The notes below the pieces were generated by a model, which was not told the DNA's origin, ran no database searches, and worked only from the letters and a program-made list of their open reading frames with translations. Below are positions 1-64,000 of a DNA stretch of 64,000 nt, piece after piece. The position numbers and the translations under genes are program-made. Source of the stretch: Sulfuricaulis limicola (GTDB taxonomy: Bacteria > Pseudomonadota > Gammaproteobacteria > Acidiferrobacterales > Sulfurifustaceae). The number at the start of each line of letters is the position of its first letter. The stretch's first letter is position 1. The DNA lies in contig NZ_AP014879.1 of the NCBI RefSeq assembly GCF_002355735.1, forward strand, positions 2,387,501-2,451,500, written 5' to 3'.

Positions 1-482
1 GGCTGGCCGGACTTGTAGCGCTTGCTGAAGTCGTCGCGCTCGAGCATGCGCGCCACCGTGTGCGTGGCCGCCAGCTGGATCAGATCGGTGGCGCGCATCT
101 CGCCCATCCAGCTCGAATTGAACATCACCAGGGTTTTTTCCGGATCGAGGATCTTGTAAATCTGGTTTTCATAGGTGCGCGCGTTTTCGATCACCTCGTC
201 GCGCGACAGCGGCGGACGCGTGCTGTTCTTGCCGGTGGGATCGCCGATCATGCCGGTGAAGTCGCCGATCAGGAACAGGACTTCATGCCCGAGATCCTGG
301 AACTGGCGCAGCTTGTTGATGAGGACGGTGTGGCCCAGATGCAGGTCAGGGGCGGTCGGATCGAAGCCCGCCTTGACGCGCAGCCGCCGTCCGGACCGGA
401 GGCGTTCGACCAGCTCCGTCTCGAGCAGAATCTCTTCGGTGCCGCGCTTGATGAGACGCAGCGATTCGGTGACATGTGTCAT
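1..482 (-). CDS. tyrS: Tyrosyl-tRNA synthetase, N-terminal part (runs off the window)
   Basis: Charges tRNA-Tyr with tyrosine in the cytoplasm. Translation from the ATG at 482 gives [19 protein letters not shown], then [19 protein letters not shown] with the class I HIGH-type motif as HLGH, then [16 protein letters not shown], which is characteristic of the longer TyrZ/TyrS2-like bacterial enzymes. About 160 residues are present; the KMSKS loop and the RNA-binding domain lie beyond base 1. It is divergent from the peptidase gene starting at 623, so the 140-base gap should hold promoters for both. Family assignment is secure. Confidence 0.93.
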
Positions 483-622
483 GTATATTCCTGAAACGGC
501 AGGTGATTCCGGGCGCCGCAAAGCGTACCATAGGTGCCCTGACATGGCATGCCGACACCCAGCCCCGCCCGCAGTACGGTTGATCTAAACTTTAACCTGC
601 CGGTTTTTTCAGGAGACTTCCC

Positions 623-2053
623 TTGCCCAGAGGATTGCCCCATAAAGGATTGTTGAAAAAAATCATCTCGGCGCTGCGCGTGCACGGCAAGGCCCATGCC
701 CACCGTCTGCCGGGGCGCAGCGTGTGGCTCCTGGCGCTGGCGGTTTTCCTGACCTCGGTCACCATCGCGGCCATTATCCCGCGCGACAACGATACGCCGC
801 CGGCAAATGCGCTGATCCCTTCCACGCCACCGCAAACGGTGCAGTTGGGCGAAACGCCCATTTCACCCGCGACTGCCTCCATCGAAGGCACGCCGGCTGA
901 TACACAAACGGTCAGGGAGACGCCCGACCGCGAGCACTGGACCGAAGTCACGATCCGCAAGGGCGACACGGTCTCGGATGTCCTGAACCGCAACGGCCAC
1001 GACAGTGGAATGATCTATCGGCTGATCCAGTCCAACCCGGAAGCCCGCACCTTTCGTCAGCTGTTGCCGGGGCAAACGCTGCGCCTGCGTTCGGGCACCG
1101 ACGGAACGCTGCAGGAGCTGGTTTACGAGACCGGTCCCGGTGAGGCGTTTCATCTCGTGCGCCACGATGGCCATTTCGAGCTTACCAAGGAGCTGCGCAC
1201 TTTTGAAACCCGCGTGGCCCATGTCACCGGCACCATCGAGTCGTCGCTGTTCGAGGACGGCCAGGACGCCGGGCTGTCGGATAACATGATCATGAAGCTG
1301 GTGGAGATCTTCGGCTGGGACATCGACTTTGCCCTCGACCTGCGCCGCGGCGACAGTTTTTCCGTCATTCACGAGGAAAAATTCTGGCGCGGGCAAAAGG
1401 TCATGGACGGGGACATCCTGGCCGCCGAGTTCGTCAACCAGGGGCGGACGTTCCGCGCCATCGCCTTTCGCGACGCCAACGGCTACACCTCTTATTACGC
1501 ACCCGATGGCGCGAGTGTGCGCCGGGCGTTCCTGCGCACCCCGGTGGAGTTCAGCCGCATCTCTTCGCGTTTCACCAACAGCCGTTATCACCCGATCCTG
1601 AAAACCCGACGCGCGCACAAAGGCGTGGACTACGCCGCGCCCACCGGCACGCCGGTGCGCAGCACCGCCAGCGGGCGAGTGCTGTCGATCGGCTGGGGTG
1701 GTGGTTACGGCAAGCGCATCGTCATCCGTCATAACGCCACGTACAGCACCGTCTATGCACATCTCTCGCGCTTCCGCGACGGCCTGCGCGTCGGCAGTTT
1801 CGTGGACCAGGGCCAGACCATCGGCTATGTCGGCGCCACGGGCCTCGCGAGCGGCCCGCACCTGCATTACGAGTTTCAGGTCAACGGGGTACACCGTAAT
1901 CCCCTGACCTTCAAGTTCGCGGGCGGAGGAAAGATCGCCCCGCAAAACCGCGACGAGTTCGCGCGACTCGCCGGCGACTGGTCCGCACGTCTGGATGTCA
2001 TCGGTCACGGCACACGCGTCGCCGCCAGTCGCCAGGCCGGCAATCCCTTGTAA
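623..2053 (+). CDS. M23-family peptidoglycan DD-endopeptidase (MepM-like, OapA/LysM-type N-terminus)
   Basis: Predicted periplasmic zinc endopeptidase that cuts peptide crosslinks in peptidoglycan during cell growth. It has one N-terminal membrane anchor at about residues 33-52. An OapA/LysM-like binding region follows at about 105-155 (RKGDTVSDVLNRNG, then LLPGQTLRLR). The C-terminal M23 domain has metal ligands H332 and D336 in HKGVDYAAPTGTP and H413-L-H415 in PHLHYEF. At 476 aa it matches the MepM/YebA group. The start is TTG at 623, chosen because AGGAGA at 611-616 sits six bases upstream. The neighbour anmK recycles anhydro-MurNAc, so the pair forms a cell-wall turnover unit. Confidence 0.9.
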   Translation: MPRGLPHKGLLKKIISALRVHGKAHAHRLPGRSVWLLALAVFLTSVTIAAIIPRDNDTPPANALIPSTPPQTVQLGETPISPATASIEGTPADTQTVRETPDREHWTEVTIRKGDTVSDVLNRNGHDSGMIYRLIQSNPEARTFRQLLPGQTLRLRSGTDGTLQELVYETGPGEAFHLVRHDGHFELTKELRTFETRVAHVTGTIESSLFEDGQDAGLSDNMIMKLVEIFGWDIDFALDLRRGDSFSVIHEEKFWRGQKVMDGDILAAEFVNQGRTFRAIAFRDANGYTSYYAPDGASVRRAFLRTPVEFSRISSRFTNSRYHPILKTRRAHKGVDYAAPTGTPVRSTASGRVLSIGWGGGYGKRIVIRHNATYSTVYAHLSRFRDGLRVGSFVDQGQTIGYVGATGLASGPHLHYEFQVNGVHRNPLTFKFAGGGKIAPQNRDEFARLAGDWSARLDVIGHGTRVAASRQAGNPL

Positions 2054-2082
2054 CTTTTTGCAGCCTGCCCGAAACTGAAGCC

Positions 2083-3192
2083 ATGCATTACATCGGGCTG
2101 ATGTCGGGAACCAGCGTGGATGGCATCGACGCCGCGCTGATCTCCGTCTCCGTGGGCGGACGTCCGGTTCTGGTGGCCACCCACGCCCATCCCATCGACG
2201 CCGCCGTGCGGGGCGAGATTCAGGCCCTGATGCGCGACGGCCCCAACGAAATTGAACGGCTGGGCGAACTCGACATGGCGCTCGGCGGGCTGTTCGCCGA
2301 AGCCGCCGCCGCCGTGCTCCGGAAATCAGGGCTGGCAAAAAAGGACATCCGTGCCATCGGCAGCCACGGCCAGACGCTGCGCCACCGTCCGCGTGCGGCG
2401 CATCCCTTCTCGCTCCAGATCGGCAATCCTTCCGTTATCGCCGAACGTACCGGCATCACCACGGTGGCGGATTTCCGCGCGCGCGACATGGCCGCTGGCG
2501 GCCAGGGCGCGCCGATGGTGCCGGCCTTTCATCACCAGATGTTTCATTCCGCACAGCGGAACCGCGTCATCGTCAATATCGGCGGAATCGCCAACGTGAC
2601 CTGCCTGCCGGCCGACGCCGCACAGCCGGTGAGCGGGTTCGACACCGGCCCGGGCAATACTTTGCTGGATCAATGGATTCATCGGCATCACACGCATGCG
2701 CACGACGAGGCCGGACAATGGGCTGCTTCCGGACGTACATCGCGGGAATTGCTGGAACTGCTGCTGTCCGACCCGTATTTTGCGGCTCCGCCGCCCAAGA
2801 GCACGGGGCGCGAGCACTTCAACATGGAGTGGCTGCAAGGGCATTTGAAAAAACTCGCCACGCCGCCGGCTGCCGCCGACGTGCAGGCGAGCCTGGTCCA
2901 GCTCACCGCGCAGAGCCTCGCCCGGGCCATCCGCCGGTTCCTGCCGCAAACGCTGGAGGCCTATGTCTGCGGCGGCGGTTCACACAACCGTGCGCTGATG
3001 ACGGCGCTGGCGGAGAATCTGCCCGGCATCGCGGTTACCACCACCGACGCGCTCGGCATGCCGCCGGACTGGGTGGAAGCGGCGGCCTTTGCCTGGCTCG
3101 CGCATCAGACGCTGGAAGGACTCCCCGGCAACATACCGGCGGTTACCGGCGCCGGGCATGCGGCGATACTGGGCGGGATTTACAAGGCGTAG
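2083..3192 (+). CDS. anmK: Anhydro-N-acetylmuramic acid kinase
   Basis: Hydrolyses and phosphorylates 1,6-anhydro-MurNAc to MurNAc-6-phosphate, the entry step for recycling murein sugars. The N-terminus has the family signature MSGTSVDGID at residues 7-16. It is followed by the ATP-binding SHGQTLRHRP, the phosphate loop NIGGIANVT and GFDTGPGN. Length, 369 aa, is standard. It begins 30 bases after the M23 peptidase stop, so the two are probably co-transcribed. A strong terminator lies directly after it. Confidence 0.95.
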   Translation: MHYIGLMSGTSVDGIDAALISVSVGGRPVLVATHAHPIDAAVRGEIQALMRDGPNEIERLGELDMALGGLFAEAAAAVLRKSGLAKKDIRAIGSHGQTLRHRPRAAHPFSLQIGNPSVIAERTGITTVADFRARDMAAGGQGAPMVPAFHHQMFHSAQRNRVIVNIGGIANVTCLPADAAQPVSGFDTGPGNTLLDQWIHRHHTHAHDEAGQWAASGRTSRELLELLLSDPYFAAPPPKSTGREHFNMEWLQGHLKKLATPPAAADVQASLVQLTAQSLARAIRRFLPQTLEAYVCGGGSHNRALMTALAENLPGIAVTTTDALGMPPDWVEAAAFAWLAHQTLEGLPGNIPAVTGAGHAAILGGIYKA

Positions 3193-3209
3193 CGAAAGCG
3201 GCAGAAACG

Positions 3210-3235
3210 AAAAAGGGCCCTTGCGGGCCCTTTTT
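3210..3235. terminator. Bidirectional intrinsic terminator between anmK and erpA
   Basis: A perfect 11-bp stem (AAAAAGGGCCC, loop TTGC, GGGCCCTTTTT) gives a U-run in both directions. It ends the rightward peptidase-anmK unit and the leftward bactofilin/erpA unit. Confidence 0.9.
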
Positions 3236-3254
3236 GCGTGCGTCTTGTGCGGTG

Positions 3255-3608
3255 TCAGGTGTTGAAGGAAGAACCGCAACCGCAGGTGGTCTTGGCATTC
3301 GGGTTCTTGATCACGAACTGCGCGCCTTGGACGCCTTCCTGGAAATCGATTTCTGCGCCCGCCAGGTACTGGAAGCTGAGCGGATCGATCAGCAGCGTCA
3401 CGCCGTTCTTTTCCACGCGCGTATCGTCCTCGTTGGCGTTCTCTTCGAAGGTAAAACCGTACTGGAATCCCGAGCAGCCGCCGCCGGAGACAAACACCCG
3501 CAGCATCAGCGCCGGATTCTTTTCCTCTTCGATCAATTCTTTCACCTTGTTTGCCGCGCTTTCGGTAAACATCAGGGGGGACGGCATTTCAGGCATGGCA
3601 GCACTCAT
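3255..3608 (-). CDS. erpA: Iron-sulfur cluster insertion protein ErpA
   Basis: A-type carrier that delivers Fe-S clusters to targets such as the isoprenoid enzymes IspG and IspH. The three conserved cysteines are visible: one in GGGCSGFQY and two in the C-terminal TTCGCGSSF. At 117 aa it is full length. The start is ATG 3608, preceded by GGAGG with six-base spacing; the upstream GTG at 3620 overlaps that ribosome site and is less likely. It lies 73 bases downstream of the bactofilin gene, a common gammaproteobacterial pairing. Confidence 0.95.
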
Positions 3609-3681
3609 CGGAACCTCCACAGATCACAGTAAACTTGATGAACCAATTATCCTATTCCTGACCCTGTGGGTCAACAATTAG

Positions 3682-4137
3682 CTAGTCTTCGACATCCAGA
3701 CCATTTTCTCCGGCCGATTTCAGGCGAGTCACGGTTCCCTTCTGGGGATTGTCGCGACCGGCTTCAACCGCCTCGCGCACCAGGTTGCCGTTGACCACCG
3801 CCCCCAGGGCCATTTCAATCACCCGGTAATAGACATCACCGGATATTTCCGCCTTGTTCTGGAGCTCAATGCGTTCGGCGGCGCGCACGTTGCCCTTGAT
3901 CGCGCCGTTGGTGATGATGTGCGGCACCGTGACGTTGCCGGTCACCACGGCGTTCTCGCTCAGCACCAAGGTGCTGTTGGCATCGCCCTTGGCCGTGATA
4001 TTGCCGCGGACCTTTCCGTCCACGCGCAGGCCGCCGGTGAACACGATATCGCCCTTCAATTCCGTTTTCGCGCCAACCAGGGTGTCGATGGTGTTGCACG
4101 GTTTGTCGCTCGGTTTCTTTCCCAGAGCATTCAGCAT
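3682..4137 (-). CDS. Bactofilin family cytoskeletal protein
   Basis: Small polymer-forming beta-helical protein of the bactofilin (DUF583) family, which forms membrane-associated filaments that guide cell shape and peptidoglycan synthesis. The core of about residues 20-115 shows the regular short-strand pattern typical of the fold (GDIVFTGGLRVDGKVRGNI, later GNVTVPHIITNGAIKGNV). The N- and C-terminal tails are flexible. The start is ATG 4137, because GGAGG precedes it by eight bases; the in-frame ATG at 4152 encodes that ribosome site. It has no membrane segment, as usual for the family. Confidence 0.9.
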   Translation of the reverse strand: MLNALGKKPSDKPCNTIDTLVGAKTELKGDIVFTGGLRVDGKVRGNITAKGDANSTLVLSENAVVTGNVTVPHIITNGAIKGNVRAAERIELQNKAEISGDVYYRVIEMALGAVVNGNLVREAVEAGRDNPQKGTVTRLKSAGENGLDVED

Positions 4138-4184
4138 TGCGTTACCCTCCATGTAGGCATTGTAGTTGACCCTGCATCACGTGA

Positions 4185-4269
4185 GAAATCGGGGTCAGAG
4201 ACGGATTTTCTGACTCCCATGTTCGCAGAAAACCGGCGTCAGAGAAAATCCGTCTCTGACCCCAATTTC
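4185..4269. repeat. Palindromic REP-like repeat, copy 1
   Basis: Arms at 4185-4214 and 4238-4269 are near-perfect inverted repeats containing GGGGTCAGAGACGGATTTTC, separated by about 23 bases. The same arm with a C-to-G swap recurs at 5046-5132. The motif resembles REP/MITE-type palindromes associated with Y1 REP transposases. No transposase is present in the window. It lies downstream of the coiled-coil gene and upstream of the bactofilin gene. Confidence 0.8.
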
Positions 4270-4294
4270 TTGCCGATTTCTCCCCAATTTCTCG

Positions 4295-5011
4295 CTACCC
4301 CAGCGGCCAGGCGTAGGTCGCCTCCGCCAGGGATGTCCCGCCGGAAGTCGTGATATAGACCTTGACGCGCTTGGGCTGGAAATTCCTCGGCAATTCCAGC
4401 TTGCCCTCGATGTCCTGAAAATACTTGAAGTTCACCTGGATCGGGCGTTCGTTCGCCGCCGGGAAGCGCAACAGCGTGTCCTCGCCCACCTGCATGCCGC
4501 TGATCTCGATGATCGCCCGGCCCTGGACCGTGCTCTCATGCTTCAGTGCCTGGATCAGCACCAGCTTGTAACGGAACTGGTTCGCGGCGCCGGCCGGCTC
4601 GATGTAGAGGTTCTGGATGCGCAGGCCGCTCTTCTTGTCGGCCGGCGAGATGATGTTGCGGTAGAAATTCAGCTCTTCACGCAGTTTCACGATCTCCTGC
4701 GCCGAGGCCTTGAGCGACTTGTCGAGATCCTGGTAGGCCGCCTGGTCCATCTGGATGGTGCGCTGCGAGCGCGCCAGCGACTCCTGCAGCTCGCGGTTTT
4801 CGTCCTGGAGCTTGCGCATATCGTCCTGCAAGGTCTGCTGCGTCTCCTGCGCCGACTGGCGTTCGAACCCGGCGCGGTTGAGGCCGTAGTTGTAGATGAA
4901 TCCGGCGGACGCCAGCAGCGCCACCGCCGCCATCACCGCCAGCAGCAGCTTCATGCGCGGCGAGTAGCGCTGCTTGATGATCAGTTCGCCGGGTTTGTTG
5001 AGATCGATCAT
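4295..5011 (-). CDS. Single-pass membrane coiled-coil protein (DUF6776-like)
   Basis: Function unknown. The 238-aa protein has a short cytoplasmic N-terminus and one membrane segment at about residues 21-41. A long coiled coil runs over about 50-118 (QDDMRKLQDENRELQESLAR). A C-terminal globular domain of beta-strand character covers about 125-238. The arrangement suggests a periplasmic domain held off the membrane by a stalk. It sits between argC and the bactofilin gene and is flanked on both sides by the same palindromic repeat. Family name is from memory of similar gammaproteobacterial loci and is less certain than the architecture. Confidence 0.75.
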   Translation of the reverse strand: MIDLNKPGELIIKQRYSPRMKLLLAVMAAVALLASAGFIYNYGLNRAGFERQSAQETQQTLQDDMRKLQDENRELQESLARSQRTIQMDQAAYQDLDKSLKASAQEIVKLREELNFYRNIISPADKKSGLRIQNLYIEPAGAANQFRYKLVLIQALKHESTVQGRAIIEISGMQVGEDTLLRFPAANERPIQVNFKYFQDIEGKLELPRNFQPKRVKVYITTSGGTSLAEATYAWPLG

Positions 5012-5045
5012 GGGGATTGGCCTGCGGAATACCCTGAATATAGCG

Positions 5046-5132
5046 GAAAATCGGGGTCAGAGAGGGATTTTTTCTAACGTCGGTCTTCTTTGAAAATTAA
5101 TCTCAAAAAATCCCTCTCTGACCCCGATTTTC
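5046..5132. repeat. Palindromic REP-like repeat, copy 2
   Basis: Arms at 5046-5073 and 5105-5132 are perfect 28-base inverted repeats with a 31-base spacer. They match copy 1 at 4185-4269 except for paired changes in the stem, with GACGG/CCGTC becoming GAGGG/CCCTC. It lies in the gap between argC and the coiled-coil gene, touching the end of argC. Confidence 0.85.
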
Positions 5133-5134
5133 GG

Positions 5135-6166
5135 TCAGGGTAGCACGCCTGCCTGCCGCAGACCGGCGCGTTCGTCCAGCCCGAACAGGATGTTCATGTT
5201 CTGCACCGCCTGACCGGCGGCGCCCTTGACCAGATTGTCGATGACGGACAGCACCACCACCGTGTCGCCGCCCTGCGGCCGGTGCACGGCGATGCGGCAG
5301 ACATTGGAGACCCGCACGGAACGCGTCTCGGGATGGCTGCCGGCAGGCATCACGTCCACGAACGGCTCGTTGGCGTAACGCTGTTCATACAATGACTGCA
5401 AGTCCGCTCCCGGCAGTGTGAGCCGCGCATAGAGTGTCGCGTGGATGCCGCGGATCATGGGCGTGAGATGCGGCACGAAGGTCAGTCCCACGGATTTGCC
5501 CAGCACCGCCTCGAGTCCCTGGCGGATCTCCGGCCAGTGACGATGACCCGCGACGCCATAGGCCTTCATCGTGTCCGCCGCTTCCGAAAACAGCAGATGC
5601 GTTTCCGCTTTCCGGCCGGCGCCGCTGACGCCGGACTTGGCGTCGGCGATCAGATGCTGCACATCCACCAACCCGTTTTCCAGCAACGGGAGAAATCCCA
5701 GTTGCACGGCCGTCGGATAGCAGCCGGGGTTGGCGACCAGCCGGGCCTCCCTGATTTTCTCCCGGTTCACTTCCGGCAGGCCGTAGACCGCTTCTTCCAG
5801 CAACTCGGGGCAGGCATGCGGCACGCCGTACCATTTCTCCCAGAGCGCGGGATCTTTCAGACGGAAGTCGGCGGCAAGATCGATGAGCTTCACACCGGCC
5901 TTGAGCAGCTCGCGCGCATGCGTCATGGCCACGCCGTTGGGCGTGGCCGAGAACACCACGTCGCAACCAGCGAGGGCTTTCGTGTCCGGTTCGGTGAACG
6001 CGAGCTTCACATGGCCGCGCAGGTTGGGAAACAGGTCCGCGACCTTTTTTCCGGCCTCGCCGCGCGAGGTGATCACCCGCAGATCCGCCTGCGGATGCGC
6101 CGCCAGCAGGCGCAGCAATTCCACGCCGGTATAGCCGGTGCCGCCGATGATGCCGATTTTGATCAT
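5135..6166 (-). CDS. argC: N-acetyl-gamma-glutamyl-phosphate reductase
   Basis: NADPH-dependent reduction of N-acetylglutamyl phosphate to the semialdehyde, the third step of arginine synthesis. The N-terminal Rossmann motif [17 protein letters not shown] and the catalytic cysteine in NPGCYPT identify it, as does the C-terminal [20 protein letters not shown]-type region. The start is ATG 6166, giving MIKIGIIGG and 343 aa, the normal length. A TTG at 6214 would add 16 atypical residues. No other arginine gene is adjacent. Confidence 0.95.
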
Positions 6167-6290
6167 AGGATTGGAAACCGTGATTTCACCGCAAACTACG
6201 GCAATTCGATTCAAAGATACAGGATATTGCCGGAGGCCGGAAGATCACTGTTTTTGCTGAATCTGAAACCCGGAAACCGGTTTCTGACTG

Positions 6291-6316
6291 AAAAAAAACG
6301 GGGCCCGAAGGCCCCG
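6291..6316 (-). terminator. Intrinsic terminator after the porin gene
   Basis: On the minus strand a CGGGGCC stem with a four-base loop is followed by eight U residues. It ends the porin transcript and separates it from argC. Confidence 0.85.
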
Positions 6317-6365
6317 TCACTCGATACTGCTTTATGTTTGTTCAACCGTTACGGATGGCTTCCTC

Positions 6366-7406
6366 TTAGAACTTGAGGATATAACCAGCCGAGATACCGG
6401 TCGCGTCATTGCCGGCAGCAGTTGTCAGGTTATCACCATGGCCGCCGTTGGCGCTGGAGGTGGTGAAGGTCCCAGCCGTGTCATTGCTCACCGAGGCGTA
6501 GTTCAGATAGACCATGGCGGTCTTGCTGAACACGTGATCCACGCCGATGGCCCACATGTCACCGCCGTTGTCGGTCGCCGAATTGTCGACCTTGTCGGCA
6601 TTCAGCCAATGGAACTTGAACTTGTTGTTGCCCATGGTCATCGCGGCAACCAAGCCCATGGCATCACGGTCGGCTCCCGAGACGCCGCCCATGTCGCTCA
6701 GCGATTCCCACAGCAGGCCGATCGTGAAGGCATCCATGGTATAGGCGCCCGCGAGACGGATACCGGTCGTGTCGTTGTCGGAACCCGTGTTGCCTACTTC
6801 GTTCCAGGCGGCGCCGACGAACAGCGGGCCGGAGGAGAAGTTCAGGCCCACGCTGGTATCCTTGTTGGATGTGTTGCCAGCCGCATCAGAACCGGCGTTG
6901 GAGGTGTTCTGCACCACCGCGTTGAAGCCGCTGAAGTTCGGGCTCTCATAACGGATCATGTTGCTGACACGGGCATCATACGCACCGGCATTACCGATGA
7001 AGTTACGCATGTCGCCGACCTGCTCGTTAAAGTTGTCGAGCTTGCGGCCAAGATCCTTGTAGGCGGTGTCGTGGCGACCGAGCTTGACCGTACCCCAGCT
7101 GCCGGCAAAACCCATGAAGGTGTTGCGCAGAGTGCCGCCAAAACCACCCGTGCCTTCGTCAGCAGCGAAGATCGGGCTTTCCACCTGATAGATAGCCTTG
7201 AGACCACCACCCAGATCCTCGTCGCCCTTGATGCCGAAGCGTGAGGAGTTGTTGGCCATAAAGCCTTCCTCGTTGACATCGTTGTCAATGCGATCCATCG
7301 ACATATGGAAGTGGCCATACAGTGTTGCACCGGCCGCGTGGGCAGCGACCATCGGTCCGGCAACCAGCGCGGCGCCGACGGCTGCCATAAGAAGCTTCTT
7401 CTTCAT
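6366..7406 (-). CDS. Outer-membrane porin, general diffusion type
   Basis: Trimeric beta-barrel porin of the Gram-negative porin family, letting small solutes cross the outer membrane. A signal peptide of about 24 residues ends at AHA. The mature protein starts with ATLYGHFHMSMD, shows alternating aromatic strands with Gly/Asn/Asp-rich turns, and ends in GYILKF with the terminal Phe needed for barrel assembly. At 346 aa it is normal size. AGGAGG lies just before the ATG, and a good promoter and terminator bracket it, so it is monocistronic. Confidence 0.93.
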   Translation of the reverse strand: MKKKLLMAAVGAALVAGPMVAAHAAGATLYGHFHMSMDRIDNDVNEEGFMANNSSRFGIKGDEDLGGGLKAIYQVESPIFAADEGTGGFGGTLRNTFMGFAGSWGTVKLGRHDTAYKDLGRKLDNFNEQVGDMRNFIGNAGAYDARVSNMIRYESPNFSGFNAVVQNTSNAGSDAAGNTSNKDTSVGLNFSSGPLFVGAAWNEVGNTGSDNDTTGIRLAGAYTMDAFTIGLLWESLSDMGGVSGADRDAMGLVAAMTMGNNKFKFHWLNADKVDNSATDNGGDMWAIGVDHVFSKTAMVYLNYASVSNDTAGTFTTSSANGGHGDNLTTAAGNDATGISAGYILKF

Positions 7407-7472
7407 GATTCCTCCTGGAATGAAGGTAGTTGGGAAAAAAACTCAAGCACAGTTCAGCTGCGCTTGTTGTAA

Positions 7473-7502
7473 TTTATAGCACAGCCTTTTGCGAATATGC
7501 AA
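7473..7502 (-). promoter_or_regulatory. Predicted sigma70 promoter of the porin gene
   Basis: On the minus strand TTGCAT (7502-7497) is followed after 18 bases by TATAAA (7478-7473). This gives a 5' leader of roughly 60 bases ending in AGGAGG. The region further upstream, 7500-7560, is AT-rich, as in strongly expressed porin genes. Prediction only. Confidence 0.55.
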
Positions 7503-7660
7503 CGCAATTTTGTAAATAAACGACAAATAATTATTATGTAACTTTTTTGCAACAAAAAGGTGAATTATCCCGAAAACAAGCTGATTTTTGCCAGATTTGG
7601 TGATTCGAGGGTCAGGATTGTCTGCTCCCAAGGATTCTTGTCGAGCCTTTGGGTTCGAGG

Positions 7661-7852
7661 GGACTAGGATTACTCGGGACATCCATGTCCCTCGCCCCTT
7701 CGGGGTCGCTGCCGCTTCGCGGTAGCGTTCCGCGCGCTCCCGGCGCGCGCTCGTCGACAATTTTGTCGGGAACAAAATTGGACGCGCTTTAGCGCGCCCG
7801 AAGGGCGGACGCCAGGGATGGCGTCCATCAAGCTAGGTTCTCATCCTAGTCC
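7661..7852. repeat. Hairpin-rich element bounded by inverted tRNA-Gln T-arm copies
   Basis: The two ends carry inverted copies of GGACTAGGAT (7661-7670 and, on the other strand, 7852-7843). The right end extends to a 20-base match (18 of 20) with the T-arm of the adjacent tRNA-Gln at 7908-7927. The interior is a chain of short hairpins, among them 7676-7691, a GCCCC/GGGGTC stem near 7694, CGCGCG stems near 7731-7750, and 7796-7826. The last one belongs to the same family as the hairpin at 31719-31749. No convincing reading frame was seen. It lies between the porin promoter and the tRNA terminator. Confidence 0.7.
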
Positions 7853-7860
7853 AAATCGAA

Positions 7861-7897
7861 AATCAAAACGGCCCGCACGAGGCGGGCCGTTTTGATT
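7861..7897. terminator. Terminator of tRNA-Gln
   Basis: A 16-bp perfect stem (7861-7876 with 7882-7897, loop ACGAG) has A/T-rich outer ends, so it gives a U-rich tail in either direction. It starts three bases after the tRNA 3' end. Confidence 0.85.
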
Positions 7898-7899
7898 TT

Positions 7900-7973
7900 T
7901 GGCTGGGGGACTAGGATTCGAACCTAGATAAACAGAGTCAGAGTCTGTTGTCCTACCGTTAGACGATCCCCCA
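7900..7973 (-). tRNA. tRNA-Gln (anticodon CUG)
   Basis: The minus strand folds as a complete cloverleaf of 74 bases with encoded CCA. The acceptor stem is UGGGGGA/UCCCCCA with discriminator G73, and its U1-A72 pair is typical of glutamine tRNAs. The anticodon stem is ACAGA/UCUGU with loop CUCUGAC, so the anticodon is CUG reading CAG codons. The T-arm is CUAGG-UUCGAAU-CCUAG. Confidence 0.96.
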
Positions 7974-8015
7974 GAAGGGCTCCGGATTCTAGCTGAAAAT
8001 TAACCGGCTAAAAAT

Positions 8016-8043
8016 CATTAAGCCACCCGGAGGTGGCTTAATG
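8016..8043 (-). terminator. Intrinsic terminator after rpsI
   Basis: A 12-bp perfect stem (CATTAAGCCACC with GGTGGCTTAATG) closes a four-base loop. On the minus strand it is followed by AUUUUUA. It ends the rplM-rpsI transcript. Confidence 0.75.
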
Positions 8044-8067
8044 TATTTCCGAGTCGCCGAAAAAGAA

Positions 8068-8463
8068 TCAGCGCTTGGAGTACTGCGGACGCTTGCGCGC
8101 CTTGTGCAGGCCGTATTTCTTGCGCTCCACGGCGCGCGAGTCGCGCGTGACATAACCGGCCTTGCGCAGCGCGGGGCGCAGCGATTCATCGTAGGCCATC
8201 AGCGCGCGCGTGATGCCATGACGGATGGCACCGGCCTGGCCGCTGGGCCCGCCGCCAGCGACATTCACCATGATGTCGAATTTGTTTTCCATGTCCACCG
8301 CCACGAACGGCTGGCGCACGATCATGCGCGCGGTTTCACGGCCGAAATATTCATCGAGCGACTTGCTGTTGATCTTGATCTCGCCCTTGCCGGGCTTGAG
8401 ATAAACGCGCGCCGTGGAAGTCTTGCGCCGCCCGGTGCCGAGATGGATGTTTGCCTGCGCCAT
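8068..8463 (-). CDS. rpsI: 30S ribosomal protein S9 (uS9)
   Basis: Small-subunit ribosomal protein whose C-terminal tail reaches into the tRNA P site. The 131-aa protein begins [20 protein letters not shown] and ends [17 protein letters not shown]; the terminal Lys-Arg is the conserved P-site contact. The ATG is at 8463. It follows rplM by 19 bases, the invariant bacterial order. Confidence 0.98.
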
Positions 8464-8482
8464 GGTATTGGTTACCTGAAGA

Positions 8483-8911
8483 TTAGATTTCCAGAACCTT
8501 GGGGTTCTGTGCCGTATGCCGGTGATTCGCGCCGCGGTAGACCTTGAGCTTGCGGAACATCTGCCGGCCGAGGGGGTTCTTCGGGAGCATGCCGCGCACG
8601 GCGGTTTCGATGACGTCACCCGGGGCCTTTTTCATCATGTCCTGGAAGCTCGTGGCCTTCAGACCACTCTGGTAACCGGAATAGCGATGATAAATTTTGT
8701 CGCGACTTTTCTTGCCCGTCACCTGCAGTTTGTCGGCATTGATGACGATGATGTAGTCGCCGGTATCGACGTGCGGGGTATATTCGGCCTTGTGCTTGCC
8801 GCGCAGACGCCGCGCGATTTCGGTCGCGACGCGCCCGAGCACCTTGCCGGTGGCATCAATCACATACCAGTCGCGCTTGACGCTTTCCTGTTTTGCGGAA
8901 AATGTTTTCAT
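8483..8911 (-). CDS. rplM: 50S ribosomal protein L13 (uL13)
   Basis: Early-assembling large-subunit protein. The 142-aa sequence has the family features [19 protein letters not shown] near the N-terminus and [19 protein letters not shown] toward the C-terminus. It is the first gene of the rplM-rpsI operon. The 177-base gap upstream, to the candidate small RNA terminator, should hold its promoter; a TAATAT at about 8994-8999 on the minus strand could be its -10. Confidence 0.98.
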
Positions 8912-9088
8912 GAAAATTCTTCGGGTAATTCAATTGCTTGAAGGCTTCGCGCCATGCACTTGCGGTGCGGGACAGCCGCCGGAAAGCCGCGCATATTACA
9001 AAAGACGCGCATGAGTTACAAGGAAAAATCATCAATCCGGCTTCTGGCGGTCGAGAACCGCCTGAAGCCGATACGCCGGAAAACGGGC

Positions 9089-9118
9089 AAAAAAAAGGCG
9101 TGGCTGGGGAGCCACGCC
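9089..9118 (-). terminator. Intrinsic terminator of the candidate small RNA
   Basis: A perfect 9-bp stem GGCGUGGCU/AGCCACGCC with loop CCCC, followed by eight U residues on the minus strand. There is no U-run on the plus strand, which fixes the direction of transcription. Confidence 0.9.
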
Positions 9119-9246
9119 CGAACCACCACTAGGAGGATGGAGGAGCCATTACCCGGCGCCTGAGCGCCGTAAAGAAATCTTTCAACTACCTGTGTTCAGA
9201 TTAGCAAACTTCGGGCCAATCGCCAGAAAGCCTGCTCAAATAGAAT
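9089..9246 (-). ncRNA. Candidate small RNA with anti-Shine-Dalgarno motifs
   Basis: A predicted transcript of about 158 bases in the gap between the ferredoxin and rplM genes. It has its own near-consensus promoter at 9253-9280 and ends in an intrinsic terminator at 9089-9118 with a CCCC loop and eight U residues. Inside, a short CGGCGC-UCAG-GCGCCG hairpin precedes an exposed stretch GGCUCCUCCAUCCUCCUAG. That stretch contains CCUCCU, the same core as the 16S anti-Shine-Dalgarno. A CCAU/GUGG stem could present CCUCCUA as a seven-base loop. C-rich loops of this kind are known from Xanthomonas sX13 and the so-called cuckoo RNAs, which block ribosome binding sites. The function here is inference. 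A six-codon frame (MAPPSS) inside is too short and lacks a ribosome site. Confidence 0.7.
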
Positions 9247-9252
9247 ATAATA

Positions 9253-9280
9253 ATTATCTAATATTTCTACCTATTGTCAA
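9253..9280 (-). promoter_or_regulatory. Strong sigma70 promoter of the candidate small RNA
   Basis: On the minus strand a perfect TTGACA (9280-9275) is followed after 16 bases by GATAAT (9258-9253), or after 17 by ATAATT. The region is strikingly AT-rich compared with the surroundings. A start near 9246 would place the terminator about 158 bases downstream. No coding gene begins downstream before that terminator. Confidence 0.75.
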
Positions 9281-9516
9281 TATGATCTGAAAAAAATCTT
9301 TTACAAACCCCTAATATAATTCAACTAATTGATTTTAATAGTAAAACTTATAACTTCCAGCTCTGCTCTTGCCTGATCCTGCTGCCTGATTTCTTGAGCA
9401 GTTGTGACCCGGCATTTCGGATTTGGTTCAGTGCGGGCAATGCGTCAGCACATAGCACCAGGCCATCTGCGTCACCCGGTGACGCCTGGAACCCACCTCG
9501 AAGGCAACGACCGGGG
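9281..9516. other. Intergenic region downstream of the ferredoxin gene
   Basis: Bases 9281-9360 continue the AT-rich block upstream of the small RNA promoter and may include UP-type A/T tracts or regulator sites. Bases 9360-9516 return to normal composition and lie at the 3' end of the ferredoxin gene. I see no reading frame, tRNA or clear terminator here. Confidence 0.5.
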
Positions 9517-9831
9517 TTATTCCTTCAGTTTGAGGCGCTCAACCGCCTGACCCTGCCGCAGGTGCCGGTCGATGATCTCGTCGATGTCCACCTGATCCAC
9601 GTAGGTGTACCAGGTGCCTTCGGGGTAAACCGCGATGACCGGCCCTTCCTCGCAACGGTCCATGCAGCCCGCCTGGTTGATGCGTACGCCGCCCTTGCCA
9701 TCCATGCCCAGCGACTTGATGCGGGCCTTGGCGTAGTCGCGCATCTCCTGCGCCGGGTGGTTGGCGCAGCAGGCGCTGCCGTCCTCGCGCTTGTTCACGC
9801 AGAAAAAAACATGATAACGATAATAAGACAT
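9517..9831 (-). CDS. Thioredoxin-like [2Fe-2S] ferredoxin
   Basis: Small cytoplasmic electron carrier of the thioredoxin-fold ferredoxin type. From ATG 9831 it is 104 aa. The cluster ligands fit C11 and C21 or C22, then C56 and C60 in AGCMDRCEEGP. The C-terminal part VYPEGTWYTYVDQVDIDEII is typical of stand-alone members. An upstream in-frame start at 9891 would add 20 non-conserved residues. It is divergent from the GlcF-like gene; a redox partnership is possible but not shown. Confidence 0.85.
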   Translation of the reverse strand: MSYYRYHVFFCVNKREDGSACCANHPAQEMRDYAKARIKSLGMDGKGGVRINQAGCMDRCEEGPVIAVYPEGTWYTYVDQVDIDEIIDRHLRQGQAVERLKLKE

Positions 9832-9949
9832 GGGCCTGGAAAGTTGCCAGAATCGGGTCACAGACGCTAACGTAGCGGAATTATAGGTCATCGGCCCGTC
9901 TTGGGCATATTTTACCTGTACCTGTCACACTGCTTCCTGACCGCCCGAC

Positions 9950-11200
9950 TTGAACCCTGACTTACATATCAAGCGCGAGGCCGCTAAATGCGTGGCCTGC
10001 GGGTTGTGCCTGCCACATTGCCCAACCTACAACCTGCTGCACGATGAAGCCGAGTCGCCGCGCGGCCGGCTGTCGTTGATGCTGGCGTTGGCGAAAAACG
10101 ACCTGCCCTTGAGCGCCAAACTCGAGTCCCATCTCGCGCGCTGCCTGGGTTGCCGCGCCTGCGAGAAGGTCTGCCCTTCCTATGTCGGTTACGGACAAGC
10201 GCTCGACGCCGCGCGCGCGCTGATCGCGTCGCGCCGTTCCGCAAACGCCAAACCGGCGAACCGATCCGTCGCATTGATTCAATGGCTGGTGGAAAAACCG
10301 GCGCGGATGCGCGTGCTGGGAAAATTGCTGCGGCTGTACCAGGCGACGGGGCTGCAGTGGCTGCTGCGGAAAAGTCATGTGCTCAGGCTTGTCGGGCTGA
10401 GCGGGCTCGATGCCGCGGTTCCGAAACTTCAGACCCAAAGAACTTTCGCAGAAACCTGTCCGACAAAAAACAGGCCGAAGGGCCGCATCGCGCTCTTTAC
10501 CGGCTGTCAGGCGAGCCTGACGGACCAGCAGGTGCTGGCGGCCTCGATCCGGCTGCTCAACCGGCTGGGATACGAAACGCATATACCGCCGGAGCAGGGT
10601 TGTTGTGGCGCCCTCCATCTGCATGACGGTCAGACCGCGAAAGCCGCCCAACTCATGCGGCGGAATATCGCGGCGTTCGCCAACGGTGACGACGCGATCG
10701 TATCCGTCGCCAGCAGTTGCGCCGCCACGCTTTGCGAATACGGAAAATATCCGGAAGGCGACGAGTCCGCTGGAAAATTTTCCGGCCGCATCCGGGACAT
10801 CAATCAATTCCTGGCTGACGCGGTCTGGCCGGAGAATACCGCTTTCCACCCGCTGCCCGGGCGAATTGCCGTACATGATCCATGCACCATGACCAATGTA
10901 TTGCGACAGGAAGACAAGATTTATGCCCTGCTCGGGAAAATTCCCGGCGCTGAAATCATCCCGTTGCCGGAAAACAGAATCTGTTGCGGCGCGGCGGGAA
11001 CATATCACCTGACCCAGGCGCCGATAGCCGAACAACTGCGCACGCCGAAAATCGATCATCTCAAGCGCCTCGCCCCGGATATCCTGGTGACCTCGAATCC
11101 GGGCTGCGCCAGCTTTCTGGCGGCCGGCATGCGCGAGGCCGGGCTGGCCATCGAGGTCATGCATCCGGTGACGCTTCTCGAAAAACAGCTCAAGACTTGA
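9950..11200 (+). CDS. glcF: Iron-sulfur (CCG-domain) subunit related to glycolate oxidase GlcF
   Basis: Electron-transfer subunit that carries electrons from a flavin dehydrogenase toward quinones. It has two [4Fe-4S] motifs, C14-C17-C20-C24 and C65-C68-C71-C75, then two CCG domains (QGCCGALHLHDG and ICCGAAGTYHL). At 416 aa it matches GlcF. The start is TTG 9950, since no ATG or GTG with a better ribosome site precedes the first cluster. The glcD and glcE genes are not in the window, so the partner is unknown and it could serve another 2-hydroxyacid dehydrogenase. Confidence 0.85.
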   Translation: MNPDLHIKREAAKCVACGLCLPHCPTYNLLHDEAESPRGRLSLMLALAKNDLPLSAKLESHLARCLGCRACEKVCPSYVGYGQALDAARALIASRRSANAKPANRSVALIQWLVEKPARMRVLGKLLRLYQATGLQWLLRKSHVLRLVGLSGLDAAVPKLQTQRTFAETCPTKNRPKGRIALFTGCQASLTDQQVLAASIRLLNRLGYETHIPPEQGCCGALHLHDGQTAKAAQLMRRNIAAFANGDDAIVSVASSCAATLCEYGKYPEGDESAGKFSGRIRDINQFLADAVWPENTAFHPLPGRIAVHDPCTMTNVLRQEDKIYALLGKIPGAEIIPLPENRICCGAAGTYHLTQAPIAEQLRTPKIDHLKRLAPDILVTSNPGCASFLAAGMREAGLAIEVMHPVTLLEKQLKT

Positions 11201-11231
11201 AGCTTCAGGCTCTAAGTTTGATACTCATGCC

Positions 11232-11876
11232 ATGACAAACCGCACATTTACCGCCCTTGACCGCCTGATGGAACAGCTGGATCAGGCGCTGCACACCGTG
11301 TTCGGGCCGGCGCCCAATCCCGGGCGCGCCAGTCCCGCGGCCGGCAAGGCCGATGCCGAACTGTCGGCCGCGGAGCGTGAATTGGCGGGCCGGCTCATGC
11401 GCATCAACCATACCGGCGAAATCTGCGCGCAGGCCCTGTACCAGGGACAGGCCGCGACGGCGCGGCTGCCGGAGGTGCGCGGAAAAATGGAACAGGCGGC
11501 GCAGGAGGAGAACGACCATCTGGCCTGGACCGAGGAACGCATCCGCGAGCTCGGCGGCCACACCAGCTATCTCAATCCACTCTGGTACACGGGTTCATTC
11601 GCCATCGGTGCCTTGGCGGGCATCATCGGTGACAAGTGGAGTCTTGGCTTTGTCGCCGAAACCGAACGGCAGGTGGTGCGGCATCTCGAGGGTCATCTGC
11701 AACGACTCCCCGTGGAAGACAACAAAAGCCGGGCCATCCTGGAACAGATGCACGACGACGAGGGCCGTCACGCCACGGTGGCCATAGAATCCGGCGGCGC
11801 TGAACTGCCGGAACCCATCCGCCAGGCCATGCGTTGCTCGTCGAAAATCATGACGCACACGGCGTACTGGATTTAA
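11232..11876 (+). CDS. coq7: Demethoxyubiquinone hydroxylase Coq7
   Basis: Di-iron monooxygenase that hydroxylates the demethoxyubiquinone ring, a late step of ubiquinone synthesis, at the inner membrane. The repeated carboxylate/histidine ligand pattern is visible: NHTGEICAQALYQGQ, EENDHLAWTEERI, ETERQVVRHLEGH and DDEGRHATVA. The 214-aa length is normal. It follows the GlcF-like gene by 31 bases in the same direction and ends four bases before the convergent VOC gene. Confidence 0.94.
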   Translation: MTNRTFTALDRLMEQLDQALHTVFGPAPNPGRASPAAGKADAELSAAERELAGRLMRINHTGEICAQALYQGQAATARLPEVRGKMEQAAQEENDHLAWTEERIRELGGHTSYLNPLWYTGSFAIGALAGIIGDKWSLGFVAETERQVVRHLEGHLQRLPVEDNKSRAILEQMHDDEGRHATVAIESGGAELPEPIRQAMRCSSKIMTHTAYWI

Positions 11877-11880
11877 GAAA

Positions 11881-12312
11881 TTACTTTTTTGCCAGCGGCG
11901 GGTGATAAATCATCTGCACCGTATTACCCGCCGGGTCCTGACAATAGAAACTGCGCGCGCCGTCGCGATGGGTTCTGGGTTCTTTCAGAATCTTCACGCC
12001 CTTCGACCTGAGAAATTCAAACCAGGAATCCACCTCTCCGATTTCATTGATGATGAAACCGATGTGATCGAGCCGCTGCGGCGCGCCGGGGTCGATGGCG
12101 GACGCAGCACGATGCAGCGCCAGATTGTCGCTGCCGCCGGTGAGATACACGTTGTCGGCGTCCGGCCGCCATTCCACCCGCATGCCGAGCAGGTCCGCGT
12201 AAAACCGCTCGCAGGCTTCGAGCTCCTTCACGTTCAGCGCCACGTGGCGCAATCCGGCGGTGGCGGGCGGACGCATCAGCTTCTGTCCCTTGAGCGTTGT
12301 GGGCTCATTCAC
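11881..12312 (-). CDS. VOC-fold (glyoxalase/dioxygenase superfamily) protein
   Basis: A single vicinal-oxygen-chelate domain protein of 143 aa. It opens with LRHVALNVKELEACERFYADLLGMR, has LDHIGFIINEIGEVDSWFEFL in the second half, and ends FYCQDPAGNTVQMIYHPP. His and Glu/Gln positions suit a metal-binding lyase or dioxygenase, but the substrate cannot be named. The GTG start at 12312 overlaps the osmC stop by eight bases; ATG 12276 is an alternative. It is the last gene of the trp transcription unit. Confidence 0.8.
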   Translation of the reverse strand: MNEPTTLKGQKLMRPPATAGLRHVALNVKELEACERFYADLLGMRVEWRPDADNVYLTGGSDNLALHRAASAIDPGAPQRLDHIGFIINEIGEVDSWFEFLRSKGVKILKEPRTHRDGARSFYCQDPAGNTVQMIYHPPLAKK

Positions 12313-12724
12313 TCTCGATCAGCTCGAAATCATGCGTGATCCTGGCGGTCTTGCCAAGCATGATCGAGGCGGAGCAATACTTGGTGGCCGACAGTTCGAT
12401 GGCGTGCTGGACCTTTTTTTCGTCCAGATTCTTGCCGGTGACGACAAAATGGATGTGAATGTTGGTGAACACCTTGGGGTCGGTCTCGGCCCGCCTGGCC
12501 TCGATCTCGGCGACGCAATCCGTGATCTCCTGCCGCGACTTGCGCAGGATGTGCACCACGTCGTAGGCCGTGCAACCGCCCATGCCGATCAGCACCAGTT
12601 CCATGGGCCGTGAGCCCTTGTTCTGGCCGCCGGATTCCGGCGCGCCGTCCATGACCACCGTGTGTCCGCTGTCGGCCCGGCCTTCAAAGCTGACGCCGCC
12701 GGTCCATTTGACGTTTGCCTTCAT
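12305..12724 (-). CDS. OsmC family (YhfA-like) thiol peroxidase-fold protein
   Basis: Small cytoplasmic OsmC-fold protein that generally reduces organic hydroperoxides. The first conserved cysteine is in [16 protein letters not shown] and the second in [12 protein letters not shown], the two-Cys layout of the family. At 139 aa it is full length. The ATG overlaps the trpC stop as ATGA, so it is translationally linked to the trp genes although its role is unrelated. Confidence 0.88.
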
Positions 12725-13544
12725 GATTTCCTCGCCTGTCGCTGTGTCGACACCTCAAACAATTCCTGAAGTTTCAGGCCAGGATCATCGGCCTTCATGA
12801 AGGCCTCCCCTACCAGAAAGACATTCACTCCGCGACCGCGCATCTGCGCGACGTCGCAGGGCGCATGAATGCCGCTTTCCGTGACCACGATGCGGTCGCC
12901 CGGAATCCCGCCCAGCAGGTCGAGCGTGGTCGTCAGCGTCGTACGGAACGTGCGCAAATCACGGTTGTTGATGCCGATCAGCGGTGTGGGCAGTGCCAGC
13001 GCACGATCGAGTTCCTGCGCATCATGCACTTCCACCAGCGCGTCCATGCCGAGTTCCGTGGCAAGCGCCGCCAGTTCGCGCAGGCGCGCGTCGTCCAGCG
13101 CGGCCACGATGAGCAAAATGGCGTCGGCGCCAATGACGCGCGCCTCATAAACCTGGTACGCCTCTACGGTGAAATCCTTGCGCAGTACCGGCAACGCGCA
13201 GGCGGTACGGGCCTGTTTCAGGTATTCATCGCTGCCCTGGAAAAAATCCGCGTCGGTCAATACCGACAGGCAGGTGGCGCCGTGGCGCTCGTAACTTTTG
13301 GCAATTTCTGCCGGCCGAAAATCCGCCCGCAACAACCCTTTGCTGGGGCTGGCCTTCTTGATCTCGGCGATTACCGCGGGTTGCCCGGTGGCGAGGCGGT
13401 GGCGGATTGCCTGCAGAAAACCCCGCGGCGCGGGCGCATCGGCCAAGCGATTTTTCAGTTCCGCCAGCGGCGCGCGGCGCGCGCGCTCGGCCACCTCTTC
13501 GGCCTTGCGCGCCAGGATTTTTTGCAGAATGTCCGGCGGGGCGT

Positions 13545-13548
<4 letters not shown>
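12721..13548 (-). CDS. trpC: Indole-3-glycerol phosphate synthase
   Basis: Closes the indole ring in tryptophan synthesis (CdRP to indole-3-glycerol phosphate). It is the single-function form of 275 aa, not fused to TrpF. Family motifs include [48 protein letters not shown] and VTESGIH. Start and stop overlap trpD and osmC by ATGA junctions. Confidence 0.97.
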
Positions 13549-14570
<1,022 letters not shown>

Positions 14571-14630
14571 GGGTTGTCTCAAAGATGAAAACGGCAAAGG
14601 CGCGATTCTGTCGCCGAACCGCGATGACGG

Positions 14631-15863
14631 TCAAGACAAAGCGGTTGCCGGCTCATGGGCGTTGAACCGTTGCCGCCAGTAAAACCACATCCCGACGCCC
14701 GCCAGGTTGAGCGCCAGCATGCCGCCCGCCAGAAATTCCACGCGGTGCGACAGCAGCGGCGCCAGCAGGCCGGCCACCAGGGCGTTGAAACCCGCCTGGC
14801 TGAAGCCCTGGAGCGCCGACGCCAGACCCCGGTGCGAAGGGAACACATCGAGCGCCAGCAGACTCAGGTTGGGCATGGCCAGCGACATGCCGGTGGCATA
14901 CAGCATGACCGGGACGATGATGGTGTAGGCCGTGTGCGCCAGCCACGCCGCCAGGCCCAGATTCACACCGGCGGCGGCGAGCATCAGCCCGAAACCCGCG
15001 CCGACCGCCTGGACGTGCGAGAAACGTCCGGCCACCCTGCCGGAAATAAAGGCCCCCAGCATCAAACCGGCCACCAGCGGCACGAACAGGCGCCCGAAAT
15101 CATCCGCGCCGTAATGCAGGTGGCGGTACATCACGTCCGGTGCACCGGCGATGTACAGAAAAAAACCGCCAAAATTGAGCGCGATCACGGCGATCAATAC
15201 CATGAAGCGGCCGGTGGCCAGCGCCCGCCAATAGGCCGCGGCGATGGCGCGCGGATGTCCCGACTGTCTTCCCACCGGCGGCAAAGTCTCGGGCAGAAAC
15301 AGTGCCGCCCACAACCAGACGACCAGACCCAGCAACACCAGAAACCAGAACACCGAGCGCCAGCCGAAGGCGTCGTGCAGCCAGCCGCCGATAATGGGGG
15401 CGACTGCGGGAGCGACGGCGAAAATCAGCATGACCTGCGACATGACGCGCTGCGCCGCGGGCCCGGCAAAGGCATCGCGGATGATGGCGCGGCCGACCAC
15501 CAGCGCGCCGCTGGCAGACAAGCCCTGGCCGATGCGCATCAGCAGCAACCAATGAATGTTGGTGGCCAGCGCGCATCCGACGGAGGTAGCGACATAAACC
15601 ACCACCGACACCAGTACCACGTTCTTGCGCCCGAAGGCGTCCGAGATCGGGCCGTACACCAGCATCATCACGGCAAACGCCAGCAGATACAGACTCAGCG
15701 TTTGCTGCATGGCTACCGGCGAGGCAGAAAACTCCTGCGCAATATCCGGAAACGACGGCAGATAGGTATCGATGCTGAACGGCGCCAGCATGGCGAACAG
15801 CGCCACGGTGAAGGTCAGCCGCAGTCCGAAATGGCGATGGGAATGGTGCGCCGGGTCGTGCAT
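14631..15863 (-). CDS. Bcr/CflA-family multidrug efflux MFS transporter
   Basis: Twelve-helix proton-driven exporter of the DHA1 Bcr/CflA group, placed in the inner membrane. The N-terminus LRLTFTVALFAMLAPFSIDTYLPSFPDIAQ and the loop GPISDAFGRKNVVL are characteristic, and GQGLSASGALVVGRAIIRD is the family segment in helix 4. It has 410 aa and all twelve hydrophobic segments. It sits between trpG and trpD in the same direction with short gaps, so it may be co-expressed with tryptophan synthesis; the substrate is unknown. Confidence 0.9.
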   Translation of the reverse strand: MHDPAHHSHRHFGLRLTFTVALFAMLAPFSIDTYLPSFPDIAQEFSASPVAMQQTLSLYLLAFAVMMLVYGPISDAFGRKNVVLVSVVVYVATSVGCALATNIHWLLLMRIGQGLSASGALVVGRAIIRDAFAGPAAQRVMSQVMLIFAVAPAVAPIIGGWLHDAFGWRSVFWFLVLLGLVVWLWAALFLPETLPPVGRQSGHPRAIAAAYWRALATGRFMVLIAVIALNFGGFFLYIAGAPDVMYRHLHYGADDFGRLFVPLVAGLMLGAFISGRVAGRFSHVQAVGAGFGLMLAAAGVNLGLAAWLAHTAYTIIVPVMLYATGMSLAMPNLSLLALDVFPSHRGLASALQGFSQAGFNALVAGLLAPLLSHRVEFLAGGMLALNLAGVGMWFYWRQRFNAHEPATALS

Positions 15864-15873
15864 CGCAACCGGC

Positions 15874-16452
15874 TCAGGCCGCGCGCCGGTGGCTCTTCAG
15901 GAAATTCGCCAGCAGTTCATGACCGTGCTGCGTGAGGATAGACTCCGGATGGAACTGCACGCCCTCAACCGGCAGGGTCTTGTGCCGCACGCCCATGATC
16001 TCGCCGTCGTCGGTCCAGGCGGTGATCTCCAGGACATCCGGCAGGCTCGCGCGCTCGATGACGAGCGAATGGTAACGCGTTGCCTCGAACGGATTGGGCA
16101 GGCCCGTGAACACGCCCACGTCCTCGTGGTGGATCATCGAGGTCTTGCCGTGCATCAATTGTTTCGCGCGCACGATCCTGCCGCCGTAGGCCTGGCCGAT
16201 GCTCTGGTGTCCGAGGCACACGCCCAGAATCGGAAACCGGCCGCCCAGTTTCTGTATCGTTTCCACCGACACACCGGCTTCGTTCGGCGTGCACGGCCCG
16301 GGCGAGATGACGATGTGATCCGGTTTCAGCTTCTCGATCTCCGGCACCGTGATCTGGTCATTACGGTGCACCCGCACGTCCTCGCCCAGCTCGCCCAGAT
16401 ACTGCACCAGGTTATAGGTGAAAGAATCGTAGTTATCGATCATCAGCAGCAT
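15874..16452 (-). CDS. trpG: Anthranilate synthase component II (glutamine amidotransferase)
   Basis: Supplies ammonia from glutamine to TrpE, and in many bacteria also to PabB. Start ATG 16452 gives [19 protein letters not shown] and 192 aa. The catalytic triad region shows the nucleophile in [11 protein letters not shown] and the His-Glu pair in [10 protein letters not shown]. It follows the trpE stop at 16455 directly. A second amidotransferase for folate synthesis is not visible here, so it may be bifunctional. Confidence 0.96.
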
Positions 16453-16454
16453 GA

Positions 16455-17951
16455 CTAAGCTCCTTGCCGGCCGTTGAGGCCGGCTGACGCCATGGCCACG
16501 GCGCGGAAGATGGCGCGCGCCTTGTTCATGGTCTCGTTCCATTCGTTGCGCGGCACGGAGTCGGCGACGATGCCGGCGCCGGCCTGGATGTACAGCTTTT
16601 TGTCCCGGATCACCGCGGTGCGGATGGCGATGGCGGTGTCCATGTTGCCGTTCCAGCCGATGTAGCCGACCGCGCCGGAATAAACCCCGCGGCGCGTGGG
16701 CTCCAGCTCCTCGATGATTTCCATGGCGCGCACCTTGGGCGCGCCGCTCACGGTGCCGGCCGGAAAAGTGGCGCGCAACACGTCGATGGCGTCCAGGCCA
16801 GGCTTCAGTTCGGCCGTGACGTTGGAAACGATATGCATGACGTGCGAGTAACGCTCGATGACCATCTGGTCCGAGACCTGCACGCTCCCCACCCTGGCCA
16901 CCCGCCCGACGTCGTTGCGTCCCAGGTCCACCAGCATGATGTGTTCGGCGCGTTCCTTGGGATCGGCCAGCAGTTCCTTTTCCAGCGCCTGATCTTCGGC
17001 CTCCGTCGCGCCGCGTGGGCGCGTGCCGGCGATCGGGCGCACGGTGACCAGCCCGTCTTCCAGGCGCACCAGGATCTCCGGCGAGGAACCGACGATATGG
17101 AAATTTTTCAGATCCATGAAATACATGTACGGCGAGGGATTGAGCGTGCGCAACGCGCGGTAGAGGTCGAGCGGCGCGGCGGAAAAGGGAATCGCCAGGC
17201 GCTGCGACAACACCACCTGCATGATGTCGCCGGCACGGATGTATTCGAGCGAACGTTCGACGGCCTTCTCGAATCCCTGCTGCGTGAAACCCGAAATGAA
17301 ATCGGCTTCCGCCACGGCCTTGTTATTATCCGGCGCCATGGCCCGGGGAATGGACTGGCTCAACCCGGCCACCAGCTCGTCCAGACGCGTGTTGGCCTTG
17401 GCGTAGGCATCGGCCATGGCCGGATTCACATGGATCACGACATACAGCCGCCCTTGCAGATTGTCGAACACCACCACTTCATCCGAAACCATGAGCAGGA
17501 TGTCCGGCGCGCCGATGGCGTCGGGCTTGGCCATCCGACCCAGGCGCGGTTCCACATAACGAATGGTTTCGTAGCCGAAGTAACCGACGAGTCCGCCGGT
17601 GAAGCGCGGCAGCCCATGGATTTCGGGAACGGTATATTGCGCCCGGAACCGGCGCACGGTTTCGAGCGGGTCGGTGACGGTCTCGCGCTGGATGGTCTTG
17701 CCGTCTTTTTCGACGGTCACCTCGTTGCCGGATACGCGCAACAAGGTGCGCGCGGGAAGTCCGATGATGGAGTAACGGCCCCATTTCTCGCCGCCCTGAA
17801 CCGATTCGAACAGATACGAATACGGCCCGCGCGCGAGCTTGAGGTAAATGCTGAGCGGGGTGTCGAGGTCGGCGAGGACCTCGCGCATCAGGGGGATGCG
17901 GTTGAAACCCTGGGCGGCGTAGTTATCGAATTCTTTTTTGCTTAACGACAT
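16455..17951 (-). CDS. trpE: Anthranilate synthase component I
   Basis: Converts chorismate plus ammonia to anthranilate, the first committed step of tryptophan synthesis. The 498-aa protein has the N-terminal Trp-feedback motif [11 protein letters not shown], which suggests allosteric inhibition. The chorismate-binding core includes [25 protein letters not shown] and [21 protein letters not shown] Trp-rich leader peptide lies 29 bases upstream, so its expression is probably attenuated by tryptophan supply. Confidence 0.97.
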
Positions 17952-17955
17952 GAAT

Positions 17956-18060
17956 CACCATGAGATCACCAGTTAAACGGTCAGACGGCAACACGAGCAG
18001 CGGCCCAGGGCCGCCACCAGCGCAGATCCGACCATTTACGTGTTCCGTGTCTCATGGGTG
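17956..18060 (-). promoter_or_regulatory. trp leader with complementary arms around trpL
   Basis: The start region of trpL (CACCCAUGAGA, 18060-18050) is complementary, with one bulge, to UCUCAUGGUG (17965-17956), which includes the trpE ribosome site. An inner arm GGUCGGA pairs with UCUGACC, enclosing a GCGGCCC/GGCCGC hairpin that contains part of the Trp codon run. No U-run follows, so control by translation or RNA structure looks more likely than a classic attenuator terminator. The pairing is seen in the sequence; the mechanism is inferred. Confidence 0.5.
17981..18055 (-). CDS. trpL: trp operon leader peptide
   Basis: A 24-codon reading frame between gph and trpE, ATG 18055 to TGA 17981. 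Four of its codons are Trp, at positions 8, 13, 14 and 17, in the segment WSDLRWWRPW. That density in the one gap directly upstream of trpE is the hallmark of a tryptophan attenuation leader. It begins ten bases after the gph stop and ends 29 bases before trpE. No good ribosome site is visible upstream, so translation may depend on coupling to gph. Confidence 0.75.
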   Translation of the reverse strand: MRHGTRKWSDLRWWRPWAAARVAV

Positions 18061-18064
18061 TCGA

Positions 18065-18772
18065 TCAAGCATACAGCTTCAGGTATTGCGGTATTTCCAT
18101 CAGCGAATCCACCACGGCATCGGGCAGCGACTGACGGATATCGTGTCCGTGATTATAGCCATAAGTCACGCAAATGACAGGCATCCCGGCGGCACGCGCG
18201 GCGTGCACGTCATTGCTCGAATCCCCGACCAATACCCCGTGCGCGGCATCGATCCCGAAATGCCGGCAGGCATGCTGCAACGGCAGGGGATCGGGCTTCT
18301 GTTTCGGCAGGCTGTCGCCGGAGAGCACCAGCTTGAAGTACTTGTGGAGCTCCAAATTTTTCAGCAGCGGCAGCGTGAAAACCTCGGCCTTGTTGGTAAT
18401 GCAGGCCAGCGCATAGCCCTGGTCGGTCAGCTGCTCGAGGGCCTCGACCACGCCGGGGTAAGGACGGCTCAGGTTGGACACGGCCTCGCCGTAATGTTGG
18501 CGAAACAGGGCGAGCCCGCGTTCGTTGAGCGCTGCATCAGGCTCGGCCTGCATCTCGCCGGTGAGGGCGCGCTTCACGAAGCGTGGCACGCCGTTACCGA
18601 TCCAGGCACGATAATGCTCGATGCCCCAGGCGGGACGGTCGAGATCGGCGAGCATGCGGTTCGCCGCCGCGGCCAGGTCCGGCACCGTATCGATCAGGGT
18701 GCCGTCGAGATCAATCATGACCATCTTCACGGCCAGTGGAAAACTCGCTATCTTGCGGGCCGTCGTCGGCAT
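18065..18772 (-). CDS. gph: Phosphoglycolate phosphatase
   Basis: HAD-family phosphatase that removes phosphate from 2-phosphoglycolate, a product of DNA repair or Rubisco oxygenation. The nucleophile motif is MVMIDLDGTLIDT, with the cap region TGEMQ following and the Mg site in GVLVGDSSNDVHAARAAGM. It is 235 aa from ATG 18772, which overlaps the rpe stop as TGATG. The rpe-gph-trpE order is common in gammaproteobacteria. Confidence 0.93.
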   Translation of the reverse strand: MPTTARKIASFPLAVKMVMIDLDGTLIDTVPDLAAAANRMLADLDRPAWGIEHYRAWIGNGVPRFVKRALTGEMQAEPDAALNERGLALFRQHYGEAVSNLSRPYPGVVEALEQLTDQGYALACITNKAEVFTLPLLKNLELHKYFKLVLSGDSLPKQKPDPLPLQHACRHFGIDAAHGVLVGDSSNDVHAARAAGMPVICVTYGYNHGHDIRQSLPDAVVDSLMEIPQYLKLYA

Positions 18773-19464
18773 CACACTTTGGCCTTGGCCAACTCGTCGC
18801 GCATCGCCTTCACGACCGAGTTGTAACGGTTCGGATCGCCGGCCTTGCCGGCGCTGAAAATGGCGGAACCGGCGACAAACGTGTCGGCGCCGGCCTCGGC
18901 GATCTCGCGGATGTTGTCCACCTTCACACCGCCGTCGATCTCGAGACGGATCGGGCGCCCGCTGGCGTCGATCATCTTTCTGGCTTCGCGCAGCTTGTCG
19001 AGCGAGGAGCGGATGAAGCTCTGGCCCCCGAAACCCGGGTTCACCGACATGAGCAGGATCATGTCGACCTTGTCCATCACGTACTTCAGATGATCCAGCG
19101 GCGTGGCGGGGTTGAACACCAGGCCTGACTTGCAGCCCGAATCACGCACCAGTTGCAGGCTGCGGTCGATGTGCTCCGTGCCTTCGGGATGGAAAGTAAT
19201 ATAGGTCGCGCCGGCCTTGGCGAAGTCCGGGATGATGCGATCCACCGGCTTGACCATCAGGTGCACATCGATGTCGGCCTTCACGCCGTGCTTGCGCAAC
19301 GCCTCGCACACCAGCGGGCCGATCGTCAGGTTGGGCACATAATGATTGTCCATCACGTCGAAGTGAACGATGTCGGCGCCGGAAGCCAGCACGCTCGTGA
19401 CTTCCTCGCCCAGGCGGGCGAAATCTGCCGACAGAATGGATGGAGCAATTTTGTAATCACGCAT
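18772..19464 (-). CDS. rpe: Ribulose-phosphate 3-epimerase
   Basis: Interconverts ribulose-5-phosphate and xylulose-5-phosphate in the pentose phosphate or Calvin cycle. Start ATG 19464 gives [18 protein letters not shown] and 230 aa, with AAGG eight bases upstream. Metal and catalytic motifs [36 protein letters not shown] and [11 protein letters not shown] are all present. First gene of the leftward rpe-gph-trp unit. Confidence 0.96.
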
Positions 19465-19645
19465 GATGTGGACCTTAATATCTCCTGAGAAGGCGCGCAC
19501 TTTACCTGAAGCGGCTGAAGTTTTCAGCCGTGACATGCCCAATGCGCGGCTTTTTCGCTGTCTCGGGGCATCGCCAACGGGGTCGATTGAACGATCTTAT
19601 CCTTTGCCGAAACCCCCACAATCCCAAATGAATTTACACCCTCAT

Positions 19646-19692
19646 AAAAAAATCCGGGTGCTGCCGGGGCAGGTTCTGCTGCCAGCCGGATA
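19646..19692 (-). terminator. Probable terminator of the kinase-like gene
   Basis: On the minus strand an imperfect GC-rich hairpin (ATCCGGCTGGCAGC... with ...GGCAGCACCCGGAT) is followed by seven U residues. It lies about 60 bases after the stop of the kinase-like gene. Confidence 0.6.
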
Positions 19693-19750
19693 CGGCATGG
19701 GAGACCCGGACCGGACCCGGCGATGCAATCCCGGAATCGGGAAAAACCGA

Positions 19751-20446
19751 TTAAGCCTTTTTGGTCAACAGCCAGCGGCTGAGATTGCGCACGCTTTTGC
19801 CGATCAGGCGCGCGCCCCGCTCAAGCCAGGTCTTGCGGTCGCGGGCGAGCGCCTGCATTTCTGCCTCATTGAGCAGTTCCGGCGCGTGCGTTTTCTTGAG
19901 GCGTGCCACCGCGACGCGATCGGCCTCGCAGAATTTCGCGTACATCCACCGGCTCACCGGGTTCCAGGAACGGCCGCGGCGAAAATGCGCGGCGAAATCC
20001 ACCGCGTGCGGTTCGCCATCGGCACCGATCAGGATGTTGCCCGTGCTGCGCAGATCGCAGTGCGCCACGCCGGCTTCATGCAGGCGCTCCACCAGCCGGT
20101 AGAACCGCTCGAAGAATTGCGGCGTCAGCCCGCCGGGCGGCACTTCGCGTGCGCTGGCGCCGGGAACATATTCGAGCAACAGCGCATCGCTTCCCACCCG
20201 GCACAACAGGCGCGGAACGCCACGCACGCCGCGCAGCTGTTCGAGGGCGCGCGCCTCGCGCCGCGCCGACAATGGGCCCACCAGGCGCCGGAACCAGGGA
20301 TCGGCCCTGCCGTAATCCTTCAGCACCGCCGCTTCATTGCCCGATCTGACCAGCAGGACATCCGGGCGCGAACCGCCGCCCTGGCGGAAGGTCTTCACCG
20401 CAAGGGTGCGCAAATCCTCCAGACCGAGATTTTCGAGCGCGGGCAT
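19751..20446 (-). CDS. Kinase-fold protein related to lipopolysaccharide core (Kdo/WaaP-type) kinases
   Basis: A 231-aa cytoplasmic protein with a protein-kinase-like fold. A possible ATP lysine lies in NEAAVLKDYG, the catalytic loop is HCDLRSTGNILI, and the metal-binding position is AVDFAAHF where canonical kinases have DFG. RSWNPVSRWMYAKFCEADRVA follows. This layout fits the lipopolysaccharide-kinase/RIO-like group that phosphorylates core heptose or Kdo. The substrate is not established. It is monocistronic, divergent from the CopD-like gene across a long inverted repeat. Confidence 0.7.
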   Translation of the reverse strand: MPALENLGLEDLRTLAVKTFRQGGGSRPDVLLVRSGNEAAVLKDYGRADPWFRRLVGPLSARREARALEQLRGVRGVPRLLCRVGSDALLLEYVPGASAREVPPGGLTPQFFERFYRLVERLHEAGVAHCDLRSTGNILIGADGEPHAVDFAAHFRRGRSWNPVSRWMYAKFCEADRVAVARLKKTHAPELLNEAEMQALARDRKTWLERGARLIGKSVRNLSRWLLTKKA

Positions 20447-20478
20447 GCGTGAATGATATCAAATCGGGTGCGCCGGAC

Positions 20479-20551
20479 GTGAATCGCAAATCGTGAGTCG
20501 CCTGATGCGATCTGCTACGATGCGCGACTCACGGTTCACGATTTGCGACTC
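20479..20551. repeat. Inverted repeat between divergent genes
   Basis: GTGAATCGCAAATCGTGAGT at 20479 onward is mirrored by GCGACTCACGGTTCACGATT from 20524 onward, leaving a short spacer. The pattern of GATTCACGATTTGCGACTC units looks like a dispersed intergenic palindrome rather than a terminator, since no U-run follows on either side. Confidence 0.65.
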
Positions 20552-20558
20552 AGGACCC

Positions 20559-21035
20559 ATGCCGGTTGCCATCACGCTTCACATCCTTTCCGCGGTAGTA
20601 TGGGTAGGCGGGATGTTTTTTGCCTGGATGGCGCTGCGCCCGGTGGCGGCGCGCCTGCTGGAGCCGCCACTGCGCCTGCCCTTGTGGTCGCAGACCTTCG
20701 CGCGGTTTTTCCCCTGGGTCTGGGCCGCTGTCATGCTGCTGCCGGCCAGCGGCTACTGGATGATCTTCGAAAGCTTCGAGGGCATGCAAAACGTCGGTCT
20801 GCACGTGCACGTCATGCAGCTTTTCGGCCTCGTCATGATCGGCATTTATCTGCACGTTTTTTTCGCGCCCTACCGGGGCATGCATCGTGCGATCGCCGCC
20901 GGCGATTTGCCGGCGGCCGGCAAGCACCTGGCCGTCATACGCCGGCTCATTGGCATCAACCTGATTTTGGGACTGATCACCATCGTCACCGCCACCGGCG
21001 GCGCCTACTGGTTGAGCAACATCCGCCTCTTCTGA
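20559..21035 (+). CDS. CopD-like integral membrane protein
   Basis: A 158-aa protein with four predicted membrane helices, at about residues 5-25, 48-68, 82-104 and 130-152. HILSAVVWVGGMFFAW and the His residues of GLHVHVMQLFG resemble the CopD/YcnJ membrane family that binds copper or heme. Start ATG 20559 has AGGA close upstream; the longer reading frame begins inside the inverted repeat and is unlikely. Role in copper handling is possible, given the copper operon 2 kb away, but not shown. Confidence 0.75.
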   Translation: MPVAITLHILSAVVWVGGMFFAWMALRPVAARLLEPPLRLPLWSQTFARFFPWVWAAVMLLPASGYWMIFESFEGMQNVGLHVHVMQLFGLVMIGIYLHVFFAPYRGMHRAIAAGDLPAAGKHLAVIRRLIGINLILGLITIVTATGGAYWLSNIRLF

Positions 21036-21226
21036 CTCCGGTTCGGCCCCAAACCCTCGTACCCGGAAACGCCGGAATCCTGACTTCAGCAGGAAAATGA
21101 CGTGTCAACGCCTTTCCGGCGTAAACGTTAAATCAGGGACAAAGGCGGGGGCTGGACGCCGGACTTCCAGGCTTCTGCCTTCTTCACGTTACCTTCAACC
21201 AACCTGAATCGAGGGAGATCAATATC

Positions 21227-21610
21227 ATGCTGAAACTGAAATTTGTCGCCGTGGGTGCCTTGCTCGCGCTCAGCGCCATTCCCGTCGCTCACGCCGCCGA
21301 CCCCGTGGCTCCCGGAGAAATCCGGGCCGACAAAAAGGAAATCGTGCAGGATCGCCGGGAAATCCGCGATGACAAGCGCGAAATCCGCCAGGACGTCCGC
21401 GAACGCAACCAGGACCGGCGCGAGCTGCGCCGGGAAGTCCGCGAGGGCGACCAGCAAGGCGCGCGCGAGGAACGGCGCGAGCTGCGGCAGGACAATGCCG
21501 AGCTGCGCGGTGATCACCGGGAGCTGCGTCAGGACAAACGCGAGTTGCATCGTGACAAGCGCGAGCTGCGGCAGGATCGCCGTCAGGTGCATCGCGCCAA
21601 ACGTTCATGA
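21227..21610 (+). CDS. Secreted, highly charged heptad-repeat protein
   Basis: I do not recognise a named family. It has a signal peptide of about 23 residues ending AHA. The remaining roughly 104 residues are almost entirely Arg, Lys, Glu, Asp and Gln. They form about a dozen seven-residue units of the form RELRQDK or REIRDDK, which should make one long uninterrupted charged helix or coiled coil. GAGGGAGA provides a ribosome site before ATG 21227, and a terminator follows directly. Such periplasmic charged helices are seen in several proteobacteria; no function can be assigned. Confidence 0.8.
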   Translation: MLKLKFVAVGALLALSAIPVAHAADPVAPGEIRADKKEIVQDRREIRDDKREIRQDVRERNQDRRELRREVREGDQQGAREERRELRQDNAELRGDHRELRQDKRELHRDKRELRQDRRQVHRAKRS

Positions 21611-21626
21611 GCCTTTCATGAGTAGC

Positions 21627-21658
21627 AAAAAACGGGGCCGCGATGGCCCCGTTTTTTA
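21627..21658. terminator. Bidirectional terminator between the heptad protein and the OM protein
   Basis: A perfect stem AAAAAACGGGGCC/GGCCCCGTTTTTT with a five-base loop. It serves the rightward heptad-repeat gene and the convergent outer-membrane protein gene. Confidence 0.9.
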
Positions 21659-21694
21659 TGCGTCGTTCACTGCCCGCCGGAATTCATCGCCGTG

Positions 21695-22492
21695 CTAGCG
21701 CCAGCGCCCTGTCAGCCTGAGACCCAGGACATCCTGGTGGCTTTCCGGTTGCCATATCTCGACCAGACCGATGTTGGTCGATATGATCACATGGTCCGAC
21801 TCGGCGAAGCGGTAACTGTCGTAAAACGCGCTGATCGCCCAGCTCTGTCGCGCGCTCTCATGCACGTTGCCAGTGAAATCGAAAAATAACGAGGCCCTCC
21901 CCTTCGGCTCGAGATCGACGCCAAAGTCGGTCGTCTCTTTGACGGCCAGGGGGAGCTTGAGACCCGCCCGCAGCGCGTAGCTGCCCGTGCGCCATCCGGC
22001 GCCGGCACGGCCGTAGAGCACAGACCAATCCTCCGAGCCACCGCTCGCGGTGGCTGTGGATCTGATTTCGCGCGTCCAGGCATCGATCCCCATCGCGCCA
22101 AACACCTCGAACGCCCCGCCTCCTGCTCTCGGGTGACGCCGGGCGATCCAGGCTTCTCCCATGAGGCCGTTATAGTCCGTTTCGCTTGCCGAAGGAACAC
22201 AAATACCGGTAAGGATGTTGCACGCCTGGCCATCGTAATCCACCGTGCCGAAGTAAAGCTTGCCCTCGGCCCCGAACACCGTGAGCGCGTCGGGAGACAC
22301 GGGGGACTCAAGGCCGATGCCAAGACTGTAGCGTGCACCGCTTTCCTCGAGCAGACGGGTGCCGCCATCGAATTCGCGCCAGCGAAAATCCTCGACGCCG
22401 AATTGCAGCGACCATTCATTGGCTGCTGGCGCCGCACGCGGCGCCAGCAGGAGCGATGCAAGGCACATCGCAACCGTATTGGCCAGTTTCAT
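21695..22492 (-). CDS. Predicted outer-membrane beta-barrel protein
   Basis: Unrecognised family. From ATG 22492, with GGGAGGCAGGGA just upstream, it is 265 aa. A signal peptide of about 24 residues ends near APAAN. The mature part has repeating amphipathic strands (WSLQFGVEDFRWREF, ARYSLGIGLE, LYGRAGAGWRTGSYALRAGLKLPL) and ends LGLRLTGRWR, the look of a small barrel. Two cysteines in GQACNILTGICVP could form an external disulfide. It precedes nothing obvious in its operon. Confidence 0.7.
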   Translation of the reverse strand: MKLANTVAMCLASLLLAPRAAPAANEWSLQFGVEDFRWREFDGGTRLLEESGARYSLGIGLESPVSPDALTVFGAEGKLYFGTVDYDGQACNILTGICVPSASETDYNGLMGEAWIARRHPRAGGGAFEVFGAMGIDAWTREIRSTATASGGSEDWSVLYGRAGAGWRTGSYALRAGLKLPLAVKETTDFGVDLEPKGRASLFFDFTGNVHESARQSWAISAFYDSYRFAESDHVIISTNIGLVEIWQPESHQDVLGLRLTGRWR

Positions 22493-22541
22493 TCCCTGCC
22501 TCCCTTGCCGTGATGGCATTCATACGATACCCGGCAGCACG

Positions 22542-22904
22542 TTACTTTGCCACCAATGTCCCGCGATACATGCGCATCTGGCAGGTGAATTCGTATTCGC
22601 CCGGTTGCGGCGGCGTCACGGTCACGTCCAGCGGTTTGCCCAGTGGCAGATCAGCGCTCACGCCGAGGCTGTCGAACACGGCTTTCTCCGCGCAGGGGTT
22701 GGCATCCTTGCGCAGGAACCGCAACGTCACCGGCTTCCCCGCCGGCACCTCGACACGCGCGGGCGTGTAGACGCCACCGTCGACAACGATCTCGATCGGG
22801 CCGGCGCCGACCGCGCGCCGCGCCTGCGGCCGTGACAGCCAGAACCACCAGACGATCGCCGCCATGACGACGATACCCGCCAGATTGATCAGCCAGATAT
22901 TCAT
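22542..22904 (-). CDS. Membrane-anchored cupredoxin-domain protein
   Basis: A 120-aa protein with an N-terminal membrane helix at about residues 5-24 and a cupredoxin-like beta domain exposed to the periplasm. Candidate copper ligands are the Cys and Mets of [10 protein letters not shown] and the Cys in [11 protein letters not shown]. The ATG overlaps the copA stop (ATGA), so the two are translationally coupled. It may accept or sense Cu(I) exported by CopA; this role is inference from position and ligands. Confidence 0.82.
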
Positions 22905-25186
22905 GACGACTCCCTCCCGGACTTGAACCATCTCAGGCGATTGGCGTTGCTCACCACCGTCACCGAGGACATGGCCATGGCGGCGCCGGCGATGATCGGG
23001 TTGAGCAGCAGGCCGGTGAACGGATAGAGCACGCCGGCGGCCACCGGGATGCCGAGCACGTTGTAGATGAACGCGCCGAACAGGTTCTGCTTGATGTTGC
23101 GCACGGTGGCACGCGAAATCGCGATGGCGTCGGCGACGCCGTGCAGCGAACCGCGCATGAGCGCGACGTCGGCCGATTCGATGGCGATGTCGGTGCCGGT
23201 GCCGATGGCGAAGCCGACGTCGGCCTGCGCCAGCGCCGGGGCGTCGTTGATGCCGTCGCCGACCATGCCGACGATGCCGCCGCGCTGCTGCAAGGCCGCA
23301 ACCTGGTCGGCCTTGTCGCCCGGCAGCACCTCGGCCAGCACCTCGTCCACGCCCACCTCGCGCGCCACGGCTTCGGCGGTGGCACGGTTGTCGCCGGTGA
23401 TCATCGCCACCTTGATCCCGTTGGCATGCAGGCGCGCGATCGCCGCCTTCGAATCCGGCTTGATCGGATCGGCCACGGCCACGATGCCGGCGGCCTTGCC
23501 GTCCATCGCAAGGAACATCGGCGTCTGCGCGCGCGCGGCGAGCTCCCCGGCGCGCGCCGCGAGATCTCCAAGTTCGATCCGGTGTTGCGCCATCAAACGC
23601 GCGTTGCCGAACAGGACCTTTTTGCCGTCCACCGTCGCCGACACGCCGTGTCCGGCGATCGCCTGGAAATCGTTCGCCGGAGAAACCTTGATCTGTTTCT
23701 CCTTCGCCGCCGCCACGATCGCCTCGGCCAGCGGATGCTCCGAGCCGGTTTCGATGCTCGCCGCCACGGTCAGCAGTTTCGTTTCGTCCCAGCCTGCCGC
23801 CGGTACCAGCGCGGTCACCGCCGGCCGGCCTTCGGTGATAGTGCCGGTCTTGTCGAGCACCACGGTGGTGAGCTTGCCCGCCTGCTGCAACGCCTCGCCG
23901 TTGCGGATCAGGATGCCGTACTCGGCGGCCTTGCCCACGCCCACCATGATCGAGATCGGCGTGGCCAGCCCGAGCGCACAGGGGCAAGCTATTATGAGCA
24001 CCGTCATGGTGGCGACCAGCATGTAAGACAGTTTCGGCTCGGGTCCGAGGTTGAACCAGGCGAGAAAAGTAATCACCGCGATAATAAGAACCGACGGCAC
24101 AAACACGGCGGAGATCCTGTCGGCCAGCCGCCCGATGGCGGGCTTGCTCGCCTGCGCGCGGCGCACCATTTCGATGATGCGCGCCAGCGCGGTGTCGGCG
24201 CCAATGCGTTTGGCCTGGAACAGGAAGCTGCCGGTCTTGTTGAGCGTGCCGCCGGTGACCTCGTCGCCGGTCTTCTTCTCCACCGGCATCGGCTCGCCGG
24301 TGAGCATGGACTCGTCCACGCTCGAATGGCCCTCGATGATCACGCCGTCCACCGGGATTTTTTCCCCCGGGCGCACGCGTATGGTCTCGTCCAGTCCGAC
24401 CTCGGAAATCGGGATGTCCATTTCCTTGCCGTCGCGGATCACGCGCGCCGTCTTCGGTTGCAGCCCGATCAGGCGCTTGATCGCCTCCGAGGTCTTGCCA
24501 CGGGCGCGCATTTCCAGCGCCTGGCCGAGATTGATCAGCGCGATGATGATGGCCGCAGCCTCGAAATAGGCATGACGCGCGAGACTGGGGACGAGATCGG
24601 GGAACAGCAGCACCAGCATGGAATACAGCCAGGCCGCGCCGGTACCAAGCGCGATCAGCGTGTCCATGTTGGCGTTGTGGGCGCGGAAGGATTTCCACGC
24701 GCCGCGGAAGAAATGCCCGCCGGCATAGACCAGCACCCACAGCGTCGCCGCGCCGACCGCCAGCCAGAAGACGCGGCCCGACGGCATGTCGAGCATGGGC
24801 ATCACGCCCAGCAATTCGGCCAGCATGAGCGGCAGGCCGATGGCGAAGGCGGCGATGAACTTGCGCAGCAGCGCGCGGTAATGCGCCAGCTCCGCGGCCT
24901 CCTTCTCCGATTCGTCCTCGGCGCCGCGCAGCTCGGCGGCGGCGTAACCCGAGGCCGTGACCGCGGCCACCAGCGTTTTCGCATCGACATTGCCATGGAC
25001 CGTCGCCGTGTGCTCGGCGAAATTGACCGCGGCCTCGGTCACGCCCGGCACGTTTTTCAGCGCGTTCTCGACCGTGGCCACGCAGCCGGCGCAGCTCATG
25101 CCGGAGATGGACAGGCGCGTGGTGGTCGCATCCGGAGCGGCCGCGCCCACGGCCGGACTCCCGGGCAACACCGCGTCAGCCTTCAT
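22901..25186 (-). CDS. copA: Copper-exporting P1B-type ATPase
   Basis: ATP-driven export of Cu(I) from the cytoplasm. The 761-aa protein has an N-terminal heavy-metal domain with [11 protein letters not shown] (C32, C35). Eight membrane helices include the CPC transport motif in [13 protein letters not shown] near residue 400. The phosphorylation site DKTGTITEG is near residue 442, and the hinge is [18 protein letters not shown]. Catalytic elements all look intact. It overlaps copZ by 11 bases and the cupredoxin gene by four, forming copZ-copA-cupredoxin. Confidence 0.96.
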
Positions 25187-25391
25187 TGACTTGCGCGGGA
25201 TAACCCGCCTCGGTCAGAGCCTTGGCCACGGCCGTCGGATCAACATCGCCCTTGACCACGCCGGTGGCGCTCTTGAGATCGAACTCGCACGCCTGGTAAC
25301 CGGGCAGCTTCGACACTGCCTCCGTGGCTTTCGCCACGCAGCCGCCGCACTTCATGCCTTTCACGTTGAATCGGGTTTCACGGACTGCCAT
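25176..25391 (-). CDS. copZ: CopZ-like heavy-metal-associated (HMA) chaperone
   Basis: A 71-aa single ferredoxin-like HMA domain with the Cu(I) site [10 protein letters not shown]. It would hand copper to the N-terminal domain of CopA. Start ATG 25391 has AGGAGG five bases upstream; the GTG at 25397 lies inside that site. First gene of the copper operon, directly behind the CueR-type promoter. Confidence 0.93.
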
Positions 25392-25418
25392 AAACACCTC
25401 CTGGTTGGATTCGGCATA

Positions 25419-25449
25419 ACCTTAGACCTTCCAACCATGGTAAGGTCAA
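25419..25449 (-). promoter_or_regulatory. MerR/CueR-type promoter-operator of the copper operon
   Basis: On the minus strand TTGACC (25449-25444) and TAAGGT (25424-25419) are separated by 19 bases, the overlong spacer typical of MerR-family promoters. The spacer holds a dyad ACCTTACC...GGAAGGTC that matches the known CueR box closely. Copper-activated transcription is therefore expected. No cueR gene is in the window. Confidence 0.85.
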
Positions 25450-25581
25450 GGCTCTCACCGCACCCTTGAAACTTCCGTGCGGGAACAGGGGGTTAACTGG
25501 CCGATATTGCCGACAATTCGTGCACGCCCCATCCCGGGGCTGCCGCTTCGGGACCAGCGTCGCTTCGCTCCGCTGTCCGAA

Positions 25582-25974
25582 TCAGTTCCCGACCAATTTG
25601 TCCCTGACGCGCTCAAGCCGGCCGCGCACTTCTTTCGCCACCTCGGTGATCGCCGGGTTGTCGGTCAGCTTCAGGACCGCGATCGGGTCCATGAAACCCA
25701 CGGTGATGCTCTTGTCGGCCTCCTCGCGCACCACCACGTTGCACGGCAGCAGCAAGCCGATGTCGGGGTCGGCCGTGATCGCGCGGTGCGCCAGCGGCGG
25801 ATTGCAGGCGCCGAGAATGCGATAGGGTTTCCCGTCTATCCCGAGCTTGGCTTTCATCGTGGCCTGCACGTCGATGTCGGTAAGCACGCCGAAACCCTCG
25901 GTCTTGAGCGCCTCGGTGACACGTTTGACAGTGTTATCGAAACTGTCCTTCATCTGTATATTGAAACCGTACAC
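25582..25974 (-). CDS. DUF302 domain protein
   Basis: A 130-aa protein of the DUF302 family ([26 protein letters not shown] at the start, split here only for reading). [14 protein letters not shown] and [11 protein letters not shown] are the conserved family segments. Function is unknown; members often lie near sulfur, redox or metal genes. Start GTG 25974 is preceded by AGGAGG at seven bases, better than the GTG at 25992. It is a separate unit from the copper operon, about 130 bases downstream of the CueR-type promoter on the far side. Confidence 0.85.
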
Positions 25975-26213
25975 AGCTACCTCCTGATTCACAGAGTGAT
26001 CGTCATTGTGACATCGCCATACAGTCTCAGCGACGCAACCTCAAAGCATATCGGTCGGCGGCTGGTCACGTAAACACACATACCACGACCCCGCGATTTT
26101 ATCCCGGGAAACAGGCCTGTCCCGGGCGATGCGATGTCCTGATCCGTCAGCCTGACCGGAAACTATACTGAAATCGTATGGGTATTCTGCGTCAACCCCA
26201 GAGACATTAAAGA

Positions 26214-28694
26214 ATGATCGGCAATCCGGCGACCGTTTCCGGCCGCGTTTCACGTATCACCATCACCACGATCGGAGTGGCGCTGATCCTGCTCGGCATT
26301 TCGGTGATACTCGGCTGGCTGCTGAAAATTGCGCCATTGCTGCAGGTCGTACCGGGTTTCGCCGCCATGGTGTTCAATACCGCGCTGTGTTTCGCGCTCG
26401 CCGGCACGGCCCTGCTGTTGCCGGAACGCGCCACATGGCGCCGGCGCGCGCAAACGACGATCGGCATCATCATCGCGTCCCTGTCGGCACTGATCCTGGC
26501 ACAGGACATCTTCGGCGTGGATCTCGCCATCGATCATCTGTTCAGCGCCGAATGGCTGCACGATTACCGCCCGCATCCGACCCGCATGGCGCCCAATACC
26601 GCCGTGGCGCTCATCCTGGGCGGCATCAGCCTGGTCCTGCTCCCGGTGCGCGCCCGCTGGGCCAATCATCTGACACTGATACTCACCCTGCTCGTGGCTG
26701 TCATCGGCGGTACGGCACTCGTCGGCTACCTGTTCAATCTCGAACTGCTGTTTACCTGGTACCCGTATGCACGCATGGCATTGCATACCGCGATCGCCAC
26801 CGTGGCACTGGCCATCGGGCTGGGACTGAAGGCGCTGCAACAGCCGCATTTTCAGGAACTGTTCGGGGCCGGACAGGACAAGCGCATTGTATTCAGTGGC
26901 AGCGTGATTCTGGTCACGATTGCCCTGGTTTCCGGCCTGGCGAGCTTCGTGGTTCTGGAGCGCCAGATTGAAGTCATGCTCCGCAACGAACTTGAACTGC
27001 TGCTGCGAAACCGCGTGGATGTTTTTCACAACACCATCAATCAGGGCATCCTGGCCACCGAAGCCATCGCCACGCGCCCCGCGATCCAGCGCGAACTGCA
27101 ACGTCTGCATGCCGCGCCCAACGATCCCGGAGCGATCAAGTTCCTGCGACAGGCCATCGGCAGCTTCCTGCCGCTCGGCTTCAGCGCGGTGATATTGAAC
27201 GACCGCCACGGCCGTGAACTGGTCCATGCCGGGACACTGATACAGCAGCCCGAAACGCGGCTGCGGCTGAACACGCCGCAACATGCGGAGTTGCTGTGGG
27301 ATAACGGCTTGACGCTGCGGTTGCAGATACCGATACGCGATCCCGGCGGGCCGAGCGGCACCGTTATTGCGGAACGCCCTCTGCCGCTGCTCACCCTGCT
27401 TTTCCATGACATACGCGGGCTGGGAGAAACCGGTGAGATGGCAGTCTGCGCCGCGCACGGCGATAACATCCTGTGTCTGCCAACCCGGTTGAATCCCAGG
27501 GTATTTTCCGTTCCGCGTCGCATCCAGGGCACTTCGCTGCCCATGAGTCACGCCTTGGACGGCGACACCGGGGTGATAACCGCTTCCGATTACCGCGGCC
27601 AACAGGTGATCGCCGCCCACAGCCCGATCCCGCAGCTTGGGCTCGGCATGGTCCTCAAAATGGACGCCAGTGAGCTGTACGGGCCTCTCCATCAGAAAAT
27701 CCAGCGCGTGGCACTGCTGCTGCTCATTCTGGTCACTTTCGGCATATTGCTGTTGCACTGGCAGGTCATGCCGCTGGCGCGACGGCTCGTCGAATCCGAG
27801 CGCAGGACGCGCGAGAGCGAACAGCGCTGGAATTTTGCGCTGGAAGGATCCCAGAATGGTGTCTGGGACTGGGACATGGAAACCAACGCCGTGTTTTTCT
27901 CCCGGCGCTGGAAGGAAATGCTGGGATATGCGGAACACGAAATCTCCGGAAAACTCGAGGAGTGGGACAAGCGCGTTCATCCCGAGGACAAGGCACGCGT
28001 CCATGCCGACATTGAAAAGCACATGCAGGGCAAGGCGGCGCATTACCAGAACGAACACCGGGTCCTGTGCAAGGACGGAACATATAAATGGGTGCTGGAT
28101 CGCGGAATGATCGTCAGCCGGGACGCCAGCGGCAAACCCGTTCGCATGATCGGCACGCATACCGATATCACCGAGCGCAAGCGCGCCGAGGAAACCATAC
28201 GCGAACTGTCGCTCACCGACGAGCTGACCGGGCTGCGCAACCGGCGCGGGTTTCTGACCTTGGCCCAGATGGAAATGGCCCTTATCCGGCGCACCAAACG
28301 CCAGATGGCGCTATTCTATATAGACTTGGATGGCATGAAAAAAATAAACGACTCCTTCGGTCATTCCGTGGGCGACCTCGCCTTGCAGGATGTGGCGCAG
28401 ATCCTGCGCCAGACGTTCCGGGAATCAGACATCATCTGCCGGCTGGGCGGCGACGAGTTCGCCGTCCTGGCGCTCGAAACCACGGGCCGGCCCCGGGAGC
28501 AGATCGTCAAGCGTCTGCAGGCAAAAATCGATTCGCACAACCACACGGCCAACCGCCAATACACGATCGCCGTCAGCGTCGGCATGATTCATGTCGACAG
28601 CGGATCGACCATCACCCTGGAAGAGCTGATGGCGCAGGCCGATACGGAGATGTACCAGGCCAAACAGAAACGCGGGGCGCAGCGAAAGAACTGA
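26214..28694 (+). CDS. Membrane diguanylate cyclase with PAS and GGDEF domains
   Basis: Makes the second messenger cyclic-di-GMP. The 826-aa protein begins with about seven membrane helices over residues 12-247. A periplasmic CHASE-like sensor region covers about 250-495, and another helix follows near 500-520. A PAS domain spans about 540-655 (WNFALEGSQNGVWDWDMETN). The GGDEF domain is about 665-822, with intact RLGGDEFAVL and an inhibitory I-site RESD exactly five residues before GGDEF. It should thus be active and product-inhibited. The input signal is unknown. Confidence 0.93.
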   Translation: MIGNPATVSGRVSRITITTIGVALILLGISVILGWLLKIAPLLQVVPGFAAMVFNTALCFALAGTALLLPERATWRRRAQTTIGIIIASLSALILAQDIFGVDLAIDHLFSAEWLHDYRPHPTRMAPNTAVALILGGISLVLLPVRARWANHLTLILTLLVAVIGGTALVGYLFNLELLFTWYPYARMALHTAIATVALAIGLGLKALQQPHFQELFGAGQDKRIVFSGSVILVTIALVSGLASFVVLERQIEVMLRNELELLLRNRVDVFHNTINQGILATEAIATRPAIQRELQRLHAAPNDPGAIKFLRQAIGSFLPLGFSAVILNDRHGRELVHAGTLIQQPETRLRLNTPQHAELLWDNGLTLRLQIPIRDPGGPSGTVIAERPLPLLTLLFHDIRGLGETGEMAVCAAHGDNILCLPTRLNPRVFSVPRRIQGTSLPMSHALDGDTGVITASDYRGQQVIAAHSPIPQLGLGMVLKMDASELYGPLHQKIQRVALLLLILVTFGILLLHWQVMPLARRLVESERRTRESEQRWNFALEGSQNGVWDWDMETNAVFFSRRWKEMLGYAEHEISGKLEEWDKRVHPEDKARVHADIEKHMQGKAAHYQNEHRVLCKDGTYKWVLDRGMIVSRDASGKPVRMIGTHTDITERKRAEETIRELSLTDELTGLRNRRGFLTLAQMEMALIRRTKRQMALFYIDLDGMKKINDSFGHSVGDLALQDVAQILRQTFRESDIICRLGGDEFAVLALETTGRPREQIVKRLQAKIDSHNHTANRQYTIAVSVGMIHVDSGSTITLEELMAQADTEMYQAKQKRGAQRKN

Positions 28695-28704
28695 AGCGGG
28701 ATGG

Positions 28705-28788
28705 TTACTTCTTGTCCGAATCTTTCAGCAAATACTTGATGAGCGCGGCGATGACCAAAATAATGATGATCCAGATGGCAATTTGCAT
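28705..28788 (-). CDS. 27-residue single-helix membrane peptide
   Basis: A short frame starting at ATG 28788, eight bases after AAGG. It encodes MQIAIWIIIILVIAALIKYL plus a charged tail KDSDKK, so one membrane helix with a cytoplasmic lysine-rich end. It lies 36 bases downstream of the second cytochrome c gene in the same direction. Peptides of this kind (CydX, CcoQ/CcoM, KdpF) are small subunits of membrane complexes. No match to a named family is claimed. Confidence 0.6.
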   Translation of the reverse strand: MQIAIWIIIILVIAALIKYLLKDSDKK

Positions 28789-28824
28789 GATTGTTACCTT
28801 GTAAGTTGAACCGGATTACGGTCT

Positions 28825-29286
28825 TCATCCGCTCGGCGCGGTCTCCGAAGCATTGGCCTTGCGCCAGCGCTCGTAAACTTCGGGTGGCCACAGCGCCTGA
28901 TACCAGCCGATGATGTCCTCGATTTCCCGGTCGCTCAACCGGCCCTTCCACGCCGGCATCACGGGCTCGCCGTTGCGCATCACGCCGTTCTTGATGATGG
29001 CGATCATGCCTTGTTTGTCCCGCTTCCATACGTTGCCGGTTCCGTTGAGCGGTGGCGCGGCAGCGACCTTGGGATTCTGCCAGTCCGGATGGCCTTGCGC
29101 CTCCGGTCCGTGGCACTGGGCGCAATGCTCGTGAAACAGCCGCACGCCGCTGAAAAGGCTCTCGGTGGTAAATGTCCGCCCGGCCTGGCCGGCGGTTGCC
29201 GCCTCTTTGGCGGTTTTATCCGGCTCCCCTTTTCCGCAAGCAGCGACAAACAGCAGCACCGCTGTCATGACCATGAATCGTCTCAT
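28825..29286 (-). CDS. Lipoprotein c-type cytochrome, monoheme (second copy)
   Basis: Periplasmic electron carrier tethered by lipid. Start ATG 29286 gives MRRFMVMTAVLLFVAACGKG with a lipobox ending at Cys. The heme motif is CAQCHG and the likely axial Met is in EPVMPAWKG. The C-terminus WYQALWPPEVYERWRK is shared with the upstream cytochrome at 29373-29858, so the two are paralogs. It has 153 aa. Probably co-transcribed with that copy and with the membrane peptide downstream. Confidence 0.88.
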   Translation of the reverse strand: MRRFMVMTAVLLFVAACGKGEPDKTAKEAATAGQAGRTFTTESLFSGVRLFHEHCAQCHGPEAQGHPDWQNPKVAAAPPLNGTGNVWKRDKQGMIAIIKNGVMRNGEPVMPAWKGRLSDREIEDIIGWYQALWPPEVYERWRKANASETAPSG

Positions 29287-29372
29287 GCTTTCAGCACCCA
29301 CTCCTCCCCGAGTGGCGGCTATGATAATCCGCGCGGGCCTTTAAATAAATCCGGACCGACGGGAACACCGGA

Positions 29373-29858
29373 TCAATGGGCGTGCCCCATCCGCGCCTTT
29401 TCCTCCAGCGCCAGCCAGCTGCGGTAGATCTCCTCCGGCCAGCGCGACTGTATCCAGGCAATCACGGCCGCGATGTCGTCGTCGCTGAGTTTTCCCTCCC
29501 AGGACGGCATGTTGCCGCCGCGAGCCACGCTTCCCTGCCTGATCGTGTCGCGCAGCCACGTGCCCGGGTGATGCCAGGCATGGCCGCTGGCATCCAGCGG
29601 CGGAGGCGGCAGCTTGCCGTCCGGCCCCTTGCGCTGCCAGTTCGGTGCGCCCTCGGCATTCGCACCGTGACAGACAGCACAGTTGGCCTTGAAGATATCG
29701 CCCCCACGCGCGACCAGGCGGGCATCGAGACCGTGCGGCGTCACCAGGCGGGCATCATACGGTGGTGGTTCGGGCGCGACAGCGGCGGACTTCGGCGAAT
29801 CGCTACAGGCGGACAACAGCAGAAGTCCCGTAATGGCATGAAGGTGTCGGGCTTTCAT
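29373..29858 (-). CDS. Lipoprotein c-type cytochrome, monoheme (first copy)
   Basis: From ATG 29858 the 161-aa protein starts MKARHLHAITGLLLLSACSDS, a lipoprotein signal. It has heme motif CAVCHG, axial Met in GGNMPSWEGKLSD, and C-terminus WIQSRWPEEIYRSWLALE. The family is the short cytochrome c555/cbb3-type class I fold. The redox partner is unknown. It is divergent from the FAD dehydrogenase gene. Confidence 0.88.
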   Translation of the reverse strand: MKARHLHAITGLLLLSACSDSPKSAAVAPEPPPYDARLVTPHGLDARLVARGGDIFKANCAVCHGANAEGAPNWQRKGPDGKLPPPPLDASGHAWHHPGTWLRDTIRQGSVARGGNMPSWEGKLSDDDIAAVIAWIQSRWPEEIYRSWLALEEKARMGHAH

Positions 29859-30004
29859 TCTTCGTTCCTCATTATGGTGACTGGCTGCCGGCAAGACGGA
29901 ATCGACGGATGAAAATTCCCTTTCATCCGACCCCGACACTGTTATGCCATAATAACGCAAACCTGTTCCGCCTGACTGTCTGCGATCTTTCCCCGTTATT
30001 CCCC

Positions 30005-31660
30005 ATGCTGCGTCTGACTGAAGTGAGGCTCGGCCTCAACCACCGCGAGACCGAGCTCAAGGCCGCGATCCTGCGCGCGCTGGGAATACCCGGGCCGGAG
30101 TTGCTCGGCTGGCACATACGCCGGCGCGGCTACGATGCGCGTAAATCCGGCGAAATCCTGTTGGTTTACACCCTCGATGTCGAAGTCAAAGATGAAGCCG
30201 CGCTGCTCGAGCGCTTGCAGCACGGCCATCATGTCACCCTCGCGCCGGACGAGACTTACCGCTATCCGGTACGGGCACCGGCCAATCCGAAAACCCGGCC
30301 GGTGGTCATCGGCACCGGGCCGTGCGGGATATTCGCCGGGCTGGCGCTGGCACGCATGGGCTTCCGGCCTGTCATCCTCGAACGCGGCAAGAGCGTGCGT
30401 GAACGCACGCAAGACGTATGGAGCCTCTGGCGCGAGCGCCATCTGAATCCGGAATCCAACGTACAGTTTGGGGAGGGCGGCGCCGGTACCTTCTCCGACG
30501 GCAAGCTGCACACCGGCATCAAGGACCGCGGCCATCACATCCGGCAGTTATTGAAGGACTTCGTGGATGCGGGAGCACCCGCGGAAATCCTCTACATCAG
30601 CAAACCGCATATCGGGACGCTGCGGCTGGTCAAGGTCGTGGAGCAGCTGCGGGAGAAGATTCTCGAACTCGGCGGCGAGATCCGCTTCGAAAGCCGCGTC
30701 ACGGATATTCTGGTTGAAGATGGCGATGTACAGGGACGTACAAGTGCCGCGGGAGGCAGGATGCCGAGAGCGGCCGCGGTGCGCGGCGTAACGCTCGCCG
30801 GCGGCGAAACCATTGCCGCTGATCATGTGGTCCTTGCTGTGGGCCACAGCGCGCGCGACACCTTCGAGATGCTGTACCGTCGCGGCGTGCATATCGAACC
30901 CAAGCCGTTTTCCATCGGCTTTCGCATCGAGCATCCGCAGCACCTGATCGACGTCTGCCGTCTGGGAAAACACGCGGGCAACCCGGTTCTGGGGGCGGCC
31001 GATTACAAGCTGGTGCATCACTGCCGCAACGGCCGTGACGTTTACAGTTTCTGCATGTGTCCCGGCGGACAAGTCGTCGCGGCCACCTCGGAGGCAGGAC
31101 GCGTGGTCACCAACGGCATGAGCCATTACTCGCGCAACGAGCGCAACGCCAACGCCGGCATCGTCGTCGGCATCACGCCTGCCGATTTCGGGTCGCATCA
31201 TCCGCTCGCCGGGATTGGTCTGCAGCAACAGCTGGAACAACAGGCGTATGTGCTCGGCGGCAGCAATTACAACGCCCCGGCCCAGCTCGTGGGTGATTTT
31301 CTCGCCGGCCGGGCCTCAACCGGGCCGGGTTCGGTTATTCCTTCCTATACGCCCGGCGTGACCTGGACTGATCTCAGCACCGCCCTGCCCGACTACGCCA
31401 TCGCCGCCATCCGCGAGGCGATCCCGGCGTTCGAGAAACAGCTCAAGGGCTTCGCCATGCACGATGCGGTGCTCACCGGCGTCGAGACACGCACCTCGGC
31501 GCCGATACGCATCGCGCGCAATGAAAATTTCGAGAGCGTGAATATGCAGGGCCTGTATCCCGCCGGCGAGGGCGCGGGTTTCGCCGGCGGGATCATTTCG
31601 GCGGCGGTGGACGGGATGAAAGTCGCCGAGGCAGTGGCGCAAAAAATCATACAAACGTAG
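30005..31660 (+). CDS. FAD-dependent dehydrogenase (COG2509 type)
   Basis: A 551-aa flavoprotein whose N-terminal region of about 90 residues resembles the small extra domain of this family (LRLTEVRLGLNHRETELK). A Rossmann motif follows in PVVIGTGPCGIFAGLALARM, then NVQFGEGGAGTFSDGKL, HYSRNERNANAGIV and the C-terminal FAD site GLYPAGEGAGFAGGIISAA. The family is widespread, but its substrate is unknown. Start ATG 30005 was chosen over 29909, which would add 32 unconserved residues. Confidence 0.85.
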   Translation: MLRLTEVRLGLNHRETELKAAILRALGIPGPELLGWHIRRRGYDARKSGEILLVYTLDVEVKDEAALLERLQHGHHVTLAPDETYRYPVRAPANPKTRPVVIGTGPCGIFAGLALARMGFRPVILERGKSVRERTQDVWSLWRERHLNPESNVQFGEGGAGTFSDGKLHTGIKDRGHHIRQLLKDFVDAGAPAEILYISKPHIGTLRLVKVVEQLREKILELGGEIRFESRVTDILVEDGDVQGRTSAAGGRMPRAAAVRGVTLAGGETIAADHVVLAVGHSARDTFEMLYRRGVHIEPKPFSIGFRIEHPQHLIDVCRLGKHAGNPVLGAADYKLVHHCRNGRDVYSFCMCPGGQVVAATSEAGRVVTNGMSHYSRNERNANAGIVVGITPADFGSHHPLAGIGLQQQLEQQAYVLGGSNYNAPAQLVGDFLAGRASTGPGSVIPSYTPGVTWTDLSTALPDYAIAAIREAIPAFEKQLKGFAMHDAVLTGVETRTSAPIRIARNENFESVNMQGLYPAGEGAGFAGGIISAAVDGMKVAEAVAQKIIQT

Positions 31661-31718
31661 GTTGGGGTGAGGCGTGGTATGCCGAACCCCAACGCTACCA
31701 GCCATATGTTGAGCTTGC

Positions 31719-31839
31719 GGAGTCCATCCCTGGACTCCGCCCTGCGGGCCAGCCTACGGCTGGCTCAAGTTCGCGCCGGGGTGCAACAGAATGCGTTGCA
31801 CCCGTTCGGCGGCGCGAACAGACGTTAAGTCTGTTCGCG
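31719..31839. repeat. Palindromic hairpin cluster, copy at 31.7 kb
   Basis: Four to five consecutive hairpins fill the gap between the FAD dehydrogenase and purC. GGAGTCCATCCCTGGACTCC begins at 31719, CCAGCC/GGCTGG follows near 31750, the 25-base GGGTGCAAC/GTTGCACCC palindrome is at 31779-31803, and CGCGAACAGAC-GTTAA-GTCTGTTCGCG occupies 31813-31839. The last two, with the spacer GTTCGGCGGCGC, recur at 63177-63237. The first recurs on the other strand at 7796-7826. Confidence 0.8.
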
Positions 31840-31886
31840 ACTACCCTGCCTCACCCCGGCGATTTTGTCGCTTCACTCACCCCAGC

Positions 31887-32777
31887 CTACATGTTGCCCG
31901 TCAGCCGCGTGAGCGCCTCGCGATATTTTTCCGCCGTCTTCGCAAGGACTTCCGCCGGCAGCTTGGGCGCCGGCGGCTGCTTGTTCCAGCCGATGCTTTC
32001 CAGATAATCGCGCACGTACTGCTTGTCGTAGCTCGGCGGGTTGGCGCCGGGTTTGTAGGAATCCGCCGGCCAGAAACGTGAGGAGTCGGGCGTCAATACC
32101 TCGTCGATCAGCGTCAGCGTGCCTTTCTCATCCAGACCGAACTCGAATTTGGTGTCGGCAATGATGATCCCGCGCGTCAGGGCGTAGGCGGCGCATTCTT
32201 TATATATGGTGAGGCTGGCGTTTTTCACCTTCTCCGCCATGTCCTTGCCCAGAAGCTCCGCGGCCCTGTCGAAACTGATGTTCTCGTCGTGCTGCCCGAT
32301 ATCCGCCTTGGTGGACGGCGTGAAGATCGGCTCGGGCAGGCGGTCGGCCTCTTTCAGCCCCGCCGGCAGCCGGATGCCGCAGACCGTGCCCGAGCTCTTG
32401 TATTCCTTCCAGCCGCTGCCGACGAGATAGCCGCGCACCACCGCCTCCACCGGCAGCGCCTTGAGCTTCTTCACCAGCGTGGCGCGGCCCTCCACCTGTT
32501 TGCGCTCGGCCGGGTCCCTGAGGATTTGCTCCAGCGGCGTGTCGGTCAACTGGTTGGGGATGATTCCGCGCGTGCGCGCGAACCAGAAATTCGACATCGC
32601 GGTCAGCACCGCGCCCTTGCCGGGAACGGGATCGGGCAGCACCACGTCGAAGGCTGACAGCCGGTCGGTGGTGACAATGAGCAGGTGTCTGTCGTCGACG
32701 TCGTAAATGTCGCGCACCTTGCCGCGGTTGCGCAGGCGCAGGCTTTTGAGGTCCGACTGGAATAATGTTTCTGGCAT
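31887..32777 (-). CDS. purC: SAICAR synthase (phosphoribosylaminoimidazole-succinocarboxamide synthase)
   Basis: ATP-dependent addition of aspartate to CAIR in purine synthesis. The 296-aa protein is the longer, yeast-like form. Motifs include LRNRGKVRDIYDVDDRHLLIVTTDRLSAFD (shown in part), VEAVVRGYLVGSGWKEY, IADTKFEFG and DEVLTPDSSRFW. First of several nucleotide-biosynthesis genes on this strand; the SemiSWEET gene lies 13 bases upstream. Confidence 0.96.
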   Translation of the reverse strand: MPETLFQSDLKSLRLRNRGKVRDIYDVDDRHLLIVTTDRLSAFDVVLPDPVPGKGAVLTAMSNFWFARTRGIIPNQLTDTPLEQILRDPAERKQVEGRATLVKKLKALPVEAVVRGYLVGSGWKEYKSSGTVCGIRLPAGLKEADRLPEPIFTPSTKADIGQHDENISFDRAAELLGKDMAEKVKNASLTIYKECAAYALTRGIIIADTKFEFGLDEKGTLTLIDEVLTPDSSRFWPADSYKPGANPPSYDKQYVRDYLESIGWNKQPPAPKLPAEVLAKTAEKYREALTRLTGNM

Positions 32778-32790
32778 GGCGTAATCCGGA

Positions 32791-33042
32791 CTATTTGTAC
32801 CTGAGTTTGAAAACGAGAATGGTCAGCGACAGCACCAGCGTGATGCCGTTGGACAGGATCACCGGCAGGGCATCGATCCGGATGCCGTACAGCAGCCATA
32901 AAAATACACCGATACTGAAGATCGCGAACATCCCCAGGGAGATATCCTTGGTGTGCCGGGAGCGCCAGATTTTCACCACCTGGGGAATAAAGGCGGTGGT
33001 GGTCAGTGCCGCGGCGATCAGGCCCAGTGTGTTCGTATCCAT
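32791..33042 (-). CDS. SemiSWEET-type small sugar transporter
   Basis: An 83-aa three-helix membrane protein that forms a dimeric sugar pore in characterised members. The PQ-loop motif is in TTTAFIPQVVKIWRSRHTKD, followed by ISLGMFAIFSIGVFLWLLYG. Its length and helix positions (about 5-25, 34-56 and 62-81) match the family. It sits between the Nudix-ThiE gene and purC with tiny gaps, so it is probably in the same transcript. The transported substrate is not known. Confidence 0.93.
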   Translation of the reverse strand: MDTNTLGLIAAALTTTAFIPQVVKIWRSRHTKDISLGMFAIFSIGVFLWLLYGIRIDALPVILSNGITLVLSLTILVFKLRYK

Positions 33043-33049
33043 GATTTCC

Positions 33050-34000
33050 TCACCAGATGCCGCTCAGGAGGCTGATGCCATGGGCGCCGTGGCGCATGGC
33101 GGTGTCGAGCAATTCCGGTTTCATGCCGCCGAGGGCGTACACCGGCAACGGATAATCCTGCACCAGCGCGGCAAACTTTTCCCAGCCCATGCCGGCGGCC
33201 TCGGGATGGGTCGGCGTCGGCAATACCGGCGACAGCACGACGAAATCGGCTTGCAGCGCCGCCGCCTGCGCCAGCTCGGCGGCGTCGTGGCAGGACGCAG
33301 CCCACATTTCCGTTCCCGGACACTGTTTCAATTGCATCAGCTGCGCGGCCGGCAGATGCACGCCATCGGCGCCGCAACGCAGCGCCAGCGCCTCATCGCC
33401 ATTGATCAGCACCCGGGCATCCTGTTCATGGGCCAGCGCCACCACGCGCCGGGCGAAGGCTTCGAACTCATCCGGCGCCATCCCGGGCTCGCGCACCTGG
33501 ATCAGGCGCACGCCCTTTTCCAGCGCGGCTTTCAATCGCTGCATGAATTCCGGCTCGCCGTGTTTTTTGGCGTTGGTGATGGCGTACAGCGACGGCAGGC
33601 ACAGCGCGCGCAGCACCCTGTCGTTCGCCGGCAGCAGCGGTCCGACCTCGATCGCCGCGGGATCTTCCCACGACATGTCCTGTCCTTCGCGGCCGTGCAA
33701 CTGGCCGTGCCACGCCGGCACACGATGGAAATGCAATCGCACCCGCCTCTCCGGATACGCGTATTCCTGCGTCACCCACGGATACACCCGGTCGGGATCG
33801 ATGCCGAGTTCCTCGTGCAGCTCGCGCGCCAGCGCGCGCTCGACGGCCTCGCCATGCTCGATCTTGCCGCCGGGGAATTCCCAGTAGCCGGCCCAGGGCT
33901 TGCCCGCCGGACGCTGCGCCAGCAGCACGCGCCCGTCCGCGCGTTGCAGCACCGCCACGGCGACGTCGAGCACCTGTTGGCGTTCCGCCACGGCGCTCAC
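33050..34000 (-). CDS. Nudix hydrolase fused to a ThiE-like domain
   Basis: A two-domain protein of 316 aa. Residues about 10-135 are a MutT-type Nudix domain with the box GGKIEHGEAVERALARELHE and following ELGI, expected to remove oxidised dGTP. Residues about 140-310 resemble thiamine phosphate synthase ThiE (RLIQVREPG, INGDEALALRCGADGVHLPA, ALGGMKPELL). The fusion is widespread in gammaproteobacteria. Whether the ThiE half is active is unclear. The start overlaps the pyrC stop by four bases. Confidence 0.9.
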   Translation of the reverse strand: MSAVAERQQVLDVAVAVLQRADGRVLLAQRPAGKPWAGYWEFPGGKIEHGEAVERALARELHEELGIDPDRVYPWVTQEYAYPERRVRLHFHRVPAWHGQLHGREGQDMSWEDPAAIEVGPLLPANDRVLRALCLPSLYAITNAKKHGEPEFMQRLKAALEKGVRLIQVREPGMAPDEFEAFARRVVALAHEQDARVLINGDEALALRCGADGVHLPAAQLMQLKQCPGTEMWAASCHDAAELAQAAALQADFVVLSPVLPTPTHPEAAGMGWEKFAALVQDYPLPVYALGGMKPELLDTAMRHGAHGISLLSGIW

Positions 34001-35034
34001 GACGCCGCCAGCTTCCAGGCCACGCTCTCGCCGGCGCGCAGCGGCACCAGCGTGTCGTCGCCGAATTCGAATTCGGCGGGCACAGTCCAGGTTTCCTTCA
34101 CCAGCGTGACCTTGTCGTGGTTGCGCGGCAGGCGATAGAAATCGGCGCCGAAGTGGCTGGCGAATGCCTCGAATTGTTTCAGCGCGCCGGCAGCCTCGAA
34201 AACTTCCGCATACAGCTCAAGCGCGGCGTGCGCGGTATACATGCCGGCACAGCCACAAGCCGACTCCTTGGCGCGGCGCGCGTGCGGCGCGCTGTCGGTG
34301 CCGAGGAAAAATTTCGGGTTGCCGCCGGTGGCCGCCTTGACCAGCGCCAGCCGGTGCTCCTCGCGCTTCAGCACCGGCAGGCAGTAGTAATGCGGCCGCA
34401 TTCCGCCCTGAAACATGGCGCCGCGGTTATGCAGCAGATGATGCGCGGTAATGGTGGCCGCCACGTTGGCCGGTGCCTGCGTGACGAACTCGACCGCCTG
34501 GCGCGTGGTGACGTGCTCGAGCACGATGCGCAGCTTGGAAAAGTCGCGCACCAGCGATGCCAGATGCCGCTCGATGAAGACCTGCTCGCGGTCAAACACG
34601 TCCGCCGAGGGATCGGTGACCTCGCCATGCAGCAAGAGAGGCAGGTCGTGCTGTTCCATGGCCGCGAACACCGTGCGGCAGCGGCCGAGATCGGTGACGC
34701 CGCTTTCGGAATTCGTGGTAGCGCCGGCCGGATAATATTTGACTGCGTGCACGAAACCGCTTTTTTTCGCGGCGGCGATTTCCGCAGGCGTGGTGCGTTC
34801 GGTGAGATAAAGCGTCATGAGCGGCTCGAAGCGCGCGCCCGGCGGCAGCGCCGCCAGGATGCGGCTGCGATAGTCCAGCGCCTGCGCCACGGTGGTGACC
34901 GGCGCCTTGAGGTTGGGCATGACGATGGCGCGCGCGAAGCGCTGCGCGGTGTGCGGCAGCACCGCGCGCAGCGCCGCACCGTCGCGCAGGTGCAGGTGCC
35001 AGTCGTCGGGACGGATTAGAACGAGCTGTTTCAT
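33997..35034 (-). CDS. pyrC: Dihydroorotase
   Basis: Zinc enzyme closing N-carbamoylaspartate to dihydroorotate in pyrimidine synthesis. From ATG 35034, overlapping the purK stop as ATGA, it is 345 aa, the class II length. Metal motifs DDWHLHLRDGA and KYYPAGATTNSESGVTD (with the carbamylated Lys), LLLHGEVTD and LGTDSAPHA are all present. Confidence 0.96.
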   Translation of the reverse strand: MKQLVLIRPDDWHLHLRDGAALRAVLPHTAQRFARAIVMPNLKAPVTTVAQALDYRSRILAALPPGARFEPLMTLYLTERTTPAEIAAAKKSGFVHAVKYYPAGATTNSESGVTDLGRCRTVFAAMEQHDLPLLLHGEVTDPSADVFDREQVFIERHLASLVRDFSKLRIVLEHVTTRQAVEFVTQAPANVAATITAHHLLHNRGAMFQGGMRPHYYCLPVLKREEHRLALVKAATGGNPKFFLGTDSAPHARRAKESACGCAGMYTAHAALELYAEVFEAAGALKQFEAFASHFGADFYRLPRNHDKVTLVKETWTVPAEFEFGDDTLVPLRAGESVAWKLAAS

Positions 35035-36176
35035 TTCTGTTTTTTCGTGCGGGACGCCAGCGCGCGGCGCAATGCCAGCGCCTCGCTCCGGGCCTTGCCC
35101 ACCGTCGTCGCGAGGCAGCTGAAGTGACCCATCTTGCGTCCGGGCCGTGCCTCGAGCTTGCCGTACAGGTGCAGCTTGGCACGCGGGCTTGCCAGCAGCC
35201 GCTCCCAGCGCGGCGCTTGCGGGGACCACAGATCACCGAGCAGGTTGACCATCGCCACCGGGGACAACAAGCGCGTGTCGCCGAGCGGCAGGCCGCAGAG
35301 CGCGCGCACCTGCTGCTCGAACTGGTTGGTGACGCAGGCGTCGATGGTGTAATGGCCGCTGTTGTGCGGGCGCGGCGCGATCTCGTTGACCAGCAATTTC
35401 CCACGGCTGATGAAGAATTCCACCGCCAGCACGCCGACGTATTGCAGACGCGCCGCGAGCCGGCGCGCGACGGTCTGCGCCTGGCGCGCCCTGGCCGCGC
35501 TGATGCGCGCCGGCACCACGGTAATGTCGAGGATGCCGTTGGCATGGGTGTTTTCGCTGACCGGATAGACCACCATGGCATGATCGACGCCGCGCGCCAG
35601 CACCACGGACACTTCGGTGTCGAGCGTCATGCGCCGTTCCAGCACGCACGGCTCGCGCCGCATCGACTCCCATGCCGCCTGCGCCTCGCGCAAATTGCGC
35701 ACCACGGCCTGGCCTTTCCCGTCATAACCGAAACGCGCCACCTTGAGGATCGCCGGCGCACCGATCGCGCGCCACGCCGCGTCCAGATCGGCCTCGGTGC
35801 GCACCACGGCGAACGGCGCGGTGGCAAAGCCGTTGTCGCGGAGAAAGATTTTTTCCGTGATGCGATTCTGGGCCGTGGCCACCGCGCGCGAACCGGGCCG
35901 CACCACGCAGTGCTGCGCCAGCGCGGCCAGGGTCTCGGCCGGCACGTTCTCGAACTCGGTGGTGACCGCGGCGCAGGCACGCGCCAGATGGTCGAGCGCC
36001 TTGGCGTCCTGGTAGCCGGCGCGCAAATGTTCGGTCGCGAGCGCGCCCGCCGGGCTCGCGGCATCGGGATCGAGCACGATCACGTTGTAGCCCATGGTGC
36101 GCGCGGCCACGGTGAACATGCGCCCGAGCTGCCCGCCGCCGAGCATGCCGAGCGTGGCGCCGGGCAGGGTGATCAT
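35031..36176 (-). CDS. purK: N5-carboxyaminoimidazole ribonucleotide synthase
   Basis: ATP-grasp enzyme that carboxylates AIR with bicarbonate, giving N5-CAIR. It has 381 aa. It begins [21 protein letters not shown] and has ATP-grasp segments [17 protein letters not shown] and [17 protein letters not shown]. Its substrate is bicarbonate, which is notable with the carbonic anhydrase gene nearby. It overlaps purE by four bases. Confidence 0.97.
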
Positions 36177-36664
36177 TTCGGCAGCTTCATGGCCCGTACT
36201 TTTGCGGTCTGGCGGCGGCGGAAGGCGGCCAGGCGGCGCGCCAGCTTGGCGTCGCCGTTGGCCAGCAGGGCCACGGCGAACAGTCCGGCATTGGCCGCGC
36301 CGGCCTCGCCGATGGCGAAGGTCGCCACCGGAATGCCGCGCGGCATCTGCGCGATCGACAGCAGCGAATCCAGTCCCTTGAGCGCGCGCGAGGTGACCGG
36401 CACGCCCAGTACCGGCACGATGGTCTTGGCCGCTACCATGCCCGGCAGGTGCGCCGCGCCGCCGGCGCCGGCGATGATGCAGCGCAGGCCGCGATCCGCG
36501 GCGGTCGCGGCATACTTATATAGAAGGTCGGGGGTGCGGTGGGCGGAAACCACGCGGGCCTCGTGCGGGATGCCAAATTCCTTGAGCACTTCCACCGCGT
36601 GACGCATCACCTTCCAGTCGCTCTGGGAACCCATGATCACCGCCACGCGGGGATTGCCGCTCAT
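36173..36664 (-). CDS. purE: N5-CAIR mutase
   Basis: Moves the carboxyl group of N5-CAIR to carbon to make CAIR. The 163-aa class I enzyme shows [28 protein letters not shown] and [17 protein letters not shown]. It begins 66 bases after the carbonic anhydrase-like gene in the same direction. Confidence 0.97.
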
Positions 36665-36730
36665 GCTGTCTCCTTGTTCTTGCCGGTCCGGATCGTGCGC
36701 CGGACCGTTAGGATACCACGGCTCTCCGTC

Positions 36731-37792
36731 TCAGGCGGCAGCGATCGTTTCCAGCGTGCGGGAACGCCAGTCGAGCACGGCGGTGCGCATCTGCATCTTG
36801 GCGGCGAGCGCCGGATGCCCGGCGCGGATGACCTCGGCGGCGAACTGCGAAAGGAAACGCGACTTCAGTTCGGCGCGGGCGCGGTCCACGCCGACCTCGG
36901 CATAGGGCACCGAAGCCAGCAGCAGGAAGCCGTCGTCCGGGATGCGGCCGGCGCGCATGTTGCTCTCGATGATGTTGGCGGCGTTGCGGATCGGTTCGGC
37001 CAGATCGGGGCTGTAGGGACCGATGATGAGCGCGAGGTTGGGCATGTGCAGGAAATCGAAACCGCGCCCGATACAGATCATCCACTCGCGGTGTTCCACG
37101 TCCAGGGTGCGCTCGATCTTGCGCACTTCGGCGATGCGCGCCTGGTTGCCGAGCACCAGCGGCTCGAGATCGAAGCGCACCTGGCCCGGCATGTCCGGGA
37201 ATAATTTCTCCAGGGACGGGCGCAAGCCGTCCTGGTCGCGGACCGCGAGACGTGAAACATCCAGCGTCTCGCCGTTCGTGCCATGCAGCACCAGCGCGTC
37301 CTCGTCGGTCTCGAAGCCGCACACGATCGGATAGACCGTGCTGTGTCCGGCGCCGAAGACATGCTCGACCTGGCGCTTGATGGCGTAGGTGTGGGCGCGA
37401 GCGGCGTCGGTATCGTAGTTGAACCCGGCGCAGCCGCGCTGCTTGTCGCTTTTGGAATAGTGATAGGTGATGAGCAGGAGCACGCGGCGCCCGATGGTGA
37501 CCTGATCGTGCACGTAATTGGCAAGCACCTCGCCCAGGTGCGGCCAGCCGAGATCGAACATGCCGCCGAGATTGCGGAACGGCTGGATGATGCCGCTCGG
37601 CGTGTGGGTGGCGACGGAAAGGTTGATGCGCCCGTCCATGCACTTGAGCGCGGCGACCGCCGAGGTGTGCTGCGCCAGATAGCGCTGCCGGGCGAGATAG
37701 GCCTCGGAACTGGTAAAGGCTTCGGAGTGGCGGCGCGCGTGCTCCATCAGCCATTCGATGCGCTGCGCGATCGGTTTGCTATGCGTGTCCAT
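36731..37792 (-). CDS. Free-standing CsoSCA-like carbonic anhydrase
   Basis: Predicted zinc enzyme interconverting CO2 and bicarbonate. From ATG 37792 it has 353 aa. The metal and catalytic residues read as C51-x-D53-x-R55 in LKCMDGRINLS, then H111 and C121 in YHYSKSDKQRGCAGF. Cys-Asp-Arg followed by a His and a Cys about ten residues apart is the layout of carboxysomal CsoSCA, not the close HxxC of ordinary beta enzymes. GGMFDLGWPHLG and CGFETDEDALVLHG also recall that family. No signal peptide or shell genes are seen. It lies 76 bases after the last Ehr subunit, same strand. Assignment is from motif memory, not a search. Confidence 0.7.
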   Translation of the reverse strand: MDTHSKPIAQRIEWLMEHARRHSEAFTSSEAYLARQRYLAQHTSAVAALKCMDGRINLSVATHTPSGIIQPFRNLGGMFDLGWPHLGEVLANYVHDQVTIGRRVLLLITYHYSKSDKQRGCAGFNYDTDAARAHTYAIKRQVEHVFGAGHSTVYPIVCGFETDEDALVLHGTNGETLDVSRLAVRDQDGLRPSLEKLFPDMPGQVRFDLEPLVLGNQARIAEVRKIERTLDVEHREWMICIGRGFDFLHMPNLALIIGPYSPDLAEPIRNAANIIESNMRAGRIPDDGFLLLASVPYAEVGVDRARAELKSRFLSQFAAEVIRAGHPALAAKMQMRTAVLDWRSRTLETIAAA

Positions 37793-37868
37793 CGGGAGCT
37801 TTATACGGACATCGTTCAGGAACGGCAAGGGCGGGCGTTCCCGCGGCGGTTTCCGCGGGCGCATGGAA

Positions 37869-38393
37869 TCATTTGCGGCCGGGAAGCCCCTCGATGGCCT
37901 GCAGGATGCCGCGCATCAGGTCCAGCGGCGTCGGCGGGCAACCGCGGATGACCGCGTCCACCGGAATGACGTTCGCCACCGCCCCGCAGGAGGCGTAGCT
38001 CACCCCGAATTCACCGCCGTTGGCGCCGCATTCGCCGACCGCGATGACCAGCTTCGGTTCCGGGGTGGCGTCGTAAGTGCGACGCAGCGCCGCCTCCATG
38101 TGGCGCGACACCGGACCGGTGACGAGCAGCATGTCGGCATGCCGGGGGCTGGCGACGAAATGCACACCGTAACGCTCGATACCATAATAAGGATTGTTCA
38201 GCGCGTGAATTTCCAGTTCGCAGCCGTTGCACGACCCGGCGTCCACCTCGCGGATCGCCAGGCTGCCGTTGAACATCTGGCCGAGTTTTGCCTTGATCTG
38301 CGCGCCGACCTCTTCGAGCGCGGGCTCGTCGATTTTCGGCAGGCGCTCGGTGACGATGCCGATGCGCTGGATTTTTCCTAAGATTCTTAGCAT
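37869..38393 (-). CDS. Ehr-type complex, small Fe-S subunit (HyfI/NuoB-like)
   Basis: Cytoplasm-facing subunit carrying one [4Fe-4S] cluster, homologous to NuoB and to hydrogenase-4 HyfI. The four ligands are intact: C55 and C58 in GSCNGCELE, C122 in VGECGANGG and C152 in RGCPPTPLDLM. It has 174 aa. It follows the large subunit by about 90 bases that contain an inverted repeat, the only sizeable gap in the operon. Confidence 0.88.
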   Translation of the reverse strand: MLRILGKIQRIGIVTERLPKIDEPALEEVGAQIKAKLGQMFNGSLAIREVDAGSCNGCELEIHALNNPYYGIERYGVHFVASPRHADMLLVTGPVSRHMEAALRRTYDATPEPKLVIAVGECGANGGEFGVSYASCGAVANVIPVDAVIRGCPPTPLDLMRGILQAIEGLPGRK

Positions 38394-38405
38394 AAGATTT
38401 TAATA

Positions 38406-38474
38406 GACAGGATTTACAGGATTTTAAAGAAAAAGTTTTCGGGTTTTATCCTGTGAATCCTGTTAATCCTGTCC
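38406..38474. repeat. Inverted ACAGGATT repeat inside the Ehr operon
   Basis: GACAGGATTTACAGGATT at 38406-38423 is mirrored by AATCCTGTGAATCCTGTTAA and TCCTGTCC within 38446-38474. Units of CAGGATTnACAGGAT are a frequent dispersed intergenic repeat in bacteria. The hairpin sits in the message between the large and small subunits; no U-run follows it on the minus strand. Confidence 0.75.
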
Positions 38475-38484
38475 ATTTCCATTC

Positions 38485-40068
38485 TTACAAATCATGTCCT
38501 GAGTAAGAGCCGTTCACGGATTTGTTGCACACCGGAAAATCTGGCACGATGTTGTCGCGCACCAGCTTCTCCAGCGTCGGCCAGGTGAGCCAGCTCGGAT
38601 CACGCGGGAAGTAGCGCGCGATCCGCCCGTTTTCCCCGAAACGGACGTAGGCGAGTATCTCGCCGCGGAATCCCTCGATGAAGCCCAGGCCCTCGGCGCC
38701 CGCCGGTGCCGGCTTCCAGTCGGTGCGAATCGGCCCCGGCGGCAGGTCCTCCATCAGTTTTTCGATCAGCCTGAATGACTCGAGGATTTCCTGTTCCCGC
38801 ACCTTGACGCGCGCGGCCACGTCGCCGTATTTGAATACGGGCACCTCGACACTGAAACGCGTGTAGGGCGCATACGGTGCGTCCTTGCGCACGTCGAACG
38901 GCATACCGCTGGCGCGCCCGACGTAACCCAGTGCGCCGAAGGCCCTGGCGGTTTCCGGGCCGAGATAACCGGTGGTATCCAGCCGGTCCTCGATCGAGGG
39001 CAGATCGTTGATGATGTTGCTCAGGGTAGCCACTTCCTGGCGCAGAGAGGCAATTTGCCGTTTCATCGCGTTGGCCGCCTGATCGTCCAGATCGGCGCTC
39101 ACGCCGCCCGGCACGATGCGGTCCATCATGAAACGATGGCCGAAGGCCTCGCGCGAGACACGCTGCCAGACCTCGCGCAGGCGTCCGTACTGGTAAAACG
39201 CGAAGCTGAAAGCGACGTCGTTGCAGATGGCGCCGATGTCGCCCAGATGATTGGCTACGCGCTCGCGTTCGGCCATGATGGCGCGCAACGCCAGCGCCCG
39301 CGGCGGGATTTCGGTCGCCGCCGCTTTTTCCATCGCCATGCAGGCGGCCCAGGCGTGCGCCACGGTGGAATCGCCGGAAACGCGGCCGGCGAGGCGCGCG
39401 AGAGCAGCGGCATCGCGCCCTTCCGCGATTTTTTCGATTCCCTTGTGCACGTAGCCCAGGCGCTCTTCCAGATTGAGTATGGTCTCGCCCACAGCCTGAA
39501 AGCGGAAATGGCCCGGTTCGATGATGCCGGCGTGCACCGGGCCGACGGGGATTTCATACACGCCGCTGCCGTGCGCGAACAGGAAACGGTAGTTGTCGTT
39601 CGGCGGCGTTTGCGCCGGCGGATTGCCGGCCGCGGGAAAATTCCTGCGCAACGGATGCTCGGTCTTTTTCCATGCCCGGTGCCGCGTCCAGCGGCGCGCA
39701 TCGGGATGATCCGTGAAGAGGATGCCCAGCATGTCCTGCATGTGCCGCTCGGGGCGATTGGCGGCGGCGAAATTGGGCGTGTGCGAAGCCAGCGCCGGCG
39801 CCGTGTACGGAACCTGCGTGCGCGCCACCAGATACACGCCTTCCCGTTCGAAACAGGCATTGACGAGCAACGCTTCCCCGTTGTCCTCGCCCCAGGCGCC
39901 GACCCAGCGACACTCCCAGTTTTTGGCCTCGTGCGCGAGGTGGCCCCAGTCTTCGGCGCGGACGGTCAGCAAATGCGCCGGCGCCAGCCCGGACGCCGGC
40001 TCCTCCTGCACCGGGACCTCCCGCAACGAGAGCCGGCCGAGAAAGGCAGTCAGCCAGGCGGCGGTCAT
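38485..40068 (-). CDS. Ehr-type complex, fused NuoCD/HyfG-like large subunit lacking [NiFe] ligands
   Basis: A 527-aa protein. Residues about 1-160 are NuoC-like and the rest NuoD/HyfG-like. Hydrogenase large subunits bind NiFe through R-x-C-G-x-C and a C-terminal DPCxxC. Here the first motif reads R229-V-S-G-D-S, both Cys being Ser, and the C-terminus is DFPVCNKSVNGSYSGHDL, without the second pair. It therefore cannot hold the NiFe centre. This pattern is that of energy-converting-hydrogenase-related (Ehr) complexes. The ATG overlaps the upstream gene as ATGA. Confidence 0.87.
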   Translation of the reverse strand: MTAAWLTAFLGRLSLREVPVQEEPASGLAPAHLLTVRAEDWGHLAHEAKNWECRWVGAWGEDNGEALLVNACFEREGVYLVARTQVPYTAPALASHTPNFAAANRPERHMQDMLGILFTDHPDARRWTRHRAWKKTEHPLRRNFPAAGNPPAQTPPNDNYRFLFAHGSGVYEIPVGPVHAGIIEPGHFRFQAVGETILNLEERLGYVHKGIEKIAEGRDAAALARLAGRVSGDSTVAHAWAACMAMEKAAATEIPPRALALRAIMAERERVANHLGDIGAICNDVAFSFAFYQYGRLREVWQRVSREAFGHRFMMDRIVPGGVSADLDDQAANAMKRQIASLRQEVATLSNIINDLPSIEDRLDTTGYLGPETARAFGALGYVGRASGMPFDVRKDAPYAPYTRFSVEVPVFKYGDVAARVKVREQEILESFRLIEKLMEDLPPGPIRTDWKPAPAGAEGLGFIEGFRGEILAYVRFGENGRIARYFPRDPSWLTWPTLEKLVRDNIVPDFPVCNKSVNGSYSGHDL

Positions 40069-41531
40069 AGCGGTGAGCTCCCCGAGATCAGCACGGTGGC
40101 CTGCTCGAACCATTTCGACAGGAACACCGGCACGGCGATGCCGAGCCACAACACGAATCCGAGCTGGATCATCACCGGCAACATGTTGGCGCGCACCGGC
40201 ACCTGGCCTTCCGGCGGATCGCCGTACACCATCGGATGGATGTGGCGGAACAGGCCGGCGAACGCGATCGCCAGCCCCACCAGCAGCGGCACGGTCAGCC
40301 ACGGCCAGGACTTCATGGTGGCGATCAGCACCAGAAATTCACTGGTAAAGACGCCGAACGGCGGAAAGCCGGCGATGGCCACGGTACCGATCAGCAGCCC
40401 CCAGCCCACCGTGGGCTGGGTACGGATCAGGCCGCGGATTTTCTCGATCGACTGGGTTCCCGCGATCTGGGCCGCGTGGCCGACGGTGACGAAGATCGCG
40501 GACTTGGTGAGCGAATGCACCGTCATGTGCAGCAGCGCGCCAAAGGTCGCGATCGGTCCGCCGATGCCGAAGGCGAAGGTCATGAGCCCCATGTGCTCGA
40601 TGGACGAATAACTGAACATGCGCTTGATGTCGCGCTGGCGGTGCAGGAACAGGCCCGCGACCATGAACGAGAGCAGGCCAAAACCCATCATGAGATAGCC
40701 CGCGAGACCGCTTTGCAACGCGCCGTCGACGATCATCTTCACCCGCACCAGCGCGTACAGCGCGACATTGAGCAACAGGCCGGAAAGAATCGCCGACATC
40801 GGCGTGGGGCCCTCGGAGTGCGCGTCCGGCAGCCAGTTGTGCAGCGGGACCAGGCCAACCTTGGTGCCGTAACCCACGAGCAGGAACACGAACGCCAGCG
40901 TCAGCACCGTCGGCTCCAGATGCGCCGCGGAGTCGTACAGCACGTTCCACAGCAGCGCATCGTCACGCGTGGGAACCTCGCGTTCGGCCGCGAAGAACAG
41001 CAGTACCGTGCCGAACAGCGCCTGGGCGATGCCGACGCCGCAGAGCACGAAATATTTCCACGCCGCCTCCACCGCTTCCGGCGTGCGGTACAGCGAGACC
41101 AGCAGCACGGTGGCCAGCGTCGCGCCCTCCATCGCCACCCACAGGATGCCGACGTTGTTGGTGGTGAGCGCCGCCTGCATGGCGAACATGAAGCCCTGGT
41201 ACATGGAGTGATACAGCCGCATGCGGCCCTTGCCGATCTGCCGCGTCTCGACCTCGTGCTGCATGTAGGGGCGGGAGAAAATCGCCGTGGTCAGGCCGAC
41301 GAAGGCGGTGAGCGTGACCAGATAGACGTTGAAGGCATCTATATAAAGCATGCGGCTCGGGGACAGCAGCGGCCCGTCGGCGTAAACGATCAGCGCCAGC
41401 CACACCGAGACCGCGAAACTCACGGCCGACAGGGCGACGTTGACCCAGCCGGCGGCGCGCAGGTGGCCGATGAGCGCCATCACGCCGATACCGGCAAGCG
41501 GAATCAGCAGTACCAGCCATACCGCCGTCAT
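40065..41531 (-). CDS. Ehr-type complex, antiporter-like membrane subunit (HyfF-like)
   Basis: A 488-aa proton-translocating subunit of the NuoL/M/N/Mrp family with about fourteen helices. Family motifs include SYSSIEHMGLMTFAFG and the charged helix around LLVGYGTKVGLVPLHNWLPD, whose Lys and His residues belong to the proton path. Overlaps both neighbours by four bases, so translation is coupled. Confidence 0.9.
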   Translation of the reverse strand: MTAVWLVLLIPLAGIGVMALIGHLRAAGWVNVALSAVSFAVSVWLALIVYADGPLLSPSRMLYIDAFNVYLVTLTAFVGLTTAIFSRPYMQHEVETRQIGKGRMRLYHSMYQGFMFAMQAALTTNNVGILWVAMEGATLATVLLVSLYRTPEAVEAAWKYFVLCGVGIAQALFGTVLLFFAAEREVPTRDDALLWNVLYDSAAHLEPTVLTLAFVFLLVGYGTKVGLVPLHNWLPDAHSEGPTPMSAILSGLLLNVALYALVRVKMIVDGALQSGLAGYLMMGFGLLSFMVAGLFLHRQRDIKRMFSYSSIEHMGLMTFAFGIGGPIATFGALLHMTVHSLTKSAIFVTVGHAAQIAGTQSIEKIRGLIRTQPTVGWGLLIGTVAIAGFPPFGVFTSEFLVLIATMKSWPWLTVPLLVGLAIAFAGLFRHIHPMVYGDPPEGQVPVRANMLPVMIQLGFVLWLGIAVPVFLSKWFEQATVLISGSSPL

Positions 41532-42205
41532 TCGTCCACCTCCCGCAGCCGGTTGAGCCGGTCCACGTCGAGCGAGTCGATGGATTCGCGCATCTGGAAG
41601 AAGAACACGCCGAACAGCACCGCGGCCACCAGCACGTCAAAGGCGACGCCCAGTTCGACCACCATCGGCATGCCGAAGGTCGACACCATGGCCGAGAAGA
41701 ACAGTCCATTTTCGATCGACATGAAGCCGATGACCTGGGAAATCGCCTTCTTGCGCGTGATCATCAGCAGCATGCCGAGCAGAATTACCGCAATACTGAT
41801 GGCGATGGCGTTGCGCGTCACCAGTTCGGAGAGCTGCACGATGGGGATAGCCACGTAATAGCTGAAGACGACGAGGCTGGCGCCGGCCAGCAGCGTCATC
41901 GACGGATACCTCACCGCCTCGATGTCGCGATGAATATTGAGTCGCACGGCGAGCCGGTGCAGCATCCAGGGAATCAGCAGGGCCTTGAGCGCGAGCGTCA
42001 TGCCGGCCGAGATGTAGAGATGCGGGTGATCCGTAACGTAAGCCACCAGCGCCGTCGTGACCGCGAGCCACACGCCCTGCCACGCGAACGCGTGAATCAG
42101 CGGCACGATGCGCGGCTGCGCCAGCATGATGAACGAGGTGAACAGCACGATCGCCGCCAGCAGCAGTATCGCCTGGTCGTAGAGACTGAGTTGCGTGAAT
42201 TCCAT
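41528..42205 (-). CDS. Ehr-type complex, HyfE-like membrane subunit
   Basis: A 225-aa membrane protein with about six or seven helices, homologous to hydrogenase-4 component E and related to NuoK. RKKAISQVIGFMSIENGLFF is the conserved segment with a buried Glu. It begins one base after the stop of the HyfC-like gene and overlaps the HyfF-like gene by four. Confidence 0.87.
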   Translation of the reverse strand: MEFTQLSLYDQAILLLAAIVLFTSFIMLAQPRIVPLIHAFAWQGVWLAVTTALVAYVTDHPHLYISAGMTLALKALLIPWMLHRLAVRLNIHRDIEAVRYPSMTLLAGASLVVFSYYVAIPIVQLSELVTRNAIAISIAVILLGMLLMITRKKAISQVIGFMSIENGLFFSAMVSTFGMPMVVELGVAFDVLVAAVLFGVFFFQMRESIDSLDVDRLNRLREVDE

Positions 42206-42206
42206 G

Positions 42207-43154
42207 TCAGCCTCCGGTTTCCAGCACCACGTGGGTCAGCATGCCCAGGAGACTGAGCAGGAACGCGAAGCCGAGGAACTGCGGCACGCGGAACAACCGC
42301 ATCTTGGCCATGACCGTCTCCCACATCACCAGCACCACGCCGAGCAGCACCAGCTTGGCGGCGATGGCGATGAAACCCACGGCGAGATCATTCGCCGTCA
42401 GCTCGGTGGCGATACCCCAGGGGAAGAAGACGTTGGCGACCAGAACCATGTATATCATCAGCTTGATCTGGCCGGCCCACTCGATCAGCGCCAGATGCCG
42501 GCCGCTGTATTCGAGGATCATGGCCTCATGCACCATGGTGAGCTCGAGGTGCGTGGCCGGGTTGTCCACCGGCACGCGCCCGGTTTCCGCCACCGCCACC
42601 ATCATCAGCCCCAGCATCGCGAAAATGAACGAGGGCCGCAGCACCAGGCCGCTGTTGAGCGTGTAGGTCGTGGCTTCCGAAATATTCGTGGTGGAGGCCG
42701 TCATCGCCATCGTGAACACCGCCATCAGCAGCACCGGTTCGGCGAGCGCGCCGATCATCATGTCGCGCGAGGAGCCCATGCCGCCGAAGGCGGTGCCGAT
42801 GTCCATGCCGGCCAGCGCGGTGAAGAAACGCGCCAGCGAAAAGAACGCCACCAGCACGATGACGTCGGCGATGGCGGCGGTCGGCAGGTCCACCGCCACC
42901 AGCGGCACCAGCGCGGCGCAGAGCACGGTGACGCCGAACACGATGTAGGGCGTGGCACGGAAAATCCACGAGGCCTGTTCCGCCAGCACCACGTGCTTGC
43001 GGAACAGCTTGCCGAGGTCGCGGTAGGGCTGCCACAGCGACGGCGCGGCGCGGTTCTGCATGTGGCATTTGACGCGCTTGATCCAGCCGAGCAGGAACGG
43101 CGCCATGGCGATGAACAGCAGGGTCTGGGCCAGCGCCAGCAGCCAGTTGATCAT
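42207..43154 (-). CDS. Ehr-type complex, HyfC/NuoH-like membrane subunit
   Basis: The membrane anchor that contacts the Fe-S module, homologous to NuoH and HyfC. It is 315 aa from ATG 43154, with about eight helices. Conserved loops are PSLWQPYRDLGKLFRKH, GSSRDMMIGALAEP and PATHLELTMVHEAMILEYSG, rich in the Glu/Asp residues typical of the proton or quinone channel. ATGA overlap with the HyfB-like gene. Confidence 0.9.
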   Translation of the reverse strand: MINWLLALAQTLLFIAMAPFLLGWIKRVKCHMQNRAAPSLWQPYRDLGKLFRKHVVLAEQASWIFRATPYIVFGVTVLCAALVPLVAVDLPTAAIADVIVLVAFFSLARFFTALAGMDIGTAFGGMGSSRDMMIGALAEPVLLMAVFTMAMTASTTNISEATTYTLNSGLVLRPSFIFAMLGLMMVAVAETGRVPVDNPATHLELTMVHEAMILEYSGRHLALIEWAGQIKLMIYMVLVANVFFPWGIATELTANDLAVGFIAIAAKLVLLGVVLVMWETVMAKMRLFRVPQFLGFAFLLSLLGMLTHVVLETGG

Positions 43155-45235
43155 GTCACCACCCACAGCAGCAGGATCAGCGTGAAGAAGGAATACGCCA
43201 GATAGGTGTGGATGCTGCCGGTCTGGATCATGCCGATGCGGCGCGCCGCCACCAGCACCAGGTGGCCGATCGGCTCATAGACGCGCGACCAGGAGCGGTC
43301 CAGCGCCTGCATCTGGTGACGCATGCCTTCCGTGTGCAGCGGTTGCGCGGCGTTTTTCGTTTCCTCGATCTCCTCCTTCAGGTCCCACACCGGCGCAAAG
43401 ATGCGCTGGATCGGCATGGAAAACGCGGTGCCGGTGTACTGCATGCGCGAATTGAGCGAGCCGAAACCGCAATCCCAGGCAGGGCCACGCCGGCTGTCGA
43501 CCGTGCGCTTGCGCAACAGCAGGTAACTGATCAGCGCGAATATCAGGATGCCTAACAGCACCAGCGGCGCGGAGAAGGAAGCGACCTTGGGCGAGATCGG
43601 CGTGAGCCAGAGCCAGCCCTGCGCGGTGGCGCTGGGCGGCCCGGCCCCGAGGAGCATGTTCGGGATGGCATCGATAACGCTGATGACGGTCGAGGGAAAG
43701 ATTCCGAAAAGCACGCACAGCACCGCCAGCAGTCCCATGGCGGCACGCATGCCGACATCGACTTCCTGCGCGCGTGCCGCGTGGCGGCTGCGCGCCTGCC
43801 CCAGGAAGGCGACGCCGTAGACCTTGACGAAGCAGGCGGCCGCCAGCGCGGCCGACAGCGCCAGCACCGCCGCCGCCACCGGAATGATGCTGCGCAATAC
43901 GCCGCTCGCGAGCACCGGCGCCTGCAGGGCGGTCTGGAACGTCAGCCATTCGGAAACAAAACCATTGAGCAGCGGAATGCCGGAAATGGACATCGCCCCG
44001 ATCAGGAAAAACACCGCCGTTTGCGGCATGCGCCGGATCAGGCCACCCAGGTTGTTCAGATCGTACTCGTGCGTGGCGTGCGCGATGGCGCCGGCGCCGA
44101 GGAACAACAGGCCCTTGAACAGCGCATGGCTGAGAACGTGGTACAGCGCCGCGATCAGCCCGATCACGCCCAGGATCTTGTGGCCGGTGCCGATGAAAAT
44201 CATCGACAGGCCGAGGCCGGAGAGAATGATGCCGACGTTCTCGATCGAACTGTAGGCGAGCAGGCGCTTGAGGTTGTTGCGCAGCATCGCGTACAGCACC
44301 CCGAGCAAGGTCGAGGTCGAGCCGATGATCAGCAGCACCAGCCCCCACTGCCACTGGATGTCGCCGATCAAATCGTAGGTGACGCGGATCAGCCCGTAGA
44401 TGGCGACCTTGAGCATGACGCCGCTCATGAGCGCGGAGATATGCGACGGCGCCACCGGATGCGCCTCCGGCAGCCAGGCGTGCAACGGCACCATGCCGGC
44501 CTTCATGCCGAAGCCGAAGAAAGCGAGCGCGAAGGCGATCGAGGCCCAGGTGGCGGAGAGTTCCGCCGCGCGCATGGCGCCGAAGGTAAACCCGCCGCCG
44601 AAACCGGCGAGCACGCCGAAACCCAGCAGGATCGCCAGCCCGCCGATGTGCGCCATCAGCAGGTACAGAAACGCCGCGCGCCGGTTGGCGGCGTGCTGAT
44701 GCTGATACGCCACCAGGAAATAGCTCGACACCGACATCAGCTCCCACGAGATCATGAACACGAAGGCATCGTCCGCGAGCAGCACCAGCAGCATGCCGAG
44801 CACGAACAGGCCAGTGAACAGGCCGAGGGCCGCCAGCGCCTGGCGGTTTTTCGGGTGGGTGTATTCGCGCAGGTAGCCGGGGGCGAACAGGCTGATCGCA
44901 AACACCAGCAAGCCGACCACGGCGAAGAAGAATCCGGAAAGCGGATCGAGCCGCAGGTGCCATTTGAGCCACGGCAGGCCGAGCGCCAGCAGGTCCGTCG
45001 TGGGCGCCTCGTCGATCAGGGCCCAGGCGCCGGCGAAAACTGCGAACACGCCGCACATGCCGAGCAGGATGGAGGAGCCGTAACGCAGCAGGCCGGGATA
45101 ACGGTCGGCGCCCAGTGCCAGGACACCGGAGGCCAAAGCGCTGGCCAGGGCCAGATAGGCAAAAATCAGGGGCGACAAGCTGTTTGAACCTGTTGGACGG
45201 CGCGGATGCCCATGCGGGTGGCCGCTGCCTGTCAC
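43151..45235 (-). CDS. Ehr-type complex, HyfB-like antiporter membrane subunit
   Basis: The first gene of the operon. The 694-aa antiporter-like protein of the NuoL family has about sixteen helices. Motifs include MISWELMSVSSYFLVAYQHQ, GMKAGMVPLHAWLPEAHPVA and LLAYSSIENVGIILSGLG. The GTG start at 45235 lacks a clear ribosome site; a TTG at 45178 would drop 19 polar residues and is a serious alternative. Confidence 0.87.
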   Translation of the reverse strand: MTGSGHPHGHPRRPTGSNSLSPLIFAYLALASALASGVLALGADRYPGLLRYGSSILLGMCGVFAVFAGAWALIDEAPTTDLLALGLPWLKWHLRLDPLSGFFFAVVGLLVFAISLFAPGYLREYTHPKNRQALAALGLFTGLFVLGMLLVLLADDAFVFMISWELMSVSSYFLVAYQHQHAANRRAAFLYLLMAHIGGLAILLGFGVLAGFGGGFTFGAMRAAELSATWASIAFALAFFGFGMKAGMVPLHAWLPEAHPVAPSHISALMSGVMLKVAIYGLIRVTYDLIGDIQWQWGLVLLIIGSTSTLLGVLYAMLRNNLKRLLAYSSIENVGIILSGLGLSMIFIGTGHKILGVIGLIAALYHVLSHALFKGLLFLGAGAIAHATHEYDLNNLGGLIRRMPQTAVFFLIGAMSISGIPLLNGFVSEWLTFQTALQAPVLASGVLRSIIPVAAAVLALSAALAAACFVKVYGVAFLGQARSRHAARAQEVDVGMRAAMGLLAVLCVLFGIFPSTVISVIDAIPNMLLGAGPPSATAQGWLWLTPISPKVASFSAPLVLLGILIFALISYLLLRKRTVDSRRGPAWDCGFGSLNSRMQYTGTAFSMPIQRIFAPVWDLKEEIEETKNAAQPLHTEGMRHQMQALDRSWSRVYEPIGHLVLVAARRIGMIQTGSIHTYLAYSFFTLILLLWVVT

Positions 45236-45275
45236 TATTAGTAGTTAGTTGCTCAGGTCGGGGAAAGCGCCGTTG

Positions 45276-45304
45276 ATGCTAGAGCCTGGGTTGGGAAAAT
45301 TCAA
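45276..45304 (-). promoter_or_regulatory. Predicted promoter of the Ehr-carbonic anhydrase operon
   Basis: On the minus strand TTGAAT (45304-45299) and TAGCAT (45281-45276) are 17 bases apart, each matching four of six consensus positions. Transcription would start about 34 bases before the GTG at 45235. This is the only reasonable pair in the 188-base gap between the HD-GYP gene and the operon. Confidence 0.4.
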
Positions 45305-45423
45305 GCAGTGCCGGTAAAAACGCGATCGATGGCACGCTGTCGCAAACCCGGGCCAGGGTGAAGTCAGGCGGGGTCCGGTCCGGAGCGCCTGCCGGATACC
45401 CGGAAGCGGCGATCGCCGCCGGC

Positions 45424-46713
45424 TCAGGCGGCGCCCGTCAGGGGCAGGTAACGGGAGGGATCGATGCCGCACTCGGCGGGATCGAGCACGCGCTCGATTT
45501 CGCAGGCACGCCCATCGGGATTCTTGCGGCCGGCGAGACTGACGACCGGCATGTCGGGATACGGCGACTTGTCGGCGCGCTGCACCAGCACCACGCGCGG
45601 TTTCAGCCGCTGCGTGCGGTTGAGCGCCGCCACCACGCCGATCTCGCCGGTGTTGAGCTCGACCACGCTGCCGATCGGATAGATGCCGAGGCACTGGATG
45701 AATTTCTCGGTCAGTTCCGGGTGGAACAGGGTGCCACGCCCCTCGTACAGCTTCTTCATGGCCGCATGCGCCGTGATGCCGGCGCGATACACGCGGTCGC
45801 TGGTAACGGCATCATAGAAATCGAGAACGCCGGCGATCATGCCGAAAGTTCCGATGGTGTCGCCCCTGAGGTGGTCGCCGTAACCGCTGCCGTCGTAACG
45901 CTCGTGGTGCCGCCGCGCGACTTCCAGCGCCATGGTCGGAACCTGGCTGGCCTTTTCGAGTATCTCGATGCCCCACGGCACGTGCTGGCGCACCAGCGCG
46001 AATTCGTCGCCCGTGAGCGCCGCCGGCTTGTTGAGGATCTCGCTCGGAATCTTCATCTTGCCGACGTCGAGCAGCAGCGCGCCGAGACCCAGCATCTCGA
46101 GTTCCGCGGGCGTCAGGCCCAGCTGGCGCCCGAACACCAGCGACAGGATGGCCACGCGCAGACTGTGCTGCGCGGTATATTCGTCCTTGTTCTTGAGCTG
46201 CGCGAAGCAGGTCAGGGCGTCGGGATTGCGCAACGCGCTCTGCACCATGTGGCTGATGGTCTGGCGCGCGCCCGGCACGTCGAGGCTGCGGCCGAATTTC
46301 GCCTCCCACATCAGATCCTGGATCAACTGGCAGGCCCCGGCGTGGATATCCTTGATGTTCCGGATTTCCTCCTCGAGCGTGGTCTCGTCCGCATACACGG
46401 AACGGGCGCCGGGATGATTGTTGAGCTTCAGCATTTCCTGTTCTATCGAAATCGCGGGCTTCATCCCGGAAGCCAAATCCGCCGTGGTCTTGAGCAACTC
46501 GGGCCGGGCAGGCGCGCGCTTCGCGAGCGCCATGCCTTCGGCATCGTTGGCGATGATGAAGACCGTGCGGCAGTACTGCTGCAGCGTCTTCAGCTCCTCA
46601 TCCGTGCGGATCTCGAAGCCCTGGAACATGAACGGCGTCTCGCGCCACGGGCGGTCGAGCTCGCAGACGTACATCCCGATCCTGAGCTGCTGTGTGTCAA
46701 TCCTGACGATCAT
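45424..46713 (-). CDS. HD-GYP-type protein with DUF3391 and altered signature residues
   Basis: A 429-aa cytoplasmic protein. Residues about 1-130 are DUF3391 (MIVRIDTQQLRIGMYVCELD); residues about 170-400 are an HD-GYP domain, whose active members hydrolyse cyclic-di-GMP. The expected LLHDIGK reads LLLDVGK, so the His of the HD pair is Leu. GYP reads GYG in HHERYDGSGYGDHL. Other His ligands (AQHSLRVA, RQHVPWG, HHE) remain. Activity may be reduced, or the protein may act as a c-di-GMP receptor. Confidence 0.9.
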   Translation of the reverse strand: MIVRIDTQQLRIGMYVCELDRPWRETPFMFQGFEIRTDEELKTLQQYCRTVFIIANDAEGMALAKRAPARPELLKTTADLASGMKPAISIEQEMLKLNNHPGARSVYADETTLEEEIRNIKDIHAGACQLIQDLMWEAKFGRSLDVPGARQTISHMVQSALRNPDALTCFAQLKNKDEYTAQHSLRVAILSLVFGRQLGLTPAELEMLGLGALLLDVGKMKIPSEILNKPAALTGDEFALVRQHVPWGIEILEKASQVPTMALEVARRHHERYDGSGYGDHLRGDTIGTFGMIAGVLDFYDAVTSDRVYRAGITAHAAMKKLYEGRGTLFHPELTEKFIQCLGIYPIGSVVELNTGEIGVVAALNRTQRLKPRVVLVQRADKSPYPDMPVVSLAGRKNPDGRACEIERVLDPAECGIDPSRYLPLTGAA

Positions 46714-47017
46714 CCTGGTTCCATTGCGCCCTTATGGCCGCTTCGTCTACGCGCCGGTTCGACTTCGACCGACACCCCGGCACCCCGAACTGGTCCGGAT
46801 ACTGTAAATCTGTGCAAAAATCATACCGATCAAGCGATTATCACTGGGGGGGGTAAGCATGGGTAGCCAGGAAAGATGGGGCGGCAAAAATGCGGAACAT
46901 GGGGAAAATATGGGGGCCTGATGCCGTTTTTCAGTAATCGGGGGCGAAAAGCGAGCGACACCTCCAGGGGTTGATTGTGCGCTGTCACCGGAACATGCTT
47001 GGAAAAGGCAAGCACGC
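46714..47017. other. Intergenic region between divergent HD-GYP and membrane-protein genes
   Basis: About 300 bases between divergent start codons, which should hold promoters for both directions. GGGGGGG at about 46847 interrupts an otherwise ordinary stretch. I found no hairpin terminator, tRNA or convincing reading frame. Confidence 0.5.
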
Positions 47018-47644
47018 ATGCGGAAATTCATCGTTATCATCACCCTGCTCTACACGGCCGCGGCGGTCGCCGCGCTCGGTTTCATTTCCAGCTGGTTTCG
47101 CGAGGGGTTGGTGCTCGGGGAATCGGCCATCGTGACGACGCTGGCAATCAGCGTTCCTGCCGCCCTGCTCATCGCCATCCTGGCCTGGTGGAAATACAAC
47201 GAGTGGCTCACCCTCCTGCTGGTCGCGGTCATTCTCGGCGCGGGCGGATACGTGATGAAACTGCATCACGACGCCTATGGCGAGTGGCTGCCGACGAACG
47301 TGAGCGCGGACACCGAAACCAGCGGAACCGCCTTGCTCAATGCCCACGGCCAGGCCATCCGCTACCACCTGGAGCTGCACAATCCTGGCACCGTCAGCCA
47401 CCGCGAATACCTGATCGTCATGCGCGACGCCCGGGAGCAGCGCATCCGCCTCCCGCTGTTCGGCGACGCGCACAGCGGTTACGTCAGCGCCAAGAACCCG
47501 GCTGACTGGATCGTGCTGCGGCCGACTACCGATGCCAACGTCTATACCGCGGAGACCGGCCAATTCCTGTTCGTCAGGAAATCCTTCACGGTCGATCTGC
47601 ACGCGGGGAAAGTGACGGCGGTGGCGGCCTTGCCGGTGCAATAA
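47018..47644 (+). CDS. Membrane protein with C-terminal soluble domain, unknown family
   Basis: A 208-aa protein not recognised by family. Three hydrophobic helices lie at about residues 4-24, 34-58 and 64-80. A soluble domain of about 125 residues follows, with strand-like segments (GTALLNAHGQAIRYHLELHN and FLFVRKSFTVDLHAGKVTAV). It stands alone between the HD-GYP and sigma factor genes. Coding quality is good throughout. Confidence 0.75.
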   Translation: MRKFIVIITLLYTAAAVAALGFISSWFREGLVLGESAIVTTLAISVPAALLIAILAWWKYNEWLTLLLVAVILGAGGYVMKLHHDAYGEWLPTNVSADTETSGTALLNAHGQAIRYHLELHNPGTVSHREYLIVMRDAREQRIRLPLFGDAHSGYVSAKNPADWIVLRPTTDANVYTAETGQFLFVRKSFTVDLHAGKVTAVAALPVQ

Positions 47645-47851
47645 AAGCCGATGGACCGCCGGTCCGTCTCCCCCGCCCCGAGGCTTGATTTCGTGCTCCC
47701 GGCGTAACATGCTTGCCGGGCGAAGAGCAAAAAAATCTGCCACATTTAGTAACTCTTTTCGTCCGCCGCATGCGCCGCCTGCATGCCTCCGGGAGAATTC
47801 GATCCGCAGCAACCACGGCATGCCTCATGCCGCCAGAGCAGGATACCGCCG

Positions 47852-49102
47852 GTGAACAACATCACGGCCAGACCGACGAGCCAGATGGTGGAAGCGCTGT
47901 ACCGCGCCGAGTCACGCCGCGTGCTCGCCACGCTTATACGCCTGCTCGGTGACTTCGAGCTTGCCGAAGAAGCGTTGCACGACGCCTTCCGCGCGGCGCT
48001 CGAGCAGTGGCCGCGCGACGGCGTGCCCGCCAACCCGCGGGCGTGGCTGGTGTCGGCCGGACGTTTCAAGGCCATCGACGGCATTCGCCGGCACGCGCGC
48101 TTCGAGGCGCTGGACGAAGATGCCGCGGAGAAAATCGCCGCGCCCGATGATCCCGCGACCTGGGGCCGCGAGGACATCGAGGACGACCGGCTGCGTTTGA
48201 TGTTCACCTGCTGCCACCCCGCCCTGCCGCCCGACGCCCAAGTGGCGCTGACGCTACGCGAGGTCTGCGGCCTCACGACCGAGGAAATTGCGCGCGCCTT
48301 CCTGACCGCGCCGCCGACGCTGGCGCAGCGCATCGTGCGCGCCAAGACCAAGATCCGCGACGCGCGCATTCCTTATGAAGTGCCGTCGCCGGAGGATCTG
48401 CCGGACCGGCTCGAAAGCGTGCTGCGCGTGATTTACCTGGTGTTCAACGAAGGCTACTCGGCCTCCTCGGGCGCGACACTGACGCGCCACGATCTCTCGG
48501 GCGAGGCGATCCGCCTCGGCCGGCTGCTGATCGAACTGCTGCCGGAGCCCGAGGCCATGGGACTCCTGGCGCTGATGCTGTTGCAGGAATCGCGGCGCGC
48601 GGCGCGCGCCTCGCCGGCCGGCGACCTGATCCTGCTCGACGAACAGGACCGCTCGCTCTGGAACCGGGAACAGATCGCGGAAGGACTGGCGCTGGTGCAA
48701 CGCGCGCTGGCTTCGCGGCATTTCGGCCCGTACACGCTGCAGGCGGCGATCGCGGCGGTGCATGCCAGTGCACCCGAGGCCGCCGCCACCGACTGGAGGC
48801 AGATTGTCGGACTGTACGACGTGCTGGCGCGGGCAGTGCCGTCACCCGTGGTCGAGCTGAACCGCGCGGTGGCGGTGGCCATGCGCGACGGTCCGGAGGC
48901 CGGCCTCGCGCTCATCGACGCGATTCTGGCGCGCGACGAGCTGGCGGATTACCACTTGGCCCATTCGGCTCGCGCCGATCTGTGCCGGCGGCTGGGCCGG
49001 GACGCGGAAGCCCGGGTTTCCTACCAGCGCGCCCTGGCCCTCGTGCAGCAGGAACCGGAACGGCGGTTTCTCGAGCGGCGGCTGGCCGCGCTGCCGGAAT
49101 AA
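47852..49102 (+). CDS. ECF42-type RNA polymerase sigma factor with C-terminal TPR-like extension
   Basis: Directs transcription of a small regulon, probably the genes that follow. The 416-aa protein is about twice the size of a usual ECF factor. Region 2 is about residues 15-80 (DFELAEEALHDAFRAALEQW), region 4 about 120-185 (LREVCGLTTEEIARAFLTAP), and a helical TPR-like domain covers about 190-416 (VYLVFNEGYSASSG-type, VVELNRAVAVAMRDGPEAGL). Long C-terminus plus YciI/DGPF neighbours is the signature of ECF group 42. Start GTG 47852 has GGA at eight bases; a later ATG at 47885 is possible. No anti-sigma factor gene is visible. Confidence 0.88.
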   Translation: MNNITARPTSQMVEALYRAESRRVLATLIRLLGDFELAEEALHDAFRAALEQWPRDGVPANPRAWLVSAGRFKAIDGIRRHARFEALDEDAAEKIAAPDDPATWGREDIEDDRLRLMFTCCHPALPPDAQVALTLREVCGLTTEEIARAFLTAPPTLAQRIVRAKTKIRDARIPYEVPSPEDLPDRLESVLRVIYLVFNEGYSASSGATLTRHDLSGEAIRLGRLLIELLPEPEAMGLLALMLLQESRRAARASPAGDLILLDEQDRSLWNREQIAEGLALVQRALASRHFGPYTLQAAIAAVHASAPEAAATDWRQIVGLYDVLARAVPSPVVELNRAVAVAMRDGPEAGLALIDAILARDELADYHLAHSARADLCRRLGRDAEARVSYQRALALVQQEPERRFLERRLAALPE

Positions 49103-49186
49103 ATCCGTCCGGCAGGCCGGGGCCGTTGTCGAATTCGGACCCCGCCGAACGACCAAGGGTACAACCAAGTGAAATTCACGGGTTTC

Positions 49187-49267
49187 TGCAGGGTGCGCAA
49201 AAGCGCAGCGTTGCGCACCGTTCGGCGCATATTCGGTGCGCTTCGCTGACGCTCAGCACACCCTGCA
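49187..49267. repeat. Hairpin repeat downstream of the sigma factor gene
   Basis: An outer 9-bp stem (TGCAGGGTG 49187-49195 with CACCCTGCA 49259-49267) encloses GGTGCGCAA/TTGCGCACC (49192-49200 and 49211-49219) and a third hairpin. The unit CACCGTTCGGCGC is shared with the palindromes at 31.8 and 63.2 kb, so it is a diverged relative. It occupies most of the 307-base gap before the first YciI gene; no promoter was clear to me in the rest. Confidence 0.65.
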
Positions 49268-49409
49268 AAAACTCCGGCGGTTGTCGATTTGGCAGCCTGC
49301 CAATCGACTACAGGCATAACCGGCCCGGAAGCTATCCCCGGAATGGGGCGTGCAAGCGGCTTGCCGTGCCTGCCGGGTTCATTGACCCGTCGATTCGAAA
49401 GGAGACGCC

Positions 49410-49778
49410 ATGAAATTTCTGTGCCTGATCTGTGCCGAGAAGGTGATGGAACAGCTGACCGAGGCGGACGCCAGGGAACAAATGCAGGAGTACGTCGAGT
49501 TTACCCGGGACGTCAAAAGGGACGGGCATTTCGTCAGCGCCAACCGGCTGAAGCCCGCCGCCACCGCCGTCACGATTCGCGTGCGCGACGGCAAGGTCTC
49601 GGCCACCGACGGCCCCTTCGCCGAGACCAAGGAACAGCTGGGCGGGTACTACGTGATCGAGGCGCGGGACATGAACGAGGCCATCCGCGTAGCCGCGAAA
49701 ATCCCGGGGGCGCGGCGCGGTTGCGTCGAGCTGCGGCCGGTCGCGGACGATCCGCAGACGCTGGCGCTCGGATTCTGA
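49410..49778 (+). CDS. YciI/DGPF family protein 1
   Basis: A 122-aa ferredoxin-fold protein of the YCII-related (DGPF) family. The name-giving motif reads [20 protein letters not shown]. The His-Asp pair of the YciI active site is not firmly placed here; function in the family is unknown. It opens the run of genes after the ECF42 factor. AAGGAGA lies eight bases before the ATG. Confidence 0.88.
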
Positions 49779-49824
49779 GCCACGATTGTTTCAATTCTTG
49801 CGACGCTTGAATCAGGAGAAAACC

Positions 49825-50220
49825 ATGAAATACATCTGCCTTGGATACTACGACGAGAAACACTGGGAAACGCTGTCCGAAAACCAGCGCAACGCCTGGA
49901 TGGACGAGTGCTTCGACTACGACGACGTGCTGCGCAAGCACGGCCACTTTGCCGGCGGCGAGGCGCTGCAGGGCGCGGACAGCGCCGTCACCCTGCGTTG
50001 GAAGAACGGCAAGGCGACCGTCACCGACGGCCCCTTCGCCGAAACCAAGGAACAACTGGGCGGCATCCTGATCCTCGAGGCCGACGATCTCAACCACGCC
50101 ATCCAGCTGATGTCGAAGCACCCGGGCGTACGGAACGGGCCCTTCGAGATCCGTCCGGCCGCGGACCTCACGGAAATGGTGCAAGCCAGCGAACAGCGGC
50201 GTTCAACAGGCAAAAAATAA
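49825..50220 (+). CDS. YciI/DGPF family protein 2
   Basis: A 131-aa paralog of the previous gene, from ATG 49825 behind AGGAGA. It begins [20 protein letters not shown], and its motif is [20 protein letters not shown]. It lies 46 bases after DGPF protein 1. The upstream in-frame start at 49786 would add 13 unconserved residues. Confidence 0.88.
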
Positions 50221-50248
50221 CGGATTCACGCAAGACAGGAGACACACC

Positions 50249-50665
50249 ATGAGATTCATGATCATCGTCAAAGCCACCAGGGACTCGGAAGCCGGCGTCA
50301 TGCCGGAGGAGAAACTGTTCGCCGAAATGGCGGCGTACCACGAGGAGCTGGCCAAGGCCGGCATGCTGCTCGACGGCTCCGGCCTGCAACGCAGCGCGCT
50401 CGGATGGCGCATCAAGTACGACGGCGCCAGGCGCACCGTGGTCGACGGCCCCTTCGCCGAGACCAAGGAACTGATCGCCGGCTACACGCTGATCCAGGCC
50501 AAATCGCGGGAAGAGGCGCTGGAATGGACCAGGCGCTTTCCCAATCCCGCCGGCAACGGCAAGCCATGCGAGATCGAGGTGCGGCAACTGTTCGAGCTGG
50601 AGGACTTCGGCTCGAGCGACACGCTCGACCGGTTCCGCGAAATCGGCATGGACGGGAAGAAATAG
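50249..50665 (+). CDS. YciI/DGPF family protein 3
   Basis: A 138-aa family member whose motif has drifted to [20 protein letters not shown]. It begins MRFMIIVKATRDSEAGVMPE. More divergent from the other three than they are from one another. ACAGGAGACA provides the ribosome site. Confidence 0.88.
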   Translation: MRFMIIVKATRDSEAGVMPEEKLFAEMAAYHEELAKAGMLLDGSGLQRSALGWRIKYDGARRTVVDGPFAETKELIAGYTLIQAKSREEALEWTRRFPNPAGNGKPCEIEVRQLFELEDFGSSDTLDRFREIGMDGKK

Positions 50666-50692
50666 CCGGCCCCGCCAACAGGAGAAGAAATC

Positions 50693-51106
50693 ATGCAAGT
50701 CGAACCCTATTTGTTCTTTGAAGGCCGCTGCGAGGAAGCGCTCGAGTTCTACCGCAAGGCGCTCGGTGCGGAAGTGACCATGCTCATGCGCAACAAGGAG
50801 AGCCCCGAACCCCCGCCGCCCGGCAAACTCCCGCCGGGTTCGGAAAACAAAATATTGCATTCGAGCTTCCGCCTCGGCGACACCACGCTGATGGCCTCCG
50901 ACGGTTTCTGCAGTGGCAAGCCGAGCTTCCAGGGTTTTTCGCTGACGGTGGGAGCGCCGAACGAGGCCGAGGCCAGGCGCATGTTCGCCGCGCTCGCCGA
51001 CGGCGGGCAGGTGCGGATGCCGTTGTCGAAGACCTTCTTCTCCCCCTGCTTCGGCATGGTCGCCGACCGCTTCGGCGTGGCGTGGATGATCATGGTGCCC
51101 GCCTGA
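50693..51106 (+). CDS. PhnB-like VOC protein 1
   Basis: A 137-aa protein of the PhnB/3-demethylubiquinone methyltransferase-like VOC family. VEPYLFFEGRCEEALEFYRK, LGDTTLMASDGFCSG and SPCFGMVADRFGVAWMI are the typical segments. No enzymatic activity has been clearly assigned to this subfamily. The role may be binding of small molecules; in ECF42 loci such genes are common partners. Confidence 0.87.
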   Translation: MQVEPYLFFEGRCEEALEFYRKALGAEVTMLMRNKESPEPPPPGKLPPGSENKILHSSFRLGDTTLMASDGFCSGKPSFQGFSLTVGAPNEAEARRMFAALADGGQVRMPLSKTFFSPCFGMVADRFGVAWMIMVPA

Positions 51107-51123
51107 GGGATGCGGGAGATGCC

Positions 51124-51582
51124 ATGAATCAGGCGAAACAGCACCCCACGGCCATACGTCTCACCCGCCGCTTCCGCGCGCCGCGGCGGCGCGTGTTCGA
51201 CGCCTGGCTCGATCCCGGGCTGGCGGGCCGGTGGTTGTTCGCCACCGCAACGCGCCCCATGGCACATGTCGAGATCGACGCGCGCGTTGGCGGCCGGTTC
51301 CGGCTCGCGGAGCAGCGCAACGGCGCCAGCACCGAGCATTTCGGACAGTATGTGGAGATCGTGCCGCCGCGCCGGCTGGTCTTCACCCTGCGCGAGCAGC
51401 GCCACGCCACGCGCGTGACCGTCGAGATCAACCCGCGCAGGCGCGGCTGCGAACTGCGCCTGCACCACGAAAACCTGCCGCCGGAACGCACACAGGACGC
51501 CGAAGCGCGCTGGAGCGGCATGCTTTACGGCCTCGGCGTGATGCTGGCGTCACGCCCGGGACAAACACAGGACCCGGAATAA
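51124..51582 (+). CDS. SRPBCC (AHSA1-type) protein 1
   Basis: A 152-aa START/AHSA1-like fold with a hydrophobic ligand cavity. Family features are AIRLTRRFRAPRRRVFDAWL at the N-terminus and GQYVEIVPPRRLVFT in the middle. Start ATG 51124 is taken rather than 51082, which overlaps the previous gene out of phase with its ending. The ligand is unknown. Confidence 0.85.
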   Translation: MNQAKQHPTAIRLTRRFRAPRRRVFDAWLDPGLAGRWLFATATRPMAHVEIDARVGGRFRLAEQRNGASTEHFGQYVEIVPPRRLVFTLREQRHATRVTVEINPRRRGCELRLHHENLPPERTQDAEARWSGMLYGLGVMLASRPGQTQDPE

Positions 51583-51613
51583 CCAACACCAACAAGATCA
51601 AGGAGACATCGTC

Positions 51614-52138
51614 ATGTTCAAGATAATCGCCATCGTCATCACTGTCGTGATCGCCGCCGTGCTCATTTACGCGGCCACCCTGCCCGACACGTTCCGTGTG
51701 GAACGGTCGGCCAGCATCAAGGCCCCGCCGGAGAAGATTCATCCGCTGATCAACGACCTGCGCAGCATGCAGGCCTGGTCGGCCTGGGAAAAAATCGACC
51801 CCGGGATGAAGCGCGCCCACAGCGGCGGCGCCAGCGGCGTGGGCGCGGTCTACGAGTGGGAGGGCAACAAGGACATCGGCCAGGGGCGCATGGAAATCAC
51901 CGAGTCGTCGCCGTCGCGGGTCGGCATCCGGATGGATTTCATCAAGCCGTTCGCCGCGCAGAACACCCTGGAGTTCACGCTGAAGCCCGAGGGCGACTCA
52001 ACACGGGTGACGCAGGCGATCTCCGGCCCGAGCCCCTATATCTCGAAGCTGTTCGGGCTGTTCTGCAGCATGGACAAGATGATCGGCGGGAAATTCGAGG
52101 AAAGCCTGGCGGCGCTGAAAACCGCCGCCGAGAAATAA
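51614..52138 (+). CDS. SRPBCC protein 2, membrane anchored
   Basis: A 174-aa protein with an N-terminal membrane helix at about residues 3-22, followed by a polyketide-cyclase/SRPBCC domain (FRVERSASIKAPPEKIHPLI, SAWEKIDPGMKRAHSGG). Presumably exposes its ligand-binding domain outside the membrane. AAGGAGACA precedes the ATG. Confidence 0.85.
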   Translation: MFKIIAIVITVVIAAVLIYAATLPDTFRVERSASIKAPPEKIHPLINDLRSMQAWSAWEKIDPGMKRAHSGGASGVGAVYEWEGNKDIGQGRMEITESSPSRVGIRMDFIKPFAAQNTLEFTLKPEGDSTRVTQAISGPSPYISKLFGLFCSMDKMIGGKFEESLAALKTAAEK

Positions 52139-52150
52139 GGAGCTGGCGCC

Positions 52151-52639
52151 ATGCAAAAAATCACTCCCTTCCTGTGGTTCGATCACCAGGCCGAGGAGGC
52201 GGCAAAGTTCTACGCCTCCATTTTCAGGAATTCAAAGATCGGTCATATCGCCCGCTACGACGAAGCCGGGGCCCAGGCCTCCGGCCGGCCCAAGGGTTCG
52301 GCCATGACCGTGGCCTTCCAGCTCGAAGGCCAGGATTTCGTGGCGCTGAACGGCGGGCCGCATTTCAAATTCACCGAGGCCGTGTCGTTCGTCGTCAACT
52401 GCCAGACCCAGGAGGAAGTGAATCACTACTGGGAAAAGCTCTCCGCCGGCGGCGACGAAAAAGCACAGCAATGCGGCTGGCTCAAGGACAAATACGGCCT
52501 GTCGTGGCAGATCGTCCCGGTCGTGCTGTTTGAGATGTTGCAGGACAAGAACCCGATGAAATCCGGGAACGTCATGCGCGCCCTGCTGCAAATGAAAAAG
52601 CCCGACATCGAGGCGTTGCAACAGGCGTACCATCAGTAG
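52151..52639 (+). CDS. PhnB-like VOC protein 2
   Basis: A 162-aa VOC protein of the 3-demethylubiquinone-9 methyltransferase-like group. It begins MQKITPFLWFDHQAEEAAKF and has MTVAFQLEGQDFVALNGGPH and CGWLKDKYGLSWQIVP. It is longer than VOC protein 1 and from a different branch. Twelve bases separate it from the SRPBCC gene. Confidence 0.88.
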   Translation: MQKITPFLWFDHQAEEAAKFYASIFRNSKIGHIARYDEAGAQASGRPKGSAMTVAFQLEGQDFVALNGGPHFKFTEAVSFVVNCQTQEEVNHYWEKLSAGGDEKAQQCGWLKDKYGLSWQIVPVVLFEMLQDKNPMKSGNVMRALLQMKKPDIEALQQAYHQ

Positions 52640-52650
52640 AGGAGAAAACC

Positions 52651-53004
52651 ATGCAATATCTGCTGCTGTGCTGCTTCGACGAGGAACGCTGGGCCAACCT
52701 GCCGGAATCCCGGCGCGACGAGATCATGCGCCAGTACGGCGCCTGGAAACAGGAGATCACGCAGAGCGGCCAGTACCGCGCCGGCGCCAAACTGCAACCG
52801 ACCTCAAGCGCCACCACGATACGCGCCCGCCACGGCAAGCCGACCCTCACCGACGGTCCGTTCGCGGAAACCAAGGAGCAGCTCGGCGGCTATCACCTGA
52901 TCGAGTGCCAGGACCTCGACGAGGCGCTGGCGGTCGCGCGGCGCATCCCGACCCTCGACGCGGGCGGCGTAATCGAGGTGCGCCCCCTGGACCCGACGAT
53001 GTAG
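52651..53004 (+). CDS. YciI/DGPF family protein 4
   Basis: A 117-aa family member with motif [20 protein letters not shown]. It begins MQYLLLCCFDEERWANLPES. Eleven bases after the VOC gene, with AGGAGA as ribosome site. Fourth DGPF gene in 3.6 kb. Confidence 0.88.
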   Translation: MQYLLLCCFDEERWANLPESRRDEIMRQYGAWKQEITQSGQYRAGAKLQPTSSATTIRARHGKPTLTDGPFAETKEQLGGYHLIECQDLDEALAVARRIPTLDAGGVIEVRPLDPTM

Positions 53005-53082
53005 GCTTTTACCGTGGACGACCTGACCCGCTCCCATCCCGACGCCTACGAAAACAGCCGCACCGGCGTTACACTCGCGCCC

Positions 53083-54009
53083 ATGCCCGCGGTCATCTCC
53101 ATTGCCGGACTCAACAAGACCTACGCCTCGGGGCTCACGGCGCTCCAGGACATCGACCTCGACATCCGCCGGGGCGAGATCTTCGCGCTGCTCGGGCCGA
53201 ACGGTGCCGGCAAGACCACGCTCATCAGCATCGTCTGCGGCATCGTCACGCCGACCGCGGGCCGCGTCACGGTCGACGGCCACGACATCCTGCGCGACTA
53301 CCGCGCTGCGCGCGCCAGGATCGGCCTGGTGCCGCAGGAACTGTACACCGACATGTTCGAGACCCCGTGGGCGACGGTCAATTTCAGCCGCGGTCTGTTC
53401 GGGCTGCCACCGAACCCGGCCTGGCTCGAGCAGGTACTGCGCGACCTGTCGCTGTGGAACAAGCGCCACGACAAGATCATGACGCTCTCGGGCGGGATGA
53501 AGCGCCGCGTGCTGATCGCCAAGGCGCTGGCGCACGAGCCGCGGGTGCTGTTTCTCGACGAGCCGACCGCGGGCGTGGACGTGGAGTTGCGCCGCGACAT
53601 GTGGGCGCTGGTGCGGCGCCTGCGCGACAGCGGCGTCACCATCATCCTCACCACGCACTACATTGCCGAGGCCGAGGAAATGGCCGACCGCATCGGCGTA
53701 ATCAGCAAGGGCCGGCTGATCCTGGTCGAGGCCAAGACCGCGCTGATGAAAAAACTCGGCAAGAAGCAGCTCACGCTGCACTTGCAGGAACCGCTGGCCG
53801 CGATTCCGCCGGAACTGGGCGATTGGGGCCTGGCACTGAACAACGGCGGCAATGATCTGGAATTCCGCTTCGACGCCAGCAAGGAACACACCACCATTCC
53901 GGAGCTGTTACGGCGCCTGAGCGAACTCGGGATCGGCTTCAAGGACCTCAACACGCGTGAAAGTTCGCTCGAAGATATTTTCGTCAGCCTGGTAACCGAA
54001 CGCCGATGA
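53083..54009 (+). CDS. ABC-2 type exporter, ATP-binding subunit
   Basis: Powers the permease that follows. It has Walker [14 protein letters not shown], signature [15 protein letters not shown], Walker [13 protein letters not shown] and a switch His in [16 protein letters not shown] 53083 gives 308 aa, the usual length for this family; GTG 53014 would add 23 residues with no family character. Neither start has a good ribosome site. The YadG/NodI-type subfamily exports lipids, polysaccharides or drugs. Confidence 0.9.
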
Positions 54010-54794
54010 ATCACCCGAGCCAAACCCTGAAGTTCAATTACCACGCGATTCTCGCCATTTACAAGTTCGAAATGGCGCGCTTCCGGCGCACCCTGTGGCA
54101 GAGCCTCGTGACACCGGTGATCACGACTTCGCTCTACTTCGTCGTGTTCGGCGCCGCCATCGGATCGCGCATGGGAAACATCGATGGCGTCCACTACGGC
54201 TCCTTCATCGTGCCAGGCCTGATCATGCTGTCGCTTTTTACCGAGAGCGTGAGCAACGCCTCCTTCGGCATCCACATGCCGCGTTTCACCGGCACCATTT
54301 TCGAGGTGTTGTCGGCGCCGGTATCGGCGTTCGAGATCGTGCTCGCCTACGTCGGCGCGGCGGCGACCAAGTCGATCCTCCTCGGACTGATCATCCTCGC
54401 CACCGCGAATCTGTTCGTGCCGATCCACATTGCGCACCCGTTCTGGATGGTGGGGTTTCTGTTGCTGGTCGCGAGCACCTTCAGCCTGTTCGGCTTCGCC
54501 GTCGGCATCTGGGCCAAGGGCTTCGAGCAGCTCCAGTTCGTCCCGATGCTGATCCTGACACCGCTCACTTTCCTCGGCGGCGTGTTCTATTCGATCGACA
54601 TGCTGCCGGGCGCGTGGCGCACCTTCAGCCTGTTCAACCCGATCGTCTACGTCATCAGCGGTTTCCGCTGGAGTTTCTACGACACCGCCGACGTCGGCGT
54701 CGGTCTCAGCCTGGCGGCGACGCTGTTTTTCTTTCTGCTCTGCCTCGGGTTGGTGTGGCTGATATTCCGCACCGGCTACCGGCTGAAGAGCTGA
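54006..54794 (+). CDS. ABC-2 type exporter, permease subunit
   Basis: A 262-aa permease with six membrane helices and the ABC-2 motif [20 protein letters not shown]. It begins [20 protein letters not shown], like YadH. The start overlaps the ATPase stop by four bases (ATGA). Substrate unknown. Confidence 0.92.
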
Positions 54795-54820
54795 ATCCAC
54801 ACACGGAGGAGAACCGAACC

Positions 54821-56029
54821 ATGGCGCGCACCAACAAGAAATCACACGTTCGAAAACAAGCAACAGCCACCCGTTCCAAACCCGCCGCACGCCCTCGCCC
54901 GGCACGCCGGGTGGTAGTGCTGGTCGCCACGCGCAAAGGCGCGTGGCTGTTTCACGGCGACAAGCAGCGCAAGACCTGGCGCGCGGATGGGCCGCATTTT
55001 CTCGGGCAGATCATTCAGCATCTGGTGCTCGACCCGCGCGACGGGCGCACGCTGCTGGCGGCAGCCAAGACCGGCCACCTCGGCCCGACCATCTTCCGCT
55101 CCACGGATTTCGGAAAAACCTGGAAGGAAGCCAGGAAACCACCAGCCTTCGCCAAGGCAAAGGAAGGAGAAAAAGGCCGTGCGGTGGATCACACCTTCTG
55201 GCTCACGCCGTGTCACGCGAATGAACCGCGGGCCTGGTACGCCGGGACCTCGCCGCAGGGACTGTTCCGCTCCGACGACGGCGGCGATACCTGGGAGCCG
55301 TTCTCGATAATCAACGACGATCCGAAGTTCCGCGAGTGGATGGGCAGCGTGCAGGACGGCACGCCCGACGGCCCGAAGCTGCACTCGATCATCGTCGACC
55401 CGCGCGACCCGAAGCATCTTTACTTCGCCATGTCGGGCGGCGGCATACACGAAACCTTCGACCGTGGACGAACCTGGTCTGCCCTCGTAAAAGGCATGGA
55501 AGTGGTCGAAGGCTTCGACGCCGCCAACATCGCCTTTCACGACCCGCATGCCGTCCAGATGTGTCCGGGCAACCCGGACCGCCTGTATCAGCAGAATCAC
55601 TGCGGCATCTATCGCCTCGACCGGCCATCGAAGGAGTGGACGCGCATCGGCAAAAACATGCCGAAGCAAATCGGTGACGTCGGCTTCCCCATGGTGGTGC
55701 ACCCGCGCGATGCCGACACCGCCTGGGTGTTCCCGATGGATGGCCAGACCGTGTGGCCGCGCACCAGCCCGGACGGCAAACCCGCCGCGTACGTGACCCG
55801 CAACGGCGGCAAGACCTGGCAGCGTCTCGACGCCGGATTGCCGAAGCAGCAGGCGTGGTGGACGGTGAAACGCCAGGCCATGACCGCGGACGCACGCAAT
55901 CCCGTGGGGCTGTATCTGGGCACGACCAGCGGGGAGGTATGGATGAGTTCCAACGAAGGCAAACGCTGGGCGTGCCTCGCGCGACACCTGCCTGAGATTT
56001 ACGCGGTGGAGGCCGCGGAGGTCGGCTGA
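54821..56029 (+). CDS. Asp-box (BNR/VPS10-like) repeat beta-propeller protein
   Basis: A 402-aa protein. After a basic, Lys/Arg-rich N-terminus of about 35 residues and no signal peptide, at least five repeats of the S-x-D-x-G-x-x-W type appear (FRSTDFGKTWKEA, FRSDDGGDTWEPF, TFDRGRTWSAL, VTRNGGKTWQRL, SSNEGKRWACL). These form blades of a beta-propeller as in sialidases and VPS10/YCF48 proteins. No catalytic function is evident. AGGAGA precedes ATG 54821; the gene is followed at once by a MoaD-like gene. Confidence 0.85.
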   Translation: MARTNKKSHVRKQATATRSKPAARPRPARRVVVLVATRKGAWLFHGDKQRKTWRADGPHFLGQIIQHLVLDPRDGRTLLAAAKTGHLGPTIFRSTDFGKTWKEARKPPAFAKAKEGEKGRAVDHTFWLTPCHANEPRAWYAGTSPQGLFRSDDGGDTWEPFSIINDDPKFREWMGSVQDGTPDGPKLHSIIVDPRDPKHLYFAMSGGGIHETFDRGRTWSALVKGMEVVEGFDAANIAFHDPHAVQMCPGNPDRLYQQNHCGIYRLDRPSKEWTRIGKNMPKQIGDVGFPMVVHPRDADTAWVFPMDGQTVWPRTSPDGKPAAYVTRNGGKTWQRLDAGLPKQQAWWTVKRQAMTADARNPVGLYLGTTSGEVWMSSNEGKRWACLARHLPEIYAVEAAEVG

Positions 56030-56032
56030 TCG

Positions 56033-56290
56033 ATGAAAGTGCTGATCCCCACGCCGCTGCTGTCTTATACCAATGCGCGCGAGGTCGATGCCAGCGGCGC
56101 CACGCTCACGGAACTGCTCGCCGACCTCGACCGCCAGTATCCCGGCCTGCGCTTTCGCGTGATCGACGAGCAGGACCGGATGCGCCCGCACATGCGATTC
56201 TTCGTCAACAAGGAGCAGGTGTTCAAGCTCACGCACCCGCTGCGCCCGGCCGATTCGGTGGTGCTGGTGCAGGCCTTGAGCGGCGGGTAA
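56033..56290 (+). CDS. MoaD/ThiS-family small ubiquitin-like protein
   Basis: An 85-aa beta-grasp protein ending in VLVQALSGG. The C-terminal Gly-Gly is the site of thiocarboxylation in sulfur carriers. It begins three bases after the Asp-box gene stop. No E1-like (MoeB/ThiF) or MoaE gene is adjacent, so its partner is unknown; it may be a protein modifier or a sulfur carrier. A truncated copy of its 3' end lies at 59648-59710. Confidence 0.88.
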   Translation: MKVLIPTPLLSYTNAREVDASGATLTELLADLDRQYPGLRFRVIDEQDRMRPHMRFFVNKEQVFKLTHPLRPADSVVLVQALSGG

Positions 56291-56293
56291 AAC

Positions 56294-56324
56294 TAAACAC
56301 GCAAACGGAAAGCGTGTTTATTTT
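56294..56324 (+). terminator. Terminator of the sigma-DGPF-ABC-MoaD run
   Basis: A 9-bp stem TAAACACGC/GCGTGTTTA with a nine-base loop, followed by TTTT on the plus strand, four bases after the MoaD stop. Confidence 0.7.
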
Positions 56325-56332
56325 CCCGCCGC

Positions 56333-56362
56333 AAAAAAAGAAGGGCGGCCGGGGCCGCCCTT
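56333..56362 (-). terminator. Terminator of the multiheme cytochrome gene
   Basis: A near-perfect palindrome AAGGGCGGCC-GG-GGCCGCCCTT at 56341-56362 followed on the minus strand by seven U residues (56339-56333). Confidence 0.85.
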
Positions 56363-56384
56363 CGTCAGATGGCATGACCTGGTC

Positions 56385-59198
56385 TTACTTCTGCTTGTGG
56401 CAGAACCCGCAACCCACCGGCGTGCCCTTAGCGATGGTGGCCGTCCCGTCGGCGCAGTCGGTGTTGTAGGGGGCGATGCCCTGCGTGTTCTTGCAGGTCA
56501 CCACCCGGTCGGCGGAGGTCTTCGACAACACGCTGCCGGTCAGCGCGCCGGTCACCGGATTCATGTGGCAGATCTTGCAATTCGCCAAGGCACCACCGGT
56601 AAAGTTCTTGTGGTTCAGGTTCCAGCGGTGGTCGTTAACCGGATGCAGGCCGTGCGGCCCGTCCAGGCCAAGCGGCATCGTCAGGTCCCCGTTCGCGTCC
56701 CGGGTGTGGCAGGCGTCGCACTCCTGGATCTTGCCGTCGTGCCCCTGGATCTGCTCGGCGGTGCGGTTGTCGTTGGCGCGCGGATTCCCCATCGGCCATT
56801 CCGCGTGGGTGGCGCCGTGGCAGCCCTCGCACATGACGCCGCCGTGGCCGGTGCTCACCCGGTAGAGCTGCGGGTTGCCCGCGCCCGGGTTCACGAACCC
56901 GTTGTACGCGGCCGGCACCAGAGGTTCCGCGAAACGCTTGTTGGCCGGCACGATGGGCGTGGCCTTGGTGTCGTTGGTGCGGAAAGCCACGCGCAACCGG
57001 ATGTTGTCGCTCACGCCGGTGGCGTCCTTCGTGTTCTTGATCACGTTCGTGGTGTTCGCCAGATTACTGACGGCGTCGCCGCTGTGGCAGGAGCCACAGC
57101 CCGGCTCGTTGGCCCACGGCACCCGCGGAGTGGCGGGATTGGTGTAGAAGTCCTTCGCCAGGATGAACGCACCCGGGTTGGATGGAGAAACGTTCCTGGA
57201 GAAGTCGTCGCCCACCTGTTTCATGCTCCCGTGGCAATCGTTGCAGAGAATGTTTCCGGTGCGCATGACGCCGCGCAGGCACTTGGTGGTCTTGCCCGGG
57301 TGGCACTGGTAGCAGGCGGCATCGAGCACGGCCACGCGCGCAGCCTGGTTGGTAACGATGCCGTTCGCATCCTGGATCGGCAGCGGCATGTTGGGGAAGA
57401 GCAGGCTGTTCGCGTTGTAGCCCGTATCGCCCGGTGACCGCCCGCTGGTGTCGAGGTTGCCATGGTGCCAGTGCATCACGCGCGAGTTGCTCGGGTGCGC
57501 GATCTGGTTGCGGCCGTTGGCGATGGTGCCCACGGCACCGGCCAGCGGACCGAGATGGGCCAGGTCGAGGGCCGGAGTGTAGTGACACACCTGGCAGACC
57601 ACCGGCTTGTCCTGCACCAGCGCCTTGTTGATGAGGCAGTTGGCGTTGCCGTTCGGAGTGGTCGAGTTGATCACGCAGGCGGCCGACTGGCCCGAGGTGT
57701 TCACGTACCTCGACCCGTGCCTCAGGTCATGCAGACGCAGGACGTTGATGTCGGTCGCGTACTCGATGCTGACGTTCTCCGGAACCACGACGATCTCCGG
57801 GTCCGCCAGCCGGTCCGCCACCGGCAGGCCGGCGCTGGTCAGGCCGGCCGTGGCCACGCCCTTGGTCGGGCTGTCCGGGACATCCGCTGCCGCGGCGTGA
57901 CAGTTTTTGCAGCTGGCCTCGCCGGAGATGGGGAGCACCGTGTCCACCGTCGCCAGGACGGCGCCACCGCTCTTCGTTTTCGCCTGCACCCGCACCAGCG
58001 GGTAGGCGTTTTCGCGGCCCTTGTCGTCCCAGGCGGCGAAGGGCACGCCGGCCGCCTCGAACCAGTTGAGGTTCTGGGCGACGTAGCCAAAAGGAAAGTT
58101 CACGAAGAACGGCTTGACCTCGTAATGCTCGTTGGCGGTCTGGGACAGGTTGGCAGTAAAGGGGCTGGTGATGCCGGGCATGTTGTGCTGGACCGCCGAC
58201 AGAAACTCGTCGCCACTGTTCACCACCCCGTCCGGACCGATGAACAGGTCCTTGACGTTGGGCACCGGCAGGCTCTCGTCAGGCGTGACCGTGAACGGCG
58301 GTCCGGCAAGCGGCGTAATGTTCTGCGCCGGGTTGAAGGGGTTGAAAGCGGGGTAGAACGGGTCATAGGCGCCCTTCGGGATGATTTTCCAGAAGTTGGT
58401 CTTGTAGATGTCGACCACCGTGCTGTTGTTCCTGACCACCCCGGTGAACGGATCCGGGTTCGTCTGGCCGAGAATCGGGTCCTCGGGATTCGACGCGGCC
58501 GAGTACAGCACGTCCACCACGCTCGAATTGAGTATCACGGGCTGGGCGCCCTTCTGGATGACCTGGGCCAGGAGCACCTGGAACGGCGGCAGGATGCTCG
58601 AGATACGGGTGTCGTAGTCGCCGCAGTGCATGCCCAGGTCGTTGATGGCGACGATCTGAAAGCCGGTGGTGCCGGTGCCCGGAGCCGGGTTGAGCGAGTT
58701 CGCCGGCCGCGGCGCCGCTTGCTCGGTCACGGGAGGCACGCTGCCGGGCAAAATCCCGGGGCCGAAAACATCGGAGAAGATCTGGCTGGTCGAGTTTATG
58801 GACGTGCCGGTTGATACCGCGTTCACCGTGACGTTGACGGTCGCCGTGCAGGTCTTGGGCCGGCGCGCGGTGCTGTCGGTCACCTTGAAGCTCGTGGTGT
58901 AACTCCCGGCGGCGTTGTAGGTCACGGGCACCGGCGCGGAGGTTCCGCTGCTGTTGCCCGATTGGGTGTTTGACGTCGGGCTGCCGCCGGAGAAAGTGAA
59001 GTCGAAGCGATACGGCTTCACCCCGCCCGCGGCGGTGCCGGTATAGGTGATGATGCCGCCGACCGGGATCGTGGTCACGCTGGCGCTGACACCACAGGTG
59101 AGCGGGGCCGGCTGCGCGGCCCATGCCGATGACAGGGGTAACAATAACATCAGGACGACCGCCAGCGCGGGCGGCACGCGATGCGTTGCGGGATTCAT
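56385..59198 (-). CDS. Secreted nine-heme c-type cytochrome with PKD-like N-terminal domain
   Basis: A 937-aa exported protein. It has a signal peptide of about 27 residues. A PKD/Ig-like domain follows at about residues 30-145 (GGIITYTGTAAGGVKPYRFD). A middle region contains NDLGMHCGDYDTR. Nine CxxCH heme motifs then spread toward the C-terminus: CKNCH, CQVCH, CYQCH, CNDCH, CGSCH, CEGCH, CDACH, CKICH and CGFCH near the end. It likely works in periplasmic or extracellular electron transfer. The start is ATG 59198 behind AGGAGGAG. Regulation by an FNR-type site upstream is likely. Confidence 0.88.
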   Translation of the reverse strand: MNPATHRVPPALAVVLMLLLPLSSAWAAQPAPLTCGVSASVTTIPVGGIITYTGTAAGGVKPYRFDFTFSGGSPTSNTQSGNSSGTSAPVPVTYNAAGSYTTSFKVTDSTARRPKTCTATVNVTVNAVSTGTSINSTSQIFSDVFGPGILPGSVPPVTEQAAPRPANSLNPAPGTGTTGFQIVAINDLGMHCGDYDTRISSILPPFQVLLAQVIQKGAQPVILNSSVVDVLYSAASNPEDPILGQTNPDPFTGVVRNNSTVVDIYKTNFWKIIPKGAYDPFYPAFNPFNPAQNITPLAGPPFTVTPDESLPVPNVKDLFIGPDGVVNSGDEFLSAVQHNMPGITSPFTANLSQTANEHYEVKPFFVNFPFGYVAQNLNWFEAAGVPFAAWDDKGRENAYPLVRVQAKTKSGGAVLATVDTVLPISGEASCKNCHAAAADVPDSPTKGVATAGLTSAGLPVADRLADPEIVVVPENVSIEYATDINVLRLHDLRHGSRYVNTSGQSAACVINSTTPNGNANCLINKALVQDKPVVCQVCHYTPALDLAHLGPLAGAVGTIANGRNQIAHPSNSRVMHWHHGNLDTSGRSPGDTGYNANSLLFPNMPLPIQDANGIVTNQAARVAVLDAACYQCHPGKTTKCLRGVMRTGNILCNDCHGSMKQVGDDFSRNVSPSNPGAFILAKDFYTNPATPRVPWANEPGCGSCHSGDAVSNLANTTNVIKNTKDATGVSDNIRLRVAFRTNDTKATPIVPANKRFAEPLVPAAYNGFVNPGAGNPQLYRVSTGHGGVMCEGCHGATHAEWPMGNPRANDNRTAEQIQGHDGKIQECDACHTRDANGDLTMPLGLDGPHGLHPVNDHRWNLNHKNFTGGALANCKICHMNPVTGALTGSVLSKTSADRVVTCKNTQGIAPYNTDCADGTATIAKGTPVGCGFCHKQK

Positions 59199-59647
59199 CA
59201 GGCTCCTCCTGCCGCCTCCAGGCGGCAATCCATGCACCCTCCCGACGCTGCTCCTGTCTCCGCGTCAACTCCGGCGCGGGAACCTCGTTCTGCCGATTCC
59301 TTTGGCTTATGTATACCCTCCGAGGCGAAGGTTTTCCGAATAGATCTGTCTTATTGAAACTACTCTATTGAACTTGAACTGCTCTGGTGTGCTGTGCTTG
59401 ATCTAATCGAAACAGGGTCCGGCGAAAACTCTACTCTCATGTCAAGAATCGGTACTTTGATATATATCAATCTGGGGATTTTATTCATGCAGGGTGACAG
59501 TAGTGCCCGGCGAGACAGTCCAACGGTTATACAAATAGCTATTAATTAATTAGTTATATAAGGGGTGAGTTATATATAAAGATACAGGCCGCATTTTCTG
59601 GTCCTGTCAAAATTCAATCGTGGCCTGTCCCTCATTGTCCCTTCGAT
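59199..59647. other. AT-rich intergenic region upstream of the multiheme cytochrome
   Basis: Sequence of low GC compared with the rest of the window, including runs such as ATTAATTAATTAGTTATATA near 59539. It carries the FNR-type site described separately and probably the promoter of the cytochrome gene. No credible protein-coding frame was found in it. Confidence 0.5.
59457..59470. promoter_or_regulatory. FNR/ANR/DNR-type binding site
   Basis: TTGATATATATCAA is a perfect match to the FNR-family consensus TTGAT-N4-ATCAA. It lies about 260 bases upstream of the multiheme cytochrome start. A TAGAGT box at 59434-59429 on the minus strand is a possible -10 at the spacing expected for class II activation. 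This suggests oxygen- or nitrogen-oxide-responsive expression; the regulator gene is not here. Confidence 0.6.
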
Positions 59648-59710
59648 CTAACGCACCCGCTACGCCCGACCGATTCGGTAATCCTGGTTCAGACATCGAG
59701 CGGAGGATAA
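59648..59710 (+). pseudogene. Truncated 3' remnant of a MoaD-like gene
   Basis: Codons read LTHPLRPTDSVILVQTSSGG then stop. This matches residues 66-85 of the MoaD-like protein at 56033-56290 (LTHPLRPADSVVLVQALSGG) at 16 of 20 positions. Upstream sequence shows no continuation of the gene and there is no start codon, so it is a fragment. It lies 3.4 kb from its intact relative, on the other side of the cytochrome gene. Confidence 0.8.
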
Positions 59711-59769
59711 CGAAATACCCATCCCGATCCTGTGGGCAGTGATGAACTTTGTCGCTCTCATCCATGCGC

Positions 59770-60078
59770 CTAGCGTTTCTCAGGCGGTATGTTCCTGATC
59801 GTGGCCGCGAACTTCGCATGGGCGGCCGGATCCACCGGCCGGTGTTTGATTTTGACGCTGGCCGGGTCCTTGCCAAGATAGTTGTCGCCCTTCCAGTTCT
59901 TCGATGGCCGGATGGGCCGGGGAACAAAACCGCCGCCGCAGTTCGGGCAGACGTTGCCCAAAACCTTATCGACACAGGTCGCGCAGAACGTGCATTCATA
60001 GGTGCAAATGCACGCCTCCAGCGAATCGGGTGGCAGCGGCTTGTTGCAGTTTTCGCACGTCGGGCGGAGTTCGAGCAT
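59770..60078 (-). CDS. DUF1272 zinc-ribbon protein
   Basis: A 102-aa protein whose first half is rich in paired cysteines (CENCNKPLPPDSLEACICTY, then CTFCATCVDK and NVCPNCGGGF), so it should bind two or three zinc ions. This is the DUF1272 family, function unknown. AGAGG lies eight bases before the ATG. Last of a leftward pair with the GFA gene, separated by 130 bases. Confidence 0.9.
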   Translation of the reverse strand: MLELRPTCENCNKPLPPDSLEACICTYECTFCATCVDKVLGNVCPNCGGGFVPRPIRPSKNWKGDNYLGKDPASVKIKHRPVDPAAHAKFAATIRNIPPEKR

Positions 60079-60210
60079 TGTTTTTTCCTCTTCATAGGCG
60101 GCTAACGACGAAGTTCAGCCATCGTCCTGCCACGACAAAACAAAGGCAAGACGGCGGCTGAAGCGTCTGGGTGGGCGCCCGGGACAGTGGAGCCTGAAGA
60201 GATCAATGTG

Positions 60211-60645
60211 CTATTCCGCTACGCTGACGCCCGAGCCACCCATTTCCTTGGGGATGTCCTTCATCTTCGGCAAGCCGTCCCTGATTTGCAACTTCGTCTC
60301 CTGATAGTGCACATGGATCCCGGGCTGGTACGGGAAGTCCGGAATGGCCGCGGCATACACGTCGATGAGCCCCCAGTGGGGATGGTCGGTGAAGAGGTGG
60401 CCGCCGCAGGTTTTGCACCATTTGCGATGACTGCGCTCGGTCTTGTTGTAAGCACCGATGTGGTTACCTCCGCGCGTGACCTGGACCGCTTCGGGTTTCC
60501 ATAACGTGAAGGCGTTGACCGGCCCCGCCGACCAGCGGCGGCACGAGTCGCAATGGCAATAACCCATGGCGGCCGGCTCGCCGCTGACCGTGAACTGAAC
60601 CGCGCCGCAAAAACAACTGCCTTTGTAAGTCTTTCCGTTGTTCAT
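60211..60645 (-). CDS. GFA (glutathione-dependent formaldehyde-activating-like) family protein
   Basis: A 144-aa CENP-V/GFA fold protein. Zinc ligands are visible in GSCFCGAVQF, GYCHCDSCRRW and KWCKTCGGHLF. The family was named for formaldehyde-glutathione chemistry, but most members are uncharacterised. AGAGGTG precedes the ATG. It is divergent from the AraC regulator, which may control it. Confidence 0.9.
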   Translation of the reverse strand: MNNGKTYKGSCFCGAVQFTVSGEPAAMGYCHCDSCRRWSAGPVNAFTLWKPEAVQVTRGGNHIGAYNKTERSHRKWCKTCGGHLFTDHPHWGLIDVYAAAIPDFPYQPGIHVHYQETKLQIRDGLPKMKDIPKEMGGSGVSVAE

Positions 60646-60775
60646 GTCGCACCTCTTTGATCGTGTGTTGTTGGGGATTTAAGCCGGGTGCTAGTATCTT
60701 CGCGCCGGTTACAGACATGAATGATCAGGCGTCCGGATTTCTTGCGCGGGACGCCGGAATTGACGGAGGCTGTTC

Positions 60776-61813
60776 ATGGATGCCATTTCCGACGTGCTGC
60801 GCGTGGTACGCCTGAGCGGTGCGGTTTACCTCTATAGCGAGCTCACCGCGCCGTGGTGTGTGATCGGCAAAACCGATGGCGCCCTGTGCGCGGGCTACCT
60901 GCCGCGATCAGAGCGCGTGGTGTCCTACCATCTCATCACCGAAGGCAACTGTTGGGCGCGGCTGGCGGCCGACCCCGACTCGGCCATTCAAATCAATGCC
61001 GGCGAACTGCTGGTGGTGCCGCAAGGGGAAACGCACATACTGGGTAGCGCCCCGGATCTCACTCCCGTGCCATTCGGGCCGCTGCTGGCCAGTCAGCTGG
61101 AGACGGCGCCCGGCGAGGTGATGAAGCTGTCCTATGGGGGCGGCGGGGCGATGACACGCACCGTGTGCGGCTTTCTGGCCTGCGACGAGACTCTGAGCAA
61201 CCCGATACTTTCCTCGCTGCCGCGCATCTTCAAGATTGACATGCGCAACGATCCGCGCTCGGCATGGCTCGAGTCATCGCTGCAATTCGCCGCCGCCGAA
61301 GCCGCGGAGTGGCGCGCCGGCAGCGCCACCGTCCTCGCCAAATTGTCCGAACTGCTGTTTGTCGAGGCGATACGCCGTTGCATCGATGCGCTGCCGGCGG
61401 ACCGCAAGGGATGGCTGGCGGGAGCGCGCGACCGTTTTGTGGGACGCGCGCTATCGCTGATGCACGCGCGGCCGGCGCATGACTGGACCGTGGACGAACT
61501 CGCGCGCAAGGTGGGTTTATCGCGCTCGGCGCTGGCGCAGCGCTTCACCGATTTTCTGGAACAGCCGCCCATGCAATACCTGGCGCGCTGGCGTCTGCAA
61601 GTTGCGGCACATGAACTTTTGAACGGGAATAAATCCCTCGCCGCGGTAGCGGAGCAAGTCGGCTACGATTCCGAGGCAGCATTCAACCGGGCGTTCAAGC
61701 GCGAATTCGGCATGCCGCCGGCGGGTTGGCGAAAGGACCGCAGTAAGGCGGATGTCGCCGATGCATCGGCGAATGCGTTGCAACCCACAGGAGAAACACC
61801 GGCAGCTGCTTAA
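60776..61813 (+). CDS. AraC-family transcriptional regulator with cupin domain
   Basis: A 345-aa regulator. The N-terminal cupin-6-type ligand domain spans about residues 5-185 (AGELLVVPQGETHILGS). Two helix-turn-helix motifs cover about 225-320 (TVDELARKVGLSRSALAQRF and SLAAVAEQVGYDSEAAFNRA). GGAGG precedes ATG 60776. Targets are unknown; the divergent GFA gene is the nearest candidate. Confidence 0.93.
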   Translation: MDAISDVLRVVRLSGAVYLYSELTAPWCVIGKTDGALCAGYLPRSERVVSYHLITEGNCWARLAADPDSAIQINAGELLVVPQGETHILGSAPDLTPVPFGPLLASQLETAPGEVMKLSYGGGGAMTRTVCGFLACDETLSNPILSSLPRIFKIDMRNDPRSAWLESSLQFAAAEAAEWRAGSATVLAKLSELLFVEAIRRCIDALPADRKGWLAGARDRFVGRALSLMHARPAHDWTVDELARKVGLSRSALAQRFTDFLEQPPMQYLARWRLQVAAHELLNGNKSLAAVAEQVGYDSEAAFNRAFKREFGMPPAGWRKDRSKADVADASANALQPTGETPAAA

Positions 61814-61860
61814 TGCTGCAATTAAAGGCGTCGGAGTGATTTATCATTAATCACCTCCCC

Positions 61861-62502
61861 TCAACCCCCAAGCAATTCAAACCCCCCGCTTGCCGCGTCG
61901 TAGCCGTGTAGCTCGCCGCGATCGAGATCGAAATACCAGCCGTGCAGTTGCAGGCGGCCGGTCGTCACGGCCTCACGCACGAACGGGAAGCTCGTCAGGT
62001 TGCCGAGCGACACGCGCATGGCCGCGCGTTCGCAGGCCGCGGCGCGGGTATCGGCGTCTGCGGCCGCGTGGGTCGCGGCCACCTCGCGGCGCGCCTGTTC
62101 GGCGATCGACATCCACGGCGTGATGAACTGCCCGGTGCTGCCCTCGAAGCGGATATTGCCGAGCAGCGCGCGGATGCCGCCGCAGCGCGCATGGCCCATC
62201 ACGATCACGTGCCGGACATTCAGGCAGCTCACCGCGAATTCGAGCGCCGCCGAGGTGCCGTGATAGCCGCCGCCTTGCTCGAACGGCGGCACCAGGTTGG
62301 CGACGTTGCGCACCACGAACAGGTCGCCGGGGTCGCAGTCGGTGACGATGGCCGGGTCGACGCGTGAGTCGCTGCAGGCAACGACCATGATCTTGGGGGA
62401 TTGGCCCTCACTGACCAGTTGTTTGAACGGCGTGCCATCACGCTCGTAGTGGTGCGCGCGAAAGCGCTGAAAGCCTTCGATCAATTTCTGGATTTCTTGC
62501 AT
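61861..62502 (-). CDS. can: Beta-class carbonic anhydrase
   Basis: Hydrates CO2 to bicarbonate in the cytoplasm. The 213-aa protein has the complete beta-class site: Cys, Asp and Arg in VVACSDSRVDP and the His-x-x-Cys pair in MGHARCGGIRALL. It is a second, unrelated-looking carbonic anhydrase, 24 kb from the CsoSCA-like one. It is alone in its direction between a G/C-tract hairpin and the AraC gene. Confidence 0.96.
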   Translation of the reverse strand: MQEIQKLIEGFQRFRAHHYERDGTPFKQLVSEGQSPKIMVVACSDSRVDPAIVTDCDPGDLFVVRNVANLVPPFEQGGGYHGTSAALEFAVSCLNVRHVIVMGHARCGGIRALLGNIRFEGSTGQFITPWMSIAEQARREVAATHAAADADTRAAACERAAMRVSLGNLTSFPFVREAVTTGRLQLHGWYFDLDRGELHGYDAASGGFELLGG

Positions 62503-62560
62503 GGTAAGTTTCTGAAGTGAAATTTTCGGGTTTGATGAAATGGATTCATGCTTTTACCGA

Positions 62561-62597
62561 CCCCCTCCCCTTGCCCTCCCCGCAAGGGGGAGGGGAG
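62561..62597. repeat. C-run/G-run inverted repeat
   Basis: CCCCCTCCCCTTGC at 62561-62574 faces GCAAGGGGGAGGGGAG at 62582-62597. It lies just after the lipocalin stop on the minus strand. This low-complexity palindrome type is a common intergenic repeat in high-GC proteobacteria; it could act as a weak terminator, but no U-run follows. Confidence 0.6.
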
Positions 62598-62602
62598 AAA
62601 TA

Positions 62603-63112
62603 TTAATGATCGACAAATATCAGCTTGCTAGTGTCAAAGCCCAGGGCATTCGCCTTGGCAATGAGCTTGTCTTTGATGTCCGGTTTCATTTCCGGGGTGC
62701 GGGACAGAATCCATAAATAGGACTTGTCCGGGCCGGACACCAGCGCGTATTGATAATGCTCGTGGTCGAGGTCGAACACGACATAGGACCCGTAAAACAG
62801 CCAGAAGAAGGAAACCTTCAGATAACCCTTGTCGGGTCCCTCGACGAACCAGGCCTTGCCCTCGGCCTCTTTCCATTCCTTGTCTTCCGCGGAATAGCCG
62901 CGGTTCAATACCCGCACACCGCCGTCCTCACGCCGACTGTATTCGGCCGAGATCCGGCTCAGGCCGCGTTCGAAGCGATGGTCGAGCCGGGCGATTTCGT
63001 ACCAGGTGCCGAGGTAGCGGTCGAGTTTGAAGTTTTCGACGGGCTTGATGCCTTCGGGGAGGCCGACGCAGCCCGTCAGGAGAAAGGCCAAGACTATGAA
63101 TAATTTTTTCAT
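62603..63112 (-). CDS. blc: Lipocalin (Blc-type) outer-membrane lipoprotein
   Basis: Bacterial lipocalin that binds lipids at the outer membrane. ATG 63112 gives MKKLFIVLAFLLTGCVGLPE with a lipobox, and 169 aa in total. The lipocalin signature is LDRYLGTWYEIARLDHRFER, and the later YALVSGPDKSYLWILSRTPE is also conserved. The longer frame to 63277 runs into the repeat and is not used. Confidence 0.94.
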   Translation of the reverse strand: MKKLFIVLAFLLTGCVGLPEGIKPVENFKLDRYLGTWYEIARLDHRFERGLSRISAEYSRREDGGVRVLNRGYSAEDKEWKEAEGKAWFVEGPDKGYLKVSFFWLFYGSYVVFDLDHEHYQYALVSGPDKSYLWILSRTPEMKPDIKDKLIAKANALGFDTSKLIFVDH

Positions 63113-63176
63113 CGCTGAATAAACCTGTTTTGGGATCGGCCTGTCGGCCGATGATTGTTGAGCCTGTTGCTGCCCG

Positions 63177-63237
63177 GGGTGCAACGAAATTCGTTGCACC
63201 CGTTCGGCGGCGCAAACACACGTTAAGTGTGTTTGCG
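63177..63237. repeat. Palindromic hairpin pair, copy at 63.2 kb
   Basis: Two perfect palindromes. GGGTGCAACGAA/TTCGTTGCACCC is at 63177-63201, and CGCAAACACAC-GTTAA-GTGTGTTTGCG is at 63211-63237. They are joined by the spacer GTTCGGCGG. The same pair exists at 31779-31839 with compensatory stem changes. It sits between the lipocalin and patatin genes. Confidence 0.85.
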
Positions 63238-63319
63238 AAGACTCCGCCTCACCCCGCTTTCGCGGGAATGACGACAAAAAAACAAATCCCTTATTTCGGT
63301 TTCCGCCTGTTTGCGCCGT

Positions 63320-64000
63320 TCATTTGCCGAAGAATTCCCGGAGCTCGGGCAGCATCTGCTCCGCGGCGCGCTGGCCTTCGGTAATCGCGGGCGCGGCGCG
63401 ATGGTAATCCATGCTGGCGATGTCGGACAGGCGCGGCCGGATCAGGATGTCCGCGGGCTCGCCGGCGAGGCGGCTGCGGGTGATGCGCACCTGCATGATG
63501 TTGAGACTGGTGCTCAGCACATCCAGCATCGAAGGCATTTCGACCGGGTTTTTCGGCCCGTTTCTCATGAAATCCGGCGTCATCTTGGCCATGATCGATG
63601 CGAACGCGCCGGGCGTGGTTTCGGGTGCCGGCGTAGCGGACTCCACCGGCGCGTGAAATTGCTTTCCCATCAGGTCCGAATTCACGTCCACCGCAATGAC
63701 GATATCCGCGCCCATCGCGCGGCACAGTGACACCGGCACCGGGTTCACCAGTCCGCCATCCACCAGCAGGCGCCCGTCCATTTCCGCCGGCGTGAACAGA
63801 CCAGGCACGGCAATGGAGGCACGCACGGCGTCGATCACGGGGCCATCGCGCAGCCAGACCTCGCGGCCGGTCGCGAGTTCGGTCGCGACGGCGGCGTAGG
63901 CCTTCGGCAGTTTCGCGATGCCCGGATCCTCGAAGCGCGCGCGGAAAAAGCTCAACAGCTTGGTGCCCGCGATCAGACCGCCGCCAATCTTGAGATCGAG
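63320..64000 (-). CDS. Patatin-like phospholipase (RssA-type), partial
   Basis: Serine lipid acylhydrolase of the patatin family. The frame continues past base 64000, so the N-terminus with the GxSxG nucleophile is missing. Visible are the catalytic Asp region LLVDGGLVNPVPVSLCRAMG (DGG/A motif) and AVPGLFTPAEMDGRL. The C-terminal 100 residues are typical of RssA/YchK proteins. About 227 codons are in the window. Confidence 0.9.
   Translation of the reverse strand, partial: LDLKIGGGLIAGTKLLSFFRARFEDPGIAKLPKAYAAVATELATGREVWLRDGPVIDAVRASIAVPGLFTPAEMDGRLLVDGGLVNPVPVSLCRAMGADIVIAVDVNSDLMGKQFHAPVESATPAPETTPGAFASIMAKMTPDFMRNGPKNPVEMPSMLDVLSTSLNIMQVRITRSRLAGEPADILIRPRLSDIASMDYHRAAPAITEGQRAAEQMLPELREFFGK

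Follow-up and report, generated by a model that had tools for sequence, protein, structure and literature searches.

A conserved small RNA gene with anti-Shine-Dalgarno motifs predicted upstream of rplM in Sulfuricaulis limicola and other Gammaproteobacteria

The closest described systems are the double-hairpin small RNAs (sRNAs) of Betaproteobacteria. The Rfam family RF02278 and the NcS27, NcS03, NcS05 and NcS62 RNAs of Burkholderia cenocepacia are described as sharing a CU-rich 5' tract, a hairpin with a CU loop and a terminator, in this order (PMC5688073; PMC4603805). Overexpression of NcS27 slows growth, whose rate rises when antisense RNA is directed at the CU-rich 5' end (PMC5688073); a review presents NcS27 as regulating the shutdown of metabolism when nutrients are withdrawn (PMC10987360). 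S17 of Bordetella pertussis is reported to depend on Hfq, to be trimmed by RNase E to a form of about 67 nt and to repress BP2158, a sigma54 activator, and it has been traced through Betaproteobacteria (PMC11722255). According to one paper, the toxic sRNAs have until now been confined to Betaproteobacteria (PMC7011215). Another mentions in passing that Aeromonas salmonicida J223 alone has a betaproteobacteria toxic small RNA (PMC8780938), so a gammaproteobacterial case had already been annotated.

Other sRNAs use C-rich or anti-Shine-Dalgarno (anti-SD) motifs as well. sX13 of Xanthomonas harbors CCCC/CCCCC loops, always lies beside polA, is found in Xanthomonadaceae only and is Hfq-independent; its C-rich loops are reported to be needed for the repression of mRNAs with G-rich motifs near their starts (PMC3771888). 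The alpha-r14/NfeR1 RNA of Sinorhizobium meliloti displays ultraconserved CCUCCUCCC anti-SD seeds in its loops, represses at translation starts and is linked to nitrogen control. It consists of three hairpins with three seeds, is Hfq-independent and NtrC-repressed, and is described with no sigma54 signature (PMC10746234).

The locus considered here belongs to the gammaproteobacterium Sulfuricaulis limicola. The window, i.e. the whole stretch of 64,000 nucleotides that was analysed, lies within a single contig of 2,864,672 bases. A gap at 8912-9516 separates rplM (ribosomal protein L13; 8483-8911, minus strand; PF00572, E 8.2e-47) from a ferredoxin-like gene (9517-9891, minus strand; PF01257 only below its cut-off), and the sRNA elements are found there on the minus strand. 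An earlier note on this DNA, made from its letters, had described a TTGACA, a 16-base spacer and a GATAAT ahead of a non-coding stretch of about 158 bases, closed by a 9-bp terminator with eight U residues. All of these elements are present. The sigma70-type promoter (9280-9253, minus strand; TTGACA at 9280-9275, GATAAT at 9258-9253) matches the consensus at 11 of 12 positions and is the best of four promoter-like sites in 7500-11000, where shuffles yield 2.0 sites with at least 9 matches. From its predicted start near 9246, a long sRNA of about 157 nt (9246-9090, minus strand) is predicted by promoter and terminator positions and folding, and 9036-9516 contains no minus-strand open reading frame (ORF) of at least 40 aa; on the plus strand, two ORFs (64 and 69 aa) run over the 3' part of the gene. 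The terminator stem-loop (9119-9096, minus strand) pairs 9119-9110 with 9105-9096 around a CCCC loop (9109-9106), which gives ten pairs, G-U counted, instead of the nine claimed, and leads into eight T at 9096-9089. Taken on its own, the terminator scan is weak, since nine terminator-like sites occur in 7500-11000 against 5.3 expected.

In an alignment of seven loci of the genus and one of the family, the sigma70-type promoter sits inside a conserved block, TTGACA...AAATATTAGATAATTATTATAT. A promoter form TTGAC-N-ATATTAG is found in 33 of 59 aligned loci (21 in the order Acidiferrobacterales, 12 outside), at a distance of 106-165 bases from the core of the RNA in the order (78 in L028) and of 50-76 bases outside it. 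Upstream of both promoters of the gene (the second is treated below), AATCAATTAGTTG at 9322-9334 on the minus strand reads by eye like the consensus for IHF, which is weak evidence; the match is full in four of the eight aligned loci, has one mismatch in three and is absent in L008. Two other loci, L050 and L052, show an AT-rich block, ATTAGACAATTATTATATT, upstream of a TTGACA...TATAAT-like promoter and not overlapping its -10 element, as if it were a separate regulator site.

The transcript contains both anti-SD motifs ascribed to it before, CUCCUCC at 9145-9139 and UCCUCCUA at 9137-9130, on the minus strand. This core pattern is unique to the sRNA locus within the 64 kb and appears in none of 100 shuffles. 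A pattern of the 16S rRNA tail, allowing two mismatches, found no match in the organism's own genome, and the core is not equated here with its own anti-SD. The second motif forms the loop of hairpin 1 (9140-9123, minus strand), in which CCAUC (9140-9136) and GGUGG (9127-9123) flank CUCCUAGU (9135-9128); single-sequence folding favours a near-equal variant. Together with the terminator this anti-SD loop makes up a double hairpin in the last 60 bases of the sRNA. Directly before the core, a 5' hairpin, CGGCGC-UCAG-GCGCCG (9169-9154, minus strand), is kept with changes in the genus. The 158-nt form folds better than its shuffles (z -2.4; 6 of 200 equally good), as does a 103-nt form (z -2.9; 1 of 200). 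That the motifs are exposed, as had been supposed, applies to the loop CUCCU, with predicted mean unpaired probabilities of 0.66, 0.71 and 0.93 in forms of 157, 103 and 58 nt, and applies only in part to CUCCUCC, for which the values are 0.51, 0.17 and 0.49 (mostly paired in the 103-nt form). Because the accessibility of CUCCUCC differs between the predicted forms, trimming of the RNA matters in this model.

A frame that encodes MAPPSS (ATG GCT CCT CCA TCC TCC TAG, 9149-9129) runs across the core, which raises the reading of a short peptide gene or a dual-function RNA, and S17L is said to hold a putative ORF of 32 residues (PMC11722255). The ATG before the core is kept in only 9 of 59 loci (L001-L005, L009, L013, L022 and L023, all within the 30 loci of the order), and conservation of the sequence extends to every codon position. 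The small ORF is rejected on the former ground, and a coding role of any kind is extremely improbable.

The RNA had been regarded as an orphan, a view that does not stand: it goes with the double-hairpin sRNAs RF02278, NcS27 and S17. At Rfam's gathering level the window holds only a tRNA. By E-value, RF02278 ('Betaproteobacteria toxic sRNA') matches the gap best, at 9148-9090 with 38.1 bits and E 2.5e-6, covering model positions 1-64 of 64 and showing a hairpin similar to hairpin 1; since 38.1 bits stays below the gathering score of 50, the sRNA is not a member by Rfam's rule. Weaker matches in the gap are SorX (0.0003), ncS025 (0.0018) and others at 0.057 or above. The full model alignment and its pair counts give the two-hairpin architecture of the RF02278 type, with a CU-rich 5' tract and loop, and tracts directed against ribosome-binding sites are, as far as the Burkholderia RNAs are described, common to them and this sRNA. 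Unlike the NcS27 group, it has a long leader, a sigma54-type promoter and a place upstream of rplM, and its genome holds one strong copy compared with the four reported for B. cenocepacia. S17 is described with a long form of about 190 nt and a stable 3' form of 67 nt, to which the forms predicted here are similar, and with a conserved 27-nt region that carries sites against ribosome-binding sites, like the present core, a likeness by description (PMC11722255). Its gene sits between a glycosyltransferase gene and coq7, and the accessible part of the paper leaves a sigma54 promoter unmentioned (PMC11722255). A coq7 gene also belongs to the present neighbourhood (11232-11876, PF03232), and coq7 or osmC is found in several loci; the shared surroundings (rplM, coq7, osmC) are a lead and not a defining feature.

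The earlier note had further expected promoter, terminator and CCUCCU motif to be conserved in relatives, and they are. With a query of 206 bases against 60 genomes, the own one included, BLAST matches 44 at E<=6.0e-9, while the other 16 give a weak match or none; matches are long within the genus and beyond it mostly confined to the last 60-74 bases (query 133-206). The 3' module was aligned from 59 loci, 30 taken from BLAST (all those retrieved) and 29 found with the RF02278 model (L031-L059). L060 was omitted, being the window a second time. Every position of CUCCUCC is invariant or kept in at least 90% of the loci, as are all 15 positions of CTCCTCCATCCTCCT, all 15 of CUCCUCCAUCCUCCU and four of the five of GGUGG; this invariance is partly a matter of selection because both sets of loci were chosen by similarity. 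Nine of the ten terminator-stem pairs show two-sided (compensatory) changes. Over the whole structure, the covariation score reaches 0.265 compared with 0.148 in shuffles, and two-sided changes occupy 63 cells against 20.7 in shuffles and 6-17 in slid controls; the control slid by -2 has 10 two-sided pairs against the 9 observed, but 16 such cells against 63. Hairpin 1 is paired in 99.3% of cells, and its changes are one-sided only with respect to the commonest pair (U-G; C-G and U-A also occur).

At E<=0.001 the RF02278 model itself has matches in 83 of the 274 class genomes, two of which exceed the cut-off, and in none of 14 control genomes. R1, a covariance model of the 59 loci, which its source loci match by construction, has matches at E<=4.4e-12 in 44 of the 57 genomes from the order (48 at E<=0.001). 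For the class it gives 81 of 274 genomes at E<=1e-8 (a hand count) and 115 at E<=0.001, and for the phylum 31 of 249 at E<=0.001, with 11 outside the class, the best of them at E 5.5e-5. The weak matches include L151, L153 and L162, Pseudomonas-like tandem matches that resemble PrrF rather than this RNA, so matches above 1e-8 are not counted as orthologs. This cut-off is conservative, as L065 (G057, 2.4e-6), adjoining rplM, is a likely true ortholog. As separate observations, one genome has RF02278-like matches three times in tandem, spaced by about 150 bases (G317:C3:217943-218301), and another (G485) gives six R1 matches. On these sequence comparisons, the DNA next to rplM has the look of a genuine, independent sRNA gene with anti-SD motifs that is deeply conserved.

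Loci were chosen by sequence similarity, with position not among the criteria, and in 49 of the 59 rplM is the next gene downstream on the same strand. It follows in 27 of the 30 BLAST loci (the exceptions are L008, L012 and L023) and in 22 of the 29 picked with RF02278 (not in L031, L032, L042, L046, L047, L051 and L059). A reverse test started from rplM and sought a relaxed core pattern up to 700 bases upstream in the 30 best-scoring of 52 rplM matches in 56 genomes of the class, a sample tilted to relatives. The pattern occurs in 12 of these loci, and 18 have nothing. By eye, hairpin and terminator accompany it in ten of the 12, the window included (L061, L062, L065, L067, L071, L078, L079, L080, L083 and L086), and are missing in L069 and L073.

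The same-strand position ahead of rplM, in 27 of the 30 loci of the order and 22 of the 29 picked with the RF02278 model, would also suit a cis-acting leader or attenuator of rplM-rpsI, in which transcripts from 9246 end at the terminator unless they read through, thereby tuning the synthesis of L13 and S9. The sRNA, INDEPENDENCE from rplM, is followed by a separate predicted rplM promoter between its terminator and that gene (TTGTAA-N17-TAATAT, 9021-8993, minus strand), which is 3' of the terminator and not part of the sRNA, making a leader role unlikely. The form TTGTAW-17-TANNAT is present in 20 of the 49 loci with rplM, where 0.01 is expected from mononucleotide shuffles. When these 49 loci are scanned more loosely for their best site, the average is not above chance (27% of shuffles equal). 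A leader is also difficult to reconcile with a distance to rplM that varies from 74 to 417 bases, with an anti-SD tract that provides the most conserved letters and with seven genomes that have the sRNA but no rplM near it. In these, it lies after coq7 and an opposed osmC at nine loci (L031, L032 and L142-L148, with L143 and L148 repeating L031 and L032), with no rplM within 1.5 kb downstream. Attenuation of rplM-rpsI is thus held to be a poor account of the locus.

A second promoter-like element, which like the conservation of the sRNA was absent from the earlier note, lies inside the long transcript. The consensus of sigma54 promoters is TGGCACG-N4-TTGCW, with GG and GC at -24/-12. TGGCCCG-AAGT-TTGCT (9218-9203, minus strand) matches it at 11 of 12 positions, and its predicted start near 9192 would give an RNA of about 103 nt (9192-9090). 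In a scan of the 200 bases upstream of each core that required GG and GC and a score of at least 9 of 12, such an element occurs in 18 of the 30 loci of the order, against 0.75 expected from shuffles, and starts 69-82 bases before the core; none of the 29 loci outside the order has one (1.12 expected). Its presence follows families (f1 10/15, f7 3/3, f6 5/5), and it is missing in 12 of the 30 loci, including all five of f2 and both of f4; L002 reads TGACCCG and thereby fails the GG requirement. Of the non-required letters, T is kept in 18 of these 18 loci, C in 16, G in 17 and the two of TT in 18 each, compared with at most 12 for the four spacer columns and at most 15 for a flanking column, although column conservation is partly by construction because the scan demanded GG, GC and a score of 9. 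The whole genome has 12 exact TGGCNCG-N4-TTGCW sites (the reversed control gives one), and only that of the sRNA lies outside any open frame of 100 codons; inspected by eye, the frames after the 12 sites form no clear regulon. A reading of the TGGC...TTGC block as an RNA stem was rejected, for by eye the 5' partner is lost in L008, L010 and the f6 loci. The genome has an rpoN gene. On these sequence matches, the sRNA gene in Acidiferrobacterales often has a second, sigma54-type promoter. GlmY-type sRNAs have overlapping sigma70 and sigma54 promoters; both kinds of gene would be served by both sigma factors, whereas RNA, targets and location differ.

Two stacked promoters, a 5' leader that varies and a 3' module that is nearly invariant over about 58 bases, with CUCCUCC, the CUCCU-loop hairpin and the terminator, are best explained by a trans-acting double-hairpin anti-SD sRNA that blocks selected ribosome-binding sites, a reading to which a probability of roughly three in four is given. 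In such a system, the long RNA would be made at a basal level from the sigma70 promoter, and a shorter RNA from the sigma54 promoter in response to an activator signal. An endonuclease would trim both to the 3' module, as reported for RNase E on Bordetella S17. Aided by Hfq, the module would then pair via its CU-rich sites with AGGAGG-like ribosome-binding sites on a limited set of mRNAs, with porin and transport genes as a likely class, and the blocked entry of ribosomes would slow uptake and metabolism when nutrients are short. Trimming, pairing with ribosome-binding sites and use of Hfq are inferred from the relatives. The genome has an hfq gene, and a U-tract terminator is a feature of Hfq-bound sRNAs. 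As S17 represses the sigma54 activator BP2158 and the present gene has a sigma54-type promoter, a regulatory loop between sRNA and sigma54 is conceivable, if speculative.

A broader action has also been considered, namely general inhibition of translation initiation, in which the RNA soaks up Shine-Dalgarno sites or mimics 16S rRNA and so affects many or most messages. It does carry a CCUCC copy, relatives in RF02278 are reported, by second-hand citation, to be toxic to E. coli, and growth is described as slowed by NcS27 overexpression (PMC5688073), whereas S17 overexpression is described as leaving exponential growth of E. coli BL21 unimpaired (PMC11722255). Targets were sought among 49 window ORFs of at least 450 bases (greedy calls with uncertain starts) as complementarity to the core over at least 6 bases in the 20 bases that precede a candidate start. 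Only four qualify, no more than with shuffled motifs (mean 2.2, maximum 6); the in-gene control gives one, and the 16S tail as yardstick also four. They comprise a porin (start 7406; 7 bases, AGGAGGA; CCAGGAGGAATCATG), a bactofilin (start 4137; 7 bases), a multihaem-cytochrome-like protein (start 59198; 7 bases) and a cytochrome c (start 29286; at least 6 bases). This complementarity test, a small one, neither backs global repression, which the earlier note had put forward and which is left unsupported, nor proves any target. The long conserved tract further suggests pairing beyond the Shine-Dalgarno core, and a general inhibitor is accordingly considered improbable.

The selective anti-SD sRNA favoured here can be set beside the other C-rich and anti-SD RNAs. 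The comparison with sX13 drawn before is apt for an analogue and fails for kin, as locus and motif differ: the present RNA has CUCCU instead of CCCC/CCCCC loops and neighbours rplM and a ferredoxin-like gene. Membership was rejected, there being no polA locus and, where sX13 has C4/C5 motifs in three loops, CCCC only in the terminator loop, which varies. The anti-SD loops of alpha-r14/NfeR1 are probably a convergent likeness; R1 matches outside the class are weak, the best at 5.5e-5.

Copies of the core were also found in viral contigs. Exact core patterns match three of 2.9 million IMG/VR contigs (L172, L173 and L218), and a beta-type core pattern has no match there. The phage copies in L172 (9512-9487, minus strand) and L173 (6663-6641, minus strand) carry CTCCTCCATCCTCCTAGTGGTGGTT with their own hairpin and U-run, and the copy in L218 (78-51, minus strand, at the edge of a piece of a 33 kb contig) has a variant core, GTCTCCTCCACCCTCCTCCTTTGGTGGATT. 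The hairpin after the core differs from that of the host in all three, the best predicted fold of L172 is without hairpin 1, and the U-run of L218 is poor. L173 encodes a portal and a large and a small terminase, with the core upstream of the terminase and portal genes. L172 has a phage primase, a CII-like activator and a repressor-like gene, and its core lies just upstream of the CII-like activator gene. A search of annotated phage records gave one weak match (E 0.5), rejected as a homolog, and plasmids gave none.

Within cellular genomes, some hairpins resemble the module. G000:C1:445714-445758 (L170/L205, minus strand) has a CGTT-AACTCCTCC-AACG hairpin with a terminator (R1 34.7 bits), divergent from an open frame that by eye starts like a PAS-domain regulator; as a second copy of the gene it was rejected, since it does not align as an ortholog of the G007/G002 matches. 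The latter (L200 and L201; G007:C63 and G002:C155) have a CCTCCTCCATGGTGG hairpin and terminator that in both genomes, members of the genus, follow the same coding sequence, and may be a relative derived from a 3'UTR.

In the open-licence literature, no report was found of the rplM address across Gammaproteobacteria or of a sigma54 promoter for this family, and, in a search not directed at phages, none of phage copies of the sRNA. New here, as predicted from sequence, are the gammaproteobacterial spread, the rplM address, the sigma54-type promoter and the copies in viral contigs. These could be drawn together, tentatively and with rather more doubt than confidence, into an ancient anti-SD sRNA with its home upstream of rplM-rpsI, passed down throughout Gammaproteobacteria, the former Betaproteobacteria among them, and wired to sigma54 in Acidiferrobacterales; phages of these hosts would have the core in copies of their own, placed in regulatory regions and with terminators that are unrelated, and so turn a translation brake of the host to their own use. 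RF02278 is filed as betaproteobacterial; if the homology holds, this anti-SD RNA, which would block ribosome sites, is older and much wider than Betaproteobacteria. On the same proviso, its fixed genomic address would make the sRNA findable without sequence similarity, the sigma54 input in one order would point to a nutrient signal, and the phage copies would invite a test of the viral use of a host sRNA.
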